From an uncultured delta proteobacterium (GTDB taxonomy: Bacteria > Myxococcota_A > Polyangia > Polyangiales > Polyangiaceae): a stretch of 62,607 nt of DNA. The notes beneath the pieces are model-generated. The model worked only from the letters and a program-made list of their open reading frames with translations, was not told the DNA's origin and did no database searches. The position numbers and the translations under genes were made by a program. Positions 1 through 62,607 of the stretch are shown here, one piece after another. The stretch lies in contig CAIVJW010000256.1 of the NCBI GenBank assembly GCA_903906315.1, positions 1 through 62,607 on the forward strand. The letters run 5' to 3'. The first letter of the stretch is position 1. The number at the start of each line of letters is the position of its first letter.

Positions 1-1
1 C

Positions 2-1168
<1,167 letters not shown>

Positions 1169-1170
1169 CC

Positions 1171-1734
1171 ATGGCCGGGCCCGACACGCTCTTGCTCGAG
1201 ATCGTGACGCCCACCGGCGTCGCGCTCAGCGAGCACGTCACCGACGTCACCGCCCCGAGCATCGCCGGGGAGTTCGGCGTCCTGCCCGGTCACCTGCCGC
1301 TGCTCGCCGGTCTCCGCACGGGCATCGTCACCTACCACCAGGACGGCGCCGAGCACCGCTTCGCCGTGGCCCAGGGCTTCGCCGAGGTCGCCCACGAGCG
1401 CACGCTCCTCCTGACGGACCGCTTCGCCCACAAGGACGACGTGAACGTCATCGTGGTGCGCGAGCGCCTCAAGGAGGTGAGCGAAGAGATCACCACCTGG
1501 CAGGGCGAGCTCGCCGATCCGCGCCGCAAGGACCTGATCGAGGAAGAGCAATGGCTCGCCGTCCAGCTGGAGCTGATCGGCGACCCGCCGCCCCCGACGG
1601 TGCGCGAGGACACCCGCTTCCTCGCCGCTCACGCCGAGACGCTGCCGCTCGCCGAGCAGATCGAGGGCCAGCAGCCGGACGAGGATCTCACCGACCACGT
1701 CGGCCCCGGCTCGGCCTTCCCCGACCCGAAGTAG
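1171..1734 (+). CDS. atpC: F1 ATP synthase subunit epsilon with C-terminal extension
   Basis: Epsilon subunit of F1 ATP synthase, part of the rotor stalk and an intrinsic inhibitor of ATP hydrolysis. The ATG follows the atpD stop by 2 bases. The N-terminal beta-sandwich is clear: LLLEIVTPTG near the start, then GEFGVLPGHLPLLAGLRTG, which is the family signature around residues 30-50. At 187 residues it is about 50 longer than usual for the family (130-140). The extra part is an acidic, proline-containing tail with no recognised motif, placed after the two-helix C-terminal domain. The last gene of the atp operon here; a strong hairpin follows the stop. Confidence 0.95.
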   Translation: MAGPDTLLLEIVTPTGVALSEHVTDVTAPSIAGEFGVLPGHLPLLAGLRTGIVTYHQDGAEHRFAVAQGFAEVAHERTLLLTDRFAHKDDVNVIVVRERLKEVSEEITTWQGELADPRRKDLIEEEQWLAVQLELIGDPPPPTVREDTRFLAAHAETLPLAEQIEGQQPDEDLTDHVGPGSAFPDPK

Positions 1735-1761
1735 CCCGCCCTGCAGCGCTTCCCCCCACCG

Positions 1762-1791
1762 ACACGTGAGCCCCCCGTCGGGCTCACGTGT
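1762..1791 (+). terminator. Hairpin after the atp operon
   Basis: A perfect 12-bp inverted repeat (ACACGTGAGCCC paired with GGGCTCACGTGT) with a 6-base loop lies 27 bases after the atpC stop. No T-tract follows, so it is a stable hairpin that probably ends or protects the atp transcript rather than a textbook intrinsic terminator. Confidence 0.6.
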
Positions 1792-1898
1792 AGTCGGCCT
1801 TGCGCCGAGCCGTCGTTCGCCGAACACTCGACGATGGGGCGAACGCGCCCCACGCGCAGGGGCCCTCCCTGCGCGGGCTGGGGTCCCTCCTTCATCGC

Positions 1899-3857
1899 AT
1901 GATCTCCCCCGAGACCATCGCGCTCGTCAAAGAGCGCACCGATCTGGTCGCCCTCATCGGCGAGAACGTGAAGCTGACCCGCCGCGGGAGAAGCTTCGTG
2001 GGCCTGTGCCCGTTCCACAAGGAGAAGTCCCCGAGCTTCCACGTGAGCCCGGAGCGCGGCTACTTTCACTGCTTCGGCTGCAAGGAGTCCGGCACGGCCG
2101 TCGACTTCCTGATGAAGGCCGAGGGCCAGACGTTCCCCGAGGCCGTCAAGAGCCTCGCCGAGCGCGCCGGCATCGAGATCGAGGAGACCCTCACCGATGT
2201 GGAGCGGCGCGAGGCCAACGCTGCAAAGCGAGCGAAGGACGACCTCTACGCGGTCAACGCGCTCGCGGCGACGTACTACGAGCGCTGCCTGCGCGACCCG
2301 CAGAGCGGCGGCCACCCGCTCTCCGGCTACGCTCGCGCCGAGCTCCTGAAGCGTGGTCTTCCGTGGGCCCAGCCTCTCGACACGGCCGAAGGGCAGCCGA
2401 TCGACCAGGTCGCCGCGACGCTGCAAGCCTTCCGCATCGGCTACGCGCCCTTCGGCTGGGATGGCCTGGCGAGCTTCCTCCGCCAGCAGGGCGTCTCGCC
2501 GCTCGCGGCCGAGCGGGTCGGCCTGCTCGTGCCGCGCTCGAGCGGCAGCGGCCACTACGACCGCTTCCGACACAGGCTCATGTTCGCGGTCAGCGACGTG
2601 ATGGGCCGCATCCTCGCCTTCAGCGGCCGCGCCCTGCCCGACCCGCCTCCGGCGGAGATCTCTTCGCTCGGCATCAGCGGACCGTCGACCGCGAACGCGG
2701 ACGGTCCTCCGGCCAAGTACGTCAACAGCCCGGAATCGCCCATCTACACGAAGGGCGATCACCTGTTCGGCCTCTACCAGGCGCGCCAGGCGATCCGACA
2801 GGAGAACGAGGCGGTCCTCGTCGAGGGCAACTTCGACGTCGTCTCCCTGCACGCGCGCGGGGTCGCCAATGTCGTCGCGCCGCTCGGCACCGCCTTCACC
2901 TCGGCGCAGGCCAAGCTACTCAAGCGCTTCGCCCCCACCGCGGTGATCCTGTTCGACGGCGACGCCGCCGGCCGTAAGGCGACCCGCGCCTCCCGCACGT
3001 CGTGCCGCGAGGGCGGCCTCACCGCCCGGGTCGCCATCCTGCCGCAGGGCGTCGACCCCGACGACCTGGCACGCACGGAAGGACCGGAGGGCGTGAAGCG
3101 GATCGTGAAGGGCGCCCGCGGGATGCTCGAGTACCTGATCGACGAGGCCCTCGCCTCCACGGCCTTCGGAGGCGCCACGCTGACCGAGCAGCTCGCGCGA
3201 ATTCGGAGCGTCGCCACCCTGCTCCGAGACGAGGACGACCCTACGCTTCGGATGATGGCCAAGAGCTACGCCGACCAGCTGTCGGCGCAGCTTGTCATCA
3301 ACGGCCGTTCGCCCACCGATCTGCGCCAGCTCGAGCAAATCATGGACCAGGCGATGCACCGGCCGGAGGCGGCCGCCGAGGAACACGATGCGTCCTTGAC
3401 CCGTGGCGAGACGGCGCGCTCGCGATCGTCGATCCCGCAGATTGGCTTCGACACCGTCGGCGCGCTCATCGACTTCCCCGAGCTGCTCTCCGACGACGAG
3501 GTGGCCGAGGCGCTCGGCATCCTCGACGGCGAGACGGCGCTTGCGGTCGCCGCACTGCGTCAGGCATTCTCCCCTGAAAAGGGGCTCGTGGGGGCTGATT
3601 TCCTTGCGCTTTTGCCCCCGCCGATCCATGCATTCGCCGCTGGACGACTGGCTTCGCCCGCCTTCGAGGGGCTCGGTGACGCGAAGGTCGCGCTCTTGAG
3701 AAACGCAGGGAAGTTGGAGCGGTTGAGCTTGAAGCGCGAGAACGCCGCCGTGGTGGATAAGCTCCACCGGGTCGGTTCGCAGGGGGACGCAGCTGCGGAG
3801 GACGAGCTACTCCGCGAGGTTCAACGGAGGTCGCGAAGGAAGCTGGGGCTGTCGTGA
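1899..3857 (+). CDS. dnaG: DNA primase DnaG
   Basis: Primase that makes RNA primers at the replication fork. The 652-residue protein begins MISPETIALVKERTDLV, the canonical DnaG N-terminus, so the ATG at 1899 is preferred over an in-frame start about 100 bases upstream. The CHC2 zinc finger is complete: C37, H40, C58 and C61 in CPFHKEKSPSF and YFHCFGC. The catalytic TOPRIM region carries EGNFDVV near residue 308 and the acidic pair in LFDGDAAGRKA. The C-terminal helicase-interaction region is less conserved but of normal length. The gene sits between the atp operon and rpoD, recalling the macromolecular-synthesis operon without rpsU. A T-tract terminator separates it from rpoD. Confidence 0.97.
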   Translation: MISPETIALVKERTDLVALIGENVKLTRRGRSFVGLCPFHKEKSPSFHVSPERGYFHCFGCKESGTAVDFLMKAEGQTFPEAVKSLAERAGIEIEETLTDVERREANAAKRAKDDLYAVNALAATYYERCLRDPQSGGHPLSGYARAELLKRGLPWAQPLDTAEGQPIDQVAATLQAFRIGYAPFGWDGLASFLRQQGVSPLAAERVGLLVPRSSGSGHYDRFRHRLMFAVSDVMGRILAFSGRALPDPPPAEISSLGISGPSTANADGPPAKYVNSPESPIYTKGDHLFGLYQARQAIRQENEAVLVEGNFDVVSLHARGVANVVAPLGTAFTSAQAKLLKRFAPTAVILFDGDAAGRKATRASRTSCREGGLTARVAILPQGVDPDDLARTEGPEGVKRIVKGARGMLEYLIDEALASTAFGGATLTEQLARIRSVATLLRDEDDPTLRMMAKSYADQLSAQLVINGRSPTDLRQLEQIMDQAMHRPEAAAEEHDASLTRGETARSRSSIPQIGFDTVGALIDFPELLSDDEVAEALGILDGETALAVAALRQAFSPEKGLVGADFLALLPPPIHAFAAGRLASPAFEGLGDAKVALLRNAGKLERLSLKRENAAVVDKLHRVGSQGDAAAEDELLREVQRRSRRKLGLS

Positions 3858-3901
3858 CGCGACCCGGCCGTGCGAGCACGCCGGAAACGCGACGATTGGG
3901 A

Positions 3902-3972
3902 CCGCCTGTGCGCGACCTCGGGGGGCCACGGCCTTCGAGTGATGCGAGCGCACGCAGGCGGATTGTTTTTTT
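3902..3972 (+). terminator. Rho-independent terminator between dnaG and rpoD
   Basis: CCGCCTG plus TGCGC (3902-3913) pairs with GCGCA plus CAGGCGG (3948-3961), with a CG bulge. A nested hairpin (CTCG..GGCC ac GGCC..CGAG, 3917-3939) sits inside the loop. The stem is followed by ATTG and seven Ts at 3966-3972. This is the only stem with a long T-run noticed in the window. It would end or attenuate transcription coming out of dnaG just upstream of rpoD. Confidence 0.75.
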
Positions 3973-4049
3973 CTCGACTCCGGCCGGGTGCCGGGACCGT
4001 CTTCGAGTAGACGCGGCGGGGATCGGCGCCGCGGGTGGAGCATGAGGTA

Positions 4050-6065
<2,016 letters not shown>

Positions 6066-6081
6066 TTCACGAATAGGACCT

Positions 6082-6109
6082 GCGAGCGGCCGCACCGGTG
6101 GCCGCTCGC
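6082..6109 (+). terminator. Hairpin after rpoD
   Basis: Perfect 10-bp inverted repeat GCGAGCGGCC / GGCCGCTCGC with an 8-base loop, starting 16 bases after the rpoD stop. No T-tract follows. It is the likely 3' end of the rpoD transcript. Confidence 0.55.
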
Positions 6110-6297
6110 CGGCTCCGAACCCCGCGCGCCGGTCGGGCGGTTCGGCCAAAGCGGGTCGTACGCGGCCTCGCTCCCGGATCCTCGCGCCATCGCGGGGCGG
6201 TCGGCGAATCGAGGGGACCGTGGCCCCGCGCTGACGTGATACGATTCGACCTCGATCGGGCCTGCAAATCTCGCGGGCCACCGCGCTCAGGACGACC

Positions 6298-6639
6298 ATG
6301 ACGCTGCGCCGCTTCGGTCTCCCCCGCCTCGCCATCCTCATCGTAGCGTTCAGCGCACTCACTGGCTGTGGCCGGACGATGACCGACGAGGACTGCCGCA
6401 AGGTCGCCGACAACATGCTCCACGTCTGGCAGACGGAGGCGAAGAAGACTGCGCCCGAAGCCGGTCCAGGTGTGGAGAAGGCCGCGGCCGTGATCCGGTC
6501 CGAGGGCGACAAGCTCGTCGGCGACTGGTCAGCCGAGTGCCGGAAAGAGCTCGTCGACCGCCGCGTCGACCCGCGCGAGCTCGACTGCCTCCTCTCGGCG
6601 AAGTCGATCGATCAGATCAACAAATGCGCCGAGCTGTAG
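6298..6639 (+). CDS. Small putative lipoprotein of unknown function
   Basis: A 113-residue protein with a basic start, a hydrophobic stretch and a lipobox-like LTGC at residues 21-24, so probably exported and lipid-anchored. The mature part is short, hydrophilic and contains further cysteines (in EDCRK, AECRK, LDCLL and NKCAEL) that could form disulfides. No known domain was recognised. It stands alone between rpoD and the convergent rhomboid gene, with 232 bases upstream that hold the rpoD hairpin and little else. The function is unknown. Confidence 0.7.
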   Translation: MTLRRFGLPRLAILIVAFSALTGCGRTMTDEDCRKVADNMLHVWQTEAKKTAPEAGPGVEKAAAVIRSEGDKLVGDWSAECRKELVDRRVDPRELDCLLSAKSIDQINKCAEL

Positions 6640-6654
6640 CCTCGACAAGGCCGC

Positions 6655-6679
6655 AACCTGCCCCAGGCCTGGTCAGGTT
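6655..6679. terminator. Hairpin between convergent genes
   Basis: AACCTG pairs with CAGGTT around an inner CCAGGCCTGG palindrome, placed between the small lipoprotein gene and the convergent rhomboid gene. It could serve transcripts from both sides. No T-tract is present. Confidence 0.4.
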
Positions 6680-6740
6680 CGCAGAGCGATAATCGCAAAG
6701 CTTCCCTGCGGGGCCCCCAGCGCGTGGCACCGGCAGGGCG

Positions 6741-7511
6741 CTAGTTGAGGTACCGCTTGTCCTTCGGCGGTTCGTCGCCGCCGCCGTGGATGATGCGCAG
6801 GGGCGGGCCCCCGCGACGCGCGGTCGGCGGCGTGGGACGGCGTCCGTCCGACTCCAGGTGCCTCAAGCGCAGTCGAAGCCATGCCCGCCGCAAGGCGCCG
6901 CCGCGTCCGAGCACGTAGGCCGCGCCGACCGCCATGCCACCGAAGTGCGCGGCAGCGGAGACGCCCTCGGAGAGGCTGATCGCGTTGAGCACCTCGAAGC
7001 CGAGGGTGACCCACACGAGCGTGAGGCCGCGCATACGCACGAAGAAGAACATCATCTCGCGGTCGCGGAACGTGAGCCCCCACGCGACCACGCTGCCTAG
7101 CACGACGCCCGAGGCCCCAACGACGGGAGCCGCGCGAAGGCCGACCGCAGCAGCGCCAAGCACGAACAAGCCGCCGGCGAGCGCGGCGGCGAGGGTGAAG
7201 AGGAGAAACCGCCGCCAACCCCACAGCTCCTCGAGGTCGGGCGCGAAGAAGTACAGGCCGATCGCGTTGAACAGCAGGTGCTGCGGCTCGGTAAGCGAGT
7301 GCAGCAGCGCGTACGTGAGGAGCGTCCAGGGGCGGTCGCCGCGCAGGACCATGGTGGGGTCGAGCACCAGCGCGCGGTAGAGGTCGGCCATCGCCGGGGA
7401 GACGCGGACGGCCACGGCGAAGGCGACGAACGTCACGCCGAGCACGATGAGCGTCCACCGCACGACCGGGGTCGGCGGACGGAATCCGAGGCTCGATCGC
7501 TGGTTCGGCAT
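6741..7511 (-). CDS. Rhomboid family intramembrane serine protease
   Basis: A multi-pass membrane protein of 256 residues with the rhomboid active site: GASG with the nucleophile at S134, and the catalytic histidine H189 in AAHFGG. The family's conserved H78/N82 pair is present in HLLFNAIG on the second core helix. About six membrane helices are visible, followed by a basic, soluble C-terminal tail of about 50 residues. The ATG at 7511 is chosen because an upstream extension would run into bamA and is low-complexity. The gene lies directly downstream of bamA on the same strand. The substrate cannot be told from sequence. Confidence 0.9.
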   Translation of the reverse strand: MPNQRSSLGFRPPTPVVRWTLIVLGVTFVAFAVAVRVSPAMADLYRALVLDPTMVLRGDRPWTLLTYALLHSLTEPQHLLFNAIGLYFFAPDLEELWGWRRFLLFTLAAALAGGLFVLGAAAVGLRAAPVVGASGVVLGSVVAWGLTFRDREMMFFFVRMRGLTLVWVTLGFEVLNAISLSEGVSAAAHFGGMAVGAAYVLGRGGALRRAWLRLRLRHLESDGRRPTPPTARRGGPPLRIIHGGGDEPPKDKRYLN

Positions 7512-7668
7512 CAGCCAAGCATAGGTTGGCGGGAGCGCGAGCGCACGCCCGCCGGCGCGCGAATCACCGAGATCGCTCGGCCGATCGCCGCGCGACGTAC
7601 CGATGGGGCCTGCGTCCAGAACGAGGTCGGCGCCCGAAAGATGGGGCTGCTCGCGACCCCGTGCTCCG

Positions 7669-10362
7669 TCAGAAGAAGTTGCCGATCGTGAACTCGAAGA
7701 CGCTGGGCTGCTCGTACGCGAGGCGCTTGAAGGGGAAGCCCCACTCGAAGCGCAGCGGACCAAGCGGCGAGAACCAGCGGATTCCGAAGCCCCACGACGT
7801 TCGGACGTCGAGCAGGCTCGCGGCCGAGAAGCACGGATTCGTGACGTTGTTCGGCGAAGCCGGCGCCGCCTTGCAGTAGAGCGGCTCCAGGTTCCAGGCG
7901 TTGCCGAGGTCGGTGAACACGACGCCGCGGATGCCGACCTTGTCGACGATCGGGAACTCGAACTCCAGGTTCTGGTAGTACATCATGTTGCCGCCGATGT
8001 TGGCGCCGTCCAGGATGGGCACGGCGTTCTCGTCGAGCGACTGCTTGAGCGGGAGGCGGGGGCCGAGGCTGCGGAGGGGGAAGCCGCGGACGTCGAGGAT
8101 GCCGCCGAGGAAGAAGCGCGCGAAGATCGGCACGCCCCTGTCGCGGGGGCTCGTGACGAGGCCACCCTCCATGTTGAGCTTGAGGACGAAGCCTTCGGCG
8201 ATCGGGTAGTAGAAGCGGCCGGTGCCGCGCCAGCGGACGAACTCGTTGTCGCTGCCGAAGGCCGACGACGCGGCCTCGACCGATCCCTGCAGGTACACGC
8301 CTTTGGTCGGGAAGAGGCGGTTGTTGCGGGTGTCGTAGGTCAGCGCCGGGCGGACGCTCGAGGTGATGCCGTCGTTGAAGAGGTTCGCGAGCGGGAGGCG
8401 CTGGAAGACGCTGACGGCGGTCGACGTTCCGAAGAACGTCGAGGTCGTCGAGGTCGAGACCTTGTCGCGCGAGAGGGTGTACGCGACCGACGCGCGCAGC
8501 TCCGGGTCGATCAGCGGGTAGCTGAACGTCAGCGAGCCGCCGATCGAGGTCTGCGAGAACTGGTTGTAGATCCGCAGCTGGTCGAAGACGTTCGCGCTCA
8601 TCGCGAACGGGCTGTCGAGGAAGTACGGCTCGTAGAACCGGATGTCGATGAGCTGCCGCAGGCCCGAGATCTGGGCCTGCAGGGCGAGGGACTGCCCGTT
8701 GCCGAAGAGGTTCGCCTGCTGAACCTGGGCGGTGGCGATGAAGTTCTCGATGCTGGAGAAGCCCGCGCCGACCTGGAACGTGCCGGTCGGCTTCTCGCCG
8801 ACCTCGACGTTGATGTTCACGTGGTCGGCGTCGTCGCCCTGCTCGGTCGAGAGGTCGACGCGCTCGAAGTAGCCGAGGGCGGTCACGCGGCGCTTCGAGC
8901 GCTCGAGCTTCGTCTCGCTGAAGAGCTCGCGCTCCTTGATCTCGAGCTCGCGGCGGATGACCTTGTCGCGCGTCTTGGTGTTGCCGCGGACCTCGATGCG
9001 ACCGAAGTAGACGAGGTTGTGCCTGCGGATCGGCACGACGATGTCGACCTCGCGGCGCTCGCCGTCGAGCTGGGTCTCCGGCGGCGCCTCGACGTTCGCG
9101 TAGCCGGCGTCCCGGTAGAGCGTCTGGACGGAGCCCAAGTCCTTCGCGAGCTCGGCGCGGTTGAACCAATCGCCGGGCTTGGCGCGCACCATGTCGCGGA
9201 GGTGGCGTCGGCCGCCGAGGGGCTCGATTTCCTTGCCGTCCTCGTCGCGCTCGTAGATGCGAAGCTGCCGGATCTTGTAGCGCGGCCCCTCGTTGACGGT
9301 GATCGTGACCTCGATGCCCGCACGGTCGGGCGTGAGCATCACCCGCGGCGTCGCGATCTGAACGGAGAGGTAACCGCGGTCGTAGTAGAGGGCGGACAGG
9401 ACGAGGATGTCGCGCTCGAATGCGTCCTGGCGGAAGCCGCCGCCCGTGCCGAAGTCGAAGAAGCTCGACTGGCCGGTGAGCATGACCTCGCGGAGCTCGT
9501 CCTCGGGGACGTGGTTGTTCCCGATGAACGTCACGCGGCGGACGGTGACCTTCTGGTGCTCGCGGACGTTGAAGCGGAGGATGACCTCGTTGTCGCGCTG
9601 CGGGAGGATCTCGTTTGTGACCTCGGCGAGGAAGTAGCCCTCCTCGGCGTACTTGTCGCGGAGCTTCTGGAGCCCGCGCCGGATGGCCGCGTAGCTCAGG
9701 ATCTGGCCCGCCTTGACCTCGACCGCCAAGGCCTCGGTCAGGTCGTCGTTGTCGACCTTCTCGTTGCCCTTGAACTCGACGGCCTTGATGCTCGGACGCT
9801 CGCGCACGAGGATGCGCAGCGTGACGCCGTCGTCGCGGCGCGTGAGATCGGCCTCGACGTCCTCGAAGAAGCCCGAGTCCCAGAGCTCGCGGATGTCCTT
9901 CGAGAGGCCCTCGGGGCTGAACGGCTTGCCGACGCGGGTCTGCGACAGGTAGGTCAGTACGTCCTCGGTCGAGATGCGGCGGTTGCCGGCGACCACGACC
10001 TTCGCGACGTTCTGGCCGCGGGAGAGCTCGGCCTCGCTCGCCGGCGAGGGCGGAGGCGCGGGTGCGTCCGCGGGACCGACGACCGGGGCCGCAGAACCTG
10101 CGGCGGGCGCGGCGATCGGCGAGGCGCCCACCGCCGGCCTGGCGCTCGACGGGGGCGCCGGCGCGGCGACCGGAGCCGCGGGCGCCGGCCTCGAGGGCGC
10201 GGGCTGGGCGAGCGCGAGCCCCCGCGACGTCGGGCCAAAAAGGCACGCAATAACGGCCACTAACGCGGCGAGCGCGCGCCACCGGCCGCGGTCCGGACGC
10301 TCAGGCGCGCGGCTCGCGCGGCGAGGATTGGCACCGCGGTGGGGGGTCGAGGGCGCGTGCAA
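7669..10362 (-). CDS. bamA: Outer-membrane protein assembly factor BamA
   Basis: The central Omp85 protein of the BAM complex, which folds beta-barrels into the outer membrane. It is 897 residues long, somewhat above the usual ~800. The N-terminus has a signal segment (around RALAALVAVIACLFG) and a roughly 60-residue Ala/Pro-rich linker. POTRA repeats follow from about residue 120, recognisable by patterns such as FKGNEKVDNDDL, FIGNNHVPEDEL and VRGNTKTRDKVIRREL. The 16-strand barrel has the conserved DVRGF motif and ends in a terminal phenylalanine (TIGNFF), the outer-membrane sorting signal. The assigned start is a TTG at 10362 with only a weak upstream GGGG; the exact start is uncertain. 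The divergent parC gene lies upstream. Confidence 0.95.
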   Translation of the reverse strand: MHAPSTPHRGANPRRASRAPERPDRGRWRALAALVAVIACLFGPTSRGLALAQPAPSRPAPAAPVAAPAPPSSARPAVGASPIAAPAAGSAAPVVGPADAPAPPPSPASEAELSRGQNVAKVVVAGNRRISTEDVLTYLSQTRVGKPFSPEGLSKDIRELWDSGFFEDVEADLTRRDDGVTLRILVRERPSIKAVEFKGNEKVDNDDLTEALAVEVKAGQILSYAAIRRGLQKLRDKYAEEGYFLAEVTNEILPQRDNEVILRFNVREHQKVTVRRVTFIGNNHVPEDELREVMLTGQSSFFDFGTGGGFRQDAFERDILVLSALYYDRGYLSVQIATPRVMLTPDRAGIEVTITVNEGPRYKIRQLRIYERDEDGKEIEPLGGRRHLRDMVRAKPGDWFNRAELAKDLGSVQTLYRDAGYANVEAPPETQLDGERREVDIVVPIRRHNLVYFGRIEVRGNTKTRDKVIRRELEIKERELFSETKLERSKRRVTALGYFERVDLSTEQGDDADHVNINVEVGEKPTGTFQVGAGFSSIENFIATAQVQQANLFGNGQSLALQAQISGLRQLIDIRFYEPYFLDSPFAMSANVFDQLRIYNQFSQTSIGGSLTFSYPLIDPELRASVAYTLSRDKVSTSTTSTFFGTSTAVSVFQRLPLANLFNDGITSSVRPALTYDTRNNRLFPTKGVYLQGSVEAASSAFGSDNEFVRWRGTGRFYYPIAEGFVLKLNMEGGLVTSPRDRGVPIFARFFLGGILDVRGFPLRSLGPRLPLKQSLDENAVPILDGANIGGNMMYYQNLEFEFPIVDKVGIRGVVFTDLGNAWNLEPLYCKAAPASPNNVTNPCFSAASLLDVRTSWGFGIRWFSPLGPLRFEWGFPFKRLAYEQPSVFEFTIGNFF

Positions 10363-10603
10363 GGCGACACCCCGTAGCCCATAGAGCCGATGGCCTCAAG
10401 GCTTGAACGCGAAGAGTCGCGGCGTCCGACCGCGCGCGACGAGGTTTCGTGCACGATCGGCGCTGCGACGCCGGGCCTGGTGGCGGTCGGACAGCTCGTC
10501 GAGGCGCGGGCGCGCTTGACCGGATCGGGCCGGCTGGGTAATGCGATGCAGCCCCGAGGCCACTGAACGCCGGTTTACTACCGGCGACCGGAGACGAACC
10601 GAC

Positions 10604-13063
10604 GTGCCCCGCATCGATCAGCTGGACCTGCCCCTGAGCGGCGACGGACCTCGCCGCGGCAAGGGCGGCCCGCCCCACGGCTCCGACCCCCCTGCCCCGA
10701 TCATCCCCGACACGTCCCTCGCCGAAGAGGCGCAGCGCAAGTACCTGAACTACGCGCTCAGCGTCATCACGTCGCGCGCCCTGCCCGACGTGCGAGACGG
10801 GCTGAAGCCGGTGCAGCGTCGCATCCTCTACGCGATGGCGAACGACCTGCACCTGGGGCCGGACGCGCGGTTCCGAAAGAGCGCGGCGGTCGTCGGCGAC
10901 GTGATGGGCAAGTACCACCCGCACGGCGACACCGCGATCTACGACGCGATGGTGCGCCTGGCGCAGGACTGGGTCATGCGCGCGGCCCTCGTCTCCGGTC
11001 AGGGGAATTTCGGCTCGATCGACGGCGATTCGCCCGCCGCCATGCGCTACACGGAGACCCGCCTCCGCCCGCTGGCCATGGAGCTGCTCGCCGAGCTCGG
11101 CAAGAAGACGGTGGAGTGGCGGCCAAACTACGACGGCACGCGCTTCGAGCCGATCGTGCTGCCGAGCCGGCTGCCGAACCTGCTCATCAACGGGTCGCAG
11201 GGCATCGCCGTCGGCATGGCGACGAGCATCCCGCCGCACAACCTCGGCGAGGTCGTCGACGCGTGCATCGCGCTCGTCCCCGAGATGATGTCGCGACCGG
11301 CGCCGCACGCCGAGGGCGGGGACGCCGGGCTCTCGACCAGCAAGCTGCTCAGCCTGGTCAAAGGCCCCGATTTTCCGACGGGAGGGCAGCTCCACGCGAC
11401 CAAGGCGGAGCTGCTCCAGGTCTACGAAACGGGGTCGGGATCGCTTCGCCTGCGCGGCGAGTGGCGGAGCGAGGAGGATAGCCGGCGCGGTTCCGGCCCG
11501 ATCGTGGTGCTGACGTCGATCCCGTACGGCGTGGAGCGCAAGGCGATCGTCGAGAAGGTCGCCGAGGTCATCATCTCGAAGAAGCTGCCGAGCCTCGTCG
11601 ACGTGCGCGACGAGTCCACCGACGTCATCCGCGTCGTGCTCGAGCTCAAGCGCGGCACCGACCCGCAGCTGGTGATGGCCTACCTGTACAAGCACACGCC
11701 GCTCGCGGTGAGCGTGCAGGTGAACCTCACGTGTCTGGTGCCGACCGACAACCCGGAGGTCGCCGCGCCACGACGCCTCGGCCTGCGAGAGATGCTCACG
11801 CAGTTTCTCGCGTTCCGCTACTCGACCGTCACGCGGCGCATCGGCTTCGACCTCGGCGAGCTGTCGAAGCGGATTCACCTCCTCGAGGGCTTCGAGAAGG
11901 TCTTCGACGCGCTCGACGAGGTCATCAAGATCATCCGCAAGAGCGAGGGCAAGGCCGACGCCGCCGAGAAGCTCATGGCGCGCTTCGGCCTCTCGGAGGA
12001 GCAGACCGAGGCGATCCTCGAGCTCAAGCTCTACCGCCTCGCCAAGCTCGAGATCCTGGTCGTTCGCAAGGACCTAGCCGAGAAGCGCACCGAGGCGAAG
12101 AAGCTCGACACGCTGCTGAAGAGCGACGAAAAGCGCTGGAACCTCGTGCGCGAGGAGCTCGTCGAGATCAAGGCGAAGTACGCCGACAAGCGCCGCACCA
12201 AGATCATGGGCAGCATCGACGAGCCCGAGTACGCGGCCGAGGACTTCATCATCGCCGAGGACGCGAACGTGATCCTGTCGGCGCAGGGCTGGGTGAAGCG
12301 AGTGCGCGAGGTGAAGGACCTCGGGGCCACACGGCTGCGCGAGGGCGACTCCGTGCTGACGGCCATCGCCGGCTCGACGCGCGCGTCGGTCGCGTTCCTG
12401 TCGAACCTCGGGGGCTGCTACGTGTGTCGCATCCACGACGTCGCTCCGTCCACCGGCTACGGCGACCCGGTGCAGAAGCTCTTCAAGCTGGCGGACGGCG
12501 AGCGGATGATCGGCATGCTGTCGTTCGACCCGCGCGCGCTCGACGTGCCCGAGCCGACCGAGGGCGCACCCGAGCCCGAGCCGCCGTACGGGCTCGCTAT
12601 CACGAAGGGCGGCCTCGGCTTCCGCTTCTCGCTCCGGGCCCACCGCGAGCCTTCGACGCGCGCCGGACGGCGGTACGCGCGCCTCAACGAGGGCGACGAG
12701 GTCATGACCGTCCTGGTCACGTTCGGCGGCGAGAGCGTCGCGTGCGTGGCGAGCGACGGGCACGCGCTCGCGGTTCCCGTGAGCGAGATCGGGCTGCTCG
12801 GCGGCGCGGGCAAGGGATCGATGGTCATGAAGCTGACCGAGGGCGAGCGGCTCGTCGGCGCCGCGCTCCTGTGGGGAGCGCGCGACGTGATCGACGTCGA
12901 GACCGAGAAGGGCAAGGCGATGAGCCTCTCGCTCGCGAAGATCGGCGGCAGCCGCGCCGACCGCGGCAGCCCCATCGTCAAGCGCGACCGCTTCGCGCGC
13001 GTCGTCCCGCCCGAGCTCGTCCTGCCCACGCTCGACGCCCCCGAATCCCAGAAGGGTAACTGA
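10604..13063 (+). CDS. parC: Type IIA topoisomerase subunit A, ParC-like
   Basis: DNA-cleaving subunit of a type IIA topoisomerase (819 residues). The GTG at 10604 is chosen because GGAG lies 10 bases upstream; the reading frame stays open further up. The breakage-reunion domain is standard: [17 protein letters not shown], the segment [15 protein letters not shown], and the active-site tyrosine Y149 in AAMRYTE. The C-terminal domain shows weak beta-pinwheel repeats and no clear GyrA box, which favours topoisomerase IV (decatenation) over gyrase. The residue matching E. coli GyrA S83 is threonine (T110). The partner B subunit begins 1 base after the stop, and its sequence is also ParE-like. 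Confidence 0.88.
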
Positions 13064-13064
13064 C

Positions 13065-15002
<1,938 letters not shown>

Positions 15003-15198
15003 ACGGGCGGTCACACCGCGCCGTCGCCGGGGCGCTCCGGGGCCTGCCGCGGATCGACGACGGGGGCGCGATCCGGGGGCGAATCCTGGCATCTCGGGGC
15101 GGGTCGGCGAGGCGGCCCGCTCGTTGCTTGGTGGGTCGTCGACCGCCACCCGACCGCGACCTCGCGGCCAAGCCCGGTGGCGATTCGGAAAGGTCCCC

Positions 15199-15615
15199 GT
15201 GAGCGACGCGCTCTCGCTTTCACGTCTGCCCTGCAGCCCGCTCCGACCCGTCACGCCGCCCGGCTCCGCGGCTGCGATCGGCCCGCGCCCCGGGGCCTCC
15301 GTGCCTCGCAACCTCGACGATCGCGTCCGGCTCGCGCGCGAGCGCATCCGCGGCCTCGCCGAGGAAGGTCGCCGCATGCGCTCGTACGAGGTCGCGCTCG
15401 ACCTCGACCTGTCCGAGTTCCATTTCGCGCGCCAGTTTCGGCTCGCGTTCGGCCGGTCACCGCACGTGTTCTACGACGAGATCCGCGCGACGCGCGCCCG
15501 CACCCTCCTCGCCGCGGGGCTCGCCGCGGGCGAGGTCGCGCGACGCATCGGCTTCCGCAGGCCCGCGGAGCTGCGCGCGCTCCTGTCCAAGCGCGGCGAC
15601 TCGGCCGCAGCCTGA
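15199..15615 (+). CDS. Small AraC-type DNA-binding protein
   Basis: A 138-residue protein that is little more than an AraC-family helix-turn-helix domain. The C-terminal ~90 residues fit the two-HTH pattern: a first helix-turn-helix near YEVALDLDLSEFHFARQFR, the linker FGRSPHVFYDEIRATRARTLL, and a second HTH near EVARRIGFRRPAEL. The N-terminal 45 residues are low-complexity and there is no ligand-binding domain. The GTG at 15199 is chosen because GAAAGG lies a few bases upstream. It is likely a transcription factor; targets are unknown. The nearest genes are parE upstream and the convergent nitrilase-family gene. Confidence 0.8.
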   Translation: MSDALSLSRLPCSPLRPVTPPGSAAAIGPRPGASVPRNLDDRVRLARERIRGLAEEGRRMRSYEVALDLDLSEFHFARQFRLAFGRSPHVFYDEIRATRARTLLAAGLAAGEVARRIGFRRPAELRALLSKRGDSAAA

Positions 15616-15652
15616 AGCGCTCGCGCGGTGCGCGGTGCGCGGTGCGCCTCGT

Positions 15653-16474
15653 CTACAGCCGGCGGTGCTGCAACGAGGGCAAATTGGCCCGAACCCGCTG
15701 CAGATACGCCGGATCGAGCGTCGCCAGCACGACGCCCTCGCCCTCGGACGCCTGCGCGACGACCTCGCCCCACGGGTCGATGATGCACGACTTGCCGAAC
15801 GTCATGCGGCCCCGAGGGTGCTTGCCCCACTGGGCCGCCGCGACGACGTAGGTCTGCGACTCGATCGCGCGCGCGCGCAGCAGGGTGAGCCAGTGGTCCT
15901 TGCCGGTCGCGAGCGTGAACGCGGCGGGCACGACGAGCGCCTCGGCGCCGGCGGTCGAGAGCGCCCGGTAGAGCTCCGGGAAGCGTAGGTCGTAGCAGAT
16001 GGAAAGGCCGAGCCGCAGGCCCGCGACGTCCGCGACCACGGGCGCGTCGCCGGCCATCGTCGAGCCCGACTCGCGGTAGCGGGTGCCATCGGCGAGGACG
16101 ACGTCGAAGAGGTGGAGCTTGCGGTAGCGCGCGACCACCGCGCCGGTCGGGTCGACGACCGCGCAGGTGTTGTACGGGCGGTCGCGATCGGCGGATCGCT
16201 CGGGCAGGCCGCCGGCGACGATCCACACCCCGTGCTGGCGCGCGGTCGTCCGGAGCATGGTCGCGATGGGGCCGCTGCCATCGTCGAGGTCCTCGGCGAT
16301 GGCGCGCTTGTCCTCCTCGTCGTGGCCCATGAGCGCGAAGTTCTCGGGGAGCACGACGGCGCGGGCGCCGCGGCTCGCGGCCTCGGCCACGAGGGCGCAG
16401 GCGCGCGCGAGGTTCGCGGCCTCGTCCGCCTGGCTGTTCATCTGGACGGCTGCGAAGACGACCGGCTCGAACAT
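15653..16474 (-). CDS. Carbon-nitrogen hydrolase of the Nit1/Nit2 type
   Basis: A 273-residue cytoplasmic amidohydrolase of the nitrilase superfamily. The catalytic triad is visible: E44 in LPENFAL, K119 in YRKLHLFDV and C160 in SICYDLRFPELYR. YDLRFPELYR and the KLHLFDV context match the Nit branch, whose known members hydrolyse deaminated glutathione or omega-amidodicarboxylates (omega-amidase). The start at 16474 gives the usual family N-terminus (MFEPVVFAAVQMNSQ). It is divergent from the FHA/sigma-54 activator, with 165 bases between the starts, so that gene may regulate it, although this is only inference from position. Confidence 0.92.
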   Translation of the reverse strand: MFEPVVFAAVQMNSQADEAANLARACALVAEAASRGARAVVLPENFALMGHDEEDKRAIAEDLDDGSGPIATMLRTTARQHGVWIVAGGLPERSADRDRPYNTCAVVDPTGAVVARYRKLHLFDVVLADGTRYRESGSTMAGDAPVVADVAGLRLGLSICYDLRFPELYRALSTAGAEALVVPAAFTLATGKDHWLTLLRARAIESQTYVVAAAQWGKHPRGRMTFGKSCIIDPWGEVVAQASEGEGVVLATLDPAYLQRVRANLPSLQHRRL

Positions 16475-16639
16475 GGCGCGCAGCCTAGCCCAGGACCACG
16501 CGACGAGGCAGGCTCGCGCGGCGGGCGAGCGCGCAGGCGCGACGCGCGCGGAGGGGTTCCCTCGCGCGCCATCGAGGTTATCCTCGCCGTCTTGACGCGC
16601 GAGGGGGACCCGAATTCGCACGGTCCGACGACGGCCGGC

Positions 16640-18031
16640 ATGCAAGTCTACGGCTCGACGGCCGGGCCGGAGTCGCGGGCCACGCGCGCCGGACTCGTGC
16701 TGCTCTACGCGCCGTCGTTCGAGCAGTTCGCGCCGGCGTACCTGCTGCACGAGCGCGACCTGGTGATCGGGCGCGAGGCCTCGTGCGGCATCTGCGTGCC
16801 CGAGGCCGCCGTCTCGCGCCAGCACGCGCGCATCCACCACCGCGACGGCCGCTGGTACCTGACCGATCTCGGCGGCAGGAACGGCACGCTCGTCGACGGC
16901 GCGTTCGTCGACGAGGTCGCGCTCGAGCCGCTGCACGAGATCCGCGTGGGCGACGCGATGTTCAAGTTCGTCGAGGCGGGCGCCGAGAGCTACCTGCGCT
17001 ACCGCATCGACGGCGCGCTCGTGGGCGCCGCGCCCGCGGACGTCAGCGCGCGCGAGCGGCGGCGCGGGCACATCGTGGGCGGCTACCAGGTCGACCGCCT
17101 CGCGATCGCGCTCGCGCGCGTCGCCCCGAGCGGCATCTCGGTCATCCTGCTCGGCGAGAGCGGCACCGGCAAGGAGGTCTTCGCGCAGCAGCTGCACGAC
17201 TGGAGCGGCCGGCGCGGCGCGTTCCAGGCCGTCAACTGCGCGGCGATCCCGGCACAGCTGCTCGAGAGCGAGCTCTTCGGCTACAAGCGCGGCGCGTTCT
17301 CGGGCGCCGATCGCGACAAGCCCGGGCTCGTGAAGGCCGCCGAGGGCGGGACCCTGCTGCTCGACGAGATCGGCGACATGCCGCTCGACGCGCAGACCAA
17401 GCTGCTGCGCGTGCTGCAGTCCAAGGAGATCATCCCGGTCGGCGCGACGGCGCCCGAGCGCGTCGACGTCCGCATCGTCTGCGCGACGCACCGCGATCTC
17501 GCGAAGCTGCAAGCCGACGGCCGGTTCCGCGGGGACCTCTACGCGCGGCTGAACGAGTACTCGATGTCGATCCCGCCGCTCCGCGATCGCAAAGAGGACG
17601 TCTACGCGCTCTGCCGCGCGCTCCTCGCACGCCACGGGCGACCGGACATGCGCCTTTCGTTCCCGTTCATGACGGGCCTGCTGCGCTACGACTTCCCGTT
17701 CAACGTGCGCGAGCTCGAGGCGGCCATCAAGCGAGGGCTCGCGCTCGCCGACGGCGACGTCCTCGAGGCGCAGCACCTGCCCGACGACGTGCGCGCGCTG
17801 ATGGCCACCTACGGAGAGCGGCCGCGCCCCGCAGCGCAGCCCAGCGGCCCTGCCTCGCACGCCGCGCCGACCGGCATCCGGGCCTCCCCCCCCACGGCCG
17901 AGGAGCTGCGCGCGCTCCTCGCCGATCACCACGGCAACGTCGCCGCGGTCGGGCGCCTCTTCGGCAAGGAGCGGATGCAGGTGCACCGCTGGATGAAGCG
18001 CTACGGCATCGACGCCGACGAATTTCGCTGA
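16640..18031 (+). CDS. FHA-domain sigma-54-dependent transcriptional activator
   Basis: A 463-residue enhancer-binding protein of a kind common in myxobacteria. It has an N-terminal FHA domain (about 35-115, with GRE, SRQHARIHHR and GGRNGTLVDG), an AAA+ sigma-54 interaction domain (about 145-385) and a Fis-type helix-turn-helix (about 420-460). The Walker A GESGTGKE is at 172-179 and the Walker B GGTLLLDE at 236-243. The sigma-54-contact loop reads GAFSGA (218-223) instead of GAFTGA. FHA domains bind phosphothreonine, so its input is presumably a Ser/Thr kinase rather than a histidine kinase. The ATG at 16640 is the best start by homology, but no strong ribosome site precedes it. Confidence 0.93.
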   Translation: MQVYGSTAGPESRATRAGLVLLYAPSFEQFAPAYLLHERDLVIGREASCGICVPEAAVSRQHARIHHRDGRWYLTDLGGRNGTLVDGAFVDEVALEPLHEIRVGDAMFKFVEAGAESYLRYRIDGALVGAAPADVSARERRRGHIVGGYQVDRLAIALARVAPSGISVILLGESGTGKEVFAQQLHDWSGRRGAFQAVNCAAIPAQLLESELFGYKRGAFSGADRDKPGLVKAAEGGTLLLDEIGDMPLDAQTKLLRVLQSKEIIPVGATAPERVDVRIVCATHRDLAKLQADGRFRGDLYARLNEYSMSIPPLRDRKEDVYALCRALLARHGRPDMRLSFPFMTGLLRYDFPFNVRELEAAIKRGLALADGDVLEAQHLPDDVRALMATYGERPRPAAQPSGPASHAAPTGIRASPPTAEELRALLADHHGNVAAVGRLFGKERMQVHRWMKRYGIDADEFR

Positions 18032-18137
18032 GCGAGCCGCGGCCGGCCCCGCACGGCGGACGCGCTCCGGGCGGCGATCGGGCCCCGGAGCTCTTTGGGT
18101 ATTCCCCGCCGACGCGGCGAGTATCCTCGGCGGCCCC

Positions 18138-18623
18138 ATGCAGTTCGCCCCCCTCGCCCTGCTCCCGCGGTCGGCCCTCACGATCCTCAAGGAGGCGGCG
18201 CGCCACCTCCTGAAGCGCCCGGTCGTCGGGATCCTCGCCGCCGCGCGCACGGACGACGGCCGCTGGCTGCTCATCCGCCGCTCGGACACCGGAGCCTGGG
18301 CGATGCCGGGTGGGACGCTCGAGTGGGGCGAGACGCTCGCGAGCTGCCTCGAGCGCGAGCTCCTCGAGGAGGCGGGCACGACCTCGACGACGTTCGAGCG
18401 CGTGGTCGGCGTGTACTCCCACCCGGACCGCGACCCGCGCTTTCACGCCGTGACGATCGTCGTGCGGGCGCGCGTCGCGCCCCCGACGCGCCCACCCTCG
18501 AACCCGCTCGAGATCCTCGAGGCGCGGCTCTTCGGCGACGACGAGCTGCCCGCCGAGCTCTCCCACGGCACGACCGAGATGCTGGCGCGGGCCCGCGCCG
18601 AAGCCCCGACGCACTTCGAGTGA
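18138..18623 (+). CDS. Nudix hydrolase
   Basis: A 161-residue protein with a complete Nudix box, GGTLEWGETLASCLERELLE followed by EAGT, which fits GX5EX7REUXEEXGU. Nudix enzymes hydrolyse nucleoside diphosphates linked to another group; the substrate here cannot be read from sequence. The N-terminal ~30 residues are a basic, hydrophobic extension that is unlikely to be a signal peptide. ligA starts 8 bases after the stop, so the pair is probably one transcript, which may hint at nucleotide or NAD metabolism linked to repair. Confidence 0.9.
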   Translation: MQFAPLALLPRSALTILKEAARHLLKRPVVGILAAARTDDGRWLLIRRSDTGAWAMPGGTLEWGETLASCLERELLEEAGTTSTTFERVVGVYSHPDRDPRFHAVTIVVRARVAPPTRPPSNPLEILEARLFGDDELPAELSHGTTEMLARARAEAPTHFE

Positions 18624-18631
18624 GCGCGACC

Positions 18632-20641
18632 ATGATCGACGATCCGACTCCGCACGCGAGCGCCGCCCCCCTCGGCGGGCTCGACCTGGACCCCGCGGGG
18701 CGCGAGCGCGCCGACGCCCTCGCCGCACGCCTCGATCGACACCGCGCGAGCTACTACGCCGGCACCCCGGAGATCTCCGACGCGGCCTACGACGCGCTGG
18801 AGGACGAGCTCCGCACGGTCGACCCGACGCACCCCGTGCTCAGCCGCGTCGGGTCGGCACCCGCAGTGAGCGAATGGGAGAAGGCGCGCCACGAGATCCC
18901 GATGGGCTCGCTCAACAAGGTCGTGAGCGAGGAGGAGCTCAAGGGATGGGTCGATCGCTGCGAGGAGCTGCTCGCGAAGGACGGGCACGCGCCCGTTCGC
19001 GACGCGCTCTTCGTGGCCGAGAAGCTCGACGGCTTGTCGCTGGAGATCATCTACCGCGACGGCGCGCTCGCCGAGGCGATCACGCGCGGCGACGGCGACG
19101 TCGGCGAGCGCATCACGGCGAACGTCGTCCGCATGCGGGGCGTCCCGCGGCGCATCAAGGAGCGGCGACCGATCTCCGTGCGCGGCGAGATCATCCTGCG
19201 GCGGTCGACGCTGGAGAGCGAGCCCTTCTTCGCCGAGTACGCGACGACCCGCAACGGCGCGGCCGGCGTGTCGCGGCGCTTCGACGGGCGCGGCGCCGAG
19301 CACCTGACCGTCCTCTTCTACGACGTCGCCGATCACCTCGATTTCGCCACCGAACAGGCCAAATTCGAGTGGCTCCGCGGCCTCGGTCTCGCGACCCCGC
19401 GCACGGCCTCGGGCTCGCTCGCCGACGTCATCGCGCTCTACCGCCGCTACCAGGAGGAGACGCGCGGCTCGCTCGACTACGAGATCGACGGGCTCGTCAT
19501 CTCGATCGACTCACTCGCCGCCCAGGCGCTCCTCGGCGAGCTCAACCGGAGGCCTCGCGGCGCGACGGCGTTGAAGTTCGCCTCGCCCGCCAAGGTCACG
19601 CGCGTGGTGTCGATCGACTGGGACACCGGACCGAGCGGCCGCGTCACGCCGGTCGCCACGGTCGAGCCGGTCGAGCTCGTCGGCGCGGTGGTGCAGCGCG
19701 CGTCGCTGCACAACGCGGCCAACGTGCGAGCGCTCGGCCTCGGCGTCGGTGACGAGGTCCTCGTCTCGCGCCGCAACGACGTCATCCCGTACGTCGAGGA
19801 GGTCGTCGAGAAGCGCGGCGCGGAGGCGAAGCCGCCGACGGAGTGCCCCCGCTGCGCGCAGCCGATCGTCGTCGAGGGCGAGTACCTGCTCTGCCGCAAC
19901 GCCGAGTGCCCCGCGATCGTCGAGGGCCGAATTCACAACTGGATCGGGGCGATAGGCGCGCTCGAATGGGGCGACAAGCTCGTCGCGCAGGTCGTCAGGG
20001 CGGGCCTCGTGCGCGAGCCGGTCGACCTCTATCGCCTGACGGTCGCGGACATCGCGAAGCTCGAGCGGCGCGGCGAGAAGATCGCGACCAAGTGCCTCGA
20101 AGAGCTGCGCGCGCGCCTGCCGGTCACCCTGCCCGTCTTCCTCGCCGGGCTCGGCATCGAGGGCTTCTCGACGCAGACCGCGCGCCTGCTCTTCGCCGCC
20201 GGCTACACGGAGCTCGAAAAGCTCCAGGCCGCGACGGAGCCCGAGATCGCCGCGGTCCCGGGCCTCGGCGACATCAAGGCGCGCACCATCGTGAAGGGCC
20301 TCGCCGCCCGCCGCGAGGAGGTCGCGCGCCTCCTCGCGGGCGGCATCCTCCCCGTCACACCCGAGCAGGCAGGTCCGCTCGCCGGCGTCACGTTCTGCTT
20401 CACAGGCGCCGCGGAGCGCCCGCGCGCCGAGCTCGTGCGCCTCGTCGAAGGCGCCGGGGGCCGCGTGCTCTCGTCGGTGACGAAGGAGCTCAAGTACCTC
20501 GTCATCGCCGACGTCGAGAGCAGCTCGAGCAAGGCCGCGAAGGCGCGCAAGCTCGGCACGGTGCTCATCACCGAGGGCGACCTCGTCGCGATGGCGAGCG
20601 GCGCCCCGCCCCCCGCGCGGCCGGCCCCGCCCGGTCCCTGA
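18632..20641 (+). CDS. ligA: NAD-dependent DNA ligase LigA
   Basis: The replicative DNA ligase, sealing nicks between Okazaki fragments and in repair (669 residues, normal length). The N-terminal Ia domain (YYAGTPEISDAAYDALEDEL) is followed by the adenylation domain with the AMP-accepting lysine K131 in EKLDG. After the OB fold comes the four-cysteine zinc finger (CPRC and CRNAEC, about residues 408-429). The helix-hairpin-helix region includes AAVPGLGDIKARTI, and a C-terminal BRCT domain begins near GVTFCFTGAAERPRAEL. It ends in a short Ala/Pro tail. The start ATG follows the Nudix stop closely. A gene for tandem PARP-type zinc fingers lies about 0.5 kb downstream. Confidence 0.97.
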   Translation: MIDDPTPHASAAPLGGLDLDPAGRERADALAARLDRHRASYYAGTPEISDAAYDALEDELRTVDPTHPVLSRVGSAPAVSEWEKARHEIPMGSLNKVVSEEELKGWVDRCEELLAKDGHAPVRDALFVAEKLDGLSLEIIYRDGALAEAITRGDGDVGERITANVVRMRGVPRRIKERRPISVRGEIILRRSTLESEPFFAEYATTRNGAAGVSRRFDGRGAEHLTVLFYDVADHLDFATEQAKFEWLRGLGLATPRTASGSLADVIALYRRYQEETRGSLDYEIDGLVISIDSLAAQALLGELNRRPRGATALKFASPAKVTRVVSIDWDTGPSGRVTPVATVEPVELVGAVVQRASLHNAANVRALGLGVGDEVLVSRRNDVIPYVEEVVEKRGAEAKPPTECPRCAQPIVVEGEYLLCRNAECPAIVEGRIHNWIGAIGALEWGDKLVAQVVRAGLVREPVDLYRLTVADIAKLERRGEKIATKCLEELRARLPVTLPVFLAGLGIEGFSTQTARLLFAAGYTELEKLQAATEPEIAAVPGLGDIKARTIVKGLAARREEVARLLAGGILPVTPEQAGPLAGVTFCFTGAAERPRAELVRLVEGAGGRVLSSVTKELKYLVIADVESSSSKAAKARKLGTVLITEGDLVAMASGAPPPARPAPPGP

Positions 20642-20696
20642 CCGCGCGCGCCTCGTGCGTGGTGCGGCCCAGCGCCCTCTGCTAAACCGCCGCACC

Positions 20697-21125
20697 ATGC
20701 CCCGTCGCGCCCTCCCCCGCCCGCTCGCGCTCGCCCTGACGCTGTCGTTCGCGGTGCCGATCGCCGCGTGCGGCGCTCCCGTGAAAAACACGCCGCTCGC
20801 CGAGTTCCCCACGCTTCCGACGCTCTCCGACGTGATGGACAACGCCGCGACCAGCGCCGACCCTCAGTTCAAGAAGATCGGCCAGGCCGCGTTCACCGAC
20901 GCCGAGCTCGCCTCGTTCGCGGCGACGGCCGAACGGGTCGCGGCGGCCGCCGTCAAGGCGAGGGACTTCTCGAAGGGCGCCGAGTTCGACGCGCTCGCCG
21001 GCCGCCTCGAGGCGAAGGCCAAGGCGCTCGGCGCGGCCGCGGGGTCGAAGGACGCGATCGGCGCGGTCACGGCCCTCAGGGAGATGAAGTCGGTGTGCAA
21101 GGAGTGCCACTCGAAGTTCAAGTGA
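20697..21125 (+). CDS. Cytochrome c-type lipoprotein (C-terminal CXXCH)
   Basis: A 142-residue exported protein. It has a basic start, a hydrophobic core and a lipobox-like IAAC, so it is probably lipid-anchored. The mature part is helical and Ala-rich and ends with a single heme c motif, CKECH at 134-138, four residues from the C-terminus. A C-terminal CXXCH after a four-helix-like body is the layout of the cytochrome c' family, which binds small gases or electrons in the periplasm. The ATG at 20697 is used because it starts the signal peptide. It follows ligA at 55 bases but no functional link is evident. Confidence 0.75.
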   Translation: MPRRALPRPLALALTLSFAVPIAACGAPVKNTPLAEFPTLPTLSDVMDNAATSADPQFKKIGQAAFTDAELASFAATAERVAAAAVKARDFSKGAEFDALAGRLEAKAKALGAAAGSKDAIGAVTALREMKSVCKECHSKFK

Positions 21126-21169
21126 CGCGGGGGCTTTTCGTGCGGGCCCGGCTCGGCTAGCCGATCGGG

Positions 21170-21706
21170 ATGGCGCACACGATCGAGACCGCCAGGTCCG
21201 GCCGAGCCACCTGTCGCACCTGCCGCCAGGCAATCGCCAAGGGCGACCTCCGCTTCGGCGAGGAGACGGCGAACGCGTTCGATGACAAGGGCGGGACGAT
21301 GCGCCTCTGGCATCACCTCGCCTGCGCGGCGAAGAAGAAGCCGACCCAGCTCGCCGAGGCGCTGGCGACGTTCGACGGCGAGGTCCCCGGCCGCGACGAG
21401 ATCGAGCGCACGATCGCCTCCGAGGCGCCGAAGCAGAAGCCGACGAGCTTCCCCTACGCCGAGCGCGCGCCGACGGCGCGGTCCCGCTGCGGCGAGTGCC
21501 AGGCCGCGATCGAGAAGGGCGAGCTGCGCGTGGCGACTCCGCGCGAGGCGGACCCGGGCGGCCTCGCGAACGTCAGCGCGCGGTACCTGCACGCGCGGTG
21601 CGCGAAGGGGGCGGCGGGCGGCGAGGACGCGCTGGAGGCGCTGAGGAGGAACAGCAAGGGGCTCGAGGCGGAGGAGTGGGAGGAGCTGGCGCGCGTGCTC
21701 GGCTGA
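21170..21706 (+). CDS. Tandem PARP-type zinc-finger protein
   Basis: A 178-residue protein built from two zinc fingers of the type found in poly(ADP-ribose) polymerase and DNA ligase III. Finger 1 has C15, C18, H49 and C52; finger 2 has C107, C110, H141 and C144. Both fit CX2CX30HX2C, and the text around finger 1 (ARSGRATCRTCRQAIAKGDL) closely resembles PARP1. There is no PARP catalytic domain, ligase domain or export signal. In eukaryotes such fingers recognise DNA breaks, so a DNA-nick-binding role is a fair guess but unproven here. It lies downstream of ligA and the cytochrome lipoprotein on the same strand, 44 bases after the latter. Confidence 0.8.
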   Translation: MAHTIETARSGRATCRTCRQAIAKGDLRFGEETANAFDDKGGTMRLWHHLACAAKKKPTQLAEALATFDGEVPGRDEIERTIASEAPKQKPTSFPYAERAPTARSRCGECQAAIEKGELRVATPREADPGGLANVSARYLHARCAKGAAGGEDALEALRRNSKGLEAEEWEELARVLG

Positions 21707-21803
21707 CGGATCCCGCTCGCAGACGCCGCCGGCCGCACCGCACGGTGCGCGCGGGAATGGCCGCACGTCGCTCGGGCGCGCGCACGCCGCGAGCGGGCGG
21801 CGC

Positions 21804-22802
21804 TCACCACAGCACGTCCTGCTCCTCGGTGACCCCGAGCGCCGCATCGAGGACGAGCGGCGCCCGCCCTGGCAGCGTGATCGTCCCGCGGTAGGTCCCC
21901 GCCACCTGGAGGAAACGCGACCTCACCAGGCCGAGGTTCTTCTCCTCGGCGTGCACGCCGCCCGGCTCGAACGCGAGGTCCACCGCGCCGCAGCGCGTGT
22001 GGACGCGCCACAGGTCCATCGGCCGGGCGGCGTCGAACTCGAAGCGCCCCTCGCCGACCGGCACGAGATCGTCATCGACCCACACCGCGCACTCGGCCTC
22101 GCCGACGAACCCCTCGACCAGGTTGATCGCGACCTTCTCGCCCGAGCGCGCGCGCCCCAAGAGGAAGGCCCACTTCCACGCCGTGTGCCGCGCGAGGAAG
22201 CCGTGCGTGTAGTCGATGCCCGCGAGCCCGCCGTCGAGCCGGAACGTGCGCCCATCGAGGATCGCGGTGCCCGTCACGGGCAGGAGCGCCCGCTTCTGCG
22301 TCGTGTTCACGCAGCCCCCCGGCAGCTTCGCGATGACCGCGACCGGAGGCGGCGCGCCGAGCGTGTCGAGCCGCGCGCGCACCTCGATCCCCTTCGCGCG
22401 CAGGTCCACGTCGTACGCGGACGACCCCACGGGCCGCTCGACGCAGAGCCGCGTCCCGCCGAGCGCGAACCGCGCGAGCGCGCCCTCCTCGGCGTCGTCC
22501 GAGACGCGCACCGCGAACGGCGGCCCGAGCGCGCTGCGGTCGATGACCATCCCGCGCCCCTTCTCGAACGCGAACGCGAAGGCGTTGGCCACGTAGCCGA
22601 GGTCAACGATGGCGACGCCGATCAGCAGCTCATCGGTCGCGATCGCGAGGTACGTCCACTTCTTGTGGTGCGCGAGCCGGAAGAGAGGGCTCTCCCCGGG
22701 GCCGAGGTCGACCCGCGGCAAAGGCCCGCGAAACGCGCCCTCCTCGAGCGCTCCGGTCGAGGTGGACAGCACGGACGCAGGCGGCGCGGCGAGGATGCGC
22801 AT
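21804..22802 (-). CDS. DUF2804-like protein
   Basis: A 332-residue protein without signal peptide or obvious membrane segments. It resembles the DUF2804 family, with motifs such as LGPGESPLFRLAHHKKWTYLAIAT, cut here to LFRLAHHKKWTYLAI, and a central GIDYTHGFLARHTAWKWAF. The family is beta-rich and of unknown biochemical function; some members resemble lipid or carotenoid-derivative binding folds, but that is uncertain. The ATG at 22802 is preferred; another in-frame ATG lies 45 bases upstream. It is divergent from the P5C dehydrogenase gene, with 87 bases between starts. Confidence 0.7.
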   Translation of the reverse strand: MRILAAPPASVLSTSTGALEEGAFRGPLPRVDLGPGESPLFRLAHHKKWTYLAIATDELLIGVAIVDLGYVANAFAFAFEKGRGMVIDRSALGPPFAVRVSDDAEEGALARFALGGTRLCVERPVGSSAYDVDLRAKGIEVRARLDTLGAPPPVAVIAKLPGGCVNTTQKRALLPVTGTAILDGRTFRLDGGLAGIDYTHGFLARHTAWKWAFLLGRARSGEKVAINLVEGFVGEAECAVWVDDDLVPVGEGRFEFDAARPMDLWRVHTRCGAVDLAFEPGGVHAEEKNLGLVRSRFLQVAGTYRGTITLPGRAPLVLDAALGVTEEQDVLW

Positions 22803-22889
22803 GGCTTGCGCAGGATAACCGCAACGAACCTGCGGAGTCTCTCGCACTCGCCATGGACGCCGCCATTCGGGGGACTACCATCCGGCGCC

Positions 22890-24521
22890 ATGTTCGACGC
22901 CATCGTCTCCACGCCACTGCCCGTCAACGAGCCGCTGCTCGCCTACGCGCCGGGGAGCCCCGAGCGCGCGATCCTCAAGGCCGAGCTCGCGCGGCAGTCC
23001 GCCTCCCCGATCGACTGTCCGCTCTTCATCGGCGGCAAGGAGGTCCGGACCGCCAAGCAGGTCGACATCCGCGCGCCGCATCGGAAGGACCTCGTGCTCG
23101 GCCACGCCCACGCGGCCGGCCCGGAGGAGATCGCCCAAGCGATCGCCGCCGCGAACGCCGCGCACCCGGCCTGGGCCGCGACGCCGTGGACGACGCGCGC
23201 CGCGATCTTCCTCAAGGCCGCCGACCTGCTCGCGACGAAGTACCGCCCGGTGCTCAACGCCGCAACCATGCTCGGGCAGAGCAAGACCGCGTACCAGGCC
23301 GAGATCGACTCCGCCTGCGAGCTCATCGACTTCTTTCGCTTCAACGTGAGCTACGCGCGCCGCATCGCGACCGAGCAGCCCGAGAGCCCGCGCGGCAACT
23401 GGAACATCCTCGAACCGCGCCCACTCGAGGGGTTCGTCTTCGCCGTCACGCCGTTCAACTTCACGGCCATCGCGGGCAACCTGCCCTCGGCGCCCGCGAT
23501 GCTCGGCAACACGGTCGTGTGGAAGCCGGCGAGCTCCGCGCTCCTCTCCGCCCACTGGATCATGCGCATCTGGCGCGAGGCCGGACTGCCCGACGGCGTC
23601 ATCAACCTCGTGCAGGGCGCGGCCAGCGACATCTCGCGCGCGTGCCTCGGGCACCGCGACCTCGCCGGCATCCACTTCACCGGGTCGACGCCCGTCTTCA
23701 ACGCGATGTGGAAGACGATCGGCGACAACATCAGCCAGTACAAGGGCTACCCGCGCCTGGTCGGCGAGACCGGCGGCAAGGACTTCATCTTCGCGCACGC
23801 GAGCGCCGACGTCGAAGCGCTCGCCGTCGCGATGGTGCGCGGCGCCTTCGAGTACCAGGGGCAAAAGTGCTCGGCCGCCTCGCGCGCGTACATCCCGCGG
23901 TCCATCTGGCCGAAGGTGAAGGAGCTCGTGCTCGGCCACATGAGCGCGCTGAAGATGGGCGACGTCACCGACTTCCGAAACTTCGTCGGCGCGGTGATCG
24001 ACGGCAAGGCCTACAAGACGATCGCCGAGTACGTGAACCTCGCGAAGAGCGACCCGGCGTGCACGATCCTGCACGGCGGCGGCATGCGCGACACGGACGG
24101 CTGGTTCATCGAGCCCACGCTCGTCGAGGTGAGCGAGCCTCGTCACAAGCTCATGGCCGAGGAGATCTTCGGCCCGGTGCTCACGCTCTGGGTTTACCCG
24201 GACGAGGAGGAGGCCGAGGCGCTGAAGCTCTGCGACGTGACCTCGCAGTACGCGCTCACGGGCGCGCTCTTCGCGCAGGACCGCAGCTTCCTCGATCGCG
24301 CGGCGGCGACGCTGCGCTACACGGCCGGCAACCTCTACTTCAACGACAAGCCGACCGGCGCGGTCGTGGGGCAGCAGCCGTTCGGCGGCGCGCGCGGGTC
24401 GGGCACCAACGACAAGGCGGGCAGCTTGCTCAACCTCTATCGCTGGGTGTCGCCGCGCGCGATCAAGGAAAACTTCATCCCGCCGACGAGCGTCGGCTAC
24501 CCGTTCATGGAGGCCGAGTAG
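22890..24521 (+). CDS. pruA: Delta-1-pyrroline-5-carboxylate dehydrogenase
   Basis: NAD-dependent aldehyde dehydrogenase that oxidises pyrroline-5-carboxylate (glutamate semialdehyde) to glutamate, the second step of proline breakdown. The 543-residue length and sequence match the stand-alone P5CDH family rather than the bifunctional PutA. Key parts: VTPFNFTAIAGNL, the general base E293 in GETGGKDF, the nucleophile C327 in YQGQKCSAASRAY, and the C-terminal NDKPTGAVVGQQPFGG typical of P5CDH. The ATG at 22890 gives the standard N-terminus. No proline dehydrogenase gene is nearby, so the first step must be encoded elsewhere. Confidence 0.93.
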   Translation: MFDAIVSTPLPVNEPLLAYAPGSPERAILKAELARQSASPIDCPLFIGGKEVRTAKQVDIRAPHRKDLVLGHAHAAGPEEIAQAIAAANAAHPAWAATPWTTRAAIFLKAADLLATKYRPVLNAATMLGQSKTAYQAEIDSACELIDFFRFNVSYARRIATEQPESPRGNWNILEPRPLEGFVFAVTPFNFTAIAGNLPSAPAMLGNTVVWKPASSALLSAHWIMRIWREAGLPDGVINLVQGAASDISRACLGHRDLAGIHFTGSTPVFNAMWKTIGDNISQYKGYPRLVGETGGKDFIFAHASADVEALAVAMVRGAFEYQGQKCSAASRAYIPRSIWPKVKELVLGHMSALKMGDVTDFRNFVGAVIDGKAYKTIAEYVNLAKSDPACTILHGGGMRDTDGWFIEPTLVEVSEPRHKLMAEEIFGPVLTLWVYPDEEEAEALKLCDVTSQYALTGALFAQDRSFLDRAAATLRYTAGNLYFNDKPTGAVVGQQPFGGARGSGTNDKAGSLLNLYRWVSPRAIKENFIPPTSVGYPFMEAE

Positions 24522-24618
24522 CCTCCGCCCGGCGCGACGGCGGCCCCCCTCCGCCGTCGTAGCCCCACCGCGACCGGCGCCCGTGGCTTGCCGCCGGCCG
24601 CGTTGGTATGAGGCCGCG

Positions 24619-26733
24619 ATGGCCTCGCTCCGCACGCCCGCCCTCGCGCTGATCCTCGCCCTCGCGCCTGCCTGCGGGCCGGCCGCACCGCCGCCCCTCC
24701 CGCCGCCTCCCCCCTCCCCGGCTCCGCCCCCCACCGCGTCGGCGGCCGCGCCGCCGGCGCCCGCGCCGATCGTGGAGTTCGATCCCGTCACGACCGGCAT
24801 GAGCGTCGACGGCATCAAGAAGCTCTGCGACGAGCACCTCGCGAAGGCCTCGGCGCTGCTCGGCGAGATCCGCGCGCTCGACGGCGCCCCTGCGGGCAAG
24901 CTGACCTGGGAGGCGACGCTCGGCCGCTTCGACGACGCGACGCTCGAGGTCAACGCGGCCAGCGAGTTCCCGTACCTCATGGGCGTCGCACACCCGGACG
25001 AGGCCGTGCGCGCCGCGGCCAAGACCTGCGAGCCGAAGACCGACAAGCTCACGACCGCGATGTGGCTCGACGCCGGGCTCGCGTCGGTCGTCAAGGCGTA
25101 CGCGGCGAAGGCCGAGCCCCTCGCCGGCGAGCGCGCCCGCCTGCTGCGCGACGTGCTGCGCGACTTCCGCCGCAACGGCCTCGAGCTGCCCGCGGACAAG
25201 CAGAAGCGCATCCGCGACCTGAACGAGGAGCTGACCGCGATCGGCCAGGACTTCATGTCGAACATCGGCGCGTCGGTCGGCAAGATCGACGTGAAGCCGG
25301 CGCAGCTCGAGGGCCTTCCGAAGGAGTACGTCGCCAAGCACACGCCGGGCGCGAAGGGCACGGTCGAGATCACCACCGACTACCCGGACTTCTTCCCGTT
25401 CGTGACCTACGCCAAGGATCGCGCGGCGGCGCTCGACCTCTACGTGAAGTTCACGAACCGCGGCGGCGACGCGAACGTGAAGCTCCTCGAGCGGCTGCTC
25501 AAGCTGCGCCACGACAAGGCAAAGCTGCTCGGGTACGAGTCCTGGGCCGACTACGCGATCGAGCCGCGCATGGCGAAGACGCCGAAGGCCGTGCGCGCGT
25601 TCCTCGATCAGGTGCGCGGCGCGCTGCGCGAGCCCGCGAAGGTCGAGCTCGCCGAGCTCGTGAAGGAGCACGTCGTGCACGGCGGCAAGGCGACCGACAA
25701 GCTCGCGCCGTCGGAGCGCTACTACCTCGAGGACAAGGTCCGCGCGGCGAAGTTCAAGTTCGACTCGCAGGAGCTCAGCGCGTACCTCGAGATCGGCGCC
25801 GTGAAGAAGGGCCTCATGGACCTCACGGCGAAGATGTACGGCCTCGAGTACCGCGAGGTTCCCGCGAAGGCGTGGCACGCCGACGTGACCGCGTACGAGG
25901 TGTGGTCCGGGGCCGAGCTCGTCGGCAAGTTCTACTTCGACCTGTACTCACGGCCGAACAAGTACAAGCACGCCGCGATGTTCACGATCCGCACGGCGAA
26001 GACGCTGCGCGACGGCTCGTACCAGAAGCCCGTCGCGTCGCTCGTCTGCAACTTCCCGAAGCCGGGCGCCGAGCCCGCGCTCATGTCGCACGAGGACGTC
26101 GTGACGTTCTTCCACGAGTTCGGGCACGTGCTGCATCACCTGCTCACGCGCGCCGAGCTCGCCGCGTACTCGGGCACGAGCACGGCGCGCGACTTCGTCG
26201 AGGCCCCGTCGCAGATGTTCGAGGAGTGGGCGTGGTCGCGCGACGTGCTCGACCTGTTCGCGCGGCACCACACGACGGGCGAGAAGCTGCCGGACGAGCT
26301 CTTCGCGGCGATGCAGCGCGCGCGCACCTTCGGACGCGCGCTCGCGACCCAGCGCCAGCTCTTCCTCGCGACGCTCGACCTCGAATACCACACGCGCGAC
26401 GTGCCCCTCGACACCACCAAGGTCGTCGAGGAGGTGCAGAACGCGACCGACTCGTTCCCCTTCGTGCGCGGCACGCACTTCCAGTCGAGCTTCGGGCACC
26501 TCATCGGCTACGACGCCGGCTACTACGGCTACCAGTGGGCGCTCTCGCTCTCACGCGACGTGCTGACGCGCTTCAAGAAGGAGGGGCTGCAGAACCCGGC
26601 CACCGCGGCATCATGGCGCACCGAGGTGCTCTCGCGCGGCGGCGGCGACGACGAGCGTGCCATGATCGGCCGCTTCCTCGGCCGCGAGCCGAACCACGCC
26701 GCGTACCTCGGGTTCCTGACCGGCAAGGACTGA
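24619..26733 (+). CDS. M3 family zinc metallopeptidase, lipoprotein
   Basis: A 704-residue thimet-oligopeptidase-like peptidase. The zinc-binding HEFGH is at 499-503, in FFHEFGHVLHHLL, with the third ligand presumably in the following FVEAPSQMFEEW, as in the family. The N-terminus differs from cytoplasmic relatives: a signal segment with lipobox APAC and then a long Pro-rich linker, so it is probably attached to the periplasmic side of a membrane. Family members cleave short peptides. The ATG at 24619 begins the signal peptide. The gene follows pruA by 97 bases and may share in amino-acid scavenging, but no tight operon signal is seen. Confidence 0.92.
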   Translation: MASLRTPALALILALAPACGPAAPPPLPPPPPSPAPPPTASAAAPPAPAPIVEFDPVTTGMSVDGIKKLCDEHLAKASALLGEIRALDGAPAGKLTWEATLGRFDDATLEVNAASEFPYLMGVAHPDEAVRAAAKTCEPKTDKLTTAMWLDAGLASVVKAYAAKAEPLAGERARLLRDVLRDFRRNGLELPADKQKRIRDLNEELTAIGQDFMSNIGASVGKIDVKPAQLEGLPKEYVAKHTPGAKGTVEITTDYPDFFPFVTYAKDRAAALDLYVKFTNRGGDANVKLLERLLKLRHDKAKLLGYESWADYAIEPRMAKTPKAVRAFLDQVRGALREPAKVELAELVKEHVVHGGKATDKLAPSERYYLEDKVRAAKFKFDSQELSAYLEIGAVKKGLMDLTAKMYGLEYREVPAKAWHADVTAYEVWSGAELVGKFYFDLYSRPNKYKHAAMFTIRTAKTLRDGSYQKPVASLVCNFPKPGAEPALMSHEDVVTFFHEFGHVLHHLLTRAELAAYSGTSTARDFVEAPSQMFEEWAWSRDVLDLFARHHTTGEKLPDELFAAMQRARTFGRALATQRQLFLATLDLEYHTRDVPLDTTKVVEEVQNATDSFPFVRGTHFQSSFGHLIGYDAGYYGYQWALSLSRDVLTRFKKEGLQNPATAASWRTEVLSRGGGDDERAMIGRFLGREPNHAAYLGFLTGKD

Positions 26734-26777
26734 GCGGCGGGATTCGGCGCTCGCCGGAGCGCGCGGATCCGGCGGGA

Positions 26778-29700
26778 CTACGGCTCGACCGCGACGCCGA
26801 GCTGGACGCGCAGCGCGTGGTGCGCGTCCGACACCACGAAACCGAGCAGATCGTCGAGCTTCGCCTCGGCGCCGAGCACGCCCCGCGCCTCGTTGCGCAG
26901 CACGCCGGCCACGACGTCGAGATCGCCCGAGAGCGTGTAGCCCGCGCGCGTCGCGCAGCGCTCGACCGATCCCGCCCAGCGCGACAGATCGACGCGCCCG
27001 CCGGCCTGCTCGAGATCGGACACGGCCTGGAGCAACCGGTCGTGCTGATGATCGGCCAGGCTCACTTCGAGATGTCGCTGGAGCGCCTCCACCTCGCCGC
27101 GCAGCTTGCCGGGCACGGGCGCGGTCGACTTCGCGACGCCGATCGCGGCCAGGAAGCACGCGGAGAGGTCGTCGAGCGACGGATAGTAGAGGAGCAGCCG
27201 GTGCTCGCCGACGAAGTACGCGAGCTGCCGCCCGGCGAGGAACGCAAGCTCGGAGAGGCTGCGCCCACGCAGCACGGTGCCGCCCGCGACGACGGCGAGC
27301 GGGTCCGTCGTCACCGCGGCGAGGGCGAGCGCCGCGTCCTCGCGCAGGTAGAGCGGAGGCGCCGCGACGCCGAGCAGGTGGCTCGCCCACGCGAACGACC
27401 GCACGATCGACAGCGTGCTGAGGTGCGCGTCCTGCTTCGTCGCCGGGTCGAGGACCGGCACGCGCCCGTCGGCCTGCGTGCGCGCGATGCGGAACGCGAT
27501 CGCCGGCGCGGCGACGGCTGCGAAGATCGCGCCGACGTTTCGATCTCGGTCGGCCGGCTTGAAGAGGTCCCAGGACGAGTCGAGGAGGGGCCGCTCGAGC
27601 TTCGGCAGGCCGCTCGGCCGATGCTCGTCGAAGACGAAGCGCTCGCGCGGCTCGGGCGCCCGCAGGTGCGACGTGACGGCAGCGGCGCAGTACGCCTGGT
27701 CGGGGCGCTTGCTGCGCTGGTAGAGCTCGAAGAGCGAGTGGAAGGTCGCGAGCCGGCTCGGGTCGAGCGCGGCGGCCTCCTGCAGGTGGCCGATGGCGCG
27801 CTCGAGCTGCCCCGTCTCCCGCGCGAGGTCCGCGGCGACGAGGTGCCCACCGAGATCCTCAGGCTTCTCGGCGAGCGAATCGGCGAAGGCGTCGAGCGCG
27901 AGCTCGGCGTCGTCGAGGTGATCGCGCAAGAGGAGGCCGAGCCGGCGGCAGAGCTCCCAGGTGATCTCCGCGCGGATGGCGCCCTTCGGTAGCCGCCCCG
28001 TGCGGCCGAGCATGCGCCGGTACACCTTCTCGAGCTCGCTCCACTCCTGACGCTCGGCGAGCACTTGCGCGAGGATCTCGAGCGATTCGAGCGCGCCCGG
28101 GTCGGTCTCGAGCGCGAGCTCGAGCGTCGCGAGCGCCTCGTCCTCGCGATCGAGATCGCGCAGCAGGTGCTTGCCGAGGGCGACGAGGCGCGCGCCCTTG
28201 GCCTTCGGATCCTGGGTCGCCTGGGCGGCTCGCCGCCTCATCGCGAGCGCGAGATCGCGCGCGCCTAGGGACTCGTAGACACGGTGGAGCTCATCGAGGA
28301 CGCGGACGTCGTCCGGCCGCAGATCGCGCGCCGCCTCGAGGCGAGCGCGCGCCCGAGGCACGTCGCCGGCGACGTCCTCCCAGCGCTTGGCGAACGCCGT
28401 GAGCAGCGCGAAGCGGGCGCCCGCGTCCTTCTCCATGGCGAGCAGGCGGTCCTCGGTGGCGGCGACCGCACGAAAATCGCGCTCGGCGAGGCACAGCTCG
28501 AGGACGGCTTCGAGCGAGCCTCGATGTCCCGGCACGATGGAGAGCGCCTTCTCGTAGCTCGAGATGGCCTCGCGCGCCTTGCCCTGCGCGCGCTTCGCGT
28601 CGCCGATGCGCTGGTAGATCGTCGCGCGCTCGGGTGGCGTGGCCAGGCCGCGCGCCAGCGCCCGCTTGAGCTCGGCGAGGGCCTCGTCGTGCGCGCCCCC
28701 CTCGTTCAGCGCCTCCGCGGAGGCGATCAGGGCGACGACCGAGGCCTCCTCGACGGGGGCCCTCGTCGCACCGGCGGCCGAGGCGACCGGCGCCTTGACC
28801 GCCCCGGTCGCGACGGGCGCGGGGGCTGGCGCGACGTCGGCCGGGGATGGATCGGCCCCGGCCGGCGCGGACACGTCGCCCCTCGACGCCTCGCTCTTCG
28901 ACACGTCGACGATCACGCGCGGCAGCTGCGCCTGCGGGAGGGGCGCGACCGCGCGATCGGTCGGCGCTGCGACCTCGGTCGATGGCGGTGGCTCGGGCGG
29001 CCCGATATCGACCTGGATATCGTCACTCGATGCGCGCGGGTCGGGCGCCGCGACGATGACGACCGGCGGCGGCTCGGCGACCGGCGGCGGCGCGGGGTCG
29101 ACGTGGGCGTCGGCCACCACGGGATCGGGAGGCGATCCGGCAGGAAGGACCGGCGCGTGCTCGGCAACGGCGAGCGCAGGAGCCTCCACCGGTCCGGCCG
29201 CCGACTCCCGCGGTGCGTCGCCCTCGACGTCGACGGATGGCGCGACCGCCGGCGCGGGCGTGCCCGGTGCGTTCGCGCTCGAAGGCCCGGGCGCGGGCTG
29301 GGGGGTCGAAGGAGGCTCGCGGCGCTGCGGCGGCACGATCGCGAGCGGGAGCGCGCCTCGCACGAAGCCGAAGCCGGGCACCACACCGACCAGGGCCTCG
29401 CTCTCGCGCACCCGCGCATAAAGCGCCTCGGCGGTGATCCCTTCCGCGGGATCGACGTCGTCGATCGTCTCGACGACCGCGCGGGTGAACGGCGAGGGCA
29501 CCTCCTCGGTGCGATCGCTCGTCGGGCGGGCGCCGATGAGCAACCCGATGCCGGGCGCGACGCTCTTGAGCGCGTCCTTGGCCGCGGCGACCACCGTCGC
29601 CGACCGGAACGGGTCCTCCGCGTCGGGCATGTGCCGGCACTCGAGGACGAACAGCACGGGACCCGACGCCCGATCGCGGAACACCGCGGCCACGTCCGCG

Positions 29701-29999
29701 ATCGCGTCCCCCGTGTCCGGGTTCGCCGGATCGAGGCACAGGAAGAACTCGCCGGCCTCGGACAGCGCGGCGGAGCCCGAGGCATAGAGGACGACCGTGT
29801 CCTCGGATCCGGGGGCCTCCTGCTCGAGGATCCCGTCGATCTGCTCCGCCAGGTCCACGGCGGGGTCGAGATCGACGACGCGAAACCGCGTGTCGTCGAG
29901 CGGTAGCCGAGATCGGACGAGGTCGCCGTCCAGCGCTCCGGGGGCGGGCCGCTGGTTCGGTTCGAGCGTCGGCGTAGCGATGAGTGCGAGACGCTTCAT
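26778..29999 (-). CDS. Degenerate caspase-like domain protein with TPR repeats
   Basis: A 1073-residue cytoplasmic protein. Residues 1-220 resemble a caspase/metacaspase (C14) fold: YASGSA at 72-77 matches the usual YFSGHG, LFVLECRHMPD at 116-126 matches the catalytic-cysteine strand, and PSPFTRAVVETI at 169-180 matches the conserved late motif. The catalytic histidine is replaced by S76 and the cysteine position is unclear (C121 or R122), so it is probably not a protease. A Pro/Ala-rich linker runs to about 410. TPR-like repeats span about 440-800 (for example AISSYEKALSIVPGHRGSLE). A C-terminal ~250-residue domain with LAFLAGRQLAYFV and LLLYYPSLDDL has no known name. It is the last gene of an FHA-kinase cluster, 94 bases downstream of the kinase. 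Confidence 0.75.
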   Translation of the reverse strand: MKRLALIATPTLEPNQRPAPGALDGDLVRSRLPLDDTRFRVVDLDPAVDLAEQIDGILEQEAPGSEDTVVLYASGSAALSEAGEFFLCLDPANPDTGDAIADVAAVFRDRASGPVLFVLECRHMPDAEDPFRSATVVAAAKDALKSVAPGIGLLIGARPTSDRTEEVPSPFTRAVVETIDDVDPAEGITAEALYARVRESEALVGVVPGFGFVRGALPLAIVPPQRREPPSTPQPAPGPSSANAPGTPAPAVAPSVDVEGDAPRESAAGPVEAPALAVAEHAPVLPAGSPPDPVVADAHVDPAPPPVAEPPPVVIVAAPDPRASSDDIQVDIGPPEPPPSTEVAAPTDRAVAPLPQAQLPRVIVDVSKSEASRGDVSAPAGADPSPADVAPAPAPVATGAVKAPVASAAGATRAPVEEASVVALIASAEALNEGGAHDEALAELKRALARGLATPPERATIYQRIGDAKRAQGKAREAISSYEKALSIVPGHRGSLEAVLELCLAERDFRAVAATEDRLLAMEKDAGARFALLTAFAKRWEDVAGDVPRARARLEAARDLRPDDVRVLDELHRVYESLGARDLALAMRRRAAQATQDPKAKGARLVALGKHLLRDLDREDEALATLELALETDPGALESLEILAQVLAERQEWSELEKVYRRMLGRTGRLPKGAIRAEITWELCRRLGLLLRDHLDDAELALDAFADSLAEKPEDLGGHLVAADLARETGQLERAIGHLQEAAALDPSRLATFHSLFELYQRSKRPDQAYCAAAVTSHLRAPEPRERFVFDEHRPSGLPKLERPLLDSSWDLFKPADRDRNVGAIFAAVAAPAIAFRIARTQADGRVPVLDPATKQDAHLSTLSIVRSFAWASHLLGVAAPPLYLREDAALALAAVTTDPLAVVAGGTVLRGRSLSELAFLAGRQLAYFVGEHRLLLYYPSLDDLSACFLAAIGVAKSTAPVPGKLRGEVEALQRHLEVSLADHQHDRLLQAVSDLEQAGGRVDLSRWAGSVERCATRAGYTLSGDLDVVAGVLRNEARGVLGAEAKLDDLLGFVVSDAHHALRVQLGVAVEP

Positions 30000-30093
30000 G
30001 CCTCTTCGCCCAGCGGGTAGGACCGCATGATGGCGAGCGAATCTAGCAGGGCCGTCGCCGCTGCGGGAGCCGTTCGACGCGGCCGGTGCCAGG

Positions 30094-31353
30094 TCAGGTC
30101 GCACCGGTCAGCGCGCGCACCACGGCGGCGCCGTCCGCAGGCCGCGCGACGTCGGGCCCCATGCACGAAAGAGCCAGCGCCCTCCACGATGCCAGGTCCG
30201 AACGGGCCTCGGGGAATCCCACGGCCGGGTCGAGCCGCTCGATCACGTCCTCGAGGATGCGCCCATAGCCGTACACGTCGTCCCTCGCGTCCGAGGGCCG
30301 TCCCGCGAGGCGCTCGGGCGAGAGGTACCCCGCGCTTCCCCCCTCGGCCGGTGCCCCAGCGAGTCGAGCGAGCCCCAGGTCCCCGAGCACGGGCTCGTCA
30401 CCGGATCGGAGCAGGATGTTCGCGGGCTTCACGTCCGCGTGCACCCAACCACGGCGATGCACCCGCGCCAGCGCCCGCGCGAGGGGCACGGCCCAGCGCC
30501 CGACGGGCTGAAGGACCTCGAGGTCCCCCGATCGGAGGACGTCCCGCACCGATCCGAGGGCGACCCACTCGAACGCGATCCAGCCCTCCGACGGGCTCGC
30601 GTCGAAGACGCGCACGACGCCCGGCCCCGCGAGCTCCACGGTCGCGGCGACCTCGCGCTCGAGCGCGGCACGGTCCGCGTCGCGCCGGTGATAGATCTTG
30701 AACGCCGTTCGCCGACCGAGCACCTCGTCCTCGGCCTCGTACACCGCACCGGCGCCACCGCGCGCGGCCTCGCGAAGGACGCGAAACGGGCCGCCCTTGG
30801 GCGTGGCGGCGACAATTGTCGCCTCGTCCTTCGCGCGCGGCCGCGACGAAGCCCCCCCCAGCTCGGTGGTCCAGCGCCGGTGCCGCTCCACCGCGCCGGG
30901 CGCCGCGATGTCCCGCGCGAGCACGCGCTCGATCGTCCCGACCGCCCGCGCGAGCTGCCCGGTCGCCGCGTGAAGGTCGGCCGCGAGCACGAGCCCCGCG
31001 ACGCAGCGAACGCCCTCGAGCACCCTCAGCGCCGACGCCTCTTCGCCGCGGGCCGCGAGGATCTCGGCGCACGCCACGCGCACCTCCTCGGCGACCGGAC
31101 GCGCCGACGCCGCCTCGATCGCAGCGCCGACCGCGGTCGCCTCGCGCGCCGTCCCGCGGGCTCGGCGTAGCAGCCCGATCGCCTCCTCGACGCCGGGCCC
31201 GCCGGGCCGCCCGAGCTCACCGAGCCGATCGATCAGCCGGTCGTTGTCGCGCGGCGGCTCCGGCGCGGGAGCCGGCTCGGCGGCCGCATCGACCGCCCGC
31301 GGCGAGGCCCCGTCCCCGCCGAACAGCGCGCGGACCTTGCCCCAGAGGCTCAT
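30094..31353 (-). CDS. Hanks-type Ser/Thr protein kinase with N-terminal helical region
   Basis: A 419-residue soluble kinase. Residues 1-170 are helical and TPR-like, with no kinase features. The kinase domain runs from about 188 to the end: a glycine-rich loop (ARGGAGAVYEAED), the ATP-anchoring K219 in AFKIY, the catalytic loop HADVKPANILL (D307; HAD instead of HRD), the metal motif DLG instead of DFG at 325-327, and APAEGGSAGYLSPERL. All catalytic residues needed for activity are present. A TPP/TIV-type segment before the domain (EATIVAATP) is a plausible phospho-acceptor for the FHA partner. Its start overlaps the FHA gene's end by 4 bases, so the two are translationally coupled. Confidence 0.9.
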   Translation of the reverse strand: MSLWGKVRALFGGDGASPRAVDAAAEPAPAPEPPRDNDRLIDRLGELGRPGGPGVEEAIGLLRRARGTAREATAVGAAIEAASARPVAEEVRVACAEILAARGEEASALRVLEGVRCVAGLVLAADLHAATGQLARAVGTIERVLARDIAAPGAVERHRRWTTELGGASSRPRAKDEATIVAATPKGGPFRVLREAARGGAGAVYEAEDEVLGRRTAFKIYHRRDADRAALEREVAATVELAGPGVVRVFDASPSEGWIAFEWVALGSVRDVLRSGDLEVLQPVGRWAVPLARALARVHRRGWVHADVKPANILLRSGDEPVLGDLGLARLAGAPAEGGSAGYLSPERLAGRPSDARDDVYGYGRILEDVIERLDPAVGFPEARSDLASWRALALSCMGPDVARPADGAAVVRALTGAT

Positions 31354-32555
31354 TCGCTGCCCCCGCGCGGAGCCACCACGCGCAGCCGTACGGGCCCGCC
31401 GCGCTCCGCACGAAATTCATCGCCCACGCAGAGCTCGGCCACCGCGCCGACCTCGAGCTCCCCCAGGATCGGGCGCGAAGCCCCGTCCGGCGTGCGAAGC
31501 ACCACGAAGGCCTGATCGCCCTCGACCTCGCGGCCGATCCGCCACCCTCGTACGCGCAGCTCGCCGAGGGGCGCGAGGTACCGCTCGCCCGCGACCTCGA
31601 CGACCACCTCGGTCGACGCTCCCGACGCGTCTACGCCGCGCGGCGCGATCGCGCACGGCACCTCCCCGCCCAGCTCGACTCGCACGCCCTCCCCGACGGG
31701 GATCGAGCCCTCGAGCCGTGCGCCGGCGATCAGCGTCCCGTTCCGAGTCCCGAGGTCCTCGACGACCGCCCCCGCCGTCACGCGCCCAATCCGAAGGTGC
31801 ACGCGGCTCACCGCCCGAGACGCCACCACGATGGTCGCTTCGCCTCGGCCGACGGTCACCTCGTCGCCGAGCGCGCACCGGACCGGCTCGCCATCGATCT
31901 CGAGATCGACGACGGGCCCCCGCGCGAGCCGCGCCGTGATGCCCCTCGCCGCATCCGCCGCGCGCTCGGATTCCGGCCCCCCGGCAAGGCTCCGCGCCAC
32001 CCCCAAGGCCGCGCGCCGCTCCCCGCCTCGGTCGAGGTCGTCCAGGCGAAGCAGCGCGTGCTCGCGCTCGACCCGACCTCGGTCCGCGGCCTCGTCGCGC
32101 ACCAGCCGCGCCTCGAGCTTCTCGATCGCCCCCGCCGCGGTCAGCGCGCGCACCTCCCCTTCGATGTCGCCGACCAGGGCGTACGCCTCCGCGGCGCGCT
32201 CGTGCTCGCCCACCGCCTCGAGGTCCCGAGCGACCTCGACGACGTCCGTCCGCAGCAGCGCTCCGCCTCCGCCGCGCAGGACATCGAGCCCGAGCAGCGC
32301 CTTGCGACCCGCCGCCCGGCGCCGCAGCGCCTCGTCGACCGCCGTCGCCGCAGCCAGCGCGCAGAGCGCGATCCGGCGCGCCGGCGACCCTTCGGCGTCC
32401 GCCCGAAGAAGGAGAAGCCGCGCCGCGTCGTCCGGCCGCCCAGCTTCCACGTAGAGCGCCGCCGCGGCCTCGAGGTCCCCGGCGAGCTCCCTCTTCCTCG
32501 CCTCCTTCGCGCGCGATCCGGACCAGAGATCGCCGAGCCGGTCGAAGAGTCCCAC
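31350..32555 (-). CDS. FHA-domain protein
   Basis: A 401-residue soluble protein starting with GTG at 32555. Residues 1-205 are helical repeats (AGDLEAAAALYVEAGRPDDA, VGEHERAAEAYALVGD) resembling TPRs. An FHA domain follows at about 213-300, with the phosphothreonine-binding residues in GRGE, S250/R251 and H253 of VSRVH, and N272-G-T in RNGTLIAG. The C-terminal ~100 residues hold a second beta-rich segment that could be another FHA-like fold but lacks the full binding set. The gene's stop overlaps the kinase start by 4 bases, so the FHA protein is likely the kinase's phospho-dependent partner. Confidence 0.88.
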   Translation of the reverse strand: MGLFDRLGDLWSGSRAKEARKRELAGDLEAAAALYVEAGRPDDAARLLLLRADAEGSPARRIALCALAAATAVDEALRRRAAGRKALLGLDVLRGGGGALLRTDVVEVARDLEAVGEHERAAEAYALVGDIEGEVRALTAAGAIEKLEARLVRDEAADRGRVEREHALLRLDDLDRGGERRAALGVARSLAGGPESERAADAARGITARLARGPVVDLEIDGEPVRCALGDEVTVGRGEATIVVASRAVSRVHLRIGRVTAGAVVEDLGTRNGTLIAGARLEGSIPVGEGVRVELGGEVPCAIAPRGVDASGASTEVVVEVAGERYLAPLGELRVRGWRIGREVEGDQAFVVLRTPDGASRPILGELEVGAVAELCVGDEFRAERGGPVRLRVVAPRGGSE

Positions 32556-32656
32556 GGGCGAACCTTAGCGCAGCCCTGCCGCGAGCGAGATTCCGAGGCG
32601 GACTCCGCGTGCTACGCGCGGCAAGGCCGTTGACGAAGTCACCAAAGCCTTGAAAC

Positions 32657-34378
<1,722 letters not shown>

Positions 34379-34445
34379 CCCACCGCGGACAGGCCCGGCG
34401 CAGCACCCGGATCACGTCCTCCAAGGTCGCGAGAAAGGCCCACGA

Positions 34446-35546
34446 ATGTCGACTGCCGCGCCCGAGGGGCTCAAGTATTCGCTCCAGCAGCTCCTCAAGG
34501 CGATGGTCGAGAAGGGCGCGAGCGACATGCACATCACGACCGGCTCGCCGCCGCTGCTGCGGATCGACGGCGCGGTCGTGCCGCTCAAGCTCGCCCCGCT
34601 GAACGCCCAGGAGGCCAAGCAGCTCTGCTACTCCGTGCTCAGCGAGGAGCAGAAGATCAAGTTCGAGAAGATAAGCGAATGCGACCTGTCCTTCAGCATG
34701 AAGGGCCTGTCGCGCTTTCGCGCCAACGTCTTCCTCCAGCGCGGCGCGGTCGCCGGCGTGTTCCGTCAGATCCCGTTCAAGATCCTGTCGTTCGAGGACC
34801 TCGGCCTCCCGCAGATCGTGACCGACATCACGAACAAGCCCCGCGGCCTCGTGCTGGTCACCGGCCCCACCGGCTCGGGCAAGAGCACGACGCTCGCCAG
34901 CATCATCGACAAGATCAACTCGGAGCAGCGGCTCCACATCATGACGATCGAGGATCCGATCGAGTACCTGCACCCGCACAAGCTCTGCGTGGTGAACCAG
35001 CGCGAGGTCGGGGCGGACACGGAGTCGTTCAAGTCGGCGCTCAAGTACGTCCTTCGACAGGACCCGGACGTCGTGCTCGTGGGCGAGATGCGCGACCTCG
35101 AGACCATCGAGGCCGCGCTCACCATCGCCGAGACGGGTCACCTCGTCTTCGCCACCCTGCACACGAACTCGGCGATCCAGACGATCAACCGCATCATCGA
35201 CGTCTTCCCGCCTCACCAGCAGCCGCAGGTCCGCGCGCAGCTCTCGTTCTCGCTGGTCGCCGTCATGACCCAGCTCCTCATTCCGCGCGAGAACGGCGGC
35301 CGGTGCCTCTCGATGGAGGTGCTCATCCCGAACGCCGCCATCAAGAACCTGATCCGCGAGGACAAGCTGCACCAGATCTACTCGCAGATGCAGATGGGGC
35401 AGGCGGGCAGCGGGATGCAGACGATGAACCAGGCCCTCCTCGAGCTCTACAAGCGGCGAATGATCTCCCTCGAGGAGGCCTACGCGAACTGCGGCGACGT
35501 CGACGAGCTACGCTCGATGGTCGAGGGCAAGCCAAGCAAGCGGTAG
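34446..35546 (+). CDS. pilT: Type IV pilus retraction ATPase PilT
   Basis: The motor for pilus retraction and twitching (S-) motility, 366 residues, cytoplasmic. The N-terminal PAS-like domain contains GASDMHITTGSPPLLRIDG. The RecA core has the Walker A GPTGSGKSTT, the Walker B RQDPDVVLVGEMRDLETIE and the His-box TGHLVFATLHTNSA. The C-terminal AIKNLIREDKLHQIYSQMQMG is the PilT signature (AIRNLIRE-like) needed for retraction. It is preceded by pilB. lexA follows 65 bases later on the same strand but has its own promoter. Confidence 0.97.
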   Translation: MSTAAPEGLKYSLQQLLKAMVEKGASDMHITTGSPPLLRIDGAVVPLKLAPLNAQEAKQLCYSVLSEEQKIKFEKISECDLSFSMKGLSRFRANVFLQRGAVAGVFRQIPFKILSFEDLGLPQIVTDITNKPRGLVLVTGPTGSGKSTTLASIIDKINSEQRLHIMTIEDPIEYLHPHKLCVVNQREVGADTESFKSALKYVLRQDPDVVLVGEMRDLETIEAALTIAETGHLVFATLHTNSAIQTINRIIDVFPPHQQPQVRAQLSFSLVAVMTQLLIPRENGGRCLSMEVLIPNAAIKNLIREDKLHQIYSQMQMGQAGSGMQTMNQALLELYKRRMISLEEAYANCGDVDELRSMVEGKPSKR

Positions 35547-35573
35547 GCGCCACTGAATACGCTTGCAGCGATT

Positions 35574-35602
35574 TTGACATCGGTGCGCCTGTTCAGTACG
35601 GT
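35574..35602 (+). promoter_or_regulatory. lexA promoter with internal LexA-box candidate
   Basis: A perfect -35 TTGACA (35574-35579) and a weak -10 TACGGT (35597-35602), 17 bases apart, lie just upstream of lexA. The spacer contains CGGTGCGCCTGTTCAGT (35581-35597). From memory, the reported Myxococcus xanthus LexA box is CTRHAMRYBYGTTCAGS; this site matches 14 of 17 positions, including the whole GTTCAG core. Its placement between -35 and -10 suits autorepression. Confidence 0.6.
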
Positions 35603-35611
35603 GCAGGCGCG

Positions 35612-36283
35612 ATGCAGGGGCTTACCGACCGTCAGCAGCAGGTTCTCCATTACATCCGCCAGTCCATCACGGAGCGCGGCTACCCGCCGACCCTCCGCGA
35701 GATCGGCGCCTACATGGGGATTCGGTCGACGAACGGCGTCAACGACCACCTGCGAGCGCTCGAGCGCAAGGGGTACCTGACGCGCGAGGACATGAAGTCC
35801 CGCGCCCTCCGCCCGCGCGACCTCGAGGTCGTCCCCCCGAGCCAGGCCGCCACGGGCGTCGACCCGGCCGCCCCGGCCAACGACGGCGAGCTCGTCGTCG
35901 AGATCCCCATCCTCGGCCGCATCGCCGCCGGCATGCCGCTGCTCGCCGAGGAGCACGTGGTCGACACGGTGAAGATCGAGCGCGGCCTCGTCCGCGGCGG
36001 TCGCGAGGTCTTCGGCCTCCGCGTCACGGGCGACTCGATGATCGAGGCCGGCATCCTCAGCGGCGACTACATCTTCGTCCGCAAGCAGGCGACGGCGCAG
36101 CGGGGCGAGATCGTCGTGGCGCTCATCGGTGACGAAGCAACGGTGAAGTACTTCTTCCCCGAGAAGGACTACATCCGCTTCCAGCCCGCGAACGCCGCGA
36201 TGGCGCCGATCCTGGTCCGGGCGAGCGACTTCCGGCCGACGATGCTGCTCGGGGTCGTGATCGGCGTCTATCGCAAGATGTGA
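35612..36283 (+). CDS. lexA: SOS-response repressor LexA
   Basis: LexA, the self-cleaving repressor of DNA-damage genes (223 residues). The N-terminal winged helix begins LTDRQQQVLHYIRQ with the recognition helix in TLREIGAYMGIRSTNGVNDHL. The protease domain has the cleavage site A106-G107 in AAGMPLL, the nucleophile S142 in GDSMIEAGI and the general base K179 in EATVKYFF, so it should be cleavable by RecA-stimulated autoproteolysis. The ATG at 35612 lies just after a promoter with a LexA-box candidate. The linker between domains is longer than in E. coli and Ala/Pro-rich. Confidence 0.97.
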   Translation: MQGLTDRQQQVLHYIRQSITERGYPPTLREIGAYMGIRSTNGVNDHLRALERKGYLTREDMKSRALRPRDLEVVPPSQAATGVDPAAPANDGELVVEIPILGRIAAGMPLLAEEHVVDTVKIERGLVRGGREVFGLRVTGDSMIEAGILSGDYIFVRKQATAQRGEIVVALIGDEATVKYFFPEKDYIRFQPANAAMAPILVRASDFRPTMLLGVVIGVYRKM

Positions 36284-36339
36284 GGCGGTGGCTCGGCGTG
36301 CGCTGCGCGACCAGCCGAGCGCGGAACGCCCCATCGAGA

Positions 36340-36367
36340 TTGACGCGCCATCATTGCGCTTGATAGC
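36340..36367 (+). promoter_or_regulatory. Possible sigma-70 promoter of the DUF4398-OmpA genes
   Basis: TTGACG (36340-36345) and GATAGC (36362-36367) are separated by 16 bases in the 166-base gap before the lipoprotein gene, in locally lower-GC sequence. An inverted repeat GCTCGGC/GCCGAGC (36291-36320) just upstream could terminate lexA transcription. Both readings are tentative. Confidence 0.35.
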
Positions 36368-36449
36368 GTCGCGAGCCACACGTGTTTAGGGCCCCGCGGC
36401 GACCTCGCGCGGGCGCCTGATATCCCGGAACGAGGCGCACGGGCGGCGA

Positions 36450-36760
36450 ATGGCGAAGCATAGCTTGGTACTGGTCGCGCTGGTCGCGCTCGCAGGTCTC
36501 GCCGGTTCGAGCGGCTGCGGCGGCACCATCTACGCCATCACGGCGACCTCGGCCGCGTCGAAGCTTCAGACCGCCGAATCGCTCGGCGCCGAGAAGTACG
36601 CTCCGTACGAGTACTGGTTCGCGAAGGAGCACCTCGCAAAGGCGATGGAAGAGGCGAGCAGCGCCGACTACGGCGATGCGATCGACTTCGCCGACGAGGC
36701 CGACGAGGCCGCAGACAAGGCCATCAAGCTCTCGCGGCAAGCGCACGAGGGCGCAGGGCG

Positions 36761-36764
<4 letters not shown>
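36450..36764 (+). CDS. DUF4398-type lipoprotein
   Basis: A 104-residue exported protein with a clear signal peptide and lipobox (SSGC, lipidated cysteine near residue 23). The mature part is two or three helices rich in Ala, Glu and Lys with aromatic residues (YAPYEYWFAKEHLAKAMEEA), as in DUF4398 proteins found in many deltaproteobacteria. Its stop overlaps the start of the downstream OmpA-like gene by 4 bases, so they are translationally coupled and probably act together at the cell wall. Confidence 0.8.
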
Positions 36765-37870
<1,106 letters not shown>

Positions 37871-37979
37871 ACGTGCTCCGCTGCCCCGTCGCAACGTCCG
37901 ACGCCTCGCGACGCGCCGCCCCCGCGGCGCTCGTGGCCGCGCTCCCCCTTCGCCTCGCCTGCTTGGAGGATTGATCGCC

Positions 37980-39815
37980 GTGTATCTTCGTCCGCTTCGT
38001 TTCCTTCCCGTCGCCGCCGCTTCCCTCACGCTCTTCTGTCTCGCTCCCGACGCAGCCGCGGCCGGTGACAAGGACAAGGACGTGATGAAGCTGCACGACG
38101 GTGCGATGGACGACTACCTCGCCGTCGACTTCGCCAAGGCGGAGAAGAAGCTCAAGGAGGGCCTCAAGAAGTGCGGTAAGGACGGCTGCTCTCCGGCCGT
38201 GCTCGGCAAGGTCCACGTCGCGATGGGCACCGTCCACGGCGGCAACCAGAAGCTCGACCTCGCGAAGGAAGCGTTCGTCGCCGCGCTGAAAGCCGATCCG
38301 GGCGCCACGCTGAACAAGGACCTCACGACGCCGGAGCTCGAGAAGGCCTTCAAAGAGGCGCAAAAGGAGGCCGGCACGAGCGGCAAGCCGGCCGCCGGCG
38401 GCGATGAGGGCGACGAGGGCGACGAGAAGCCGACGAAGCCGAAGAAGTCGGGTGGTGGCGGCGGCGGCGACCTCTCGCACACGCCCGCGACCGAGCAGAC
38501 GGTGAACACGCCGATCCCGGTCTACATCGAGATTCCGGAGGACGTCGGCGCGACCAAGGCGACGCTCCGGTACAAGCCGTTCGGCGCGAACAAGTGGAAG
38601 TCGCTCGAGATGCGCAAGGTCTCGAAGGGCTTTGGCGTCGAGGTCCCGTGCGAGGACGTCACCACCACGGGTGACATCAAGTACTACGTCATCGCGAAGG
38701 ACGACGCGGGCGAACAGGTCGCGACCGCGGGCTCGCTGAAGGAGCCGTACAAGGTCCCGGTCAAGAACGAGATCGAGGGTGAGGCTCCGAGCCTCCCCGG
38801 CAAGAAGCCGCCGGAGCAGTGCCGTCCGAAGGAGGACTGCCCGCCCGGTCTGCCCGGCTGCCCGGGTGCCGGCGGCAGCAAGACGGAGGGCGGCAGCGAG
38901 AAGCGCGGCGACAAGGGCTGGGGCGCCACCTGCGACGCGACCCCGGAGTGCAAGGAAGGCCTCGTCTGCGTCAACGGCGCCTGCGAGGAGGGCAAGGGCG
39001 GCGACGCCGGCGGCGACGCGAAGCCCGCGGGCGACGGCAAGCGAAACCTCATCTCACTCGGCGGCCAGCTCGACCTCCTCGTGATCGGCTCGAGCGACAG
39101 CGTCTGCTCGGCCGCAAATTCGAGCTCGTATGCGTGCTTCGACGCGACCACGGGCAACCAGTTCTATGGTTACCCGGTCGCCCGCGCGGGGACCAACGGC
39201 ATTCAAGGCGGCCTCAAGCCCGCCAGCGGGCGCATCCTCGCCGGCTTCGACCGTCAGATCTTCAAGAAGCTCGGCCTCACCGCAGGCCTGCGCGTCGGTA
39301 TCGCGTTTGGCGGGTCGCCGAGCTCCGACGCGCCCGCGCCCGGAAAGGCGAACTACGAGACGCCGCCGCAGGCGAAGGCGTTCATGCCGTTCCACCTGGA
39401 GATCCCCCGCCTCGCGTACGTGTTCGGCGGCGCGCCGCACGAGGCGAAGAAGCTCCGTCCGTACGTGTTCGCGAGCTTCGGGGCGGTCGGGCAGATCAAC
39501 GGCTCGGTGCAGGTTCAGGTCTGTAACGCCGCGGACGCGAATGGCAACCTCTACACGAACTCGACGTCGTCGAAGGGCTGCCCCGCCACGACCAGCGTGC
39601 CGATCAAGGGCGGCAAGGCCGCGGCGGCCAGCAAGGCCCAGACGCTCGATGCGTATCAGATCACCGGCCTCAACTTCGTCGCCGTCGGCGGTGGCATCGA
39701 GTACGGCATCACGAACAACTTCGGCATCGCCATCGAGCCGGTGAAGTTCATGATCATGTTCCCGACGACGGGCTTCGCCTGGACGCCGACGATCAGCCCC
39801 GTGTTCGCGTTCTAG
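37980..39815 (+). CDS. Exported protein with helical repeats and a predicted outer-membrane C-terminal region
   Basis: A 611-residue protein that I do not recognise beyond its layout. The GTG at 37980 is chosen because GGAGGA lies 9 bases upstream; an in-frame TTG at 37971 would touch that site. A signal peptide (LPVAAASLTLFCLAPDAAAA) is followed by TPR-like helices at about 30-125 (YLAVDFAKAEKKLKEGLKKC), then a Gly/Lys linker, a beta-sandwich-like segment, and a cysteine cluster around 310-340 (CDATPECKEGLVCVNGACEE). The last ~260 residues look like beta strands (RNLISLGGQLDLLVIG, YGITNNFGIAIEPVKF) and end in phenylalanine (SPVFAF), as outer-membrane barrels do. It follows the OmpA gene by 109 bases. 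Confidence 0.65.
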   Translation: MYLRPLRFLPVAAASLTLFCLAPDAAAAGDKDKDVMKLHDGAMDDYLAVDFAKAEKKLKEGLKKCGKDGCSPAVLGKVHVAMGTVHGGNQKLDLAKEAFVAALKADPGATLNKDLTTPELEKAFKEAQKEAGTSGKPAAGGDEGDEGDEKPTKPKKSGGGGGGDLSHTPATEQTVNTPIPVYIEIPEDVGATKATLRYKPFGANKWKSLEMRKVSKGFGVEVPCEDVTTTGDIKYYVIAKDDAGEQVATAGSLKEPYKVPVKNEIEGEAPSLPGKKPPEQCRPKEDCPPGLPGCPGAGGSKTEGGSEKRGDKGWGATCDATPECKEGLVCVNGACEEGKGGDAGGDAKPAGDGKRNLISLGGQLDLLVIGSSDSVCSAANSSSYACFDATTGNQFYGYPVARAGTNGIQGGLKPASGRILAGFDRQIFKKLGLTAGLRVGIAFGGSPSSDAPAPGKANYETPPQAKAFMPFHLEIPRLAYVFGGAPHEAKKLRPYVFASFGAVGQINGSVQVQVCNAADANGNLYTNSTSSKGCPATTSVPIKGGKAAAASKAQTLDAYQITGLNFVAVGGGIEYGITNNFGIAIEPVKFMIMFPTTGFAWTPTISPVFAF

Positions 39816-39965
39816 CTCGTAGGTGCTGCGGGTGCTCGGAGCTGCCCCACGCGCCGAGCGCTTCGCGAGCCTGACAGCCCGGGCCGCTCGAAGGTCGGCG
39901 CTCGCCGCTCTCCGATGCGGTCGTGGGTCGACCGCTCCCCTGCCCCACCCCCGTATCGACAGCGA

Positions 39966-41765
39966 ATGAGCGAGACCATCGTCTCGATGTTCCGGCGCCA
40001 GGTCCGCGCGAGCGGCGGGCGCGCGGCGCTCCGGTCGAAGCGCGCCGGGCGCTGGGTCGCGACCTCGTGGACCGAGTGGTCCGCGCGGAGCCGGGCGATC
40101 GCGCGAGGGCTGCTCGACGCTAGCATCGCGCCGGGGGACCGCGTCGTCATCGCGGCGAGCACCCGCGAGGAGTGGGCGATCGCCGACGTCGGCATCCTGC
40201 TCGCCGGCGCGGTCACCGTGCCGATGTATCCGACGCTCGGCGCGGAGGACGTGGCGCACATCCTCCGCGACAGCGGCGCCAAGGCCGTCTTCGTGGACGA
40301 CCGCGCTGCCGCTGACCGGCTCTTCTCGGGCGCCGCGTCGGACGCTCGCCCCCCGCTCGTCGTCGTGTTCGATCCGGCCCCCGACGGCGCGGAGGGTACC
40401 GCGACGACGCTCGCGGAGCTCGAGCGATGCGGCCGGGCCAGGCTCGCCGACCCGTCGAGCGACGCGGAGCTCGAGGCGCGCGGGGCGGCCGTCACCACCG
40501 ACGACCTCGCCACGATCCTCTACACCTCCGGCACGAGCGGGCGGCCGAAGGGCGTGACGCTCACCCATTCCGCGTTCGACCACGAGGTGCGCTCGCTCGG
40601 GCCGACGTTCGGCATCGGGCCGTCGGACGAACAGCTGCTCTTCTTGCCGCTGGCGCACGTCTTCGGGCGGGTGCTGCTCATCGCGCAGATCCGCATCGGC
40701 TTCACGTCGAGCTTCGCCGAGAGCCCGCTCCGCGCGCTCGACGACATGCTCGAGGTCAACCCGACGTTCTTCGCCTCGGTTCCGCGGCTCTTCGAGAAGA
40801 TCCACCAGGTCACGGTCGACCGCGCGAGCCGCGAGGGCCCAGTGAAGGAGCGCTTGTTCCGCTGGGCGACACACGTCGGCGCCGAGGTGTCGCGCGCGCG
40901 GCGCGCCGGTCGACGGGTGGACCTCACGCTGCTCGCGCAGCACCGCTACGCGGACAAGCTGGTGCTGTCGCGTATCCGGGGGCAGTTCGGCTCCCGGCTG
41001 CGCCTCGCGATCTCCGGCGCGGCGCCGCTCGCGCCCGAGCTCGCGGAGTGGTTCCACGCAGCGGGAGTGCTTCTACTCGAGGCGTACGGGCTCACGGAGA
41101 CGACGGCCGGCGCGACGGCGAACCGCATCGGGCGGTTTCGCTTCGGCTCGGTCGGCGCACCGCTCGACGGCGTCGAGGTCCGCATCGCGCCCGACGGGGA
41201 AATCCTGGTGCGCGGCGGAAACGTCACGCGCGGATACTGGAACGACCCCGCCTCGACGGCTGAGGCGATCGACGCGGACGGATGGCTTCACACCGGCGAT
41301 GTCGGCGTGCTCGGCGCCGACGGGCTGCTCGAGATCACCGACCGCAAGAAGGACATCCTCGTCACCGCAGGCGGTCGCAACATCGCGCCGCAACGAATCG
41401 AGCGCATGCTGCGCGAGTCTCCGTGGATCAGCCAGGCGCTCGTGGTCGGCGACAAGCGGCCGCATCTCGTCGCGTTGATCGGGCTCGACGTGGATGCCGT
41501 CCGGCGGTGGGCTCGCGAGCAGCGGCTGGGAGGCACGGAGGCCGACACCGACGTGGCCCACCAGGCCGACGTCCGCGGGCTCATCGAGGTCGAGATCGAT
41601 CACGTGAACCGACGCATGGCGACGTTCGAGGCGATCCGGCGGTTTTCGATCCTACCCGACGACCTGTCGGTCGAGCGCGGCGAGCTCACGCCGACGTTGA
41701 AGATGCGCCGCCGCGCGGTCGAGGAACGCTACCGGAGCGAAATCGAGCGGCTGTACCGAGCGTGA
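39966..41765 (+). CDS. Long-chain acyl-CoA synthetase (AMP-forming)
   Basis: A 599-residue member of the ANL superfamily, FadD15-like, that activates fatty acids with ATP and CoA at the membrane surface. The P-loop motif is YTSGTSGRPKGVTLTH, the second core motif EAYGLTETTAGATANR, and the hinge and late motifs are GWLHTGDVGVLG and DRKKDILVTAGGRNIAP. The catalytic lysine lies near the end in LTPTLKMRRR. The ATG at 39966 gives the usual family start (MSETIVSMFRRQ). It stands as a single gene with 150 bases upstream. Confidence 0.93.
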   Translation: MSETIVSMFRRQVRASGGRAALRSKRAGRWVATSWTEWSARSRAIARGLLDASIAPGDRVVIAASTREEWAIADVGILLAGAVTVPMYPTLGAEDVAHILRDSGAKAVFVDDRAAADRLFSGAASDARPPLVVVFDPAPDGAEGTATTLAELERCGRARLADPSSDAELEARGAAVTTDDLATILYTSGTSGRPKGVTLTHSAFDHEVRSLGPTFGIGPSDEQLLFLPLAHVFGRVLLIAQIRIGFTSSFAESPLRALDDMLEVNPTFFASVPRLFEKIHQVTVDRASREGPVKERLFRWATHVGAEVSRARRAGRRVDLTLLAQHRYADKLVLSRIRGQFGSRLRLAISGAAPLAPELAEWFHAAGVLLLEAYGLTETTAGATANRIGRFRFGSVGAPLDGVEVRIAPDGEILVRGGNVTRGYWNDPASTAEAIDADGWLHTGDVGVLGADGLLEITDRKKDILVTAGGRNIAPQRIERMLRESPWISQALVVGDKRPHLVALIGLDVDAVRRWAREQRLGGTEADTDVAHQADVRGLIEVEIDHVNRRMATFEAIRRFSILPDDLSVERGELTPTLKMRRRAVEERYRSEIERLYRA

Positions 41766-41830
41766 CGACGCGCGGGGGGGGGGACCGCGCGCGCTCGGTT
41801 CACCCTCACCGGGGCGCAGCCCGCCGCGAA

Positions 41831-42214
41831 TCAGTGGTCTGCAGCGTGGGCGCCGAGCAGGTGAAAGAGCGCCAAGAGCTTCCCGGGGTCGGCGTGGTCG
41901 AAGCAAATCCCCGCGCGGCGAGGATGCCCCGGCTCGATCGATCGCGCCCACGCCAGGCGGCCCGACAGCGCCAAAGGGTCCCAGAGCGTCGGCGCGCGCA
42001 GCGACAGCGTGACCAACGCCTCGGCGGCAAGGAGCGGCTCGGTCGCTCCGACCACGTCGATTTCGAGCCCCGCGCCACCGACGCCGAGGTCACGGACCCG
42101 AACCTCCCGCGCGCCGAGGCCGGGCGCGGTGATCGTGCCGAGGAGCTCGACGCGGAGTCGTGCGTGGGCTCGGAAGTGCGTCGGGCCAGCCGGGTAAGGC
42201 ACGATTGCACGCAT
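41831..42214 (-). CDS. Short PilZ-domain protein
   Basis: A 127-residue protein that is essentially one PilZ domain. The c-di-GMP-binding RxxxR motif is present as R15..R19 in FRAHARLRVEL. The second motif (normally [D/N]xSxxG) reads D42-L-G-V-G-G, with serine replaced by glycine, so c-di-GMP binding may be weaker. No membrane segment or signal is seen. The ATG at 42214 is preferred; the frame continues upstream through arginine-rich sequence. It is divergent from another PilZ gene, with 230 bases between starts. Confidence 0.75.
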   Translation of the reverse strand: MRAIVPYPAGPTHFRAHARLRVELLGTITAPGLGAREVRVRDLGVGGAGLEIDVVGATEPLLAAEALVTLSLRAPTLWDPLALSGRLAWARSIEPGHPRRAGICFDHADPGKLLALFHLLGAHAADH

Positions 42215-42444
42215 CGTAACCGCATGCGCGCGGACGCGCGAGTCTTCGGCCAACGCCGTGGGAGGGCGCCGTCCACGACGGCATTCGGCACCTCGCGCCC
42301 GGTTCGGAGAAGCTGTTGGGTTCCGATCTCGATCGAAGGTAAACTGCGCCCCACTGCCGGTGTTGGGGGCAGCGAAGCATCGCCCGGTCGCATTCATCGT
42401 CGCGCGTGCCCATCCGACGGGCTCGCGTCTGGAGTAGGACCCTG

Positions 42445-44028
42445 ATGGCTCAGGACACACGAAAAGACCCGCGAGCGAAGGTGCTCTCGATGACCGTCCG
42501 CTACAAGAGCGCGACGATCGACGAGTTCATCGAGCACCACTCGCATGACGTGAGCCGCGGCGGCATCTTCATCAAGACCCCGTCGCCGTTCCCCCCGGGA
42601 ACGCTGCTCAAGTTCGAGATCCGCATCCAGGACGAACAGTCCGTGCTCGCCGGCGTCGGGCGCGTCGTGTGGAAGCGCGAGGCGCCTCAAGCAGGCGACG
42701 AGCTGCCGTCGGGCATGGGCGTCAAGTTCATCAAGATCGACGACAAGTCGAAGGGCATCATCGGCAAGCTCGTCGACGCCCAGGACGGCAAGCCGTCGAG
42801 CTTCGAGGCCGGCCTCGAGACGCCGGATGCTCCCGCCCAGCCCGCTGCCGCGAAGGCGGAGTCGGCTCCCCCGAAGGTCGAGTCCCCGTCGCCGAGGCGC
42901 GGCGCCACGATGCTCGGGCTCGGTGGGATCGGCGGCTCCAGCGCCCCGCCACCGCTCGAAGCGAAGCCGGTGTCGCCTCCGATGCCAGCGCCCGCGAAGG
43001 CCGAAGAGGCCTCCTTCTTCCCGAAGACGAACCCGGAAGAGGAGATGCCGCCTCCGGAAGAGCGCACGATGATGAAGCAGGCCGCGGAGCTGCTGCAGCA
43101 GGCGCTCGCGGAGGCCGGAGGCTCGCTCGAAGAGCTCGGCGCGGGCCTGAGCGTGAAGGCGGAAACGAAGCCCGCCGAGAAAGCTGCCGAACCGGAACTC
43201 GAGAAGAAGCCCGTCGCGCTCGACCTCCCGATAGCGGCCGAGAGCAAGGCCCCCGAGGCGGAGACGAAGCACGTCGCGCTGGACATCCCGGTCGAGGCCG
43301 AAAAGGCCGCAGACAAGGCGCCCGAGAAGCAGGCCGAGCCCGAGCGAGCGGCCGCCGGCGCCGCGCTCAAGGCGGCCCCGAAGGCAGAGCCGGACAAGAA
43401 ACCCGAGCCGGGAAAGAAACCGGCTGCCGCAGCGCCCGTCGCGGCCAAGGCGGTCCCGGCTGCCACCCCGACCGCCCCCGAAGAGGGCAGCGGATCGAGC
43501 AAGCTCCTCATGGGCCTGCTCGCAGCCGCCGTCATCGGCGGCGGTGTGCTCCTCCTCATGACGCAGAAGGGCGCTGATTCCGGCGGAATCGACACGGGCC
43601 CGAAGCCGACCGCAGTCACGGCGAAGGCGCCGACGACGACCACGATGCCCACCACCACGGCGGCGCCGAGCGCGGCTCCCACCGCCGCGGTCAGCGCGTC
43701 GGCGGCGACCTCGGCCAGCGCCGCCGGTGCGGCCTCCGGCACGCCGTCCGCCCTAGCCTCGGCCTCGGCGGCGCCATCGGCCAAGCCGAGCGCCTCGGCG
43801 ACGGCGGCCGCCGCGGCAAAGCCTCCGGAGCCGGCGCCGAAGCCGACCGCAGCCGCCACCGCGGCCATCATCGCTCCGCCGCCGACCCCGAAGCCGACGG
43901 CCGCGCAGCCGCAGCCCGCGCCTGCCCCGAAGCCCGCGGCGACCGCCGTCGCAGCGCCGGCACCGCCCAAGCCCGCCCCGGCACCTCCGCCGGCGCCCAA
44001 GAAGGGCGGCGGCGACCCTTACGACTGA
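42445..44028 (+). CDS. PilZ-domain protein with a single membrane helix
   Basis: A 527-residue protein with an N-terminal PilZ domain of the myxobacterial TIGR02266 type (residues 1-115). Both c-di-GMP motifs are intact: R6 and R10 in RKDPR, and D35-V-S37-R-G-G40. The middle (about 120-350) is a long, low-complexity stretch rich in Ala, Pro, Lys and Glu. A transmembrane helix (LLMGLLAAAVIGGGVLLLM) lies at about 353-371, followed by a Thr/Ala/Pro-rich exterior tail of about 155 residues. GGAG lies 10 bases before the ATG at 42445. A strong hairpin follows. It may pass a c-di-GMP signal to the envelope, but that is inference. Confidence 0.88.
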   Translation: MAQDTRKDPRAKVLSMTVRYKSATIDEFIEHHSHDVSRGGIFIKTPSPFPPGTLLKFEIRIQDEQSVLAGVGRVVWKREAPQAGDELPSGMGVKFIKIDDKSKGIIGKLVDAQDGKPSSFEAGLETPDAPAQPAAAKAESAPPKVESPSPRRGATMLGLGGIGGSSAPPPLEAKPVSPPMPAPAKAEEASFFPKTNPEEEMPPPEERTMMKQAAELLQQALAEAGGSLEELGAGLSVKAETKPAEKAAEPELEKKPVALDLPIAAESKAPEAETKHVALDIPVEAEKAADKAPEKQAEPERAAAGAALKAAPKAEPDKKPEPGKKPAAAAPVAAKAVPAATPTAPEEGSGSSKLLMGLLAAAVIGGGVLLLMTQKGADSGGIDTGPKPTAVTAKAPTTTTMPTTTAAPSAAPTAAVSASAATSASAAGAASGTPSALASASAAPSAKPSASATAAAAAKPPEPAPKPTAAATAAIIAPPPTPKPTAAQPQPAPAPKPAATAVAAPAPPKPAPAPPPAPKKGGGDPYD

Positions 44029-44064
44029 ACAGCACGCGCGACCGCGCGCGAGCCGCGTCATCCA

Positions 44065-44095
44065 CCTCGGGGGGGCCCTCACGGCTCCCCCGAGG
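44065..44095 (+). terminator. Strong hairpin after the PilZ membrane gene
   Basis: CCTCGGGGGGGCC pairs with GGCTCCCCCGAGG (13 bp including one G-U pair) around a 5-base loop, 36 bases after the stop. The sequence that follows (cgttcc) has only a short T run. It very probably ends the upstream transcript. The remaining sequence up to the tRNA shows nothing further. Confidence 0.65.
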
Positions 44096-44304
44096 CGTTC
44101 CATCGCATCGCGGCGAGAGACGCTGCTCCGTCGGACACGCAGCCGGAGGCGGCCGCCCCCCTCGAGCAGTACGCGAGGAGCGCCCGCTCGGCGACGCTTC
44201 TGAGCCCTATGGGACAGGCGCCGGAGCGCTACTCGTGCGACCGGCCGGCCTCGATCCGACGCGCCCTCGGCGAGCAACCGCCGGACGTCGGAGAGTCAGT
44301 GTTC

Positions 44305-44379
44305 TGGTGGGCGCAGCAGGATTCGAACCTGCGACTTCGTCCGTGTGAAGGACGCACTCTACCGCTGAGTTATGCGCCC
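44305..44379 (-). tRNA. tRNA-Val (anticodon CAC)
   Basis: On the minus strand the sequence folds as a tRNA. The acceptor is GGGCGCA/TGCGCCC, and the D-loop contains AGCGGTAGAGT. The anticodon stem CGTCC/GGACG has loop TTCACAC, giving anticodon CAC, which reads GUG valine codons. The T-loop is GGTTCGAATCC. The discriminator base is A and CCA is encoded (44307-44305), so the mature 3' end needs no addition. Confidence 0.95.
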
Positions 44380-44435
44380 GGGACACCGGCGAGGCCGGGG
44401 GCCCGTCCTGACCGCTGAACGGCCGAGGGAGGCTT

Positions 44436-44464
44436 TCAGTACCTCAGGTCGTCCGTTCCGACAA
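44436..44464 (-). promoter_or_regulatory. Possible promoter of tRNA-Val(CAC)
   Basis: On the minus strand TTGTCG (44464-44459) and TACTGA (44441-44436) are 17 bases apart, about 57 bases upstream of the tRNA. The hexamers match the consensus only partly, so this is a weak call. Confidence 0.3.
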
Positions 44465-44596
44465 GAGGTTGATGCACGAAGTTCATCCGGCGCCGCCGTC
44501 GCGCTCCAGAGTTGTCCAAAGGTGCGAGGCGAGCGGGAGCGCGCCGGGGGTCGTCGACCGGGTAACGCCTCGACATTGCCCGCAGATTGACGGTCG

Positions 44597-44611
44597 CTAT
44601 GCCCCGCATAG
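44597..44611. repeat. Perfect 6-3-6 palindrome
   Basis: CTATGC-CCC-GCATAG lies 22 bases beyond the stop of the minus-strand mlaD gene, in a 253-base gap without genes. It is short for a terminator and could be an operator. The rest of this gap (44380-44632) shows no convincing gene. Confidence 0.35.
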
Positions 44612-44632
44612 GAGCGCGGCCGCATCCGCCTT

Positions 44633-45748
44633 TCAGGGCCCCACAACGCCGGGGGCTTCGGCAGGCTTCGGCACGGCCTTCTTCTCGTCCTGACGGATCG
44701 AGTACCGCACGAGGGCGCGCAGGACATCGTTGCGCTGCACGTTGCCGAGCACCGCCTTCATGTCCTCGTAGACCGAGGGGTCCACCAGCAGCGCGCCGAG
44801 CGTCCCCTTCCCCGCGCGGACATCTCGCACGATCGCGCGCACGTCGCCGGTGATCGCGGCCACGTTCGCGATGGCGAGCGAACCATCGCCCTTGCCCCCG
44901 TAGAGCAGATCGCGCGCGAGCCCGTTCCCCTCGCGCATTCCCTTCAGCGTCGCCGCGACCTCGCCCGCCGCCGCGCCCACCGCCTCGACCTCCTTCTGGG
45001 GGCCCGGCCCGTAAATCATCTCGTGCGCGAAGCCCGGACCACGCTTGACCCGCTCGACGCCACCGCGCACCTCCGCGAGCGTCGCAGCCAGCTCGCCGCT
45101 CGCGCGCTCGAGGTTCGCGATCGTGCGCGAGATGCGCTCCGACTCCCCCTTGTCGGTCAGAAGGAGGTGCGGGTAGCCGTCACCGTGCGCCACATAGCCC
45201 AGCACCGCGTTCAGCGCAGCGACCCCCTCGCGGAGGTCGTCCTGCAGCGTGTCGTCCGCGAGGCGCTCCGAGACGTGCTTGACGCTCTTCATGGCCGCCT
45301 CGGCGTCGTCGGCCATGCCCGCCACGCGCCCCATCATGTCGCTGGGCTCCTCCGCCTTGACCTCGCCGCCGGGAGCGACCGACTCTCCGCTGCCGCCCAT
45401 CGAGATCTCGACCATCTTGTCGCCGAGCAGCCCCTTGGTCGTGATCCGGGCGACCGAGTCCGCCTTGATGCGCCCAGCCTCCGTACGGACGATGTCGAGC
45501 CCGACGAAGATCGTCGCATCCCTAGGGTCCTTGCCGTAGCCGACGCCCTCGACGTGGCCGATGTCGATGCCGCCCATCCGGATCGGCGCGCCCGTCTTCA
45601 AGCCCTGAACGTCGCGGAATCGTGCCCTGAACACGACCGAGGAGCTAAAAAGCCTGCGCTCGTCGCCAATAAGGAATATCACCAAGCCCGAGAAAACAAT
45701 CCCGGCCAAGACGAAGATCCCCACCTTGAGGTCACGGACCACATTCAT
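44633..45748 (-). CDS. mlaD: MCE-domain lipid-transport protein MlaD-like
   Basis: A substrate-binding component of a lipid ABC transporter (Mla/MCE type). The 371-residue protein has one N-terminal membrane helix (VGIFVLAGIVFSGLVIFLIG, about 9-28), an MCE domain at about 38-120 (VQGLKTGAPIRMGGIDIGHV and ARITTKGLLGDKMVEIS), and a long helical C-terminal half that could form a periplasmic tunnel or coiled coil, as in longer MCE proteins. It lies 34 bases downstream of the ATPase gene mlaF. The permease (MlaE) is not encoded beside them. Confidence 0.9.
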   Translation of the reverse strand: MNVVRDLKVGIFVLAGIVFSGLVIFLIGDERRLFSSSVVFRARFRDVQGLKTGAPIRMGGIDIGHVEGVGYGKDPRDATIFVGLDIVRTEAGRIKADSVARITTKGLLGDKMVEISMGGSGESVAPGGEVKAEEPSDMMGRVAGMADDAEAAMKSVKHVSERLADDTLQDDLREGVAALNAVLGYVAHGDGYPHLLLTDKGESERISRTIANLERASGELAATLAEVRGGVERVKRGPGFAHEMIYGPGPQKEVEAVGAAAGEVAATLKGMREGNGLARDLLYGGKGDGSLAIANVAAITGDVRAIVRDVRAGKGTLGALLVDPSVYEDMKAVLGNVQRNDVLRALVRYSIRQDEKKAVPKPAEAPGVVGP

Positions 45749-45782
45749 CGGACGGCCATTGTGCGCGCTGCCGGGGCCGTCG

Positions 45783-46562
45783 TCACGCGCGGAGGAGGGT
45801 CTCGACGTCCTCGTTCACGGGTGCGGCGCCCACGATGAAGTCGTGCACGCGTGGATCCGTCGACGCGCGGAACTCGTCTGGCGTACCCGTCGCGATGATC
45901 TCCCCCCGGAAGACCATCGCGAGGCGGTCCGAGATCGAGAACGCGCTCTTCATGTCGTGCGTCACGACGATGCTGGTGACCTTCAACGCGGCCTTCAATC
46001 CCTTGATGAGGTGATTGATGCGCTCCGTGTTGACCGGGTCGAGCCCCGTCGTCGGCTCGTCGTAGAGCAGCACCTCGGGCTGCGTCGCGATGGCGCGCGC
46101 GAGGCCGACTCGCTTCTTCATTCCGCCCGAAAGGTCCGCAGGCCGCATGAGCTCGATGCCAGGCAGACCAACGAGCGAAAGCGCCCAGTCGACGCGCTCC
46201 GCGATCTGCTTCTCGGTCATCTTGTGGAGGTAGTGCTCGCGCAGCCCGTACGCGACGTTCTCACCGACCGAAACCGAGTCGAACAGCGCCGCGCCCTGGA
46301 ACAGCATCGCGATGCGCTGCCGCACGAGCTCGATCTGGCTCTCGGACATCGTCGTCACCTCCTGCCCGTGGAAGGTGATCGACCCCTTGTCTGCCTCGAG
46401 GAGCCGGATGAGGAGCTTCAGGAGGACGCTCTTGCCGACGCCCGACCCACCCATGATGGTGAGCGTCTCGCCGGAGTAGACGTCGAGGTCGAGCGCGCGA
46501 TAGACGACCTTCTGGCCGAAGGCCTTGTGGACGTCGCGAAAGCGGATCAGCGGCTCGACCAT
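45783..46562 (-). CDS. mlaF: ABC transporter ATPase MlaF-like
   Basis: ATPase of the lipid (Mla/MCE) ABC transporter, 259 residues. The Walker A is GGSGVGKS, the Q-loop FQGAALFDSVSVGENV, the signature LSGGMKKRVGLARAI, the Walker B VLLYDEPTTGLDP, and the H-loop VVTHDM. GAALFDSLTV-type wording after the Q-loop is typical of MlaF. The ATG at 46562 matches the family start. mlaD is immediately downstream. The gene lies 136 bases downstream of secF on the same strand, so it may have its own promoter. Confidence 0.93.
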   Translation of the reverse strand: MVEPLIRFRDVHKAFGQKVVYRALDLDVYSGETLTIMGGSGVGKSVLLKLLIRLLEADKGSITFHGQEVTTMSESQIELVRQRIAMLFQGAALFDSVSVGENVAYGLREHYLHKMTEKQIAERVDWALSLVGLPGIELMRPADLSGGMKKRVGLARAIATQPEVLLYDEPTTGLDPVNTERINHLIKGLKAALKVTSIVVTHDMKSAFSISDRLAMVFRGEIIATGTPDEFRASTDPRVHDFIVGAAPVNEDVETLLRA

Positions 46563-46698
46563 GGGGCCGCGAGCATACGCGCACCTCGGAGACGCCGCGA
46601 GCCCGCGCGCCGGGATGGGCAGGCGGGCTCGTCGGGGAGCGGAACGCGAACGTCGAAGGGAAGCCGCGCGTGAGGCCACATGCGGCCTCGGCGAGACG

Positions 46699-47940
46699 TC
46701 ACACCACAGCGTCAGCGCGCTTCGTCGCGCGGGTGCGGGAGATCTTCTTCTTCGTCACGACGGTCGCACCGAAGAACCTTCGGTCGATCCACTCCGTCAG
46801 GGGGGCGGCGACATAGATCGACGAGTACGTTCCCACGACGATGCCAACGAGCAGCGCGAACGCGAAGTCCTTTAGGACGCCGGTGCCCCAGAAGAGGAAC
46901 ATCAGCATAGACAGCGCCGTCACCCCGGAGGTGATGATCGTCCGGCCGAGCATCTCGGAGATGCTCTGGTTGATCACGGCGGCGAACGAGAGGTTCCTGT
47001 GCTTGCCGAGGTTCTCGCGGATGCGGTCGTACACGACGACGGTGTCCGTGATCGAGTAGCCGACGATGGTCAGCATGGCAGCGACCGTCGACAGGGTGAT
47101 TTCGCGGCGCGTGATGATCATTGCGCCGAGCGCGATGCCCACGTCGTGCACGAGCGCGACGATGCCGCCGGGCGCGAACCGCATGTCGAAGCGGAACGCG
47201 ATGTAGGCCATGATGAACACGATCGCGATCGCGATGCTCTTGATGGCCGCGTCCCGGAGCTGGGCGCCCGCCTTCGGGCCGATCCACTCCACCCGTAGCG
47301 CCTGCTCGGGCACCTTGTCCGCGCCGAGCGCATCCCGGAGGCCGTCCATGAGCTGGTCGCCCTTGGACTTGAGGTAGAACTCGACCTTGTGGTCGCGCTC
47401 GCTGACGACGGCCGGATTCGTCCCGCCAGCGCGGAGCTGAATGCCCTCGACTCCGGCGAGTTGCTGTCGGACCGCGGAAAGCTCGGGCGCAGCGTCGTAG
47501 CGGACGGAGATCTTGTCACCGCCCGGGCTGAACTTGACCTCGCTCGCGCGCACGGTGACCGGGCAGCGCGCCTCGTCCACCTTCTCGCCCTCGCCGGTGA
47601 GGCACAGGCGCTCGCGGATCTTCCCCTTCTGCGCGTCGGAGAGAACGGTCACCTCCTGAACGCGGATGAGGAAGCGATTCGGGTTCGCCGGGTCGGCGAC
47701 CGAGACCACGTCGGGAGAGGCGAACCCCTCCTTCTCGACGGCTGCGCGCACATCGGCCGAGGTGACCGGCGCGCGAAAGGCAACCTCGATCTCGGTCCCA
47801 CCCTTGAAATCCGTGCCGAGCTTGGGCCCGGGGTACACGAACGAGGCGACCGAAAGGAGCAGCACGATGAGGCTTACGCCGATGAAGTACCAGCGGTACC
47901 CCATGAAGTCGAACTGACGACCAGGCTTGATGAATTCCAT
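46699..47940 (-). CDS. secF: Protein translocase subunit SecF
   Basis: Inner-membrane subunit that, with SecD, uses the proton gradient to finish export of proteins through SecYEG (413 residues). Six membrane helices are visible. The first is followed by LGTDFKGGTEIEV, the start of the periplasmic domain, which is larger than in E. coli (about 170 residues). The helix-4 motif ITDTVVVYDRIREN and the late GRTIITSGVTAL are diagnostic. It is 10 bases downstream of secD, and the order yajC-secD-secF is the classic operon. Confidence 0.95.
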   Translation of the reverse strand: MEFIKPGRQFDFMGYRWYFIGVSLIVLLLSVASFVYPGPKLGTDFKGGTEIEVAFRAPVTSADVRAAVEKEGFASPDVVSVADPANPNRFLIRVQEVTVLSDAQKGKIRERLCLTGEGEKVDEARCPVTVRASEVKFSPGGDKISVRYDAAPELSAVRQQLAGVEGIQLRAGGTNPAVVSERDHKVEFYLKSKGDQLMDGLRDALGADKVPEQALRVEWIGPKAGAQLRDAAIKSIAIAIVFIMAYIAFRFDMRFAPGGIVALVHDVGIALGAMIITRREITLSTVAAMLTIVGYSITDTVVVYDRIRENLGKHRNLSFAAVINQSISEMLGRTIITSGVTALSMLMFLFWGTGVLKDFAFALLVGIVVGTYSSIYVAAPLTEWIDRRFFGATVVTKKKISRTRATKRADAVV

Positions 47941-47950
47941 GGGATGAGCC

Positions 47951-50104
47951 TCAGCCGAGGTAGAGCTTCTTGACCTTCCGGGCGCGCACCGCGTAGTCGA
48001 ACATCAGTCGCGTGCACACGACGCCGGTGAAGAGGCTCACCGCGATGCCGACGATGAGCGTGACGGCGAAGCCCTTGATGGGGCCCGAGCCGTACTGCGC
48101 GAGGATGAGGCCCGAAATGAGCGTGGTGACGTGCCCGTCGAGGATGGCGCTGAAGGCCTTGTCGTAGCCGACGTCGACCGCTGCGCGCGGGCTCTTGCCC
48201 TGCCGCAGCTCCTCGCGGATGCGCTCGTTGATCAGCACGTTGGCGTCGACCGCGATGCCGATCGTCAGGGTCAGGCCGGCAATGCCGGGCAGCGTCATTG
48301 ACGCGCCGAACATCGCGAGGACTGCGACCTGAAGGATGAGGTTGAAGATGACGGCGACGTTCGCGATCATGCCGGCGCGGGAGTAGTACGTGACCATGAA
48401 GAGGAGCACGAGCACCGCACCGGAGATGGCGCCCTTCGCACCCTGAGCGATGGCGTCCTTGCCCAGCGAGGGACCGATGCGTTGCTCGTTCGAGGGCGAA
48501 ATCGGCGCGGGAAGAGCGCCCGAACGCAGCACCAGCTCGAGCTTCTTGGCGTCCTGCAGCTGCTGTTCGACGTTGGCCGAGCCCATCGAGATCTGGGCGT
48601 GGCCGCCGCCGATCTTGGTCTGAATCACGGGCGCGCTCTCGACCTTGCTGTCGAGAATGATCGCGAAGCGGCGCTTCACGTTCGCGCCGGTGATCTCCTC
48701 GAATCGGTCGCCACCGAGAGGCGTCAGCTCCATCGCGACGTGCCAGCCGCCGAGGCCGCGCTCGCTCTGGTCCGGCTGCGCCGTCGCGTCCCGGACCATG
48801 TCGCCGGTCACCTCGGCCTTGCTCTTGAGGTAGTAGGACCGCCAGCCGATCTCCTCGATCGAGTCCTTCTCCTCGTTGTAGTCGTACACCTTGCCGTAGC
48901 CGACCTCACGGTCGTCCGGCACCTGGAGCGTACCGACCCAGTCTTTGAGGCGCTTCAGCGCGTCCCGCATGTCCTCGTGCTCGCCACGGATCATGCGGGC
49001 AAAGTGGTTCGGCTTGGTCTTGCTCGGGCCGACCGGGGCGTTCTCGATCGAGAACGTGAGCCCCTTGGGGAGGTCGTCTTCCTTGGCCGATCGCGCGACC
49101 CCGTCGAAGAAATCGACGTCGTCGTCGACCATCTTGAATTCGAGGCGCGCCGTCTGGCTGATGATGTCGCGGATCTCCGCGAACGCCTTCTCGTCGTCGC
49201 CGGGAACCTCGATGACGATGTCCTCGTCGCGCACCGTGACACCGGCCTCCTTGAGGCCGAGGCCGTCGATGCGGCGTAGGACCGTCTCCTTCGCCTGCGT
49301 CACGGCCCGCTCGCGGATCGAGCTCTCGACCTCGCTCTTGATGTGGAACGTGGCCTTCTTGCGGTCGGCGGATCGCTGGAGCGACATTTCGCCGAGGAAG
49401 CGCTTCAGGAAGGCCTCATCGATCTTCGCCGCGTCGGCAGGGTCGTTGAACGTGACGCTCAGCGTGCCGGCCTGTTCGCGGGACTTCTCGATGCGGAGCT
49501 TCGGCTGGAGCTTCTGCATCTCCTCCACCGTCGCGGGCTTGTCACCCTGGTGGAAGCCGAACGCCGTAGCGAGGGCCGCGCGGAGCTCGTCGTAGTATCG
49601 ATCCCGCTTGTCCTTGATGGCCTCGTCGACGTCGACCGTGTAGACGAGCCGGAGGCCGCCCTTTAGGTCGAGGCCGCGGACGAGTCGGAACGGAATGTTC
49701 GACAGGACGTAGCGCTGGAGGCCAAGGTCGCCGTGGCGCGCCTTGGTCTCGAGGGCGCTCTTGTCCTCGCTCGACATCGGGCCATCCTCGACCCGCCCGT
49801 ACCGCTCGTCGTGGTACGTCGGGTAGATGCAGAGGCCCGCGCCGAGCGCGAGGAACAGGACGAAACCCGTCTTCACGCGCCAGGCCATGTCGATCGTGGA
49901 CAGCGCGCAGAACAGTGCCCACGGTACCGCGAGGCCGAGCATCGCGAGCGCCCAGAAGACGCTGTAGTGCGCGGCGACCGCGGCAGAGCCCGCGAGGATG
50001 GCCGAGGCGATGAACACGCCGCGGCGCGGTCGGCTCAGCCATGCGGCGAGCAGACAAAGACCGGCGGCGCCGGCAAAACCATACTGGAGAAAATCGTGGA
50101 GCAT
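47951..50104 (-). CDS. secD: Protein translocase subunit SecD
   Basis: Partner of SecF in preprotein export, 717 residues. Three short hydrophobic helices precede the periplasmic domains, one more than the usual single helix of E. coli SecD. The P1 domain starts after LVRGLDLKGGLRLVYTVDV. The membrane core carries GIAVDANVLINERIREELR, the proton-relay signature, and DKAFSAILDGHVTTLISGLIL. The overall length is normal to slightly long. It lies 54 bases downstream of yajC. Confidence 0.95.
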   Translation of the reverse strand: MLHDFLQYGFAGAAGLCLLAAWLSRPRRGVFIASAILAGSAAVAAHYSVFWALAMLGLAVPWALFCALSTIDMAWRVKTGFVLFLALGAGLCIYPTYHDERYGRVEDGPMSSEDKSALETKARHGDLGLQRYVLSNIPFRLVRGLDLKGGLRLVYTVDVDEAIKDKRDRYYDELRAALATAFGFHQGDKPATVEEMQKLQPKLRIEKSREQAGTLSVTFNDPADAAKIDEAFLKRFLGEMSLQRSADRKKATFHIKSEVESSIRERAVTQAKETVLRRIDGLGLKEAGVTVRDEDIVIEVPGDDEKAFAEIRDIISQTARLEFKMVDDDVDFFDGVARSAKEDDLPKGLTFSIENAPVGPSKTKPNHFARMIRGEHEDMRDALKRLKDWVGTLQVPDDREVGYGKVYDYNEEKDSIEEIGWRSYYLKSKAEVTGDMVRDATAQPDQSERGLGGWHVAMELTPLGGDRFEEITGANVKRRFAIILDSKVESAPVIQTKIGGGHAQISMGSANVEQQLQDAKKLELVLRSGALPAPISPSNEQRIGPSLGKDAIAQGAKGAISGAVLVLLFMVTYYSRAGMIANVAVIFNLILQVAVLAMFGASMTLPGIAGLTLTIGIAVDANVLINERIREELRQGKSPRAAVDVGYDKAFSAILDGHVTTLISGLILAQYGSGPIKGFAVTLIVGIAVSLFTGVVCTRLMFDYAVRARKVKKLYLG

Positions 50105-50158
50105 TGGGAGGTGGGCCCTATCGGCCGACGCGCGCGGGTTCTACCCGAACGACGGGCG

Positions 50159-50611
50159 CTACGCCTTCTTTTCCTGAGCCTTGTCCTTGGCCGGCTCCTT
50201 CGCCGGCTCCTTGGCCTTGGGGTCACTCGATTCGGGCTTCGCTTCGCCCGCATCGAGGCCCTGGATCGCGCTCTTCAACACCTGCACGTTGACGCCGGGC
50301 GCGAGCTCGATCTTCGCGCGCGTGCTGCCGATTTCGACGATCTTGCCGACGAACCCGGACTGCAGGATGACGCGGTCACCCGCCTTGAGCCCCTTCTCGA
50401 CCTGCTTCTGCTTCCGAGACTGGCTCCAGAGCAAGAAGAAGAAGACGAGGGGCAGCAGCAGAAACAGCATCTGCGACATGCCGCCGCCAGCGGGACCACC
50501 GCCGGACGCATCGGGCGCAGGCGGAGCCTGCCCCTGCACGGGCTGCGTCGCTGCCGGCGCGCCTTCGCGCCCGGGGATCTGGGACGGCTGAAACGAAAAC
50601 GAGGTGGTCAC
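50159..50611 (-). CDS. yajC: Preprotein translocase accessory subunit YajC
   Basis: Small single-helix membrane protein that co-purifies with SecDF (150 residues). A GTG start at 50611 is preceded by GGAG. A 45-residue Pro/Ala/Gly-rich N-terminal extension comes before the membrane helix (QMLFLLLPLVFFFLLWSQSR), then the conserved soluble part LKAGDRVILQSGFVGKIVEI, and a Lys/Glu-rich tail. The position at the head of the secDF operon and the motif order make the call secure even though the extension is unusual. Confidence 0.92.
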   Translation of the reverse strand: MTTSFSFQPSQIPGREGAPAATQPVQGQAPPAPDASGGGPAGGGMSQMLFLLLPLVFFFLLWSQSRKQKQVEKGLKAGDRVILQSGFVGKIVEIGSTRAKIELAPGVNVQVLKSAIQGLDAGEAKPESSDPKAKEPAKEPAKDKAQEKKA

Positions 50612-50821
50612 GGGAGATCTCCGGGCGGGCGGGGGCGCAGGCAGGATTCACCGAGCGCCCCCCTGGGGAGGCAGGGCCTCGGGCTCGGTGCCCTGCGCAC
50701 CCCAGAGCGCAGGCCGAAGCGGGCCTCATAGTCGCTATCGCTTTGCTCTGCAAGGCAGCGCACGGGGCGCGACGCGAGATGAGCGCGGCGCGTGAGCGGC
50801 GACACGAGGCGACGGCCGCGC

Positions 50822-51925
50822 TCAACCGAAATCGCTGCCGAACACGACGAGCCGTCGAGCACGCTCCCCCGTGCCGATCTCGGCGAGCGCGGCATGCACA
50901 TCGCGCTCGCGGACCGAGCCCTCGACGGTCGCGAACGCGGCCGACACGATCGGGGGCACACGTCCGACGCCGGGAACTCCGGGCGCCCACGTGAGGGCAT
51001 CGGCGAACGCAGCCTTCAGCCCGACGGCGGCCGGGCCGCAGGGCGAGAGGGCGAGGTCGAGCGGCTCGACGCAGACGATGGCCCGTGCCCTCGCCGTCGC
51101 CTTCACCAGCTCGGCGCCAAGGAACGGGCGCAGCGATCGAATGCCGACGACCCCGACCCGCTTGCCCTCGGCGCGGAGCGCGCGCGCGGCGTCGCGCGCA
51201 GCAGGGAACGCGCTTCCGAGCGCCACCACGATCTCGTCTGCGTCGACGGTCTCGTAGCGCTCGATCGGCGTGAGCGGGCGTCCCACCAGCTCGCCGAGCT
51301 CGCGGAGCGCGCCGGCCAGCGCGAACGGGACCCGAGCGGCGAACGCTCGCTCGGCGCGCTTGCGAAGGACGCCCGCCTCGTCGCCCGGCTGCGCCCCAGC
51401 CGGGGGCGGCGCGCCAAGGAAGCGAGCCAGAAGCGAAGCCGGGGGCACATCGACGGGCGCGACCGCGCCTCGGGGGGCGTCCAGCACGTGAACGAACGGA
51501 GTTTCGCTGTCCTCGGCGGCGCGCCTCAGCGCGACCGCGAGGTCGACGGCGTCCTGGTCGGACCAGGAGACGATCACGCCCACGCCGACCTCGAGCAGCG
51601 GCCCAAGCTCGTCCCGCCCCGTCGAGAGCTCGCCTGGCGCGCCGGCAGGCGGAAGGATGTGCACGACGACGCGAGCGCGCGCCGACGCCGCCTCGGCGAG
51701 CCCCGGCAGCGCGTCGAGCACCTCCGCTGCCGCCAGCACCGCCGTGGCGCGCCTTCCCCCCAAAGCGCGAACCGTCGCGGCCCGGACAGCGGCGAGCGCC
51801 CCGCCCATCCGCTCCACGCCGTCACCAAGGGCGGCAGCGGCGGTGTCGCTGCCTAGGACCATGGCCCCCGCCGCAGCTTCCACGTGAACCAGAGCGCGCG
51901 CGCCGTCGAACCCTGCGTTCGTCAT
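50822..51925 (-). CDS. Degenerate 2-oxoacid:ferredoxin oxidoreductase alpha-like protein
   Basis: A 367-residue soluble protein. Its C-terminal half resembles domain II/III of pyruvate:ferredoxin oxidoreductase (PFOR/PorA): DEIVVALGSAFPAARDAARA, EGKRVGVVGIRSLRPF, then AIVCVEPLDLAL. The N-terminal half has the outline of the pyrimidine-binding domain but lacks the family's YPITPSS start. No TPP-binding, iron-sulfur or gamma-subunit gene is next to it. It may be an inactive or repurposed relative, or need subunits from elsewhere. A 210-base gap without genes separates it from yajC. The upstream gap holds only a tRNA. Confidence 0.6.
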   Translation of the reverse strand: MTNAGFDGARALVHVEAAAGAMVLGSDTAAAALGDGVERMGGALAAVRAATVRALGGRRATAVLAAAEVLDALPGLAEAASARARVVVHILPPAGAPGELSTGRDELGPLLEVGVGVIVSWSDQDAVDLAVALRRAAEDSETPFVHVLDAPRGAVAPVDVPPASLLARFLGAPPPAGAQPGDEAGVLRKRAERAFAARVPFALAGALRELGELVGRPLTPIERYETVDADEIVVALGSAFPAARDAARALRAEGKRVGVVGIRSLRPFLGAELVKATARARAIVCVEPLDLALSPCGPAAVGLKAAFADALTWAPGVPGVGRVPPIVSAAFATVEGSVRERDVHAALAEIGTGERARRLVVFGSDFG

Positions 51926-52044
51926 CGCTCAGGTGGTGCCGCGACCCGGCGACCGGGTCAAGAGCGTCGCGCCCACGAGGGGCTCGGACCTCCCCAGGCG
52001 GCGCCTTGCCGCGCCACGAAACGACGGCGCGCGAGAAAAGGTCG

Positions 52045-52073
52045 TTGACAGAACGCGCTGCGCTTGGTACCCA
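52045..52073 (+). promoter_or_regulatory. Possible promoter of tRNA-Val(GAC)
   Basis: A perfect -35 TTGACA (52045-52050) and, 17 bases on, a poor -10 TACCCA (52068-52073) lie about 43 bases upstream of the tRNA. Only the -35 is convincing. Confidence 0.35.
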
Positions 52074-52115
52074 GCGACCCTTGACTTCGCGAGTCACTCC
52101 GGTGGCCGCGAGGGC

Positions 52116-52187
<72 letters not shown>

Positions 52188-52202
52188 CAATTTATGGTGT
52201 AG

Positions 52203-52220
52203 GGGGCCGCCCGCGGCCCC
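52203..52220 (+). terminator. Hairpin after tRNA-Val(GAC)
   Basis: GGGGCCGC pairs with GCGGCCCC around a 2-base loop 16 bases downstream of the tRNA. The loop is tight and no T-tract follows. It is the likely 3' end of the tRNA transcript. Confidence 0.45.
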
Positions 52221-52436
52221 TCACTCCGCGCTCGGGGGGCCGGCGCGGTGTCACGCGGGGTCGAGCTTTCGACGGCGGGGTCGAGTGCGGCCTCGAGTCC
52301 AGTCACGACGGGGCCGAGCGCGGCCCCGAGCCCCCGGCCAGGCGCCCGCGTCGCGTGCGCTCGTGGTCGGGGCGGACGACGGCGGGACGCGCTTTGACGT
52401 TGCGCCCGCCCTGCGGAAGCGAAACGCTGAACGCCG

Positions 52437-54464
52437 ATGGCTGACGAGAAGATGGCTACGGTTCGCGACGTCCTCGCCGCGCAGATCGCGAACGATCCGA
52501 GCATCATCGGGGCCAAGGTCGACGGGCGCGTCGTGGACGTGCACACGCCCTTCCCCCTCCGTGAGGGCGCGCGCGTCGACCCCGTCCGCTCTTCCGATCA
52601 GGACGGCCTGCGGATCATCCGCCACTCCACGGCCCACGTCATGGCGGACGCGGTCCAGCGCCTCTTCCCCGGCACGAAGGTCACGATCGGCCCGGCGATC
52701 GCCGCCGGGTTCTACTACGACTTCGACAAGCCGAGCGGTCCGTTCACGGACGAGGATCTCGCCAAGATCGAGTCGGCGATGCGCGAGATCATCGCCGCTG
52801 GTCGCCCGTTCCGGCGGGAGCTGACGAGCCGCGACGAGGCGCACGCCCTGTTCGAGCGCATGGGCGAGTCGTACAAGCGCGAGCTGATCGACGCGATCCC
52901 CGCGAACGAGGCGATCTCGCTTTATCGGCACGGCTCGGGCGACGGCGAGTGGGTCGACCTGTGCGAGGGCCCCCACGTGCCCAGCACGTCGTTCCTGAAG
53001 GCCATCAAGCTCGTCAGCGTGGCGGGCGCGTACTGGCGCGGCGACGAGCGCAACCCGATGCTGCAGCGCATCTACGGCACGGCGTTCCCGTCGCAGAAGG
53101 CGCTCGACGCGTACCTGAAGCAGCTCGAAGAGGCGAAGGCCCGGGATCACCGGAAGCTCGGCAAAGAGCTCGATCTCTTCATGTTCCACGAGTACGCGCC
53201 GGCGATGCCGTTCCTCCTCCCGAAGGGGGCGCACGTCTACAACGGCCTCATCGAGTACGTTCGCGACCTCTACCGCACCGAGGGCTACGAGGAGGTCGTC
53301 ACCCCGCAGATCTTCGACAAGCGCCTTTTCGAGGCGAGCGGCCACTGGGCGCACTACACCGACAACATGTTCTTCGCCACGAGCCAGGACCGGCTCGAAG
53401 AGCTGTTCACGGACGAGCGCTTCGCGTCGAAGCTCGAGAAGCTGCTCGCGGCGAAGAAGGCCGGGAACGTCGGCGAAGTCAGCGAAATCATCAAGTCGGT
53501 GGTGGATCTCGCGCAGAAGCCGATGAACTGCCCGAGCCACTGCCTGATGTACAAGCACCGCCGCCGAAGCTACCGGGAGCTCCCCTGGCGGGTCGCCGAT
53601 TTCTGCCGGCTGCACCGCTACGAGCGAGGCGGCGTCGTGCACGGCATGGCGCGCGTGCGCAGCTTCGCGCAGGACGACGCCCACATCTTCTGCCCGCCGG
53701 AGAAGATGGGCGACGAGATCGACCGCTTCCTGAAGTTCTTCTATGGCGTCTACGGGGCGCTCGGCTTCAAGAAGATCGACATCAAGCTGGCGACCCGACC
53801 GGACGAGCGCATCGGCACGAACGAGCAGTGGGACATGGCCGAGGGCGCTCTCGAGCAGGTCCTGCGCAATCAGGAGCTCGCGTTCGAGTTTTCGCCCAAG
53901 GAAGGCGCGTTCTACGGACCGAAGTACGAGTTCCACGTCGAGGACGCGCTCGGTCGCTCGTGGCAGCTGGGCACGCTGCAGATCGACTACGGCCTGCCCG
54001 ATCGGTTCGAGCTCGAGTACACGGGCGCCGACGGAGCGGCGCACCGGCCAGTCATGCTCCACCGCGCCATCTACGGGTCGCTCGAGCGCTTCTTCTCGGT
54101 GTTCATCGAGCACACCGCCGGGGCGTTTCCCGTGTGGCTCGCACCCGAGCAGGCGGTCGTCGTCACCGTGAGCGAGCGCCAGACGGACTACGCTCACGAG
54201 GTCGTCGCGTACCTCGCCGGGAAGGGGCTCCGTGTCCGCGCGGACGTCGGATCCGACAAGCTCGGTGCGAAGATCCGTAACGCGCGACTCGGTCGCGTGC
54301 CGTACGTCGTGGTCGTCGGCGACAAGGAAGCCGCCGACCGCAAGGTCGCGCCCCGGTCGCGCGACCTCGACAAGGACCTCGGACCGATGCCGCTCGAGGA
54401 CTTCGCCGCGCGACTGAGCGCGGAGGCCACGCCGCCGCGGCTGCACGCCAAGGCGTCTTCTTGA
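52437..54464 (+). CDS. thrS: Threonyl-tRNA synthetase
   Basis: Class II synthetase that charges tRNA-Thr (675 residues). A TGS domain comes first, then the editing domain with HSTAHVMADAVQ, then the catalytic core with motif 1. Motif 2 contains FCRLHRYERGGVVHGM and AQDDAHIFC. The zinc-binding CPSH is at about residues 364-367 in KPMNCPSHCLMY, and motif 3 is VMLHRAIYGSLERF. The C-terminal anticodon-binding domain begins VWLAPEQAVVVTVS. The ATG at 52437 has only a weak ribosome site. infC follows after 237 bases, the usual neighbour. Confidence 0.97.
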   Translation: MADEKMATVRDVLAAQIANDPSIIGAKVDGRVVDVHTPFPLREGARVDPVRSSDQDGLRIIRHSTAHVMADAVQRLFPGTKVTIGPAIAAGFYYDFDKPSGPFTDEDLAKIESAMREIIAAGRPFRRELTSRDEAHALFERMGESYKRELIDAIPANEAISLYRHGSGDGEWVDLCEGPHVPSTSFLKAIKLVSVAGAYWRGDERNPMLQRIYGTAFPSQKALDAYLKQLEEAKARDHRKLGKELDLFMFHEYAPAMPFLLPKGAHVYNGLIEYVRDLYRTEGYEEVVTPQIFDKRLFEASGHWAHYTDNMFFATSQDRLEELFTDERFASKLEKLLAAKKAGNVGEVSEIIKSVVDLAQKPMNCPSHCLMYKHRRRSYRELPWRVADFCRLHRYERGGVVHGMARVRSFAQDDAHIFCPPEKMGDEIDRFLKFFYGVYGALGFKKIDIKLATRPDERIGTNEQWDMAEGALEQVLRNQELAFEFSPKEGAFYGPKYEFHVEDALGRSWQLGTLQIDYGLPDRFELEYTGADGAAHRPVMLHRAIYGSLERFFSVFIEHTAGAFPVWLAPEQAVVVTVSERQTDYAHEVVAYLAGKGLRVRADVGSDKLGAKIRNARLGRVPYVVVVGDKEAADRKVAPRSRDLDKDLGPMPLEDFAARLSAEATPPRLHAKASS

Positions 54465-54701
54465 CGACGCCCCGGGGGGGAGCGTCCACGGTCGGCGCGC
54501 GACGCGCGCCGGGCCTCGAGCCCATCTGCTTGCGGAGCCCGGACCGTCCCCTCGAACGGGGAATGCGTCGGCCCCGTTGCCACGCGCCCCAACTCAGGCG
54601 ACATTTGCGGCGGACCTCGGGGGGCGCGGCGCTCCGCGCGACCCAGGGCCCGCCATTCCGTTCGAATTCATCACACTAGCAAGGAGGCACCGGAACACCA
54701 C

Positions 54702-55437
<736 letters not shown>

Positions 55438-55445
<8 letters not shown>

Positions 55446-56109
55446 TCGCGCGGTCGCCAGCGGACGGGGCGCGCCTCGCGGGCGCGCCGCCTCGCTGCTG
55501 CTGGCGGCCTCGCTTACGCTCCCCTTCCCCGCCGCCGGCTTGGCCGCGCGGCGGATCTGCGACGGGATGGCCCTGATTGCAGCGAACGGGCTGTGGTCGG
55601 GGGCCGAGATCCTCTCGCCTCGGGGCGCCGCGGACCTTTCGGCGACGACCGGCCCCCTCATCGGCGTCGGCGATCCTGCCATGATCGCCCTGCCGTGGGG
55701 CGTGGACACGGGGGCCGAGGCGGACGCCATCGCCAGCCCCGTGGGCGACAAGGGCAAGAAGAAGCTGCCCGCCGCGCGACCCAGGCGAGGAATCCTCGTC
55801 CGAGCCGCCGTAATCGCGCGCGCCGTCGAGAGCGGGACGCGCCCGACCGGTGTCGCCGTGCCAGCGAGCGGTCAGCGGCCTGCCGGGCTGGCGCTGCAAG
55901 GCGTGAGCGGCTTCGGCGCGGGCCTCGCGGACGGTGACGTGCTGACGAGCGTCGGCGGGACGGCTGCGATGTCGGTCGGCGCGGTGGTGGGTGCGGTGGC
56001 AGGCGCGGTGCGCTCACGAGCGCGCGCCCTGGGCGCCGTGGTGTGGCGAGGCGACCACTCGATCGTCGTGACGGTGGAGCTCCCGCGAATCGAGCCCTCC
56101 GCGCGCTGA
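55438..56109 (+). CDS. Exported PDZ-like protein
   Basis: A 223-residue protein. The GTG at 55438 overlaps the infC stop by 8 bases. A signal-like segment (ASLLLAASLTLPFPAAG) follows a basic start. The middle is unlike anything I recognise. The C-terminal ~75 residues fit a PDZ fold of the type in GspC/HtrA relatives: LQGVSGFGAGLADGDVLTSV, then VVWRGDHSIVVTVELP. It probably acts in the periplasm. The link to infC appears to be translational coupling rather than shared function. Confidence 0.65.
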
Positions 56110-56134
56110 GGGAGGCGACGAGCGCCGACGGCGA

Positions 56135-57571
56135 TCAGTGCGGGATGAGCCCGCCGAACCACGCGCCCGCCGCGAGCAACGCAAGCGCGGCGACTGCGAG
56201 CAGCACCTTCACGGCCGTGGAGGACCCGCCGGCCCCAGCGGCCGCGAGCGCCGAGCCTGCGGAGGCCGGAGACAGCGCGGAGCGGCCCGAGCCTGGAGCG
56301 GGCGCGAGCGGCCCGCCTGGACGTGACGGGACCGCGGCCGGCAAGGCCTGCGAGCTTGGGCCCGATTGCGGCTCGTCGTCTTCGAGCGCGGCGAGGTTGC
56401 CCTCCTCGAACGCGCCGGACGGCAGCGACTGGCGGACGAGATTGTCGCCGGTCGCGGTCACGTTGATTTCGTCAGCCCAGCGACCGATGTCCTCGAAGCC
56501 GCCGAGCTTGAGCGGCTCGTCGCTGCTGGGCGGCCGCGAGACCGCCGCGGCCCCTGCGCGCTCGTCCTGAAGCGAGGTGAACTCGAGGAGCGCCTCCTCG
56601 ATGAGCTTGTCGATGATCGACGCTTTGTCGGGCACCGCCTTCTTGCGGACCGACATGGCGCTGCGGACGAGCTCGGCGATGTCCCACGCGGTGACCGGAT
56701 GGCCGAAGTGGAAGAGGAAGCCTGTGAGGTCACGCGCCAGGTCCCGGGCGGTCTGGTAGCGCTTCGCCGGGTCCTGCGCGAGTGCGCGGGCGACGATCGA
56801 CTCGAGCTCGGGCGGAACGTCGCGGTGGTACTTCGACAGCGAGGGGACGCTCGCCTGCTGGACGAGCTTCACCGTCTGGAAGTCGGACTCGCCGAGGAAG
56901 AGGCGACGGCCGGCAAGGATCTCCCACAGGATGATGCCGACGGCGAAGACGTCTGCGCGGTGATCGACCTCGCCTCCGAGCGCGGCCTCGGGCGCCAGGT
57001 AGCTGAACTTGCCCTTGATGATGCCGGCTTCGCTCTTCGCGAGCTGACTCGTGGCCTTGGCCAGGCCGAAATCCACGATCTTGATCTCGCCGTACTTCGT
57101 GATGAGCACGTTCGGCGGAGAGACGTCGCGGTGCACGATGCGGAGCGGGGCGCCGTCCGTTCCCGTGAGCTCGTGCGCGTACGAGAGGCCCTCGCACATC
57201 TTCGCGACGATGTAGACCGCGGCTTGGACCGGGAAGGCGCGGCCGCTCGCCCGCATGTACTCGATGACGCCCTTCAGGTCGGCGCCGTCGACGTACTCCA
57301 TGACGATGAAGTACGCGCTGTCGCCGACGCCGATGTCGAAGACCTGGACGACGTTCGAGTGGCTGAGGTGAGCCGAGAGGCGCGCCTCGTCCAGGAACAT
57401 CGCGATGAAGCGCTTCTTCTCGCTGAGGTGCGGCAGGACGCGCTTGATGGCGACCTGCTTCTTGAAGCCCTCGATGCTCGCGCTCTCGGCGATGAACACC
57501 TCGGCCATCCCGCCGGAGGCGAGACGTTCGAGCACGCGGTAGCGCTGCTGCGGGTGGTGGGCCTCGCTCAT
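56135..57571 (-). CDS. Membrane-anchored Ser/Thr protein kinase
   Basis: A 478-residue Hanks-type kinase with the kinase domain at about 10-285: glycine loop LASGGMAEVFIAE, K43 in VAIKRVLP, the catalytic loop VHRDVSPPNVLI (D followed by V-S-P, a common myxobacterial variant), DFGLAKA, and SYLAPEAALGG. All catalytic residues are present. A low-complexity juxtamembrane region (about 300-450) leads to a C-terminal membrane helix (VKVLLAVAALALLAAGAWFGG) with only four residues after it, so it has no outside sensor domain. It is divergent from nothing close: the SMI1-like gene lies 74 bases upstream on the same strand, so the two may be one transcript. Confidence 0.93.
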   Translation of the reverse strand: MSEAHHPQQRYRVLERLASGGMAEVFIAESASIEGFKKQVAIKRVLPHLSEKKRFIAMFLDEARLSAHLSHSNVVQVFDIGVGDSAYFIVMEYVDGADLKGVIEYMRASGRAFPVQAAVYIVAKMCEGLSYAHELTGTDGAPLRIVHRDVSPPNVLITKYGEIKIVDFGLAKATSQLAKSEAGIIKGKFSYLAPEAALGGEVDHRADVFAVGIILWEILAGRRLFLGESDFQTVKLVQQASVPSLSKYHRDVPPELESIVARALAQDPAKRYQTARDLARDLTGFLFHFGHPVTAWDIAELVRSAMSVRKKAVPDKASIIDKLIEEALLEFTSLQDERAGAAAVSRPPSSDEPLKLGGFEDIGRWADEINVTATGDNLVRQSLPSGAFEEGNLAALEDDEPQSGPSSQALPAAVPSRPGGPLAPAPGSGRSALSPASAGSALAAAGAGGSSTAVKVLLAVAALALLAAGAWFGGLIPH

Positions 57572-57645
57572 GGTCCGCCTCTACTACAACACGATCGCCG
57601 ATGGGGGGCCACGACGCGCCAGCGCCGTGTAGGTCGGACGGTGAG

Positions 57646-58224
57646 TCAAGCCGCCCGGCTCCGGCGTTCCGCGGGCACCGAGCGCGCGGCGCCCACGCCG
57701 CGGCGCGTGAGGGCGCGCCGGTCGTCGATCTCGGCGCAGACCATGTCGACGCACAGCTCGAGGAAGCTCGGGAAGTCGTCGACGTGCATGGCGACCTCGT
57801 TCGTCAGCACGACGATGCCGAGCTCGCCGTCGGGGCGCAGCGCGGTGAGGTCCCAGGCGAAGATCGTCTCGGCCTTGGCGTCGATGCCGAAGGGGACGTA
57901 GGTCGGCCGGCCCGTCGGCGCGGCGGCCGCGACGAGGTCCCCGTCCTCCAGGACCATCCGGGCAATATCGACGAAGGTGCCCCGGGATAGCGGCAGCGTC
58001 CCGAGCAGGCTGGCGCCGAGGAAGAAGCGTGGCCACCCGTCCTGGGAGGCAAGCAGCTCGCGGTAGCTCGGCGGGAGCGGGCGCCCGAGGCGCCGTTCGA
58101 CGCTGACGATGTCCCGATCGGAGGCGCCGGCGGGCGGTCGGATCGGCATTCCGCCGCGCGGATCCAGCCGCGCGAGCTCGAGCTTTCGAGCCCGGAGCTC
58201 GCTGACCGCTTCGTGCCACTGCAT
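57646..58224 (-). CDS. SMI1/KNR4-family (SUKH-type) protein
   Basis: A 192-residue soluble protein with the SMI1/KNR4 pattern in its N-terminal part: SVERRLGRPLPPSYRELLAS followed by DGWPRFF, then beta strands and a late TNEVAMHVDDFPSFLELCVD. In bacteria such proteins are often immunity partners of toxins, or stand-alone proteins of unknown role. No toxin gene is nearby. A membrane-anchored kinase gene follows 74 bases downstream on the same strand. The ATG at 58224 is chosen over an in-frame TTG 36 bases upstream. Confidence 0.8.
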   Translation of the reverse strand: MQWHEAVSELRARKLELARLDPRGGMPIRPPAGASDRDIVSVERRLGRPLPPSYRELLASQDGWPRFFLGASLLGTLPLSRGTFVDIARMVLEDGDLVAAAAPTGRPTYVPFGIDAKAETIFAWDLTALRPDGELGIVVLTNEVAMHVDDFPSFLELCVDMVCAEIDDRRALTRRGVGAARSVPAERRSRAA

Positions 58225-58303
58225 GGCGCGGACCCTACGCGCCGGGCCGCGCTGCGGCAAAAATTGGGGCGGCTCGAAGCCGAGGGGTGTCGTGTCAATT
58301 TAC

Positions 58304-58332
58304 TTGCTAGTGAAAGTCACTTTCATTATGCT
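58304..58332 (+). promoter_or_regulatory. Promoter with Fur-like 7-1-7 palindrome
   Basis: TTGCTA (58304-58309) and TATGCT (58327-58332), 17 bases apart, form a plausible -35/-10. The spacer holds a perfect palindrome TGAAAGT-C-ACTTTCA (58311-58325), the same 7-1-7 geometry as the Fur-family box (TGATAAT-N-ATTATCA). It lies in an unusually AT-rich patch 80 bases before an outer-membrane protein gene. The regulator could be Fur, Zur or another factor. Confidence 0.5.
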
Positions 58333-58411
58333 TCGGCTCGTTCCTTCGGCCCGACCGTGCCGGCGGCTCCCGCCGACGGTGGATCCGTTTCCCGGTAGGA
58401 GATCCTCGTTC

Positions 58412-59296
58412 ATGCCTGTCGTGCGCTTCCCGGACCGCGGGGCTTCGCGTGGCGCCCGGGCCGCTGCCTCCGCGCTCGCCCTCGTCACCGCCTTCCTGGC
58501 GATCGGGCCCGCTGCGGCGAACCCTCGGCCGCTGCCGTTCACCTATCCCTGGGAGACGCTCTCCAAGGGCGAGGCCGAGATCGAGCAGATCGTGGACGTC
58601 GCGCCGCTGCGCGTGTTCGAGGCCTCGGGCTCCCGCAAGACGGTGGTCGAGCCCCGGTACGAGCTGCAAACGGAGGTCGAGTACGGCATCACGGACCGGC
58701 TCGAGCTCGGGCTCTACTTCGTCGCGAAGAACGCCCCCGAGGAGGCCGGGGCCGGCGCCCCGCTCGTCTTCGATGGCCTCAAGCAGCGCCTCAGGTATCG
58801 CATCGGGAAAGAGGGGCAACTGCCCGTTGACATATCGGTTTACTTCGAGATCGCCGAGCTGCGGGACGAGCTCGAGCTCGAGGAGAAGGTCAACCTTCAG
58901 AAGCGCTTCGGCAGCCTCAAGCTGATGTCGAACTTGTGGGTGGAACAGGCGTTCGAGCGCGGGGGGAACGTCGCGCTCACGCTTCACCCGACGGTCGGGG
59001 CGACGTACCAGTTCACGCCCAACCTATGGCTCGGCGCCGAGTACTGGATGCAGGCCGAGATCCCGCTGCACGAGGCCGAGGAGGAGGGCGAGGCGAAAGG
59101 CGTGGCCCACGACAGCCCGGCCTCCTTCAACCAGCGCGCGCACCACTTCGCGGGGCCCGCGCTCTCGCTCGTCTGGGACAAGCTCTGGTGTTCCACGGGG
59201 GCGTACGCGCGGATCGACGAGTTTTCGCGCGCGATGCAGCCGGGCGACAAGCTCGGCCACCTCTACGTGCGGACCGTGATGGGGCTCCAGTTCTGA
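58412..59296 (+). CDS. Predicted outer-membrane beta-barrel protein
   Basis: A 294-residue exported protein. The ATG at 58412 has AGGAG 10 bases upstream, and a signal peptide (SALALVTAFLAIGPAAA) follows. The mature part alternates hydrophobic and polar residues like a beta-barrel (RYELQTEVEYGITDRLELGLYF, here cut to VEYGITDRLELGLYF) and ends in phenylalanine (MGLQF), as outer-membrane proteins do. No family name is secure. The next gene, a small cytochrome c-like lipoprotein, starts 14 bases after the stop, so they form an operon under the palindrome-containing promoter. Confidence 0.75.
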   Translation: MPVVRFPDRGASRGARAAASALALVTAFLAIGPAAANPRPLPFTYPWETLSKGEAEIEQIVDVAPLRVFEASGSRKTVVEPRYELQTEVEYGITDRLELGLYFVAKNAPEEAGAGAPLVFDGLKQRLRYRIGKEGQLPVDISVYFEIAELRDELELEEKVNLQKRFGSLKLMSNLWVEQAFERGGNVALTLHPTVGATYQFTPNLWLGAEYWMQAEIPLHEAEEEGEAKGVAHDSPASFNQRAHHFAGPALSLVWDKLWCSTGAYARIDEFSRAMQPGDKLGHLYVRTVMGLQF

Positions 59297-59310
59297 GGCC
59301 GGGTCGCACG

Positions 59311-59616
59311 ATGACGAGGGCGGCCGTCTGGCTCTGCGCGGCGCTGATCACGGTCGGCGGCGCTGCGGCTTGCGCGGCGCCGGTGTCGCCGGCGACGGCC
59401 GCGGCCATCGCGGCGCACCCACGCGCGGCCGAGATCTGGGGCGACAAGTGCGCGTCCTGTCACGTGCCGGTCGAGCCGGGGACGCGGACGACGGAAGCGC
59501 TGCGGGCGGCGCTGGCCAAACACCGCTCGCGCGCGCGCATCACCAGCGCCGAGTGGGACGACCTCGTGGAGTTCCTCGCTGCGGCGCCGGCGAGAACCGC
59601 GATCCCACCCCGTTAG
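59311..59616 (+). CDS. Small cytochrome c-like lipoprotein
   Basis: A 101-residue exported protein with signal and lipobox ending at C21 (AAAC). One heme-binding motif CASCH lies at 47-51, within AEIWGDKCASCHVPVEPG, as in small monoheme cytochromes. A distal methionine is not obvious, so the sixth ligand is unclear. It is 14 bases after the outer-membrane protein gene. A role in electron transfer at the envelope is likely, perhaps with that protein. Confidence 0.75.
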   Translation: MTRAAVWLCAALITVGGAAACAAPVSPATAAAIAAHPRAAEIWGDKCASCHVPVEPGTRTTEALRAALAKHRSRARITSAEWDDLVEFLAAAPARTAIPPR

Positions 59617-59689
59617 CCCCGGCGCGGACCGGGCGTCGGGCCGGCGCAAACGTGACGCGCGTGCGGGCCGGCAGTAGTGTGCCCGCGCG

Positions 59690-60040
59690 ATGCAGAAGGT
59701 CCCGCCGCTCCCGCGCGTCCTCGTGCCCCACCCCCACGTGCGCTGCGACCTCGAGGTGCTCACGGGCAGCCCGCACGTCGAGGGCTCGCGCGTGCCGGTG
59801 CGGCGGCTCTGGACGTGGCACCGCAGCGGGGTGTCGGTGGAGACGCTGTTCCGGCGGTACCCGGCGCTGACGCCCGCGGCGATCCTCGACGCGCTCGCCT
59901 TCTCGTACGACAACGAGGAGCTGCTCCGCGCGGACATCGAGCGCGAGCGCGCGCTCCTCGAGAAGAGGTCGAAGCCCTCGTTCGGCAACCAGCCGACGTC
60001 GCAGCTCCCCCTCCCCTTCGCGGAGCCTCGCAAGGGCTGA
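59690..60040 (+). CDS. DUF433-domain protein
   Basis: A 116-residue protein. Residues about 20-85 match DUF433 (LEVLTGSPHVEGSRVPVRRL, then SVETLFRRYPALTPAAILDAL), a small winged-helix-like domain often seen as the antitoxin in VapC/DUF5615 modules. Here no toxin gene is beside it and it carries a short unrelated C-terminal tail (LPLPFAEPRKG). It may be a lone regulator. It starts 73 bases after the cytochrome gene. Confidence 0.85.
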   Translation: MQKVPPLPRVLVPHPHVRCDLEVLTGSPHVEGSRVPVRRLWTWHRSGVSVETLFRRYPALTPAAILDALAFSYDNEELLRADIERERALLEKRSKPSFGNQPTSQLPLPFAEPRKG

Positions 60041-60414
60041 CGCCGTAGCAGAATGCACCGTCGGGCGGGGCCGAGCTCGGCTCTCTCCGCCTCCTCCACG
60101 AACCGGGAGCGCACACCCTACTGGCGACGGCCGAGGACGCCGATCGAACGGGGCGATGCGCATTTACAGCCCCTTCGTATTGGTGCATGACGGGCGGCGC
60201 CGCCCGCTTCTGCGACCGTGCTCACGAGCGCACGAGGGTCGTCCGGGGGGTGCGAGGGTCTGAAGCCCTCGCACGGGTCGCGAGGTTCCAGCTCATTGGC
60301 GCAGCCGACCAGAGGGAGGCTGCGTGCGCCCGCCAGGTGAAATTGGGGCTCGCTTCGAGCCTCGCAGAGCGCTCTCGAACGGGGTTCCCGTCGGTGCCGG
60401 AGGGTTTCTTCATC
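60041..60414 (+). other. 374-base gene-free region with two perfect hairpins
   Basis: No credible gene is visible. It holds a 16-base perfect palindrome (CGGGCGGCGCCGCCCG, 60191-60206) and an 8-bp stem TGCGAGGG/CCCTCGCA with a 7-base loop (60251-60273). They may be terminators for the DUF433 gene, or structure in the 5' leader of the cysteine-rich lipoprotein gene. Confidence 0.6.
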
Positions 60415-61674
60415 ATGACCATGAATCGTTGGAAGTTTGCTGCCACGCCGTTCGTCATCTTCGGGCTGGCCTCGCCGATGCTCGTCAACTGCGACGCCAT
60501 CAAGGGCGCCGCGAGCGCCATGGGCGCCGGGTGTGACGAGTTCAATACCGGCAACTTCGCCGAGCTCAAGTTCCAGGGCATGGCCCCGCAGGTCGAGGGC
60601 AAGATCAAGGGCTTCCTCTCGGCGAGCTACGACCTGAAGAAGATCCTCGTCGACATGGAGACGGGGCTGATGGCCTCGTGCGGCAAGCTCGGCAAGGACA
60701 TCGGCGTCACCGACGAGGAGATGAAGGCCGAGGCCGGCGGCGGGAAGGGCGCGGAGAAGATCTGCGGCGCGGTCGCCGCGAAGATCAGCGGCATGCTGAA
60801 GGGGAACGCCAGCGGGAAGCTCTCGCTCGAGATTGGCGCGCCGAAGTGCTCGGTCGACGTCCAGGCGATGACGAAGTGCTTCGGCGAGTGCGGCGGCGTG
60901 GTCAAGGGCGGCGAGCTCAAGGCCTCGTGCTCCGGCGGCGAGATCAGCGGCAAGTGCGACGCCGAGTGCAAGGGCGAGTGCTCGGTCGAGGCCGGCGCGT
61001 CGTGCACGGGCACCTGCTCGGCCGAGTGCTCGGGCTCCTGCGACGCCGGCTTCAGCGGCACGTGCGGCGGCAAGTGCGACGGCAAGTGCGACGGCAAGGA
61101 CTCGAAGAACAAGGCCTGCAAGGGCAAGTGCGACGGCAAGTGCGACGCGAGCGCCAAGGGATCCTGCACGGGCACCTGCGGTGGCAAGTGCTCGGGTGGC
61201 TGCAAGGCGAAGGCCGGGGCGAAGTGCGAGGGCTCGTGCTCGGGCGGCTGCTCGGTCGAGATGAAGGCGCCGAAGTGCTCGGGTGATTTCAAGCCGCCGA
61301 GCGTGAGCGTGGACTGCCAGCTCTCCTGCGCGGCGAAGGGCCTCGCCTACACCACCTGCGAGGCGCCCTCGCTCAAGGTGAAGATCGACGGCAAGGCGAA
61401 CGCGGACCTCGAGAAGCTCGTGGCGGCACTGCAGGCGGACCTGCCGGAGATCCTCAAGATCCAGCTCGGCGTCGCCAAGAAGATCGGCGTCGCGGGCGCG
61501 GCCGTCGCGAAGGCGGGCGTGGACGTCAAGGCGGCCCTCAACCCGTCGATGGGCCTGAAGGCGGCCGGCTGCATTGCCGCCGGCCTCGAGGCTTCGGTTT
61601 CGGCGTCGATGTCGATCGACGTGAACATCAAGGCGAGCGCCAGCGTCGGCGGCTCGGCCAAGGGCGGCACCTGA
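60415..61674 (+). CDS. Cysteine-rich CX3C-repeat lipoprotein
   Basis: A 419-residue exported protein. ATG 60415 has GGAGGG 10 bases upstream. A hydrophobic signal ends at C26 in MLVNC, a slightly atypical lipobox (N before C). Residues about 140-290 carry most of the protein's 33 cysteines in a strict CX3C rhythm (CDAECKGEC, CTGTCSAECSGSC, CGGKCDGKC, CKGKCDGKC, CTGTCGGKCSGGC), with Gly, Lys and Asp between. The N-terminal and C-terminal parts are helical. No known domain was recognised; metal binding or a disulfide-stabilised solenoid are possible. An imperfect hairpin follows. Confidence 0.75.
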   Translation: MTMNRWKFAATPFVIFGLASPMLVNCDAIKGAASAMGAGCDEFNTGNFAELKFQGMAPQVEGKIKGFLSASYDLKKILVDMETGLMASCGKLGKDIGVTDEEMKAEAGGGKGAEKICGAVAAKISGMLKGNASGKLSLEIGAPKCSVDVQAMTKCFGECGGVVKGGELKASCSGGEISGKCDAECKGECSVEAGASCTGTCSAECSGSCDAGFSGTCGGKCDGKCDGKDSKNKACKGKCDGKCDASAKGSCTGTCGGKCSGGCKAKAGAKCEGSCSGGCSVEMKAPKCSGDFKPPSVSVDCQLSCAAKGLAYTTCEAPSLKVKIDGKANADLEKLVAALQADLPEILKIQLGVAKKIGVAGAAVAKAGVDVKAALNPSMGLKAAGCIAAGLEASVSASMSIDVNIKASASVGGSAKGGT

Positions 61675-61689
61675 GATAGCGGGCCCGGA

Positions 61690-61715
61690 GGCCACGCCCT
61701 CCCCTGGGCGCGGCC
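61690..61715 (+). terminator. Imperfect hairpin after the cysteine-rich gene
   Basis: GGCC-A-CGCCC pairs with GGGCG-C-GGCC (9 bp with one mismatch) around a 6-base loop, 15 bases after the stop. No T-tract is present. Confidence 0.4.
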
Positions 61716-61823
61716 GTCGAGCCAGCGTCGACGTCGGCGGTCCGGAGGCGGGCCGCCGAGGTCATTTTGTGGGCAGAACGAGCGCGATCGCCGCTCGTGG
61801 CCATGGTGGGAGGAGATCGCGAC

Positions 61824-62147
61824 ATGCCCCCCAAAAAGCTCTCGAATCACGCGGCCCACAGGGCGCTCGGGCGCCAGCACGACAAGCTCGCGCGCGATCT
61901 CGAAAGGCTCGCGCGCCTCGAGCCCGGAGGCGCGCCGGCGCGCCCGATCGAGGTCGTCTCCCCTGCCCTGGTCGAGGTGCACGTGCGCGGGACGCCGTGC
62001 CCGATCTGTGCGGGCGAGCTCCGGCTCGAGGACCACCTCGCCGAGACGATCGGTGGCCTGCGGCTCCGCGTAGCGCGCGTCGCGTGCGCGACGTGCGGCA
62101 GGCGGCGGGCGATCTACTTCAAGGTCACGAGCGCGCTACCGAGCTAG
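61824..62147 (+). CDS. Small zinc-ribbon-like protein
   Basis: A 107-residue soluble protein. ATG 61824 has GGAGGAG upstream; an in-frame ATG 21 bases earlier lacks such a site. The N-terminus is a basic helix (HRALGRQHDKLARDLERLAR). The C-terminal half has paired cysteines CPIC and CATC about 34 residues apart, a possible zinc ribbon. No family was recognised. Its 3' end overlaps the convergent membrane-protein gene by 23 bases. Confidence 0.65.
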   Translation: MPPKKLSNHAAHRALGRQHDKLARDLERLARLEPGGAPARPIEVVSPALVEVHVRGTPCPICAGELRLEDHLAETIGGLRLRVARVACATCGRRRAIYFKVTSALPS

Positions 62148-62607
62148 CCGCGACGTCGACGAAGAGCAGGGCCGGCGCGACGAGCAGCGCGAGCGGGGGG
62201 GCGATCCCGGCGGCGACCAGATGGAAAGCGGCGACCGACGCGACCGCGGCGAGGGTGCCGACGATGCCGGCGCGAAGCGGCGCGCCGACGCGAGCGACCC
62301 ACAGCGGGAACGCGATCGCGGCGAGCGCGAGGGCGATCGCGACCACGAGAGCGCTGGGCGTCGGCGCGACGATCGCCGCGGCCTCGCCGCCCACCGGCGA
62401 GAGCGAGAGCGCGCCGGCCGCGTCGAGGCGCAGGCCGATCGACGCCTCCTCGGCGGCGCCCGCGACGAAGCTCCACGCGCGAGCCGCCTCCGGCCGCGGG
62501 AAGAGCGCCGCGAGGTCGGCGCGTCGGGTGACCAGCGCGGCCGGCCCGGCCAGCCCCACGATCGCGCCCCCGAGCGAGGCGCCCCGTGCTGCGCGGGCCG
62601 GCGACAC
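62125..62607 (-). CDS. Membrane protein of unknown function (5' end possibly cut by the window)
   Basis: The visible 160 residues reach the window edge with a GTG there that may or may not be the real start, so the gene probably continues outside. The C-terminal part has two hydrophobic helices (SALVVAIALALAAIAFPLWV and AGIVGTLAAVASVAAFHLVA) and a third shorter one. The N-terminal part is Ala-rich and soluble. No family is recognisable. Confidence 0.55.
   Translation of the reverse strand: MSPARAARGASLGGAIVGLAGPAALVTRRADLAALFPRPEAARAWSFVAGAAEEASIGLRLDAAGALSLSPVGGEAAAIVAPTPSALVVAIALALAAIAFPLWVARVGAPLRAGIVGTLAAVASVAAFHLVAAGIAPPLALLVAPALLFVDVAASSVARS

Follow-up and report, generated by a model that had tools for sequence, protein, structure and literature searches.

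The tandem PARP-type zinc finger (zf-PARP) is usually found in eukaryotes, attached to an enzyme. The best-matching pair of this type is F1F2 of human PARP1 (PDB 2n8a, 4av1, 9mi8), and the bacterial protein described here resembles it in the tandem arrangement of two fingers, in the fold, and in the contact arginines, a lysine and the aromatic residue of finger 1. The window protein differs from PARP1 in that it lacks the third finger and the BRCT, WGR and ADP-ribosyl transferase domains, while it has an acidic tail and has lost the K141/K142 patch. As reported for F2 of PARP1, mutations (mostly to isoleucine) at K119, S120, R122, R138 and W157 strongly cut the binding of single-strand breaks, a K134 mutation causes a smaller loss, and the K141/K142 double mutation abolishes binding (PMC3094755). 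In the NMR work, Arg18 of F1 and Arg122 of F2 are described in the minor groove, and Phe44 as stacking on a base at the break; the footprint given for F1F2 extends about 7 bp to either side of the break (PMC4678113). The N-terminal finger of DNA ligase III (LigIII; PDB 1uw0) is also alike, because finger 1, taken as a single stretch, scores highest with it (39.9 bits) and because, by eye, the two have an N-x-F...GG-x-M loop in common. The window fingers, however, are not joined to a ligase, and the ligase encoded next to them is a bacterial NAD-dependent enzyme of another family.

PARP1 modules have been described in bacteria. According to a 2014 survey, bacterial PARPs consist of a WGR and a PARP domain, in some cases with a regulatory domain, or of a PARP domain alone, and their patchy distribution is thought to result from horizontal gain (PMC4245714). 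The proteins described here are likewise PARP1 modules with a patchy occurrence in bacteria, but they are fingers without an enzyme, and the PARP catalytic domain (PF00644) is matched in only 3 of the 30 finger-bearing genomes. WGR, another PARP1 module, is reported on LRR or DUF4132 proteins, and some proteins of the WGR-LRR or WGR-DUF4132 type are reported in DNA-damage regulons (PMC11674859, PMC8533742). Those proteins are alike in placing a PARP1 module on an LRR or DUF4132 protein and differ in that the module is WGR there and zf-PARP here. A search of titles and abstracts in the open-licence PMC literature returned no paper on free-standing bacterial PARP-type fingers; such proteins may have been published outside that literature. 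Petrucco is said to have worked on PARP-like finger families. The zf-PARP domain itself is not new, being readily recognised by Pfam; what appears to be new is the use of a known sensor module without its enzyme.

The finger gene, its product and the predicted fold

The gene lies in a 62,607-nucleotide contig of an uncultured delta proteobacterium, the whole of which is here called the window. The features that matter here are:

18572..20641, + strand: NAD-dependent DNA ligase LigA, the only LigA found in the host genome; as a neighbour it is not conserved
20655..21125, + strand: cytochrome c'-like gene (PF01322, E 3.3e-8), between ligA and the finger gene
21170..21706, + strand: finger-pair gene, 178 aa, ATG to TGA, two zf-PARP fingers
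21185..21409, + strand: zf-PARP finger 1, from a profile search of the genome; predicted zinc ligands C15, C18, H49 and C52
21461..21619, + strand: zf-PARP finger 2, from a profile search of the genome; predicted zinc ligands C107, C110, H141 and C144
21614..21703, + strand: acidic two-helix C-terminal tail, residues 149-178, with 8 D/E and 4 K/R
21804..22847, - strand: DUF2804 gene (Pfam), downstream of the finger gene

A preliminary description, made from the letters and from a list of open reading frames, had proposed two PARP-type zinc fingers, with a search for PF00645 and a structure prediction as ways to check them. The two fingers are confirmed far beyond chance, and membership of the zf-PARP family is established: the 178-aa protein matches PF00645 in two stretches with E 3e-24 and 86 bits, against a cut-off of 39.3, and in a phmmer search of PDB sequences it hits PARP1 in two stretches (E 1e-10) as well as the finger of DNA ligase III (E 3.5e-9). 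Scored alone against PF00645 in the genome search, finger 1 reaches 56.5 bits, above the cut-off, and finger 2 reaches 32.1 bits, below 39.3. There are 30 residues between the second Cys and the His in each finger, and the pattern CX2CX30HX2C is therefore exact in both, as had been claimed. It had also been claimed that no PARP or ligase catalytic domain is attached; in the Pfam scan of the protein no family besides zf-PARP passes its cut-off and PF00644 is absent, so that the lack of an attached enzyme is likewise established. The codon-position GC of the gene (0.69/0.56/0.97) has the pattern of real genes in this genome, and the protein is the only one with a PF00645 match found in the host genome (8.79 Mb, 98.55% complete). 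No sigma-70 promoter was found in a scan of positions 20400-21900.

Structure prediction with AlphaFold2 and an 18-row family alignment gave a model with a mean pLDDT of 91.8 and a pTM of 0.74. From the single sequence the pLDDT was 57.6, and the confidence of the good model thus derives from the family alignment. In the AlphaFold model the tail forms helices at residues 153-161 and 167-177. The predicted fold is established as that of a PARP finger: the top Foldseek match is PARP1 F1F2 bound to a single-strand break (2n8a, E 5.2e-12), followed by the N-terminal domains of PARP1 on nicked DNA (9mi8, E 1.6e-11), and all 28 matches with E of 0.001 or below are PARP1 or LigIII fingers. With VIA-align, single fingers reach Z scores of up to 10.8, and the F1F2 pair gives Z 9.7 over 153 aligned residues at 7.2 A rmsd; the individual fingers of the model match well, but the relative placement of the two does not. 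A resemblance to the type IV CRISPR protein Csf1 (NCBIfam E 0.0023 with 17.6 bits, where the cut-off is 140; Foldseek match to 7xg1, E 0.78) was rejected and is taken as common zinc-finger geometry.

Residues predicted to contact broken DNA

The fingers had been said to lie in a PARP1-like context, and this is borne out by the retention of residues equivalent to DNA contacts of PARP1. The F2 contacts correspond in finger 1 to R9 (K119), S10 (S120), R12 (R122), K24 (K134), R28 (R138) and W47 (W157), and in finger 2 to R104 (R122), K116 (K134), R120 (R138) and Y139 (W157). Aligned by eye, F37 of finger 1 occupies the position of Phe44 in F1 of PARP1, where LigIII also has Phe, and it is invariant across the 18 aligned rows. 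Among the 183 distinct bacterial fingers collected from 107 loci, the position of Arg138 is R in all 183 and that of Arg122 in 180. The invariance of the contact arginines is established, and in this set both are as fixed as the zinc ligands, which are kept at 183/183 (C1), 178/183 (C2), 175/177 (H) and 176/177 (C3). These 183 fingers come from a search with a profile whose training fingers had been picked by the Cys-Cys-His-Cys pattern, so that the conservation of the ligands is partly built in; the contact arginines are not in the selection pattern, yet any column that is conserved among the training rows is favoured by such a search. After the two arginines, the best column other than the ligands is the core isoleucine I22 (169/183), followed by the position of Lys134 (161/183). 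The position of W157 was followed in 36 distinct two-finger proteins, a set of 40 rows in which 4 identical ones were merged and none was dropped, and to which single-finger proteins do not belong; it is W in 35 of the 36 first fingers and Y or F in 31 of the 36 second fingers.

Strand-break binding is a plausible function for the protein, and the one best supported. We think it rather probable that it is a stand-alone strand-break-binding protein that acts like PARP1 F1F2 minus the enzyme. Each finger would bind zinc and hold the DNA that flanks a nick, gap or end on one side. R12 in finger 1 and R104 in finger 2 would reach into the minor groove, while R28 and R120 would sit on the DNA-binding face; F37, the loop aromatic of finger 1, would lie against the exposed base, and a preference for nicked DNA would be expected. 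Without a catalytic part, the bound break would possibly be occupied, protected or marked, or else handed on by way of the acidic helical tail.

Other features of the same set of 36 proteins depart from PARP1. At the positions of K141 and K142, finger 1 has E in 25/36 and E in 20/36, respectively, and finger 2 has V or L in 29/36 and E in 22/36; the position of K119 is P in 26 of the 36 second fingers. The family is acidic, with a median pI of 5.98 and 29 of the 36 proteins below 7; the pI of the window protein is 7.63. The acidic pI and the lost K141/K142 patch argue for a weaker or altered binding of DNA, and binding may be more selective or dependent on a partner, or it may simply be weaker. 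The same two features could be expected if a PARP-type finger had been reused as an adaptor that binds protein or RNA, with the loss of break sensing. Related fingers are moreover fused to repeat scaffolds, namely LRR (L057), ankyrin (L065, L210 and L211) and HEAT or DUF4132 (L061, L064 and L066), which would also suit an adaptor. However, an adaptor would not be expected to keep both contact arginines as fixed as zinc ligands, and we regard this alternative as unlikely, if deserving of some weight.

If strand-break binding by a PARP1-like pair is indeed the function, a bacterial family with the fingers and the two DNA-gripping arginines but no enzyme would be a ready-made minimal break sensor, and would reveal what the recognition of a break does without ADP-ribosylation. 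The family bears, moreover, on the origin of the sensor of PARP1, and its small finger proteins are candidates to be tested or used as strand-break probes.

Some relatives have lost zinc ligands. The two-finger protein of locus L056 (1076-1630, - strand) lacks C2, H and the last C in finger 1, and by eye the ligands of its finger 2 are likewise lost; the contact arginines are kept in both fingers. The genome that carries it (G206) is among the three in which fingers occur together with a match to the PARP catalytic domain. Three relatives from Planctomycetota, L130, L134 (in the second finger) and L143 (in the last finger), have one finger without zinc ligands, in which Cys is changed to Ser or Thr and the His and the last Cys are also changed; the arginine/lysine pattern is kept, as judged by eye.

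Distribution and architectures of the finger family

PF00645 is matched in 30 of the 377 genomes of the phylum of the window, 27 of them over the cut-off. A protein search of its taxonomic family finds relatives in 41/108 genomes, a count that includes the window's own genome and a few weak or partial matches. Of 343 Planctomycetota genomes, 18 also have PF00645 matches, 14 of them above the cut-off (two of the 18, G377 and G378, were already known carriers), and in the Cyanobacteriota group one of 244 genomes has a match, namely the carrier used as the centre of the search. A scan of named genomes gave 19 loci, which include Planctomycetota (best identity 55%), Melainabacteria or Cyanobacteria, Archangiaceae, Myxococcus, Polyangiaceae and Labilithrix. 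The finger family thus spans at least three phyla; the protein is bacterial, as the preliminary description had it, but it is not unique.

Run on 107 loci, the finger profile detects 194 finger domains, spread over 107 ORFs. In 78 of the ORFs two fingers lie near each other and the tail is shorter than 110 residues; 22 have either one finger or a long region at the C-terminus, and contig ends cut a few of these 22. In the three DUF4132 proteins named above (L061, L064 and L066) the zf-PARP finger is at the C-terminus, and L066 also has HEAT repeats. The finger fusions to repeat scaffolds, together with the occurrence of WGR on LRR and DUF4132 proteins, fit a general use of PARP1 modules as damage sensors. 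The host genome of the window itself encodes a WGR-LRR protein (L145). A swap of WGR for the finger on DUF4132 proteins was considered and is unsupported, as none of the 7 other DUF4132 proteins of G149 and G333 carries WGR.

Three further architectures were observed. In L054 (8270-9685, - strand), L059 (9675-11144, + strand) and L060 (9946-11379, + strand) a single finger is followed by about 400 conserved residues without a Pfam match, and the whole proteins are 43-47% identical to one another. A Planctomycetota family (L136, L137, L138, L139, L140, L142 and L143) combines a zf-PARP finger at the C-terminus with several pairs of Cys; an N-terminal RWNPYIDL motif was seen in four full sequences of this family. 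L125 and L129, both from the Planctomycetota genome G429, have by eye a similar-looking N-terminal region and one C-terminal finger, with no Pfam match in L125.

In a tree of 73 two-finger proteins (190 columns) the window protein groups with one Myxococcota record and three Planctomycetota rows, with an SH-aLRT support of 92 for the set of five and of 81 for the pair that contains the window protein. It falls outside the main group of its own taxonomic family, and the group labels need 8 changes on the tree against a minimum of 3. The gene tree suggests horizontal transfer of the finger gene, and such transfer is likely but unproven because the tree is a quick one of 190 columns. The family is scattered and probably mobile. 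It is possible, although we advance this only tentatively, that it represents a mobile, enzyme-free break-sensing module of the PARP1 type in large-genome bacteria (Myxococcota, Planctomycetota and a few Melainabacteria), used alone or on HEAT/DUF4132, LRR and ankyrin scaffolds.

A patchy distribution with apparent horizontal movement, and fusions to repeat proteins, would also fit a role of the fingers in defence or conflict, as sensors of the DNA damage that invaders inflict. The L065 fusion even matches a PADLOC candidate, PDC-M72A (E 2.2e-26), but over its ankyrin part and not over the fingers, and the window protein has no PADLOC match. Neither tblastn of phage and plasmid collections nor viral contigs gave a match, and no neighbour is conserved, all of which makes a role in defence improbable. 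The same searches led us to reject a phage or plasmid origin of the gene.

Gene neighbourhood and possible partners

The absence of a conserved neighbour is established for the loci surveyed. No conserved operon partner was detected among the called neighbours, from which the crude gene caller missed genes in loci of lower GC, and no conserved neighbour among the 4262 ORFs that lie 6 kb or less from the finger gene across 72 loci; in neither survey is a repair gene a conserved neighbour, which weighs against the break-binding reading. Neighbours in common are limited to close clades, such as a gene upstream of the fingers in L041, L080 and L084 that by eye is ABC-F-like, or belong to common families that by eye resemble kinases or sigma-54 activators.

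A PARP enzyme acting in trans was considered as a partner and rejected. The search of the host genome with PF00644 gave no match, and no control matched in that search either. The same model matches 11/377 genomes of the phylum; it was found together with fingers in G206, G254 and G366 and was not found in the other 27 of the 30 finger-bearing genomes, which indicates that serving a PARP is not the usual role of stand-alone fingers. The overlap expected by chance is about 0.9 (30 x 11 / 377) against 3 observed, so that there may be a slight excess of co-occurrence.

The gene had been placed just downstream of the ligase gene, with the suggestion that its product is a nick sensor working with LigA. 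The ligase is indeed encoded upstream (18572-20641), but the cytochrome c'-like gene (20655-21125) intervenes. This gene, which has an alternative ATG start at 20697 with a lipoprotein-like signal (by eye), was not found beside ligA in four relatives and is context, outside the finger family. LigA was not found in any of the 106 other finger loci scanned (35 + 19 + 32 + 20), which usually extend 6-10 kb to either side (less where contigs are short) and of which at least 5 are second copies of the same contig. All 13 finger-bearing genomes that were searched have LigA, but on another contig or far away; the distance from the fingers is about 673 kb in G971, a single-contig genome, 500 kb in G102, and over 3 Mb in G150, G539 and G1010. 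Around the closest relatives of this LigA, in G971 and G1010, the orthologous block NUDIX-ligA-DUF2804 is conserved and the finger gene is absent from it: in G971 about 65 bases, and no finger gene, separate the aligned stretch of ligA from that of DUF2804, and in G1010 the two are separated by other DNA of about 2.2 kb. Therefore the cytochrome c'-like and finger genes of the window occupy a gap in an older block, and the adjacency to ligA is a coincidence of one genome. Thus, although ligA, the cytochrome c'-like gene and the finger gene follow one another at short distances on the same strand, and although finger 1 as a single stretch scores best against the finger of a DNA ligase (LigIII, 39.9 bits), a sensor that recruits or helps LigA is very improbable, given that the intervening gene encodes a cytochrome and not a repair protein and given the 106 loci, the 13 genomes and the two blocks just described, and the partnership is rejected on gene context. 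A survey of co-occurrence with ligA had been proposed, with a random genomic context in relatives as the result that would speak against the idea; as regards the ligase, the linkage is not conserved and the context in relatives is of that kind.

The LigA of the window belongs to a subgroup, with 54-68% identity to LigA of G971, G1010, G345 and G1000 and 35-39% identity to most LigA of the other genomes. G1000 has three LigA-like genes.

Follow-up and report, generated by a model that had tools for sequence, protein, structure and literature searches.

An FHA-kinase gene pair encoded back to back with pilB suggests a phosphorylation switch on the pilus extension motor, with a caspase-like gene added late in one branch

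The locus described here raises the question of why genes for an FHA-domain protein, a Ser/Thr kinase and a caspase-like protein lie side by side on one strand, and which cellular machine such a set of genes might serve. The window (the whole stretch of DNA that was analyzed, 62,607 nucleotides) is contig C256 of an 8.8 Mb assembly in 455 contigs, whose nearest named relative in the genome collection is a Byssovorax metagenome-assembled genome. The open reading frames and coordinates of the three minus-strand genes reported in the first-pass annotation hold, as does the overlap of 4 nt that it had noted between the first two, which are the gene of the FHA-domain protein (31350 to 32555, minus strand; 401 aa, GTG start, helical/TPR-like) and the gene of a Hanks-type Ser/Thr kinase (30094 to 31353, minus strand; 419 aa, ATG start, with a helical N-terminal half). 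The third gene (G3; 26778 to 29999, minus strand; 1073 aa, ATG start) follows the kinase gene on the same strand after a gap of 94 nt, is flanked on its other side by an M3-type peptidase gene, and encodes a caspase-like head, a linker, TPRs and a C-terminal domain. The three genes were thus as first described, with two features overlooked, namely the C-terminal domain of G3 (300 aa) and the divergent genes pilB and pilT.

These two genes, named after their sequence families, encode homologs of the type IV pilus extension ATPase (pilB; 32657 to 34378, plus strand; 573 aa) and of the retraction ATPase (pilT; 34446 to 35546, plus strand; 366 aa). Together (32657 to 35546) they are transcribed divergently from the FHA gene across an intergenic region of 101 bp (32556 to 32656), which measures 83-255 bp in relatives. 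The window pilB encodes the best PilB of its own genome, with the nearest paralog at 43%. When this intergenic region was aligned for five genomes of the clade that carries all three genes, the string GTTGAC was found to be recurrent and is possibly a promoter element.

The FHA domain (residues 233-296; 31668 to 31859, minus strand) matched PF00498 with an E-value of 2e-10 and 41.4 bits, above the cut-off of 20.7, and the window protein contains the signature GR ... SRxH ... NG. In an alignment of 80 FHA proteins the phosphothreonine-binding residues were kept as R237 in 80/80, S250 in 79/80, R251 in 80/80 and H253 in 80/80, and N272 and G273 were present in 68/80 and 80/80, respectively. The kinase domain (residues 197-373; 30235 to 30765, minus strand) matched PF00069 with an E-value of 1.5e-20, and its catalytic residues were invariant in the family alignment (K219 in 73/73; E234, D307, N312, and D325 in 72/72). 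Judged by these residues, i.e., the VAIK Lys, the αC Glu, the HRD Asp, the Asn and the DFG Asp, the protein is a catalytically intact Hanks-type kinase. No transmembrane-like stretch was detected in the FHA protein, the kinase or G3, in agreement with the earlier description of the kinase as soluble.

The linker between the helical half and the catalytic domain of the kinase is variable, and its columns reach about 65% conservation at most, apart from T179 (DEA-T-IVA; codon 30817 to 30819, minus strand), which is Thr in 68 of the 72 aligned kinases (“ATIV”) and is nearly always followed by a hydrophobic residue. Because T179 is so widely kept and the phosphothreonine-binding residues of the FHA proteins are near-invariant, we propose T179, a putative phosphorylation site, as the best candidate site for FHA docking. 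As a looser control, a regular expression was used to look for any “T + hydrophobic” pair N-terminal to the catalytic domain; it matched 61/64 members of the family vs. 7/12 paralogous kinases and so discriminated poorly between the two groups. Since the loose motif also occurs in these paralogs, the argument for T179 rests on the alignment column and not on the motif. An acceptor segment of “TPP/TIV” type had been indicated in the kinase at first pass, of which the TIV is found (T179-V181) and the string TPP is absent from the protein.

To survey the conservation of the pair, the FHA and kinase proteins were searched against 59 genomes that share the family and order of the window, and in most of these the best matches to the two were adjacent. 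Across the phylum, 379 genomes were scanned with the FHA protein profile (E<=1e-20), 66 of which had an ortholog, and the neighboring genes were mapped in 80 loci fetched from the FHA-profile matches and related matches. With few exceptions, the 80 loci have the kinase gene after the FHA gene in the same orientation, commonly with the 4-nt overlap; in the exceptions the kinase gene was located 2.5-4.8 kb from the FHA gene or was absent from the retrieved stretch. The FHA and kinase genes are a conserved unit, and their pairing is not due to chance, because it is conserved across a phylum. For these two genes the “phosphorylation-controlled module” proposed in the first-pass annotation is well supported by the intact kinase and FHA residues, the kept overlap and gene order, and the nearly invariant Thr of the linker.

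Conserved genomic linkage to pilus genes, which was used as a criterion for a pilus regulator, was found throughout the order, where pilB directly adjoined the FHA-kinase pair in 53 of the 57 determinable loci. The pilB-linked loci span families f1, f3, f5, f6, and f9, and on the tree of FHA proteins the label “pilB” showed strong clustering, with 4 changes needed vs. 19 in shuffled labels. The exceptions were two loci from genomes lacking a PilB ortholog (L045, L171) and two loci of family f8 in which the pair is located away from pilB (L053, L055). The pair is oriented divergently from pilB in nearly all loci. In two genomes of one genus (G228 and G398; loci L137 and L139) pilB is transcribed in the same direction as the FHA and kinase genes, and the ATG of the FHA gene lies 14 and 7 nt, respectively, after the pilB stop codon, an arrangement that looks like an operon. 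At 11 of the 53 pilB-linked loci pilB stays at the FHA gene and pilT is not nearby, and hence the contact of FHA gene and pilB has outlasted that of pilB and pilT. PilB and the pair do not co-occur consistently across genomes: about 11 of the genomes sampled from the family have PilB but lack the pair, and G020 and G004 have the FHA gene but no PilB ortholog; neither thus requires the other.

This independent occurrence is what would be expected if the pair were a general phospho-signaling relay with other targets, whose position beside pilB was inherited, is held in place by a divergent promoter region common to both, and lacks mechanistic meaning for the pilus. The other neighbors of the pair outside the order and in family f8, and its divergent rather than operonic arrangement in nearly all loci, likewise fit such a relay. 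However, pure inertia or a shared promoter explains poorly why the link to pilB has outlasted the link between pilB and pilT in 11 loci, or why one genus switched to the apparent operon with the contact to pilB kept, and we consider a general relay doubtful. The back-to-back position of the pair and pilB in this large group of soil myxobacteria suggests instead a phosphorylation switch on the pilus extension motor, through which the pair would control the motor.

The caspase-like head, long linker, and TPRs that had been read from the 1073-residue protein at first pass were all found in G3, the head as a match below the cut-off. The head (residues 45-199; 29403 to 29867, minus strand) is supported by the model NF047832 (“caspase, EACC1-associated type”) and an alignment of 18 heads; the domain alone matched the model with an E-value of 2e-5 and 24 bits against a curated cut-off of 140, and 7 of 17 related heads matched it with a best E-value of 3e-14. 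There was no match to Pfam C14 in the window protein or the window genome. The catalytic His of the strand-3 YxSGH position was absent in 18/18 heads, which have YASGS, YVSSP, YASTS, and others in its place, and given this loss a protease output of G3 is unlikely; the Cys of the head (C121 in the window G3) was kept only in the clade carrying all three genes. The head is followed on the same strand by a P/A-rich linker (about residues 215-425; 28725 to 29357; 22% P, 22% A), a TPR region identified by profile search (about residues 426-770; 27690 to 28724), and the C-terminal domain (residues 770-1073; 26781 to 27692), which belongs to no named family and was present in 59/59 relatives. The structure models of the head (single sequence, pLDDT 52) and of the C-terminal domain (two sequences, pLDDT 37) were too poor for use, the Foldseek matches of the former being meaningless; PDB profile searches with both domains returned nothing credible, and the C-terminal domain had no Pfam match either. 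This domain was found in 95 of 189 genomes of the phylum. It was also considered as a degenerate metallopeptidase, and this was rejected since the likeness of its ELAFxxGRxLAY to an HExxH helix is a mere resemblance. The open reading frames with this domain (L057-L086) differ widely in length, some having about 3,800 codons and the largest reaching about 3,400-4,200.

Close orthologs of the G3 head were limited to eight genomes of five genera, which together fall within a single supported clade on the tree of FHA proteins, and in all eight of these genomes G3 is located downstream of the kinase gene in the same orientation, with a gap of 94, 128, 449, 469, or 2040 nt depending on the genus (five genera measured). 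The caspase-like gene 3 is a late add-on found in one branch only. A survey of the gene neighborhood of the trio had been suggested in the first-pass annotation, and its outcome was that the trio is kept in this clade only and the FHA-kinase pair broadly; the three-gene module survives as a lineage-specific arrangement (8 genomes, one clade), with the pair occurring elsewhere without gene 3. The original proposal, in which all three genes form one phosphorylation-controlled module with the caspase-like protein as the target of the kinase, draws on the gene order and strand conserved in that clade. Since the kinase and FHA genes are conserved without gene 3 across most of the order, and since the head lacks the catalytic His that a protease output would need, we regard this proposal as distinctly unlikely.

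Gene 3 could also be an independent neighbor outside the kinase pathway. The gene is preceded by a gap of its own (94-2040 nt), which contains small antisense open reading frames in loci L001 and L037, its linker contains no invariant Thr, and distant relatives of the whole gene are found in genomes that lack the pair (G005), or well away from it, which makes gene 3 a separable part. On the other hand, independence does not readily account for the position and orientation downstream of the kinase gene kept in 8/8 genomes with a close ortholog, nor for the headless proteins with TPRs and the C-terminal domain near the locus in three further genomes (L051, L170, and L171). An independent gene 3 is thus a serious possibility, if somewhat short of an even one. 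In the Byssovorax locus L001 (8030 to 9618, minus strand) the small open reading frames that separate gene 3 from the kinase gene have secretion-signal-like starts. The headless proteins carrying the C-terminal domain of G3 are encoded near the FHA/pilB locus at 13004 to 14938 (L051), 2 to 1594 (L170), and 1918 to 3603 (L171).

The explanation that we tentatively favor, and hold to be close to evenly balanced, is a two-protein phosphothreonine relay made up of genes 1 and 2, with the pilus extension machinery as its most likely target and with gene 3 added once as a scaffold. The soluble kinase would phosphorylate its own linker at T179, or T179 would be phosphorylated otherwise, and the FHA protein would then dock on this phosphate mark. 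The proposal of self-docking at T179 has a precedent in the DgcB protein of Bdellovibrio, where the FHA domain reads a phosphopeptide from the tail of its own protein (PMC6733907). The docked complex would bring the kinase activity to its target, which it would phosphorylate or hold, and in this order the target would most likely be the machinery that extends type IV pili (PilB, or possibly the PilB/PilT switch). Gene 3 would have joined on a single occasion, in the ancestor from which one clade of the family descends, and would be a catalytically dead caspase-like TPR scaffold that perhaps recruits clients to the relay; any tie of gene 3 to the pair is presumed. T179 offers a specific site for testing the relay.

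The known regulators of type IV pilus motors are c-di-GMP, PilZ/FimX, small GTPases, and chemotaxis-type systems, and the cofactors of PilB include MglA/SgmX/FrzS. PilZ-FimX, c-di-GMP, and MglA/SgmX/FrzS are cofactors of the same extension motor, yet none of them is known to be an FHA protein or a Hanks-type kinase. Cytoplasmic FHA proteins that are paired with a Ser/Thr kinase and read phosphothreonine are known from the mycobacterial FhaB/FipA with PknB-type kinases and from GarA/OdhI. The window FHA protein matched the model NF049868 weakly and in its FHA part alone, scoring 38 bits where the cut-off is 125, and unlike the PknB-type kinases the window kinase is soluble and has no PASTA domains. 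In Sulfolobus acidocaldarius, the archaellum, an organelle resembling a type IV pilus, is influenced by ArnA (FHA), ArnB (vWA), and the kinases ArnC/ArnD (PMC5300886, PMC4858521). Like the pair described here, the Arn network ties an FHA protein and Hanks-type kinases to a type-IV-pilus-related motility machine, and we regard it as the closest functional analog, with homology not implied. It differs in being archaeal, in the vWA domain of ArnB, for which the FHA-kinase pair has no counterpart, and in its gene positions, as the genes of ArnA/ArnB reportedly always lie outside the pilus and archaellum loci (PMC4858521) and the pair abuts pilB. A 2024 review of PilB cofactors does not mention “FHA”, and the kinases in the available part of its text are those of histidine-kinase systems (PMC11656802). 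In the literature searched for FHA, kinase, and pilB together, no description of a link between an FHA/Hanks-kinase pair and PilB was found, and within this literature the earlier suspicion that the system may be undescribed seems right. If such a phosphothreonine relay exists, with its genes adjoining that of the extension ATPase, it would be a further layer of pilus motor control.

Other orders and classes contributed 20 loci (L148-L167), all with the pair and with no pilB nearby, and nine of these (L149, L151, L152, L156, L158, L159, L161, L162, and L165) had a bpMoxR gene (E=2e-73) and/or an fvmX7/bpX2-related gene close to the pair. With pilB as the neighbor in the order vs. MoxR-type neighbors outside it, the pair can evidently serve different neighbors. 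Ternary systems of the MoxR-vWA-propeller and FtsH types have been predicted to serve multicellular bacteria in biological conflicts (PMC7159879). The distant FHA-kinase pairs resemble these systems in adjoining bpMoxR and fvmX7/bpX2 genes, and the window locus differs from them in having no MoxR gene. Similarly, the G3 head matches the caspase model of the EACC1-associated systems (Kaur et al., 2020; PMC7159879), but G3 stays below its cut-off, lacks the catalytic His, and has a different C-terminal architecture. An EACC1 gene, whose product would have one TM helix, was not recognized among the genes flanking G3 (those of the kinase and the M3-type peptidase).

The pair could accordingly be read as part of these conflict networks (MoxR-vWA, EACC1 caspase), serving invader sensing or regulated cell death, with the head of gene 3 as an adaptor or decoy. 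Besides the MoxR-type neighbors and the match of the head to the EACC1-associated model, the loss of the catalytic residue would be in line with such a role, given that catalytic activity is missing from about 70% of the caspase domains that take the effector position in VMAP systems (PMC7159879). Nevertheless, searches with MoxR seeds gave matches in the outgroup loci only and none beside the window trio or at pilB-linked loci, PADLOC returned generic kinase-domain matches only and none for genes 1 and 3, and the MoxR-linked pairs are divergent outgroups. We consider it quite improbable that the pair belongs to a conflict network; in the MoxR-linked lineages it may have a conflict role.

A bolder form of the favored relay would have a dedicated FHA/Hanks-kinase switch acting directly on PilB across the order, derived from a pair that is associated with MoxR-vWA systems in sister lineages and supplemented by the dead-caspase scaffold in one clade; in this full form we hold it to be somewhat unlikely. 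On the FHA tree, which is unrooted, the change of neighbors can be read in either direction, from MoxR to pilB or from pilB to MoxR. With MoxR-type conflict genes in sister lineages vs. pilB here, the locus offers a case of a signaling pair possibly changing jobs.

Five of the MoxR-linked loci (L149, L151, L152, L156, and L162) also carry a kinase gene of about 1,270-1,500 codons, and the two members that were scanned contain AAA and TPR domains. An open reading frame elsewhere in the window (56138 to 57580) shares 37% identity with the kinase/AAA/TPR protein of these loci.
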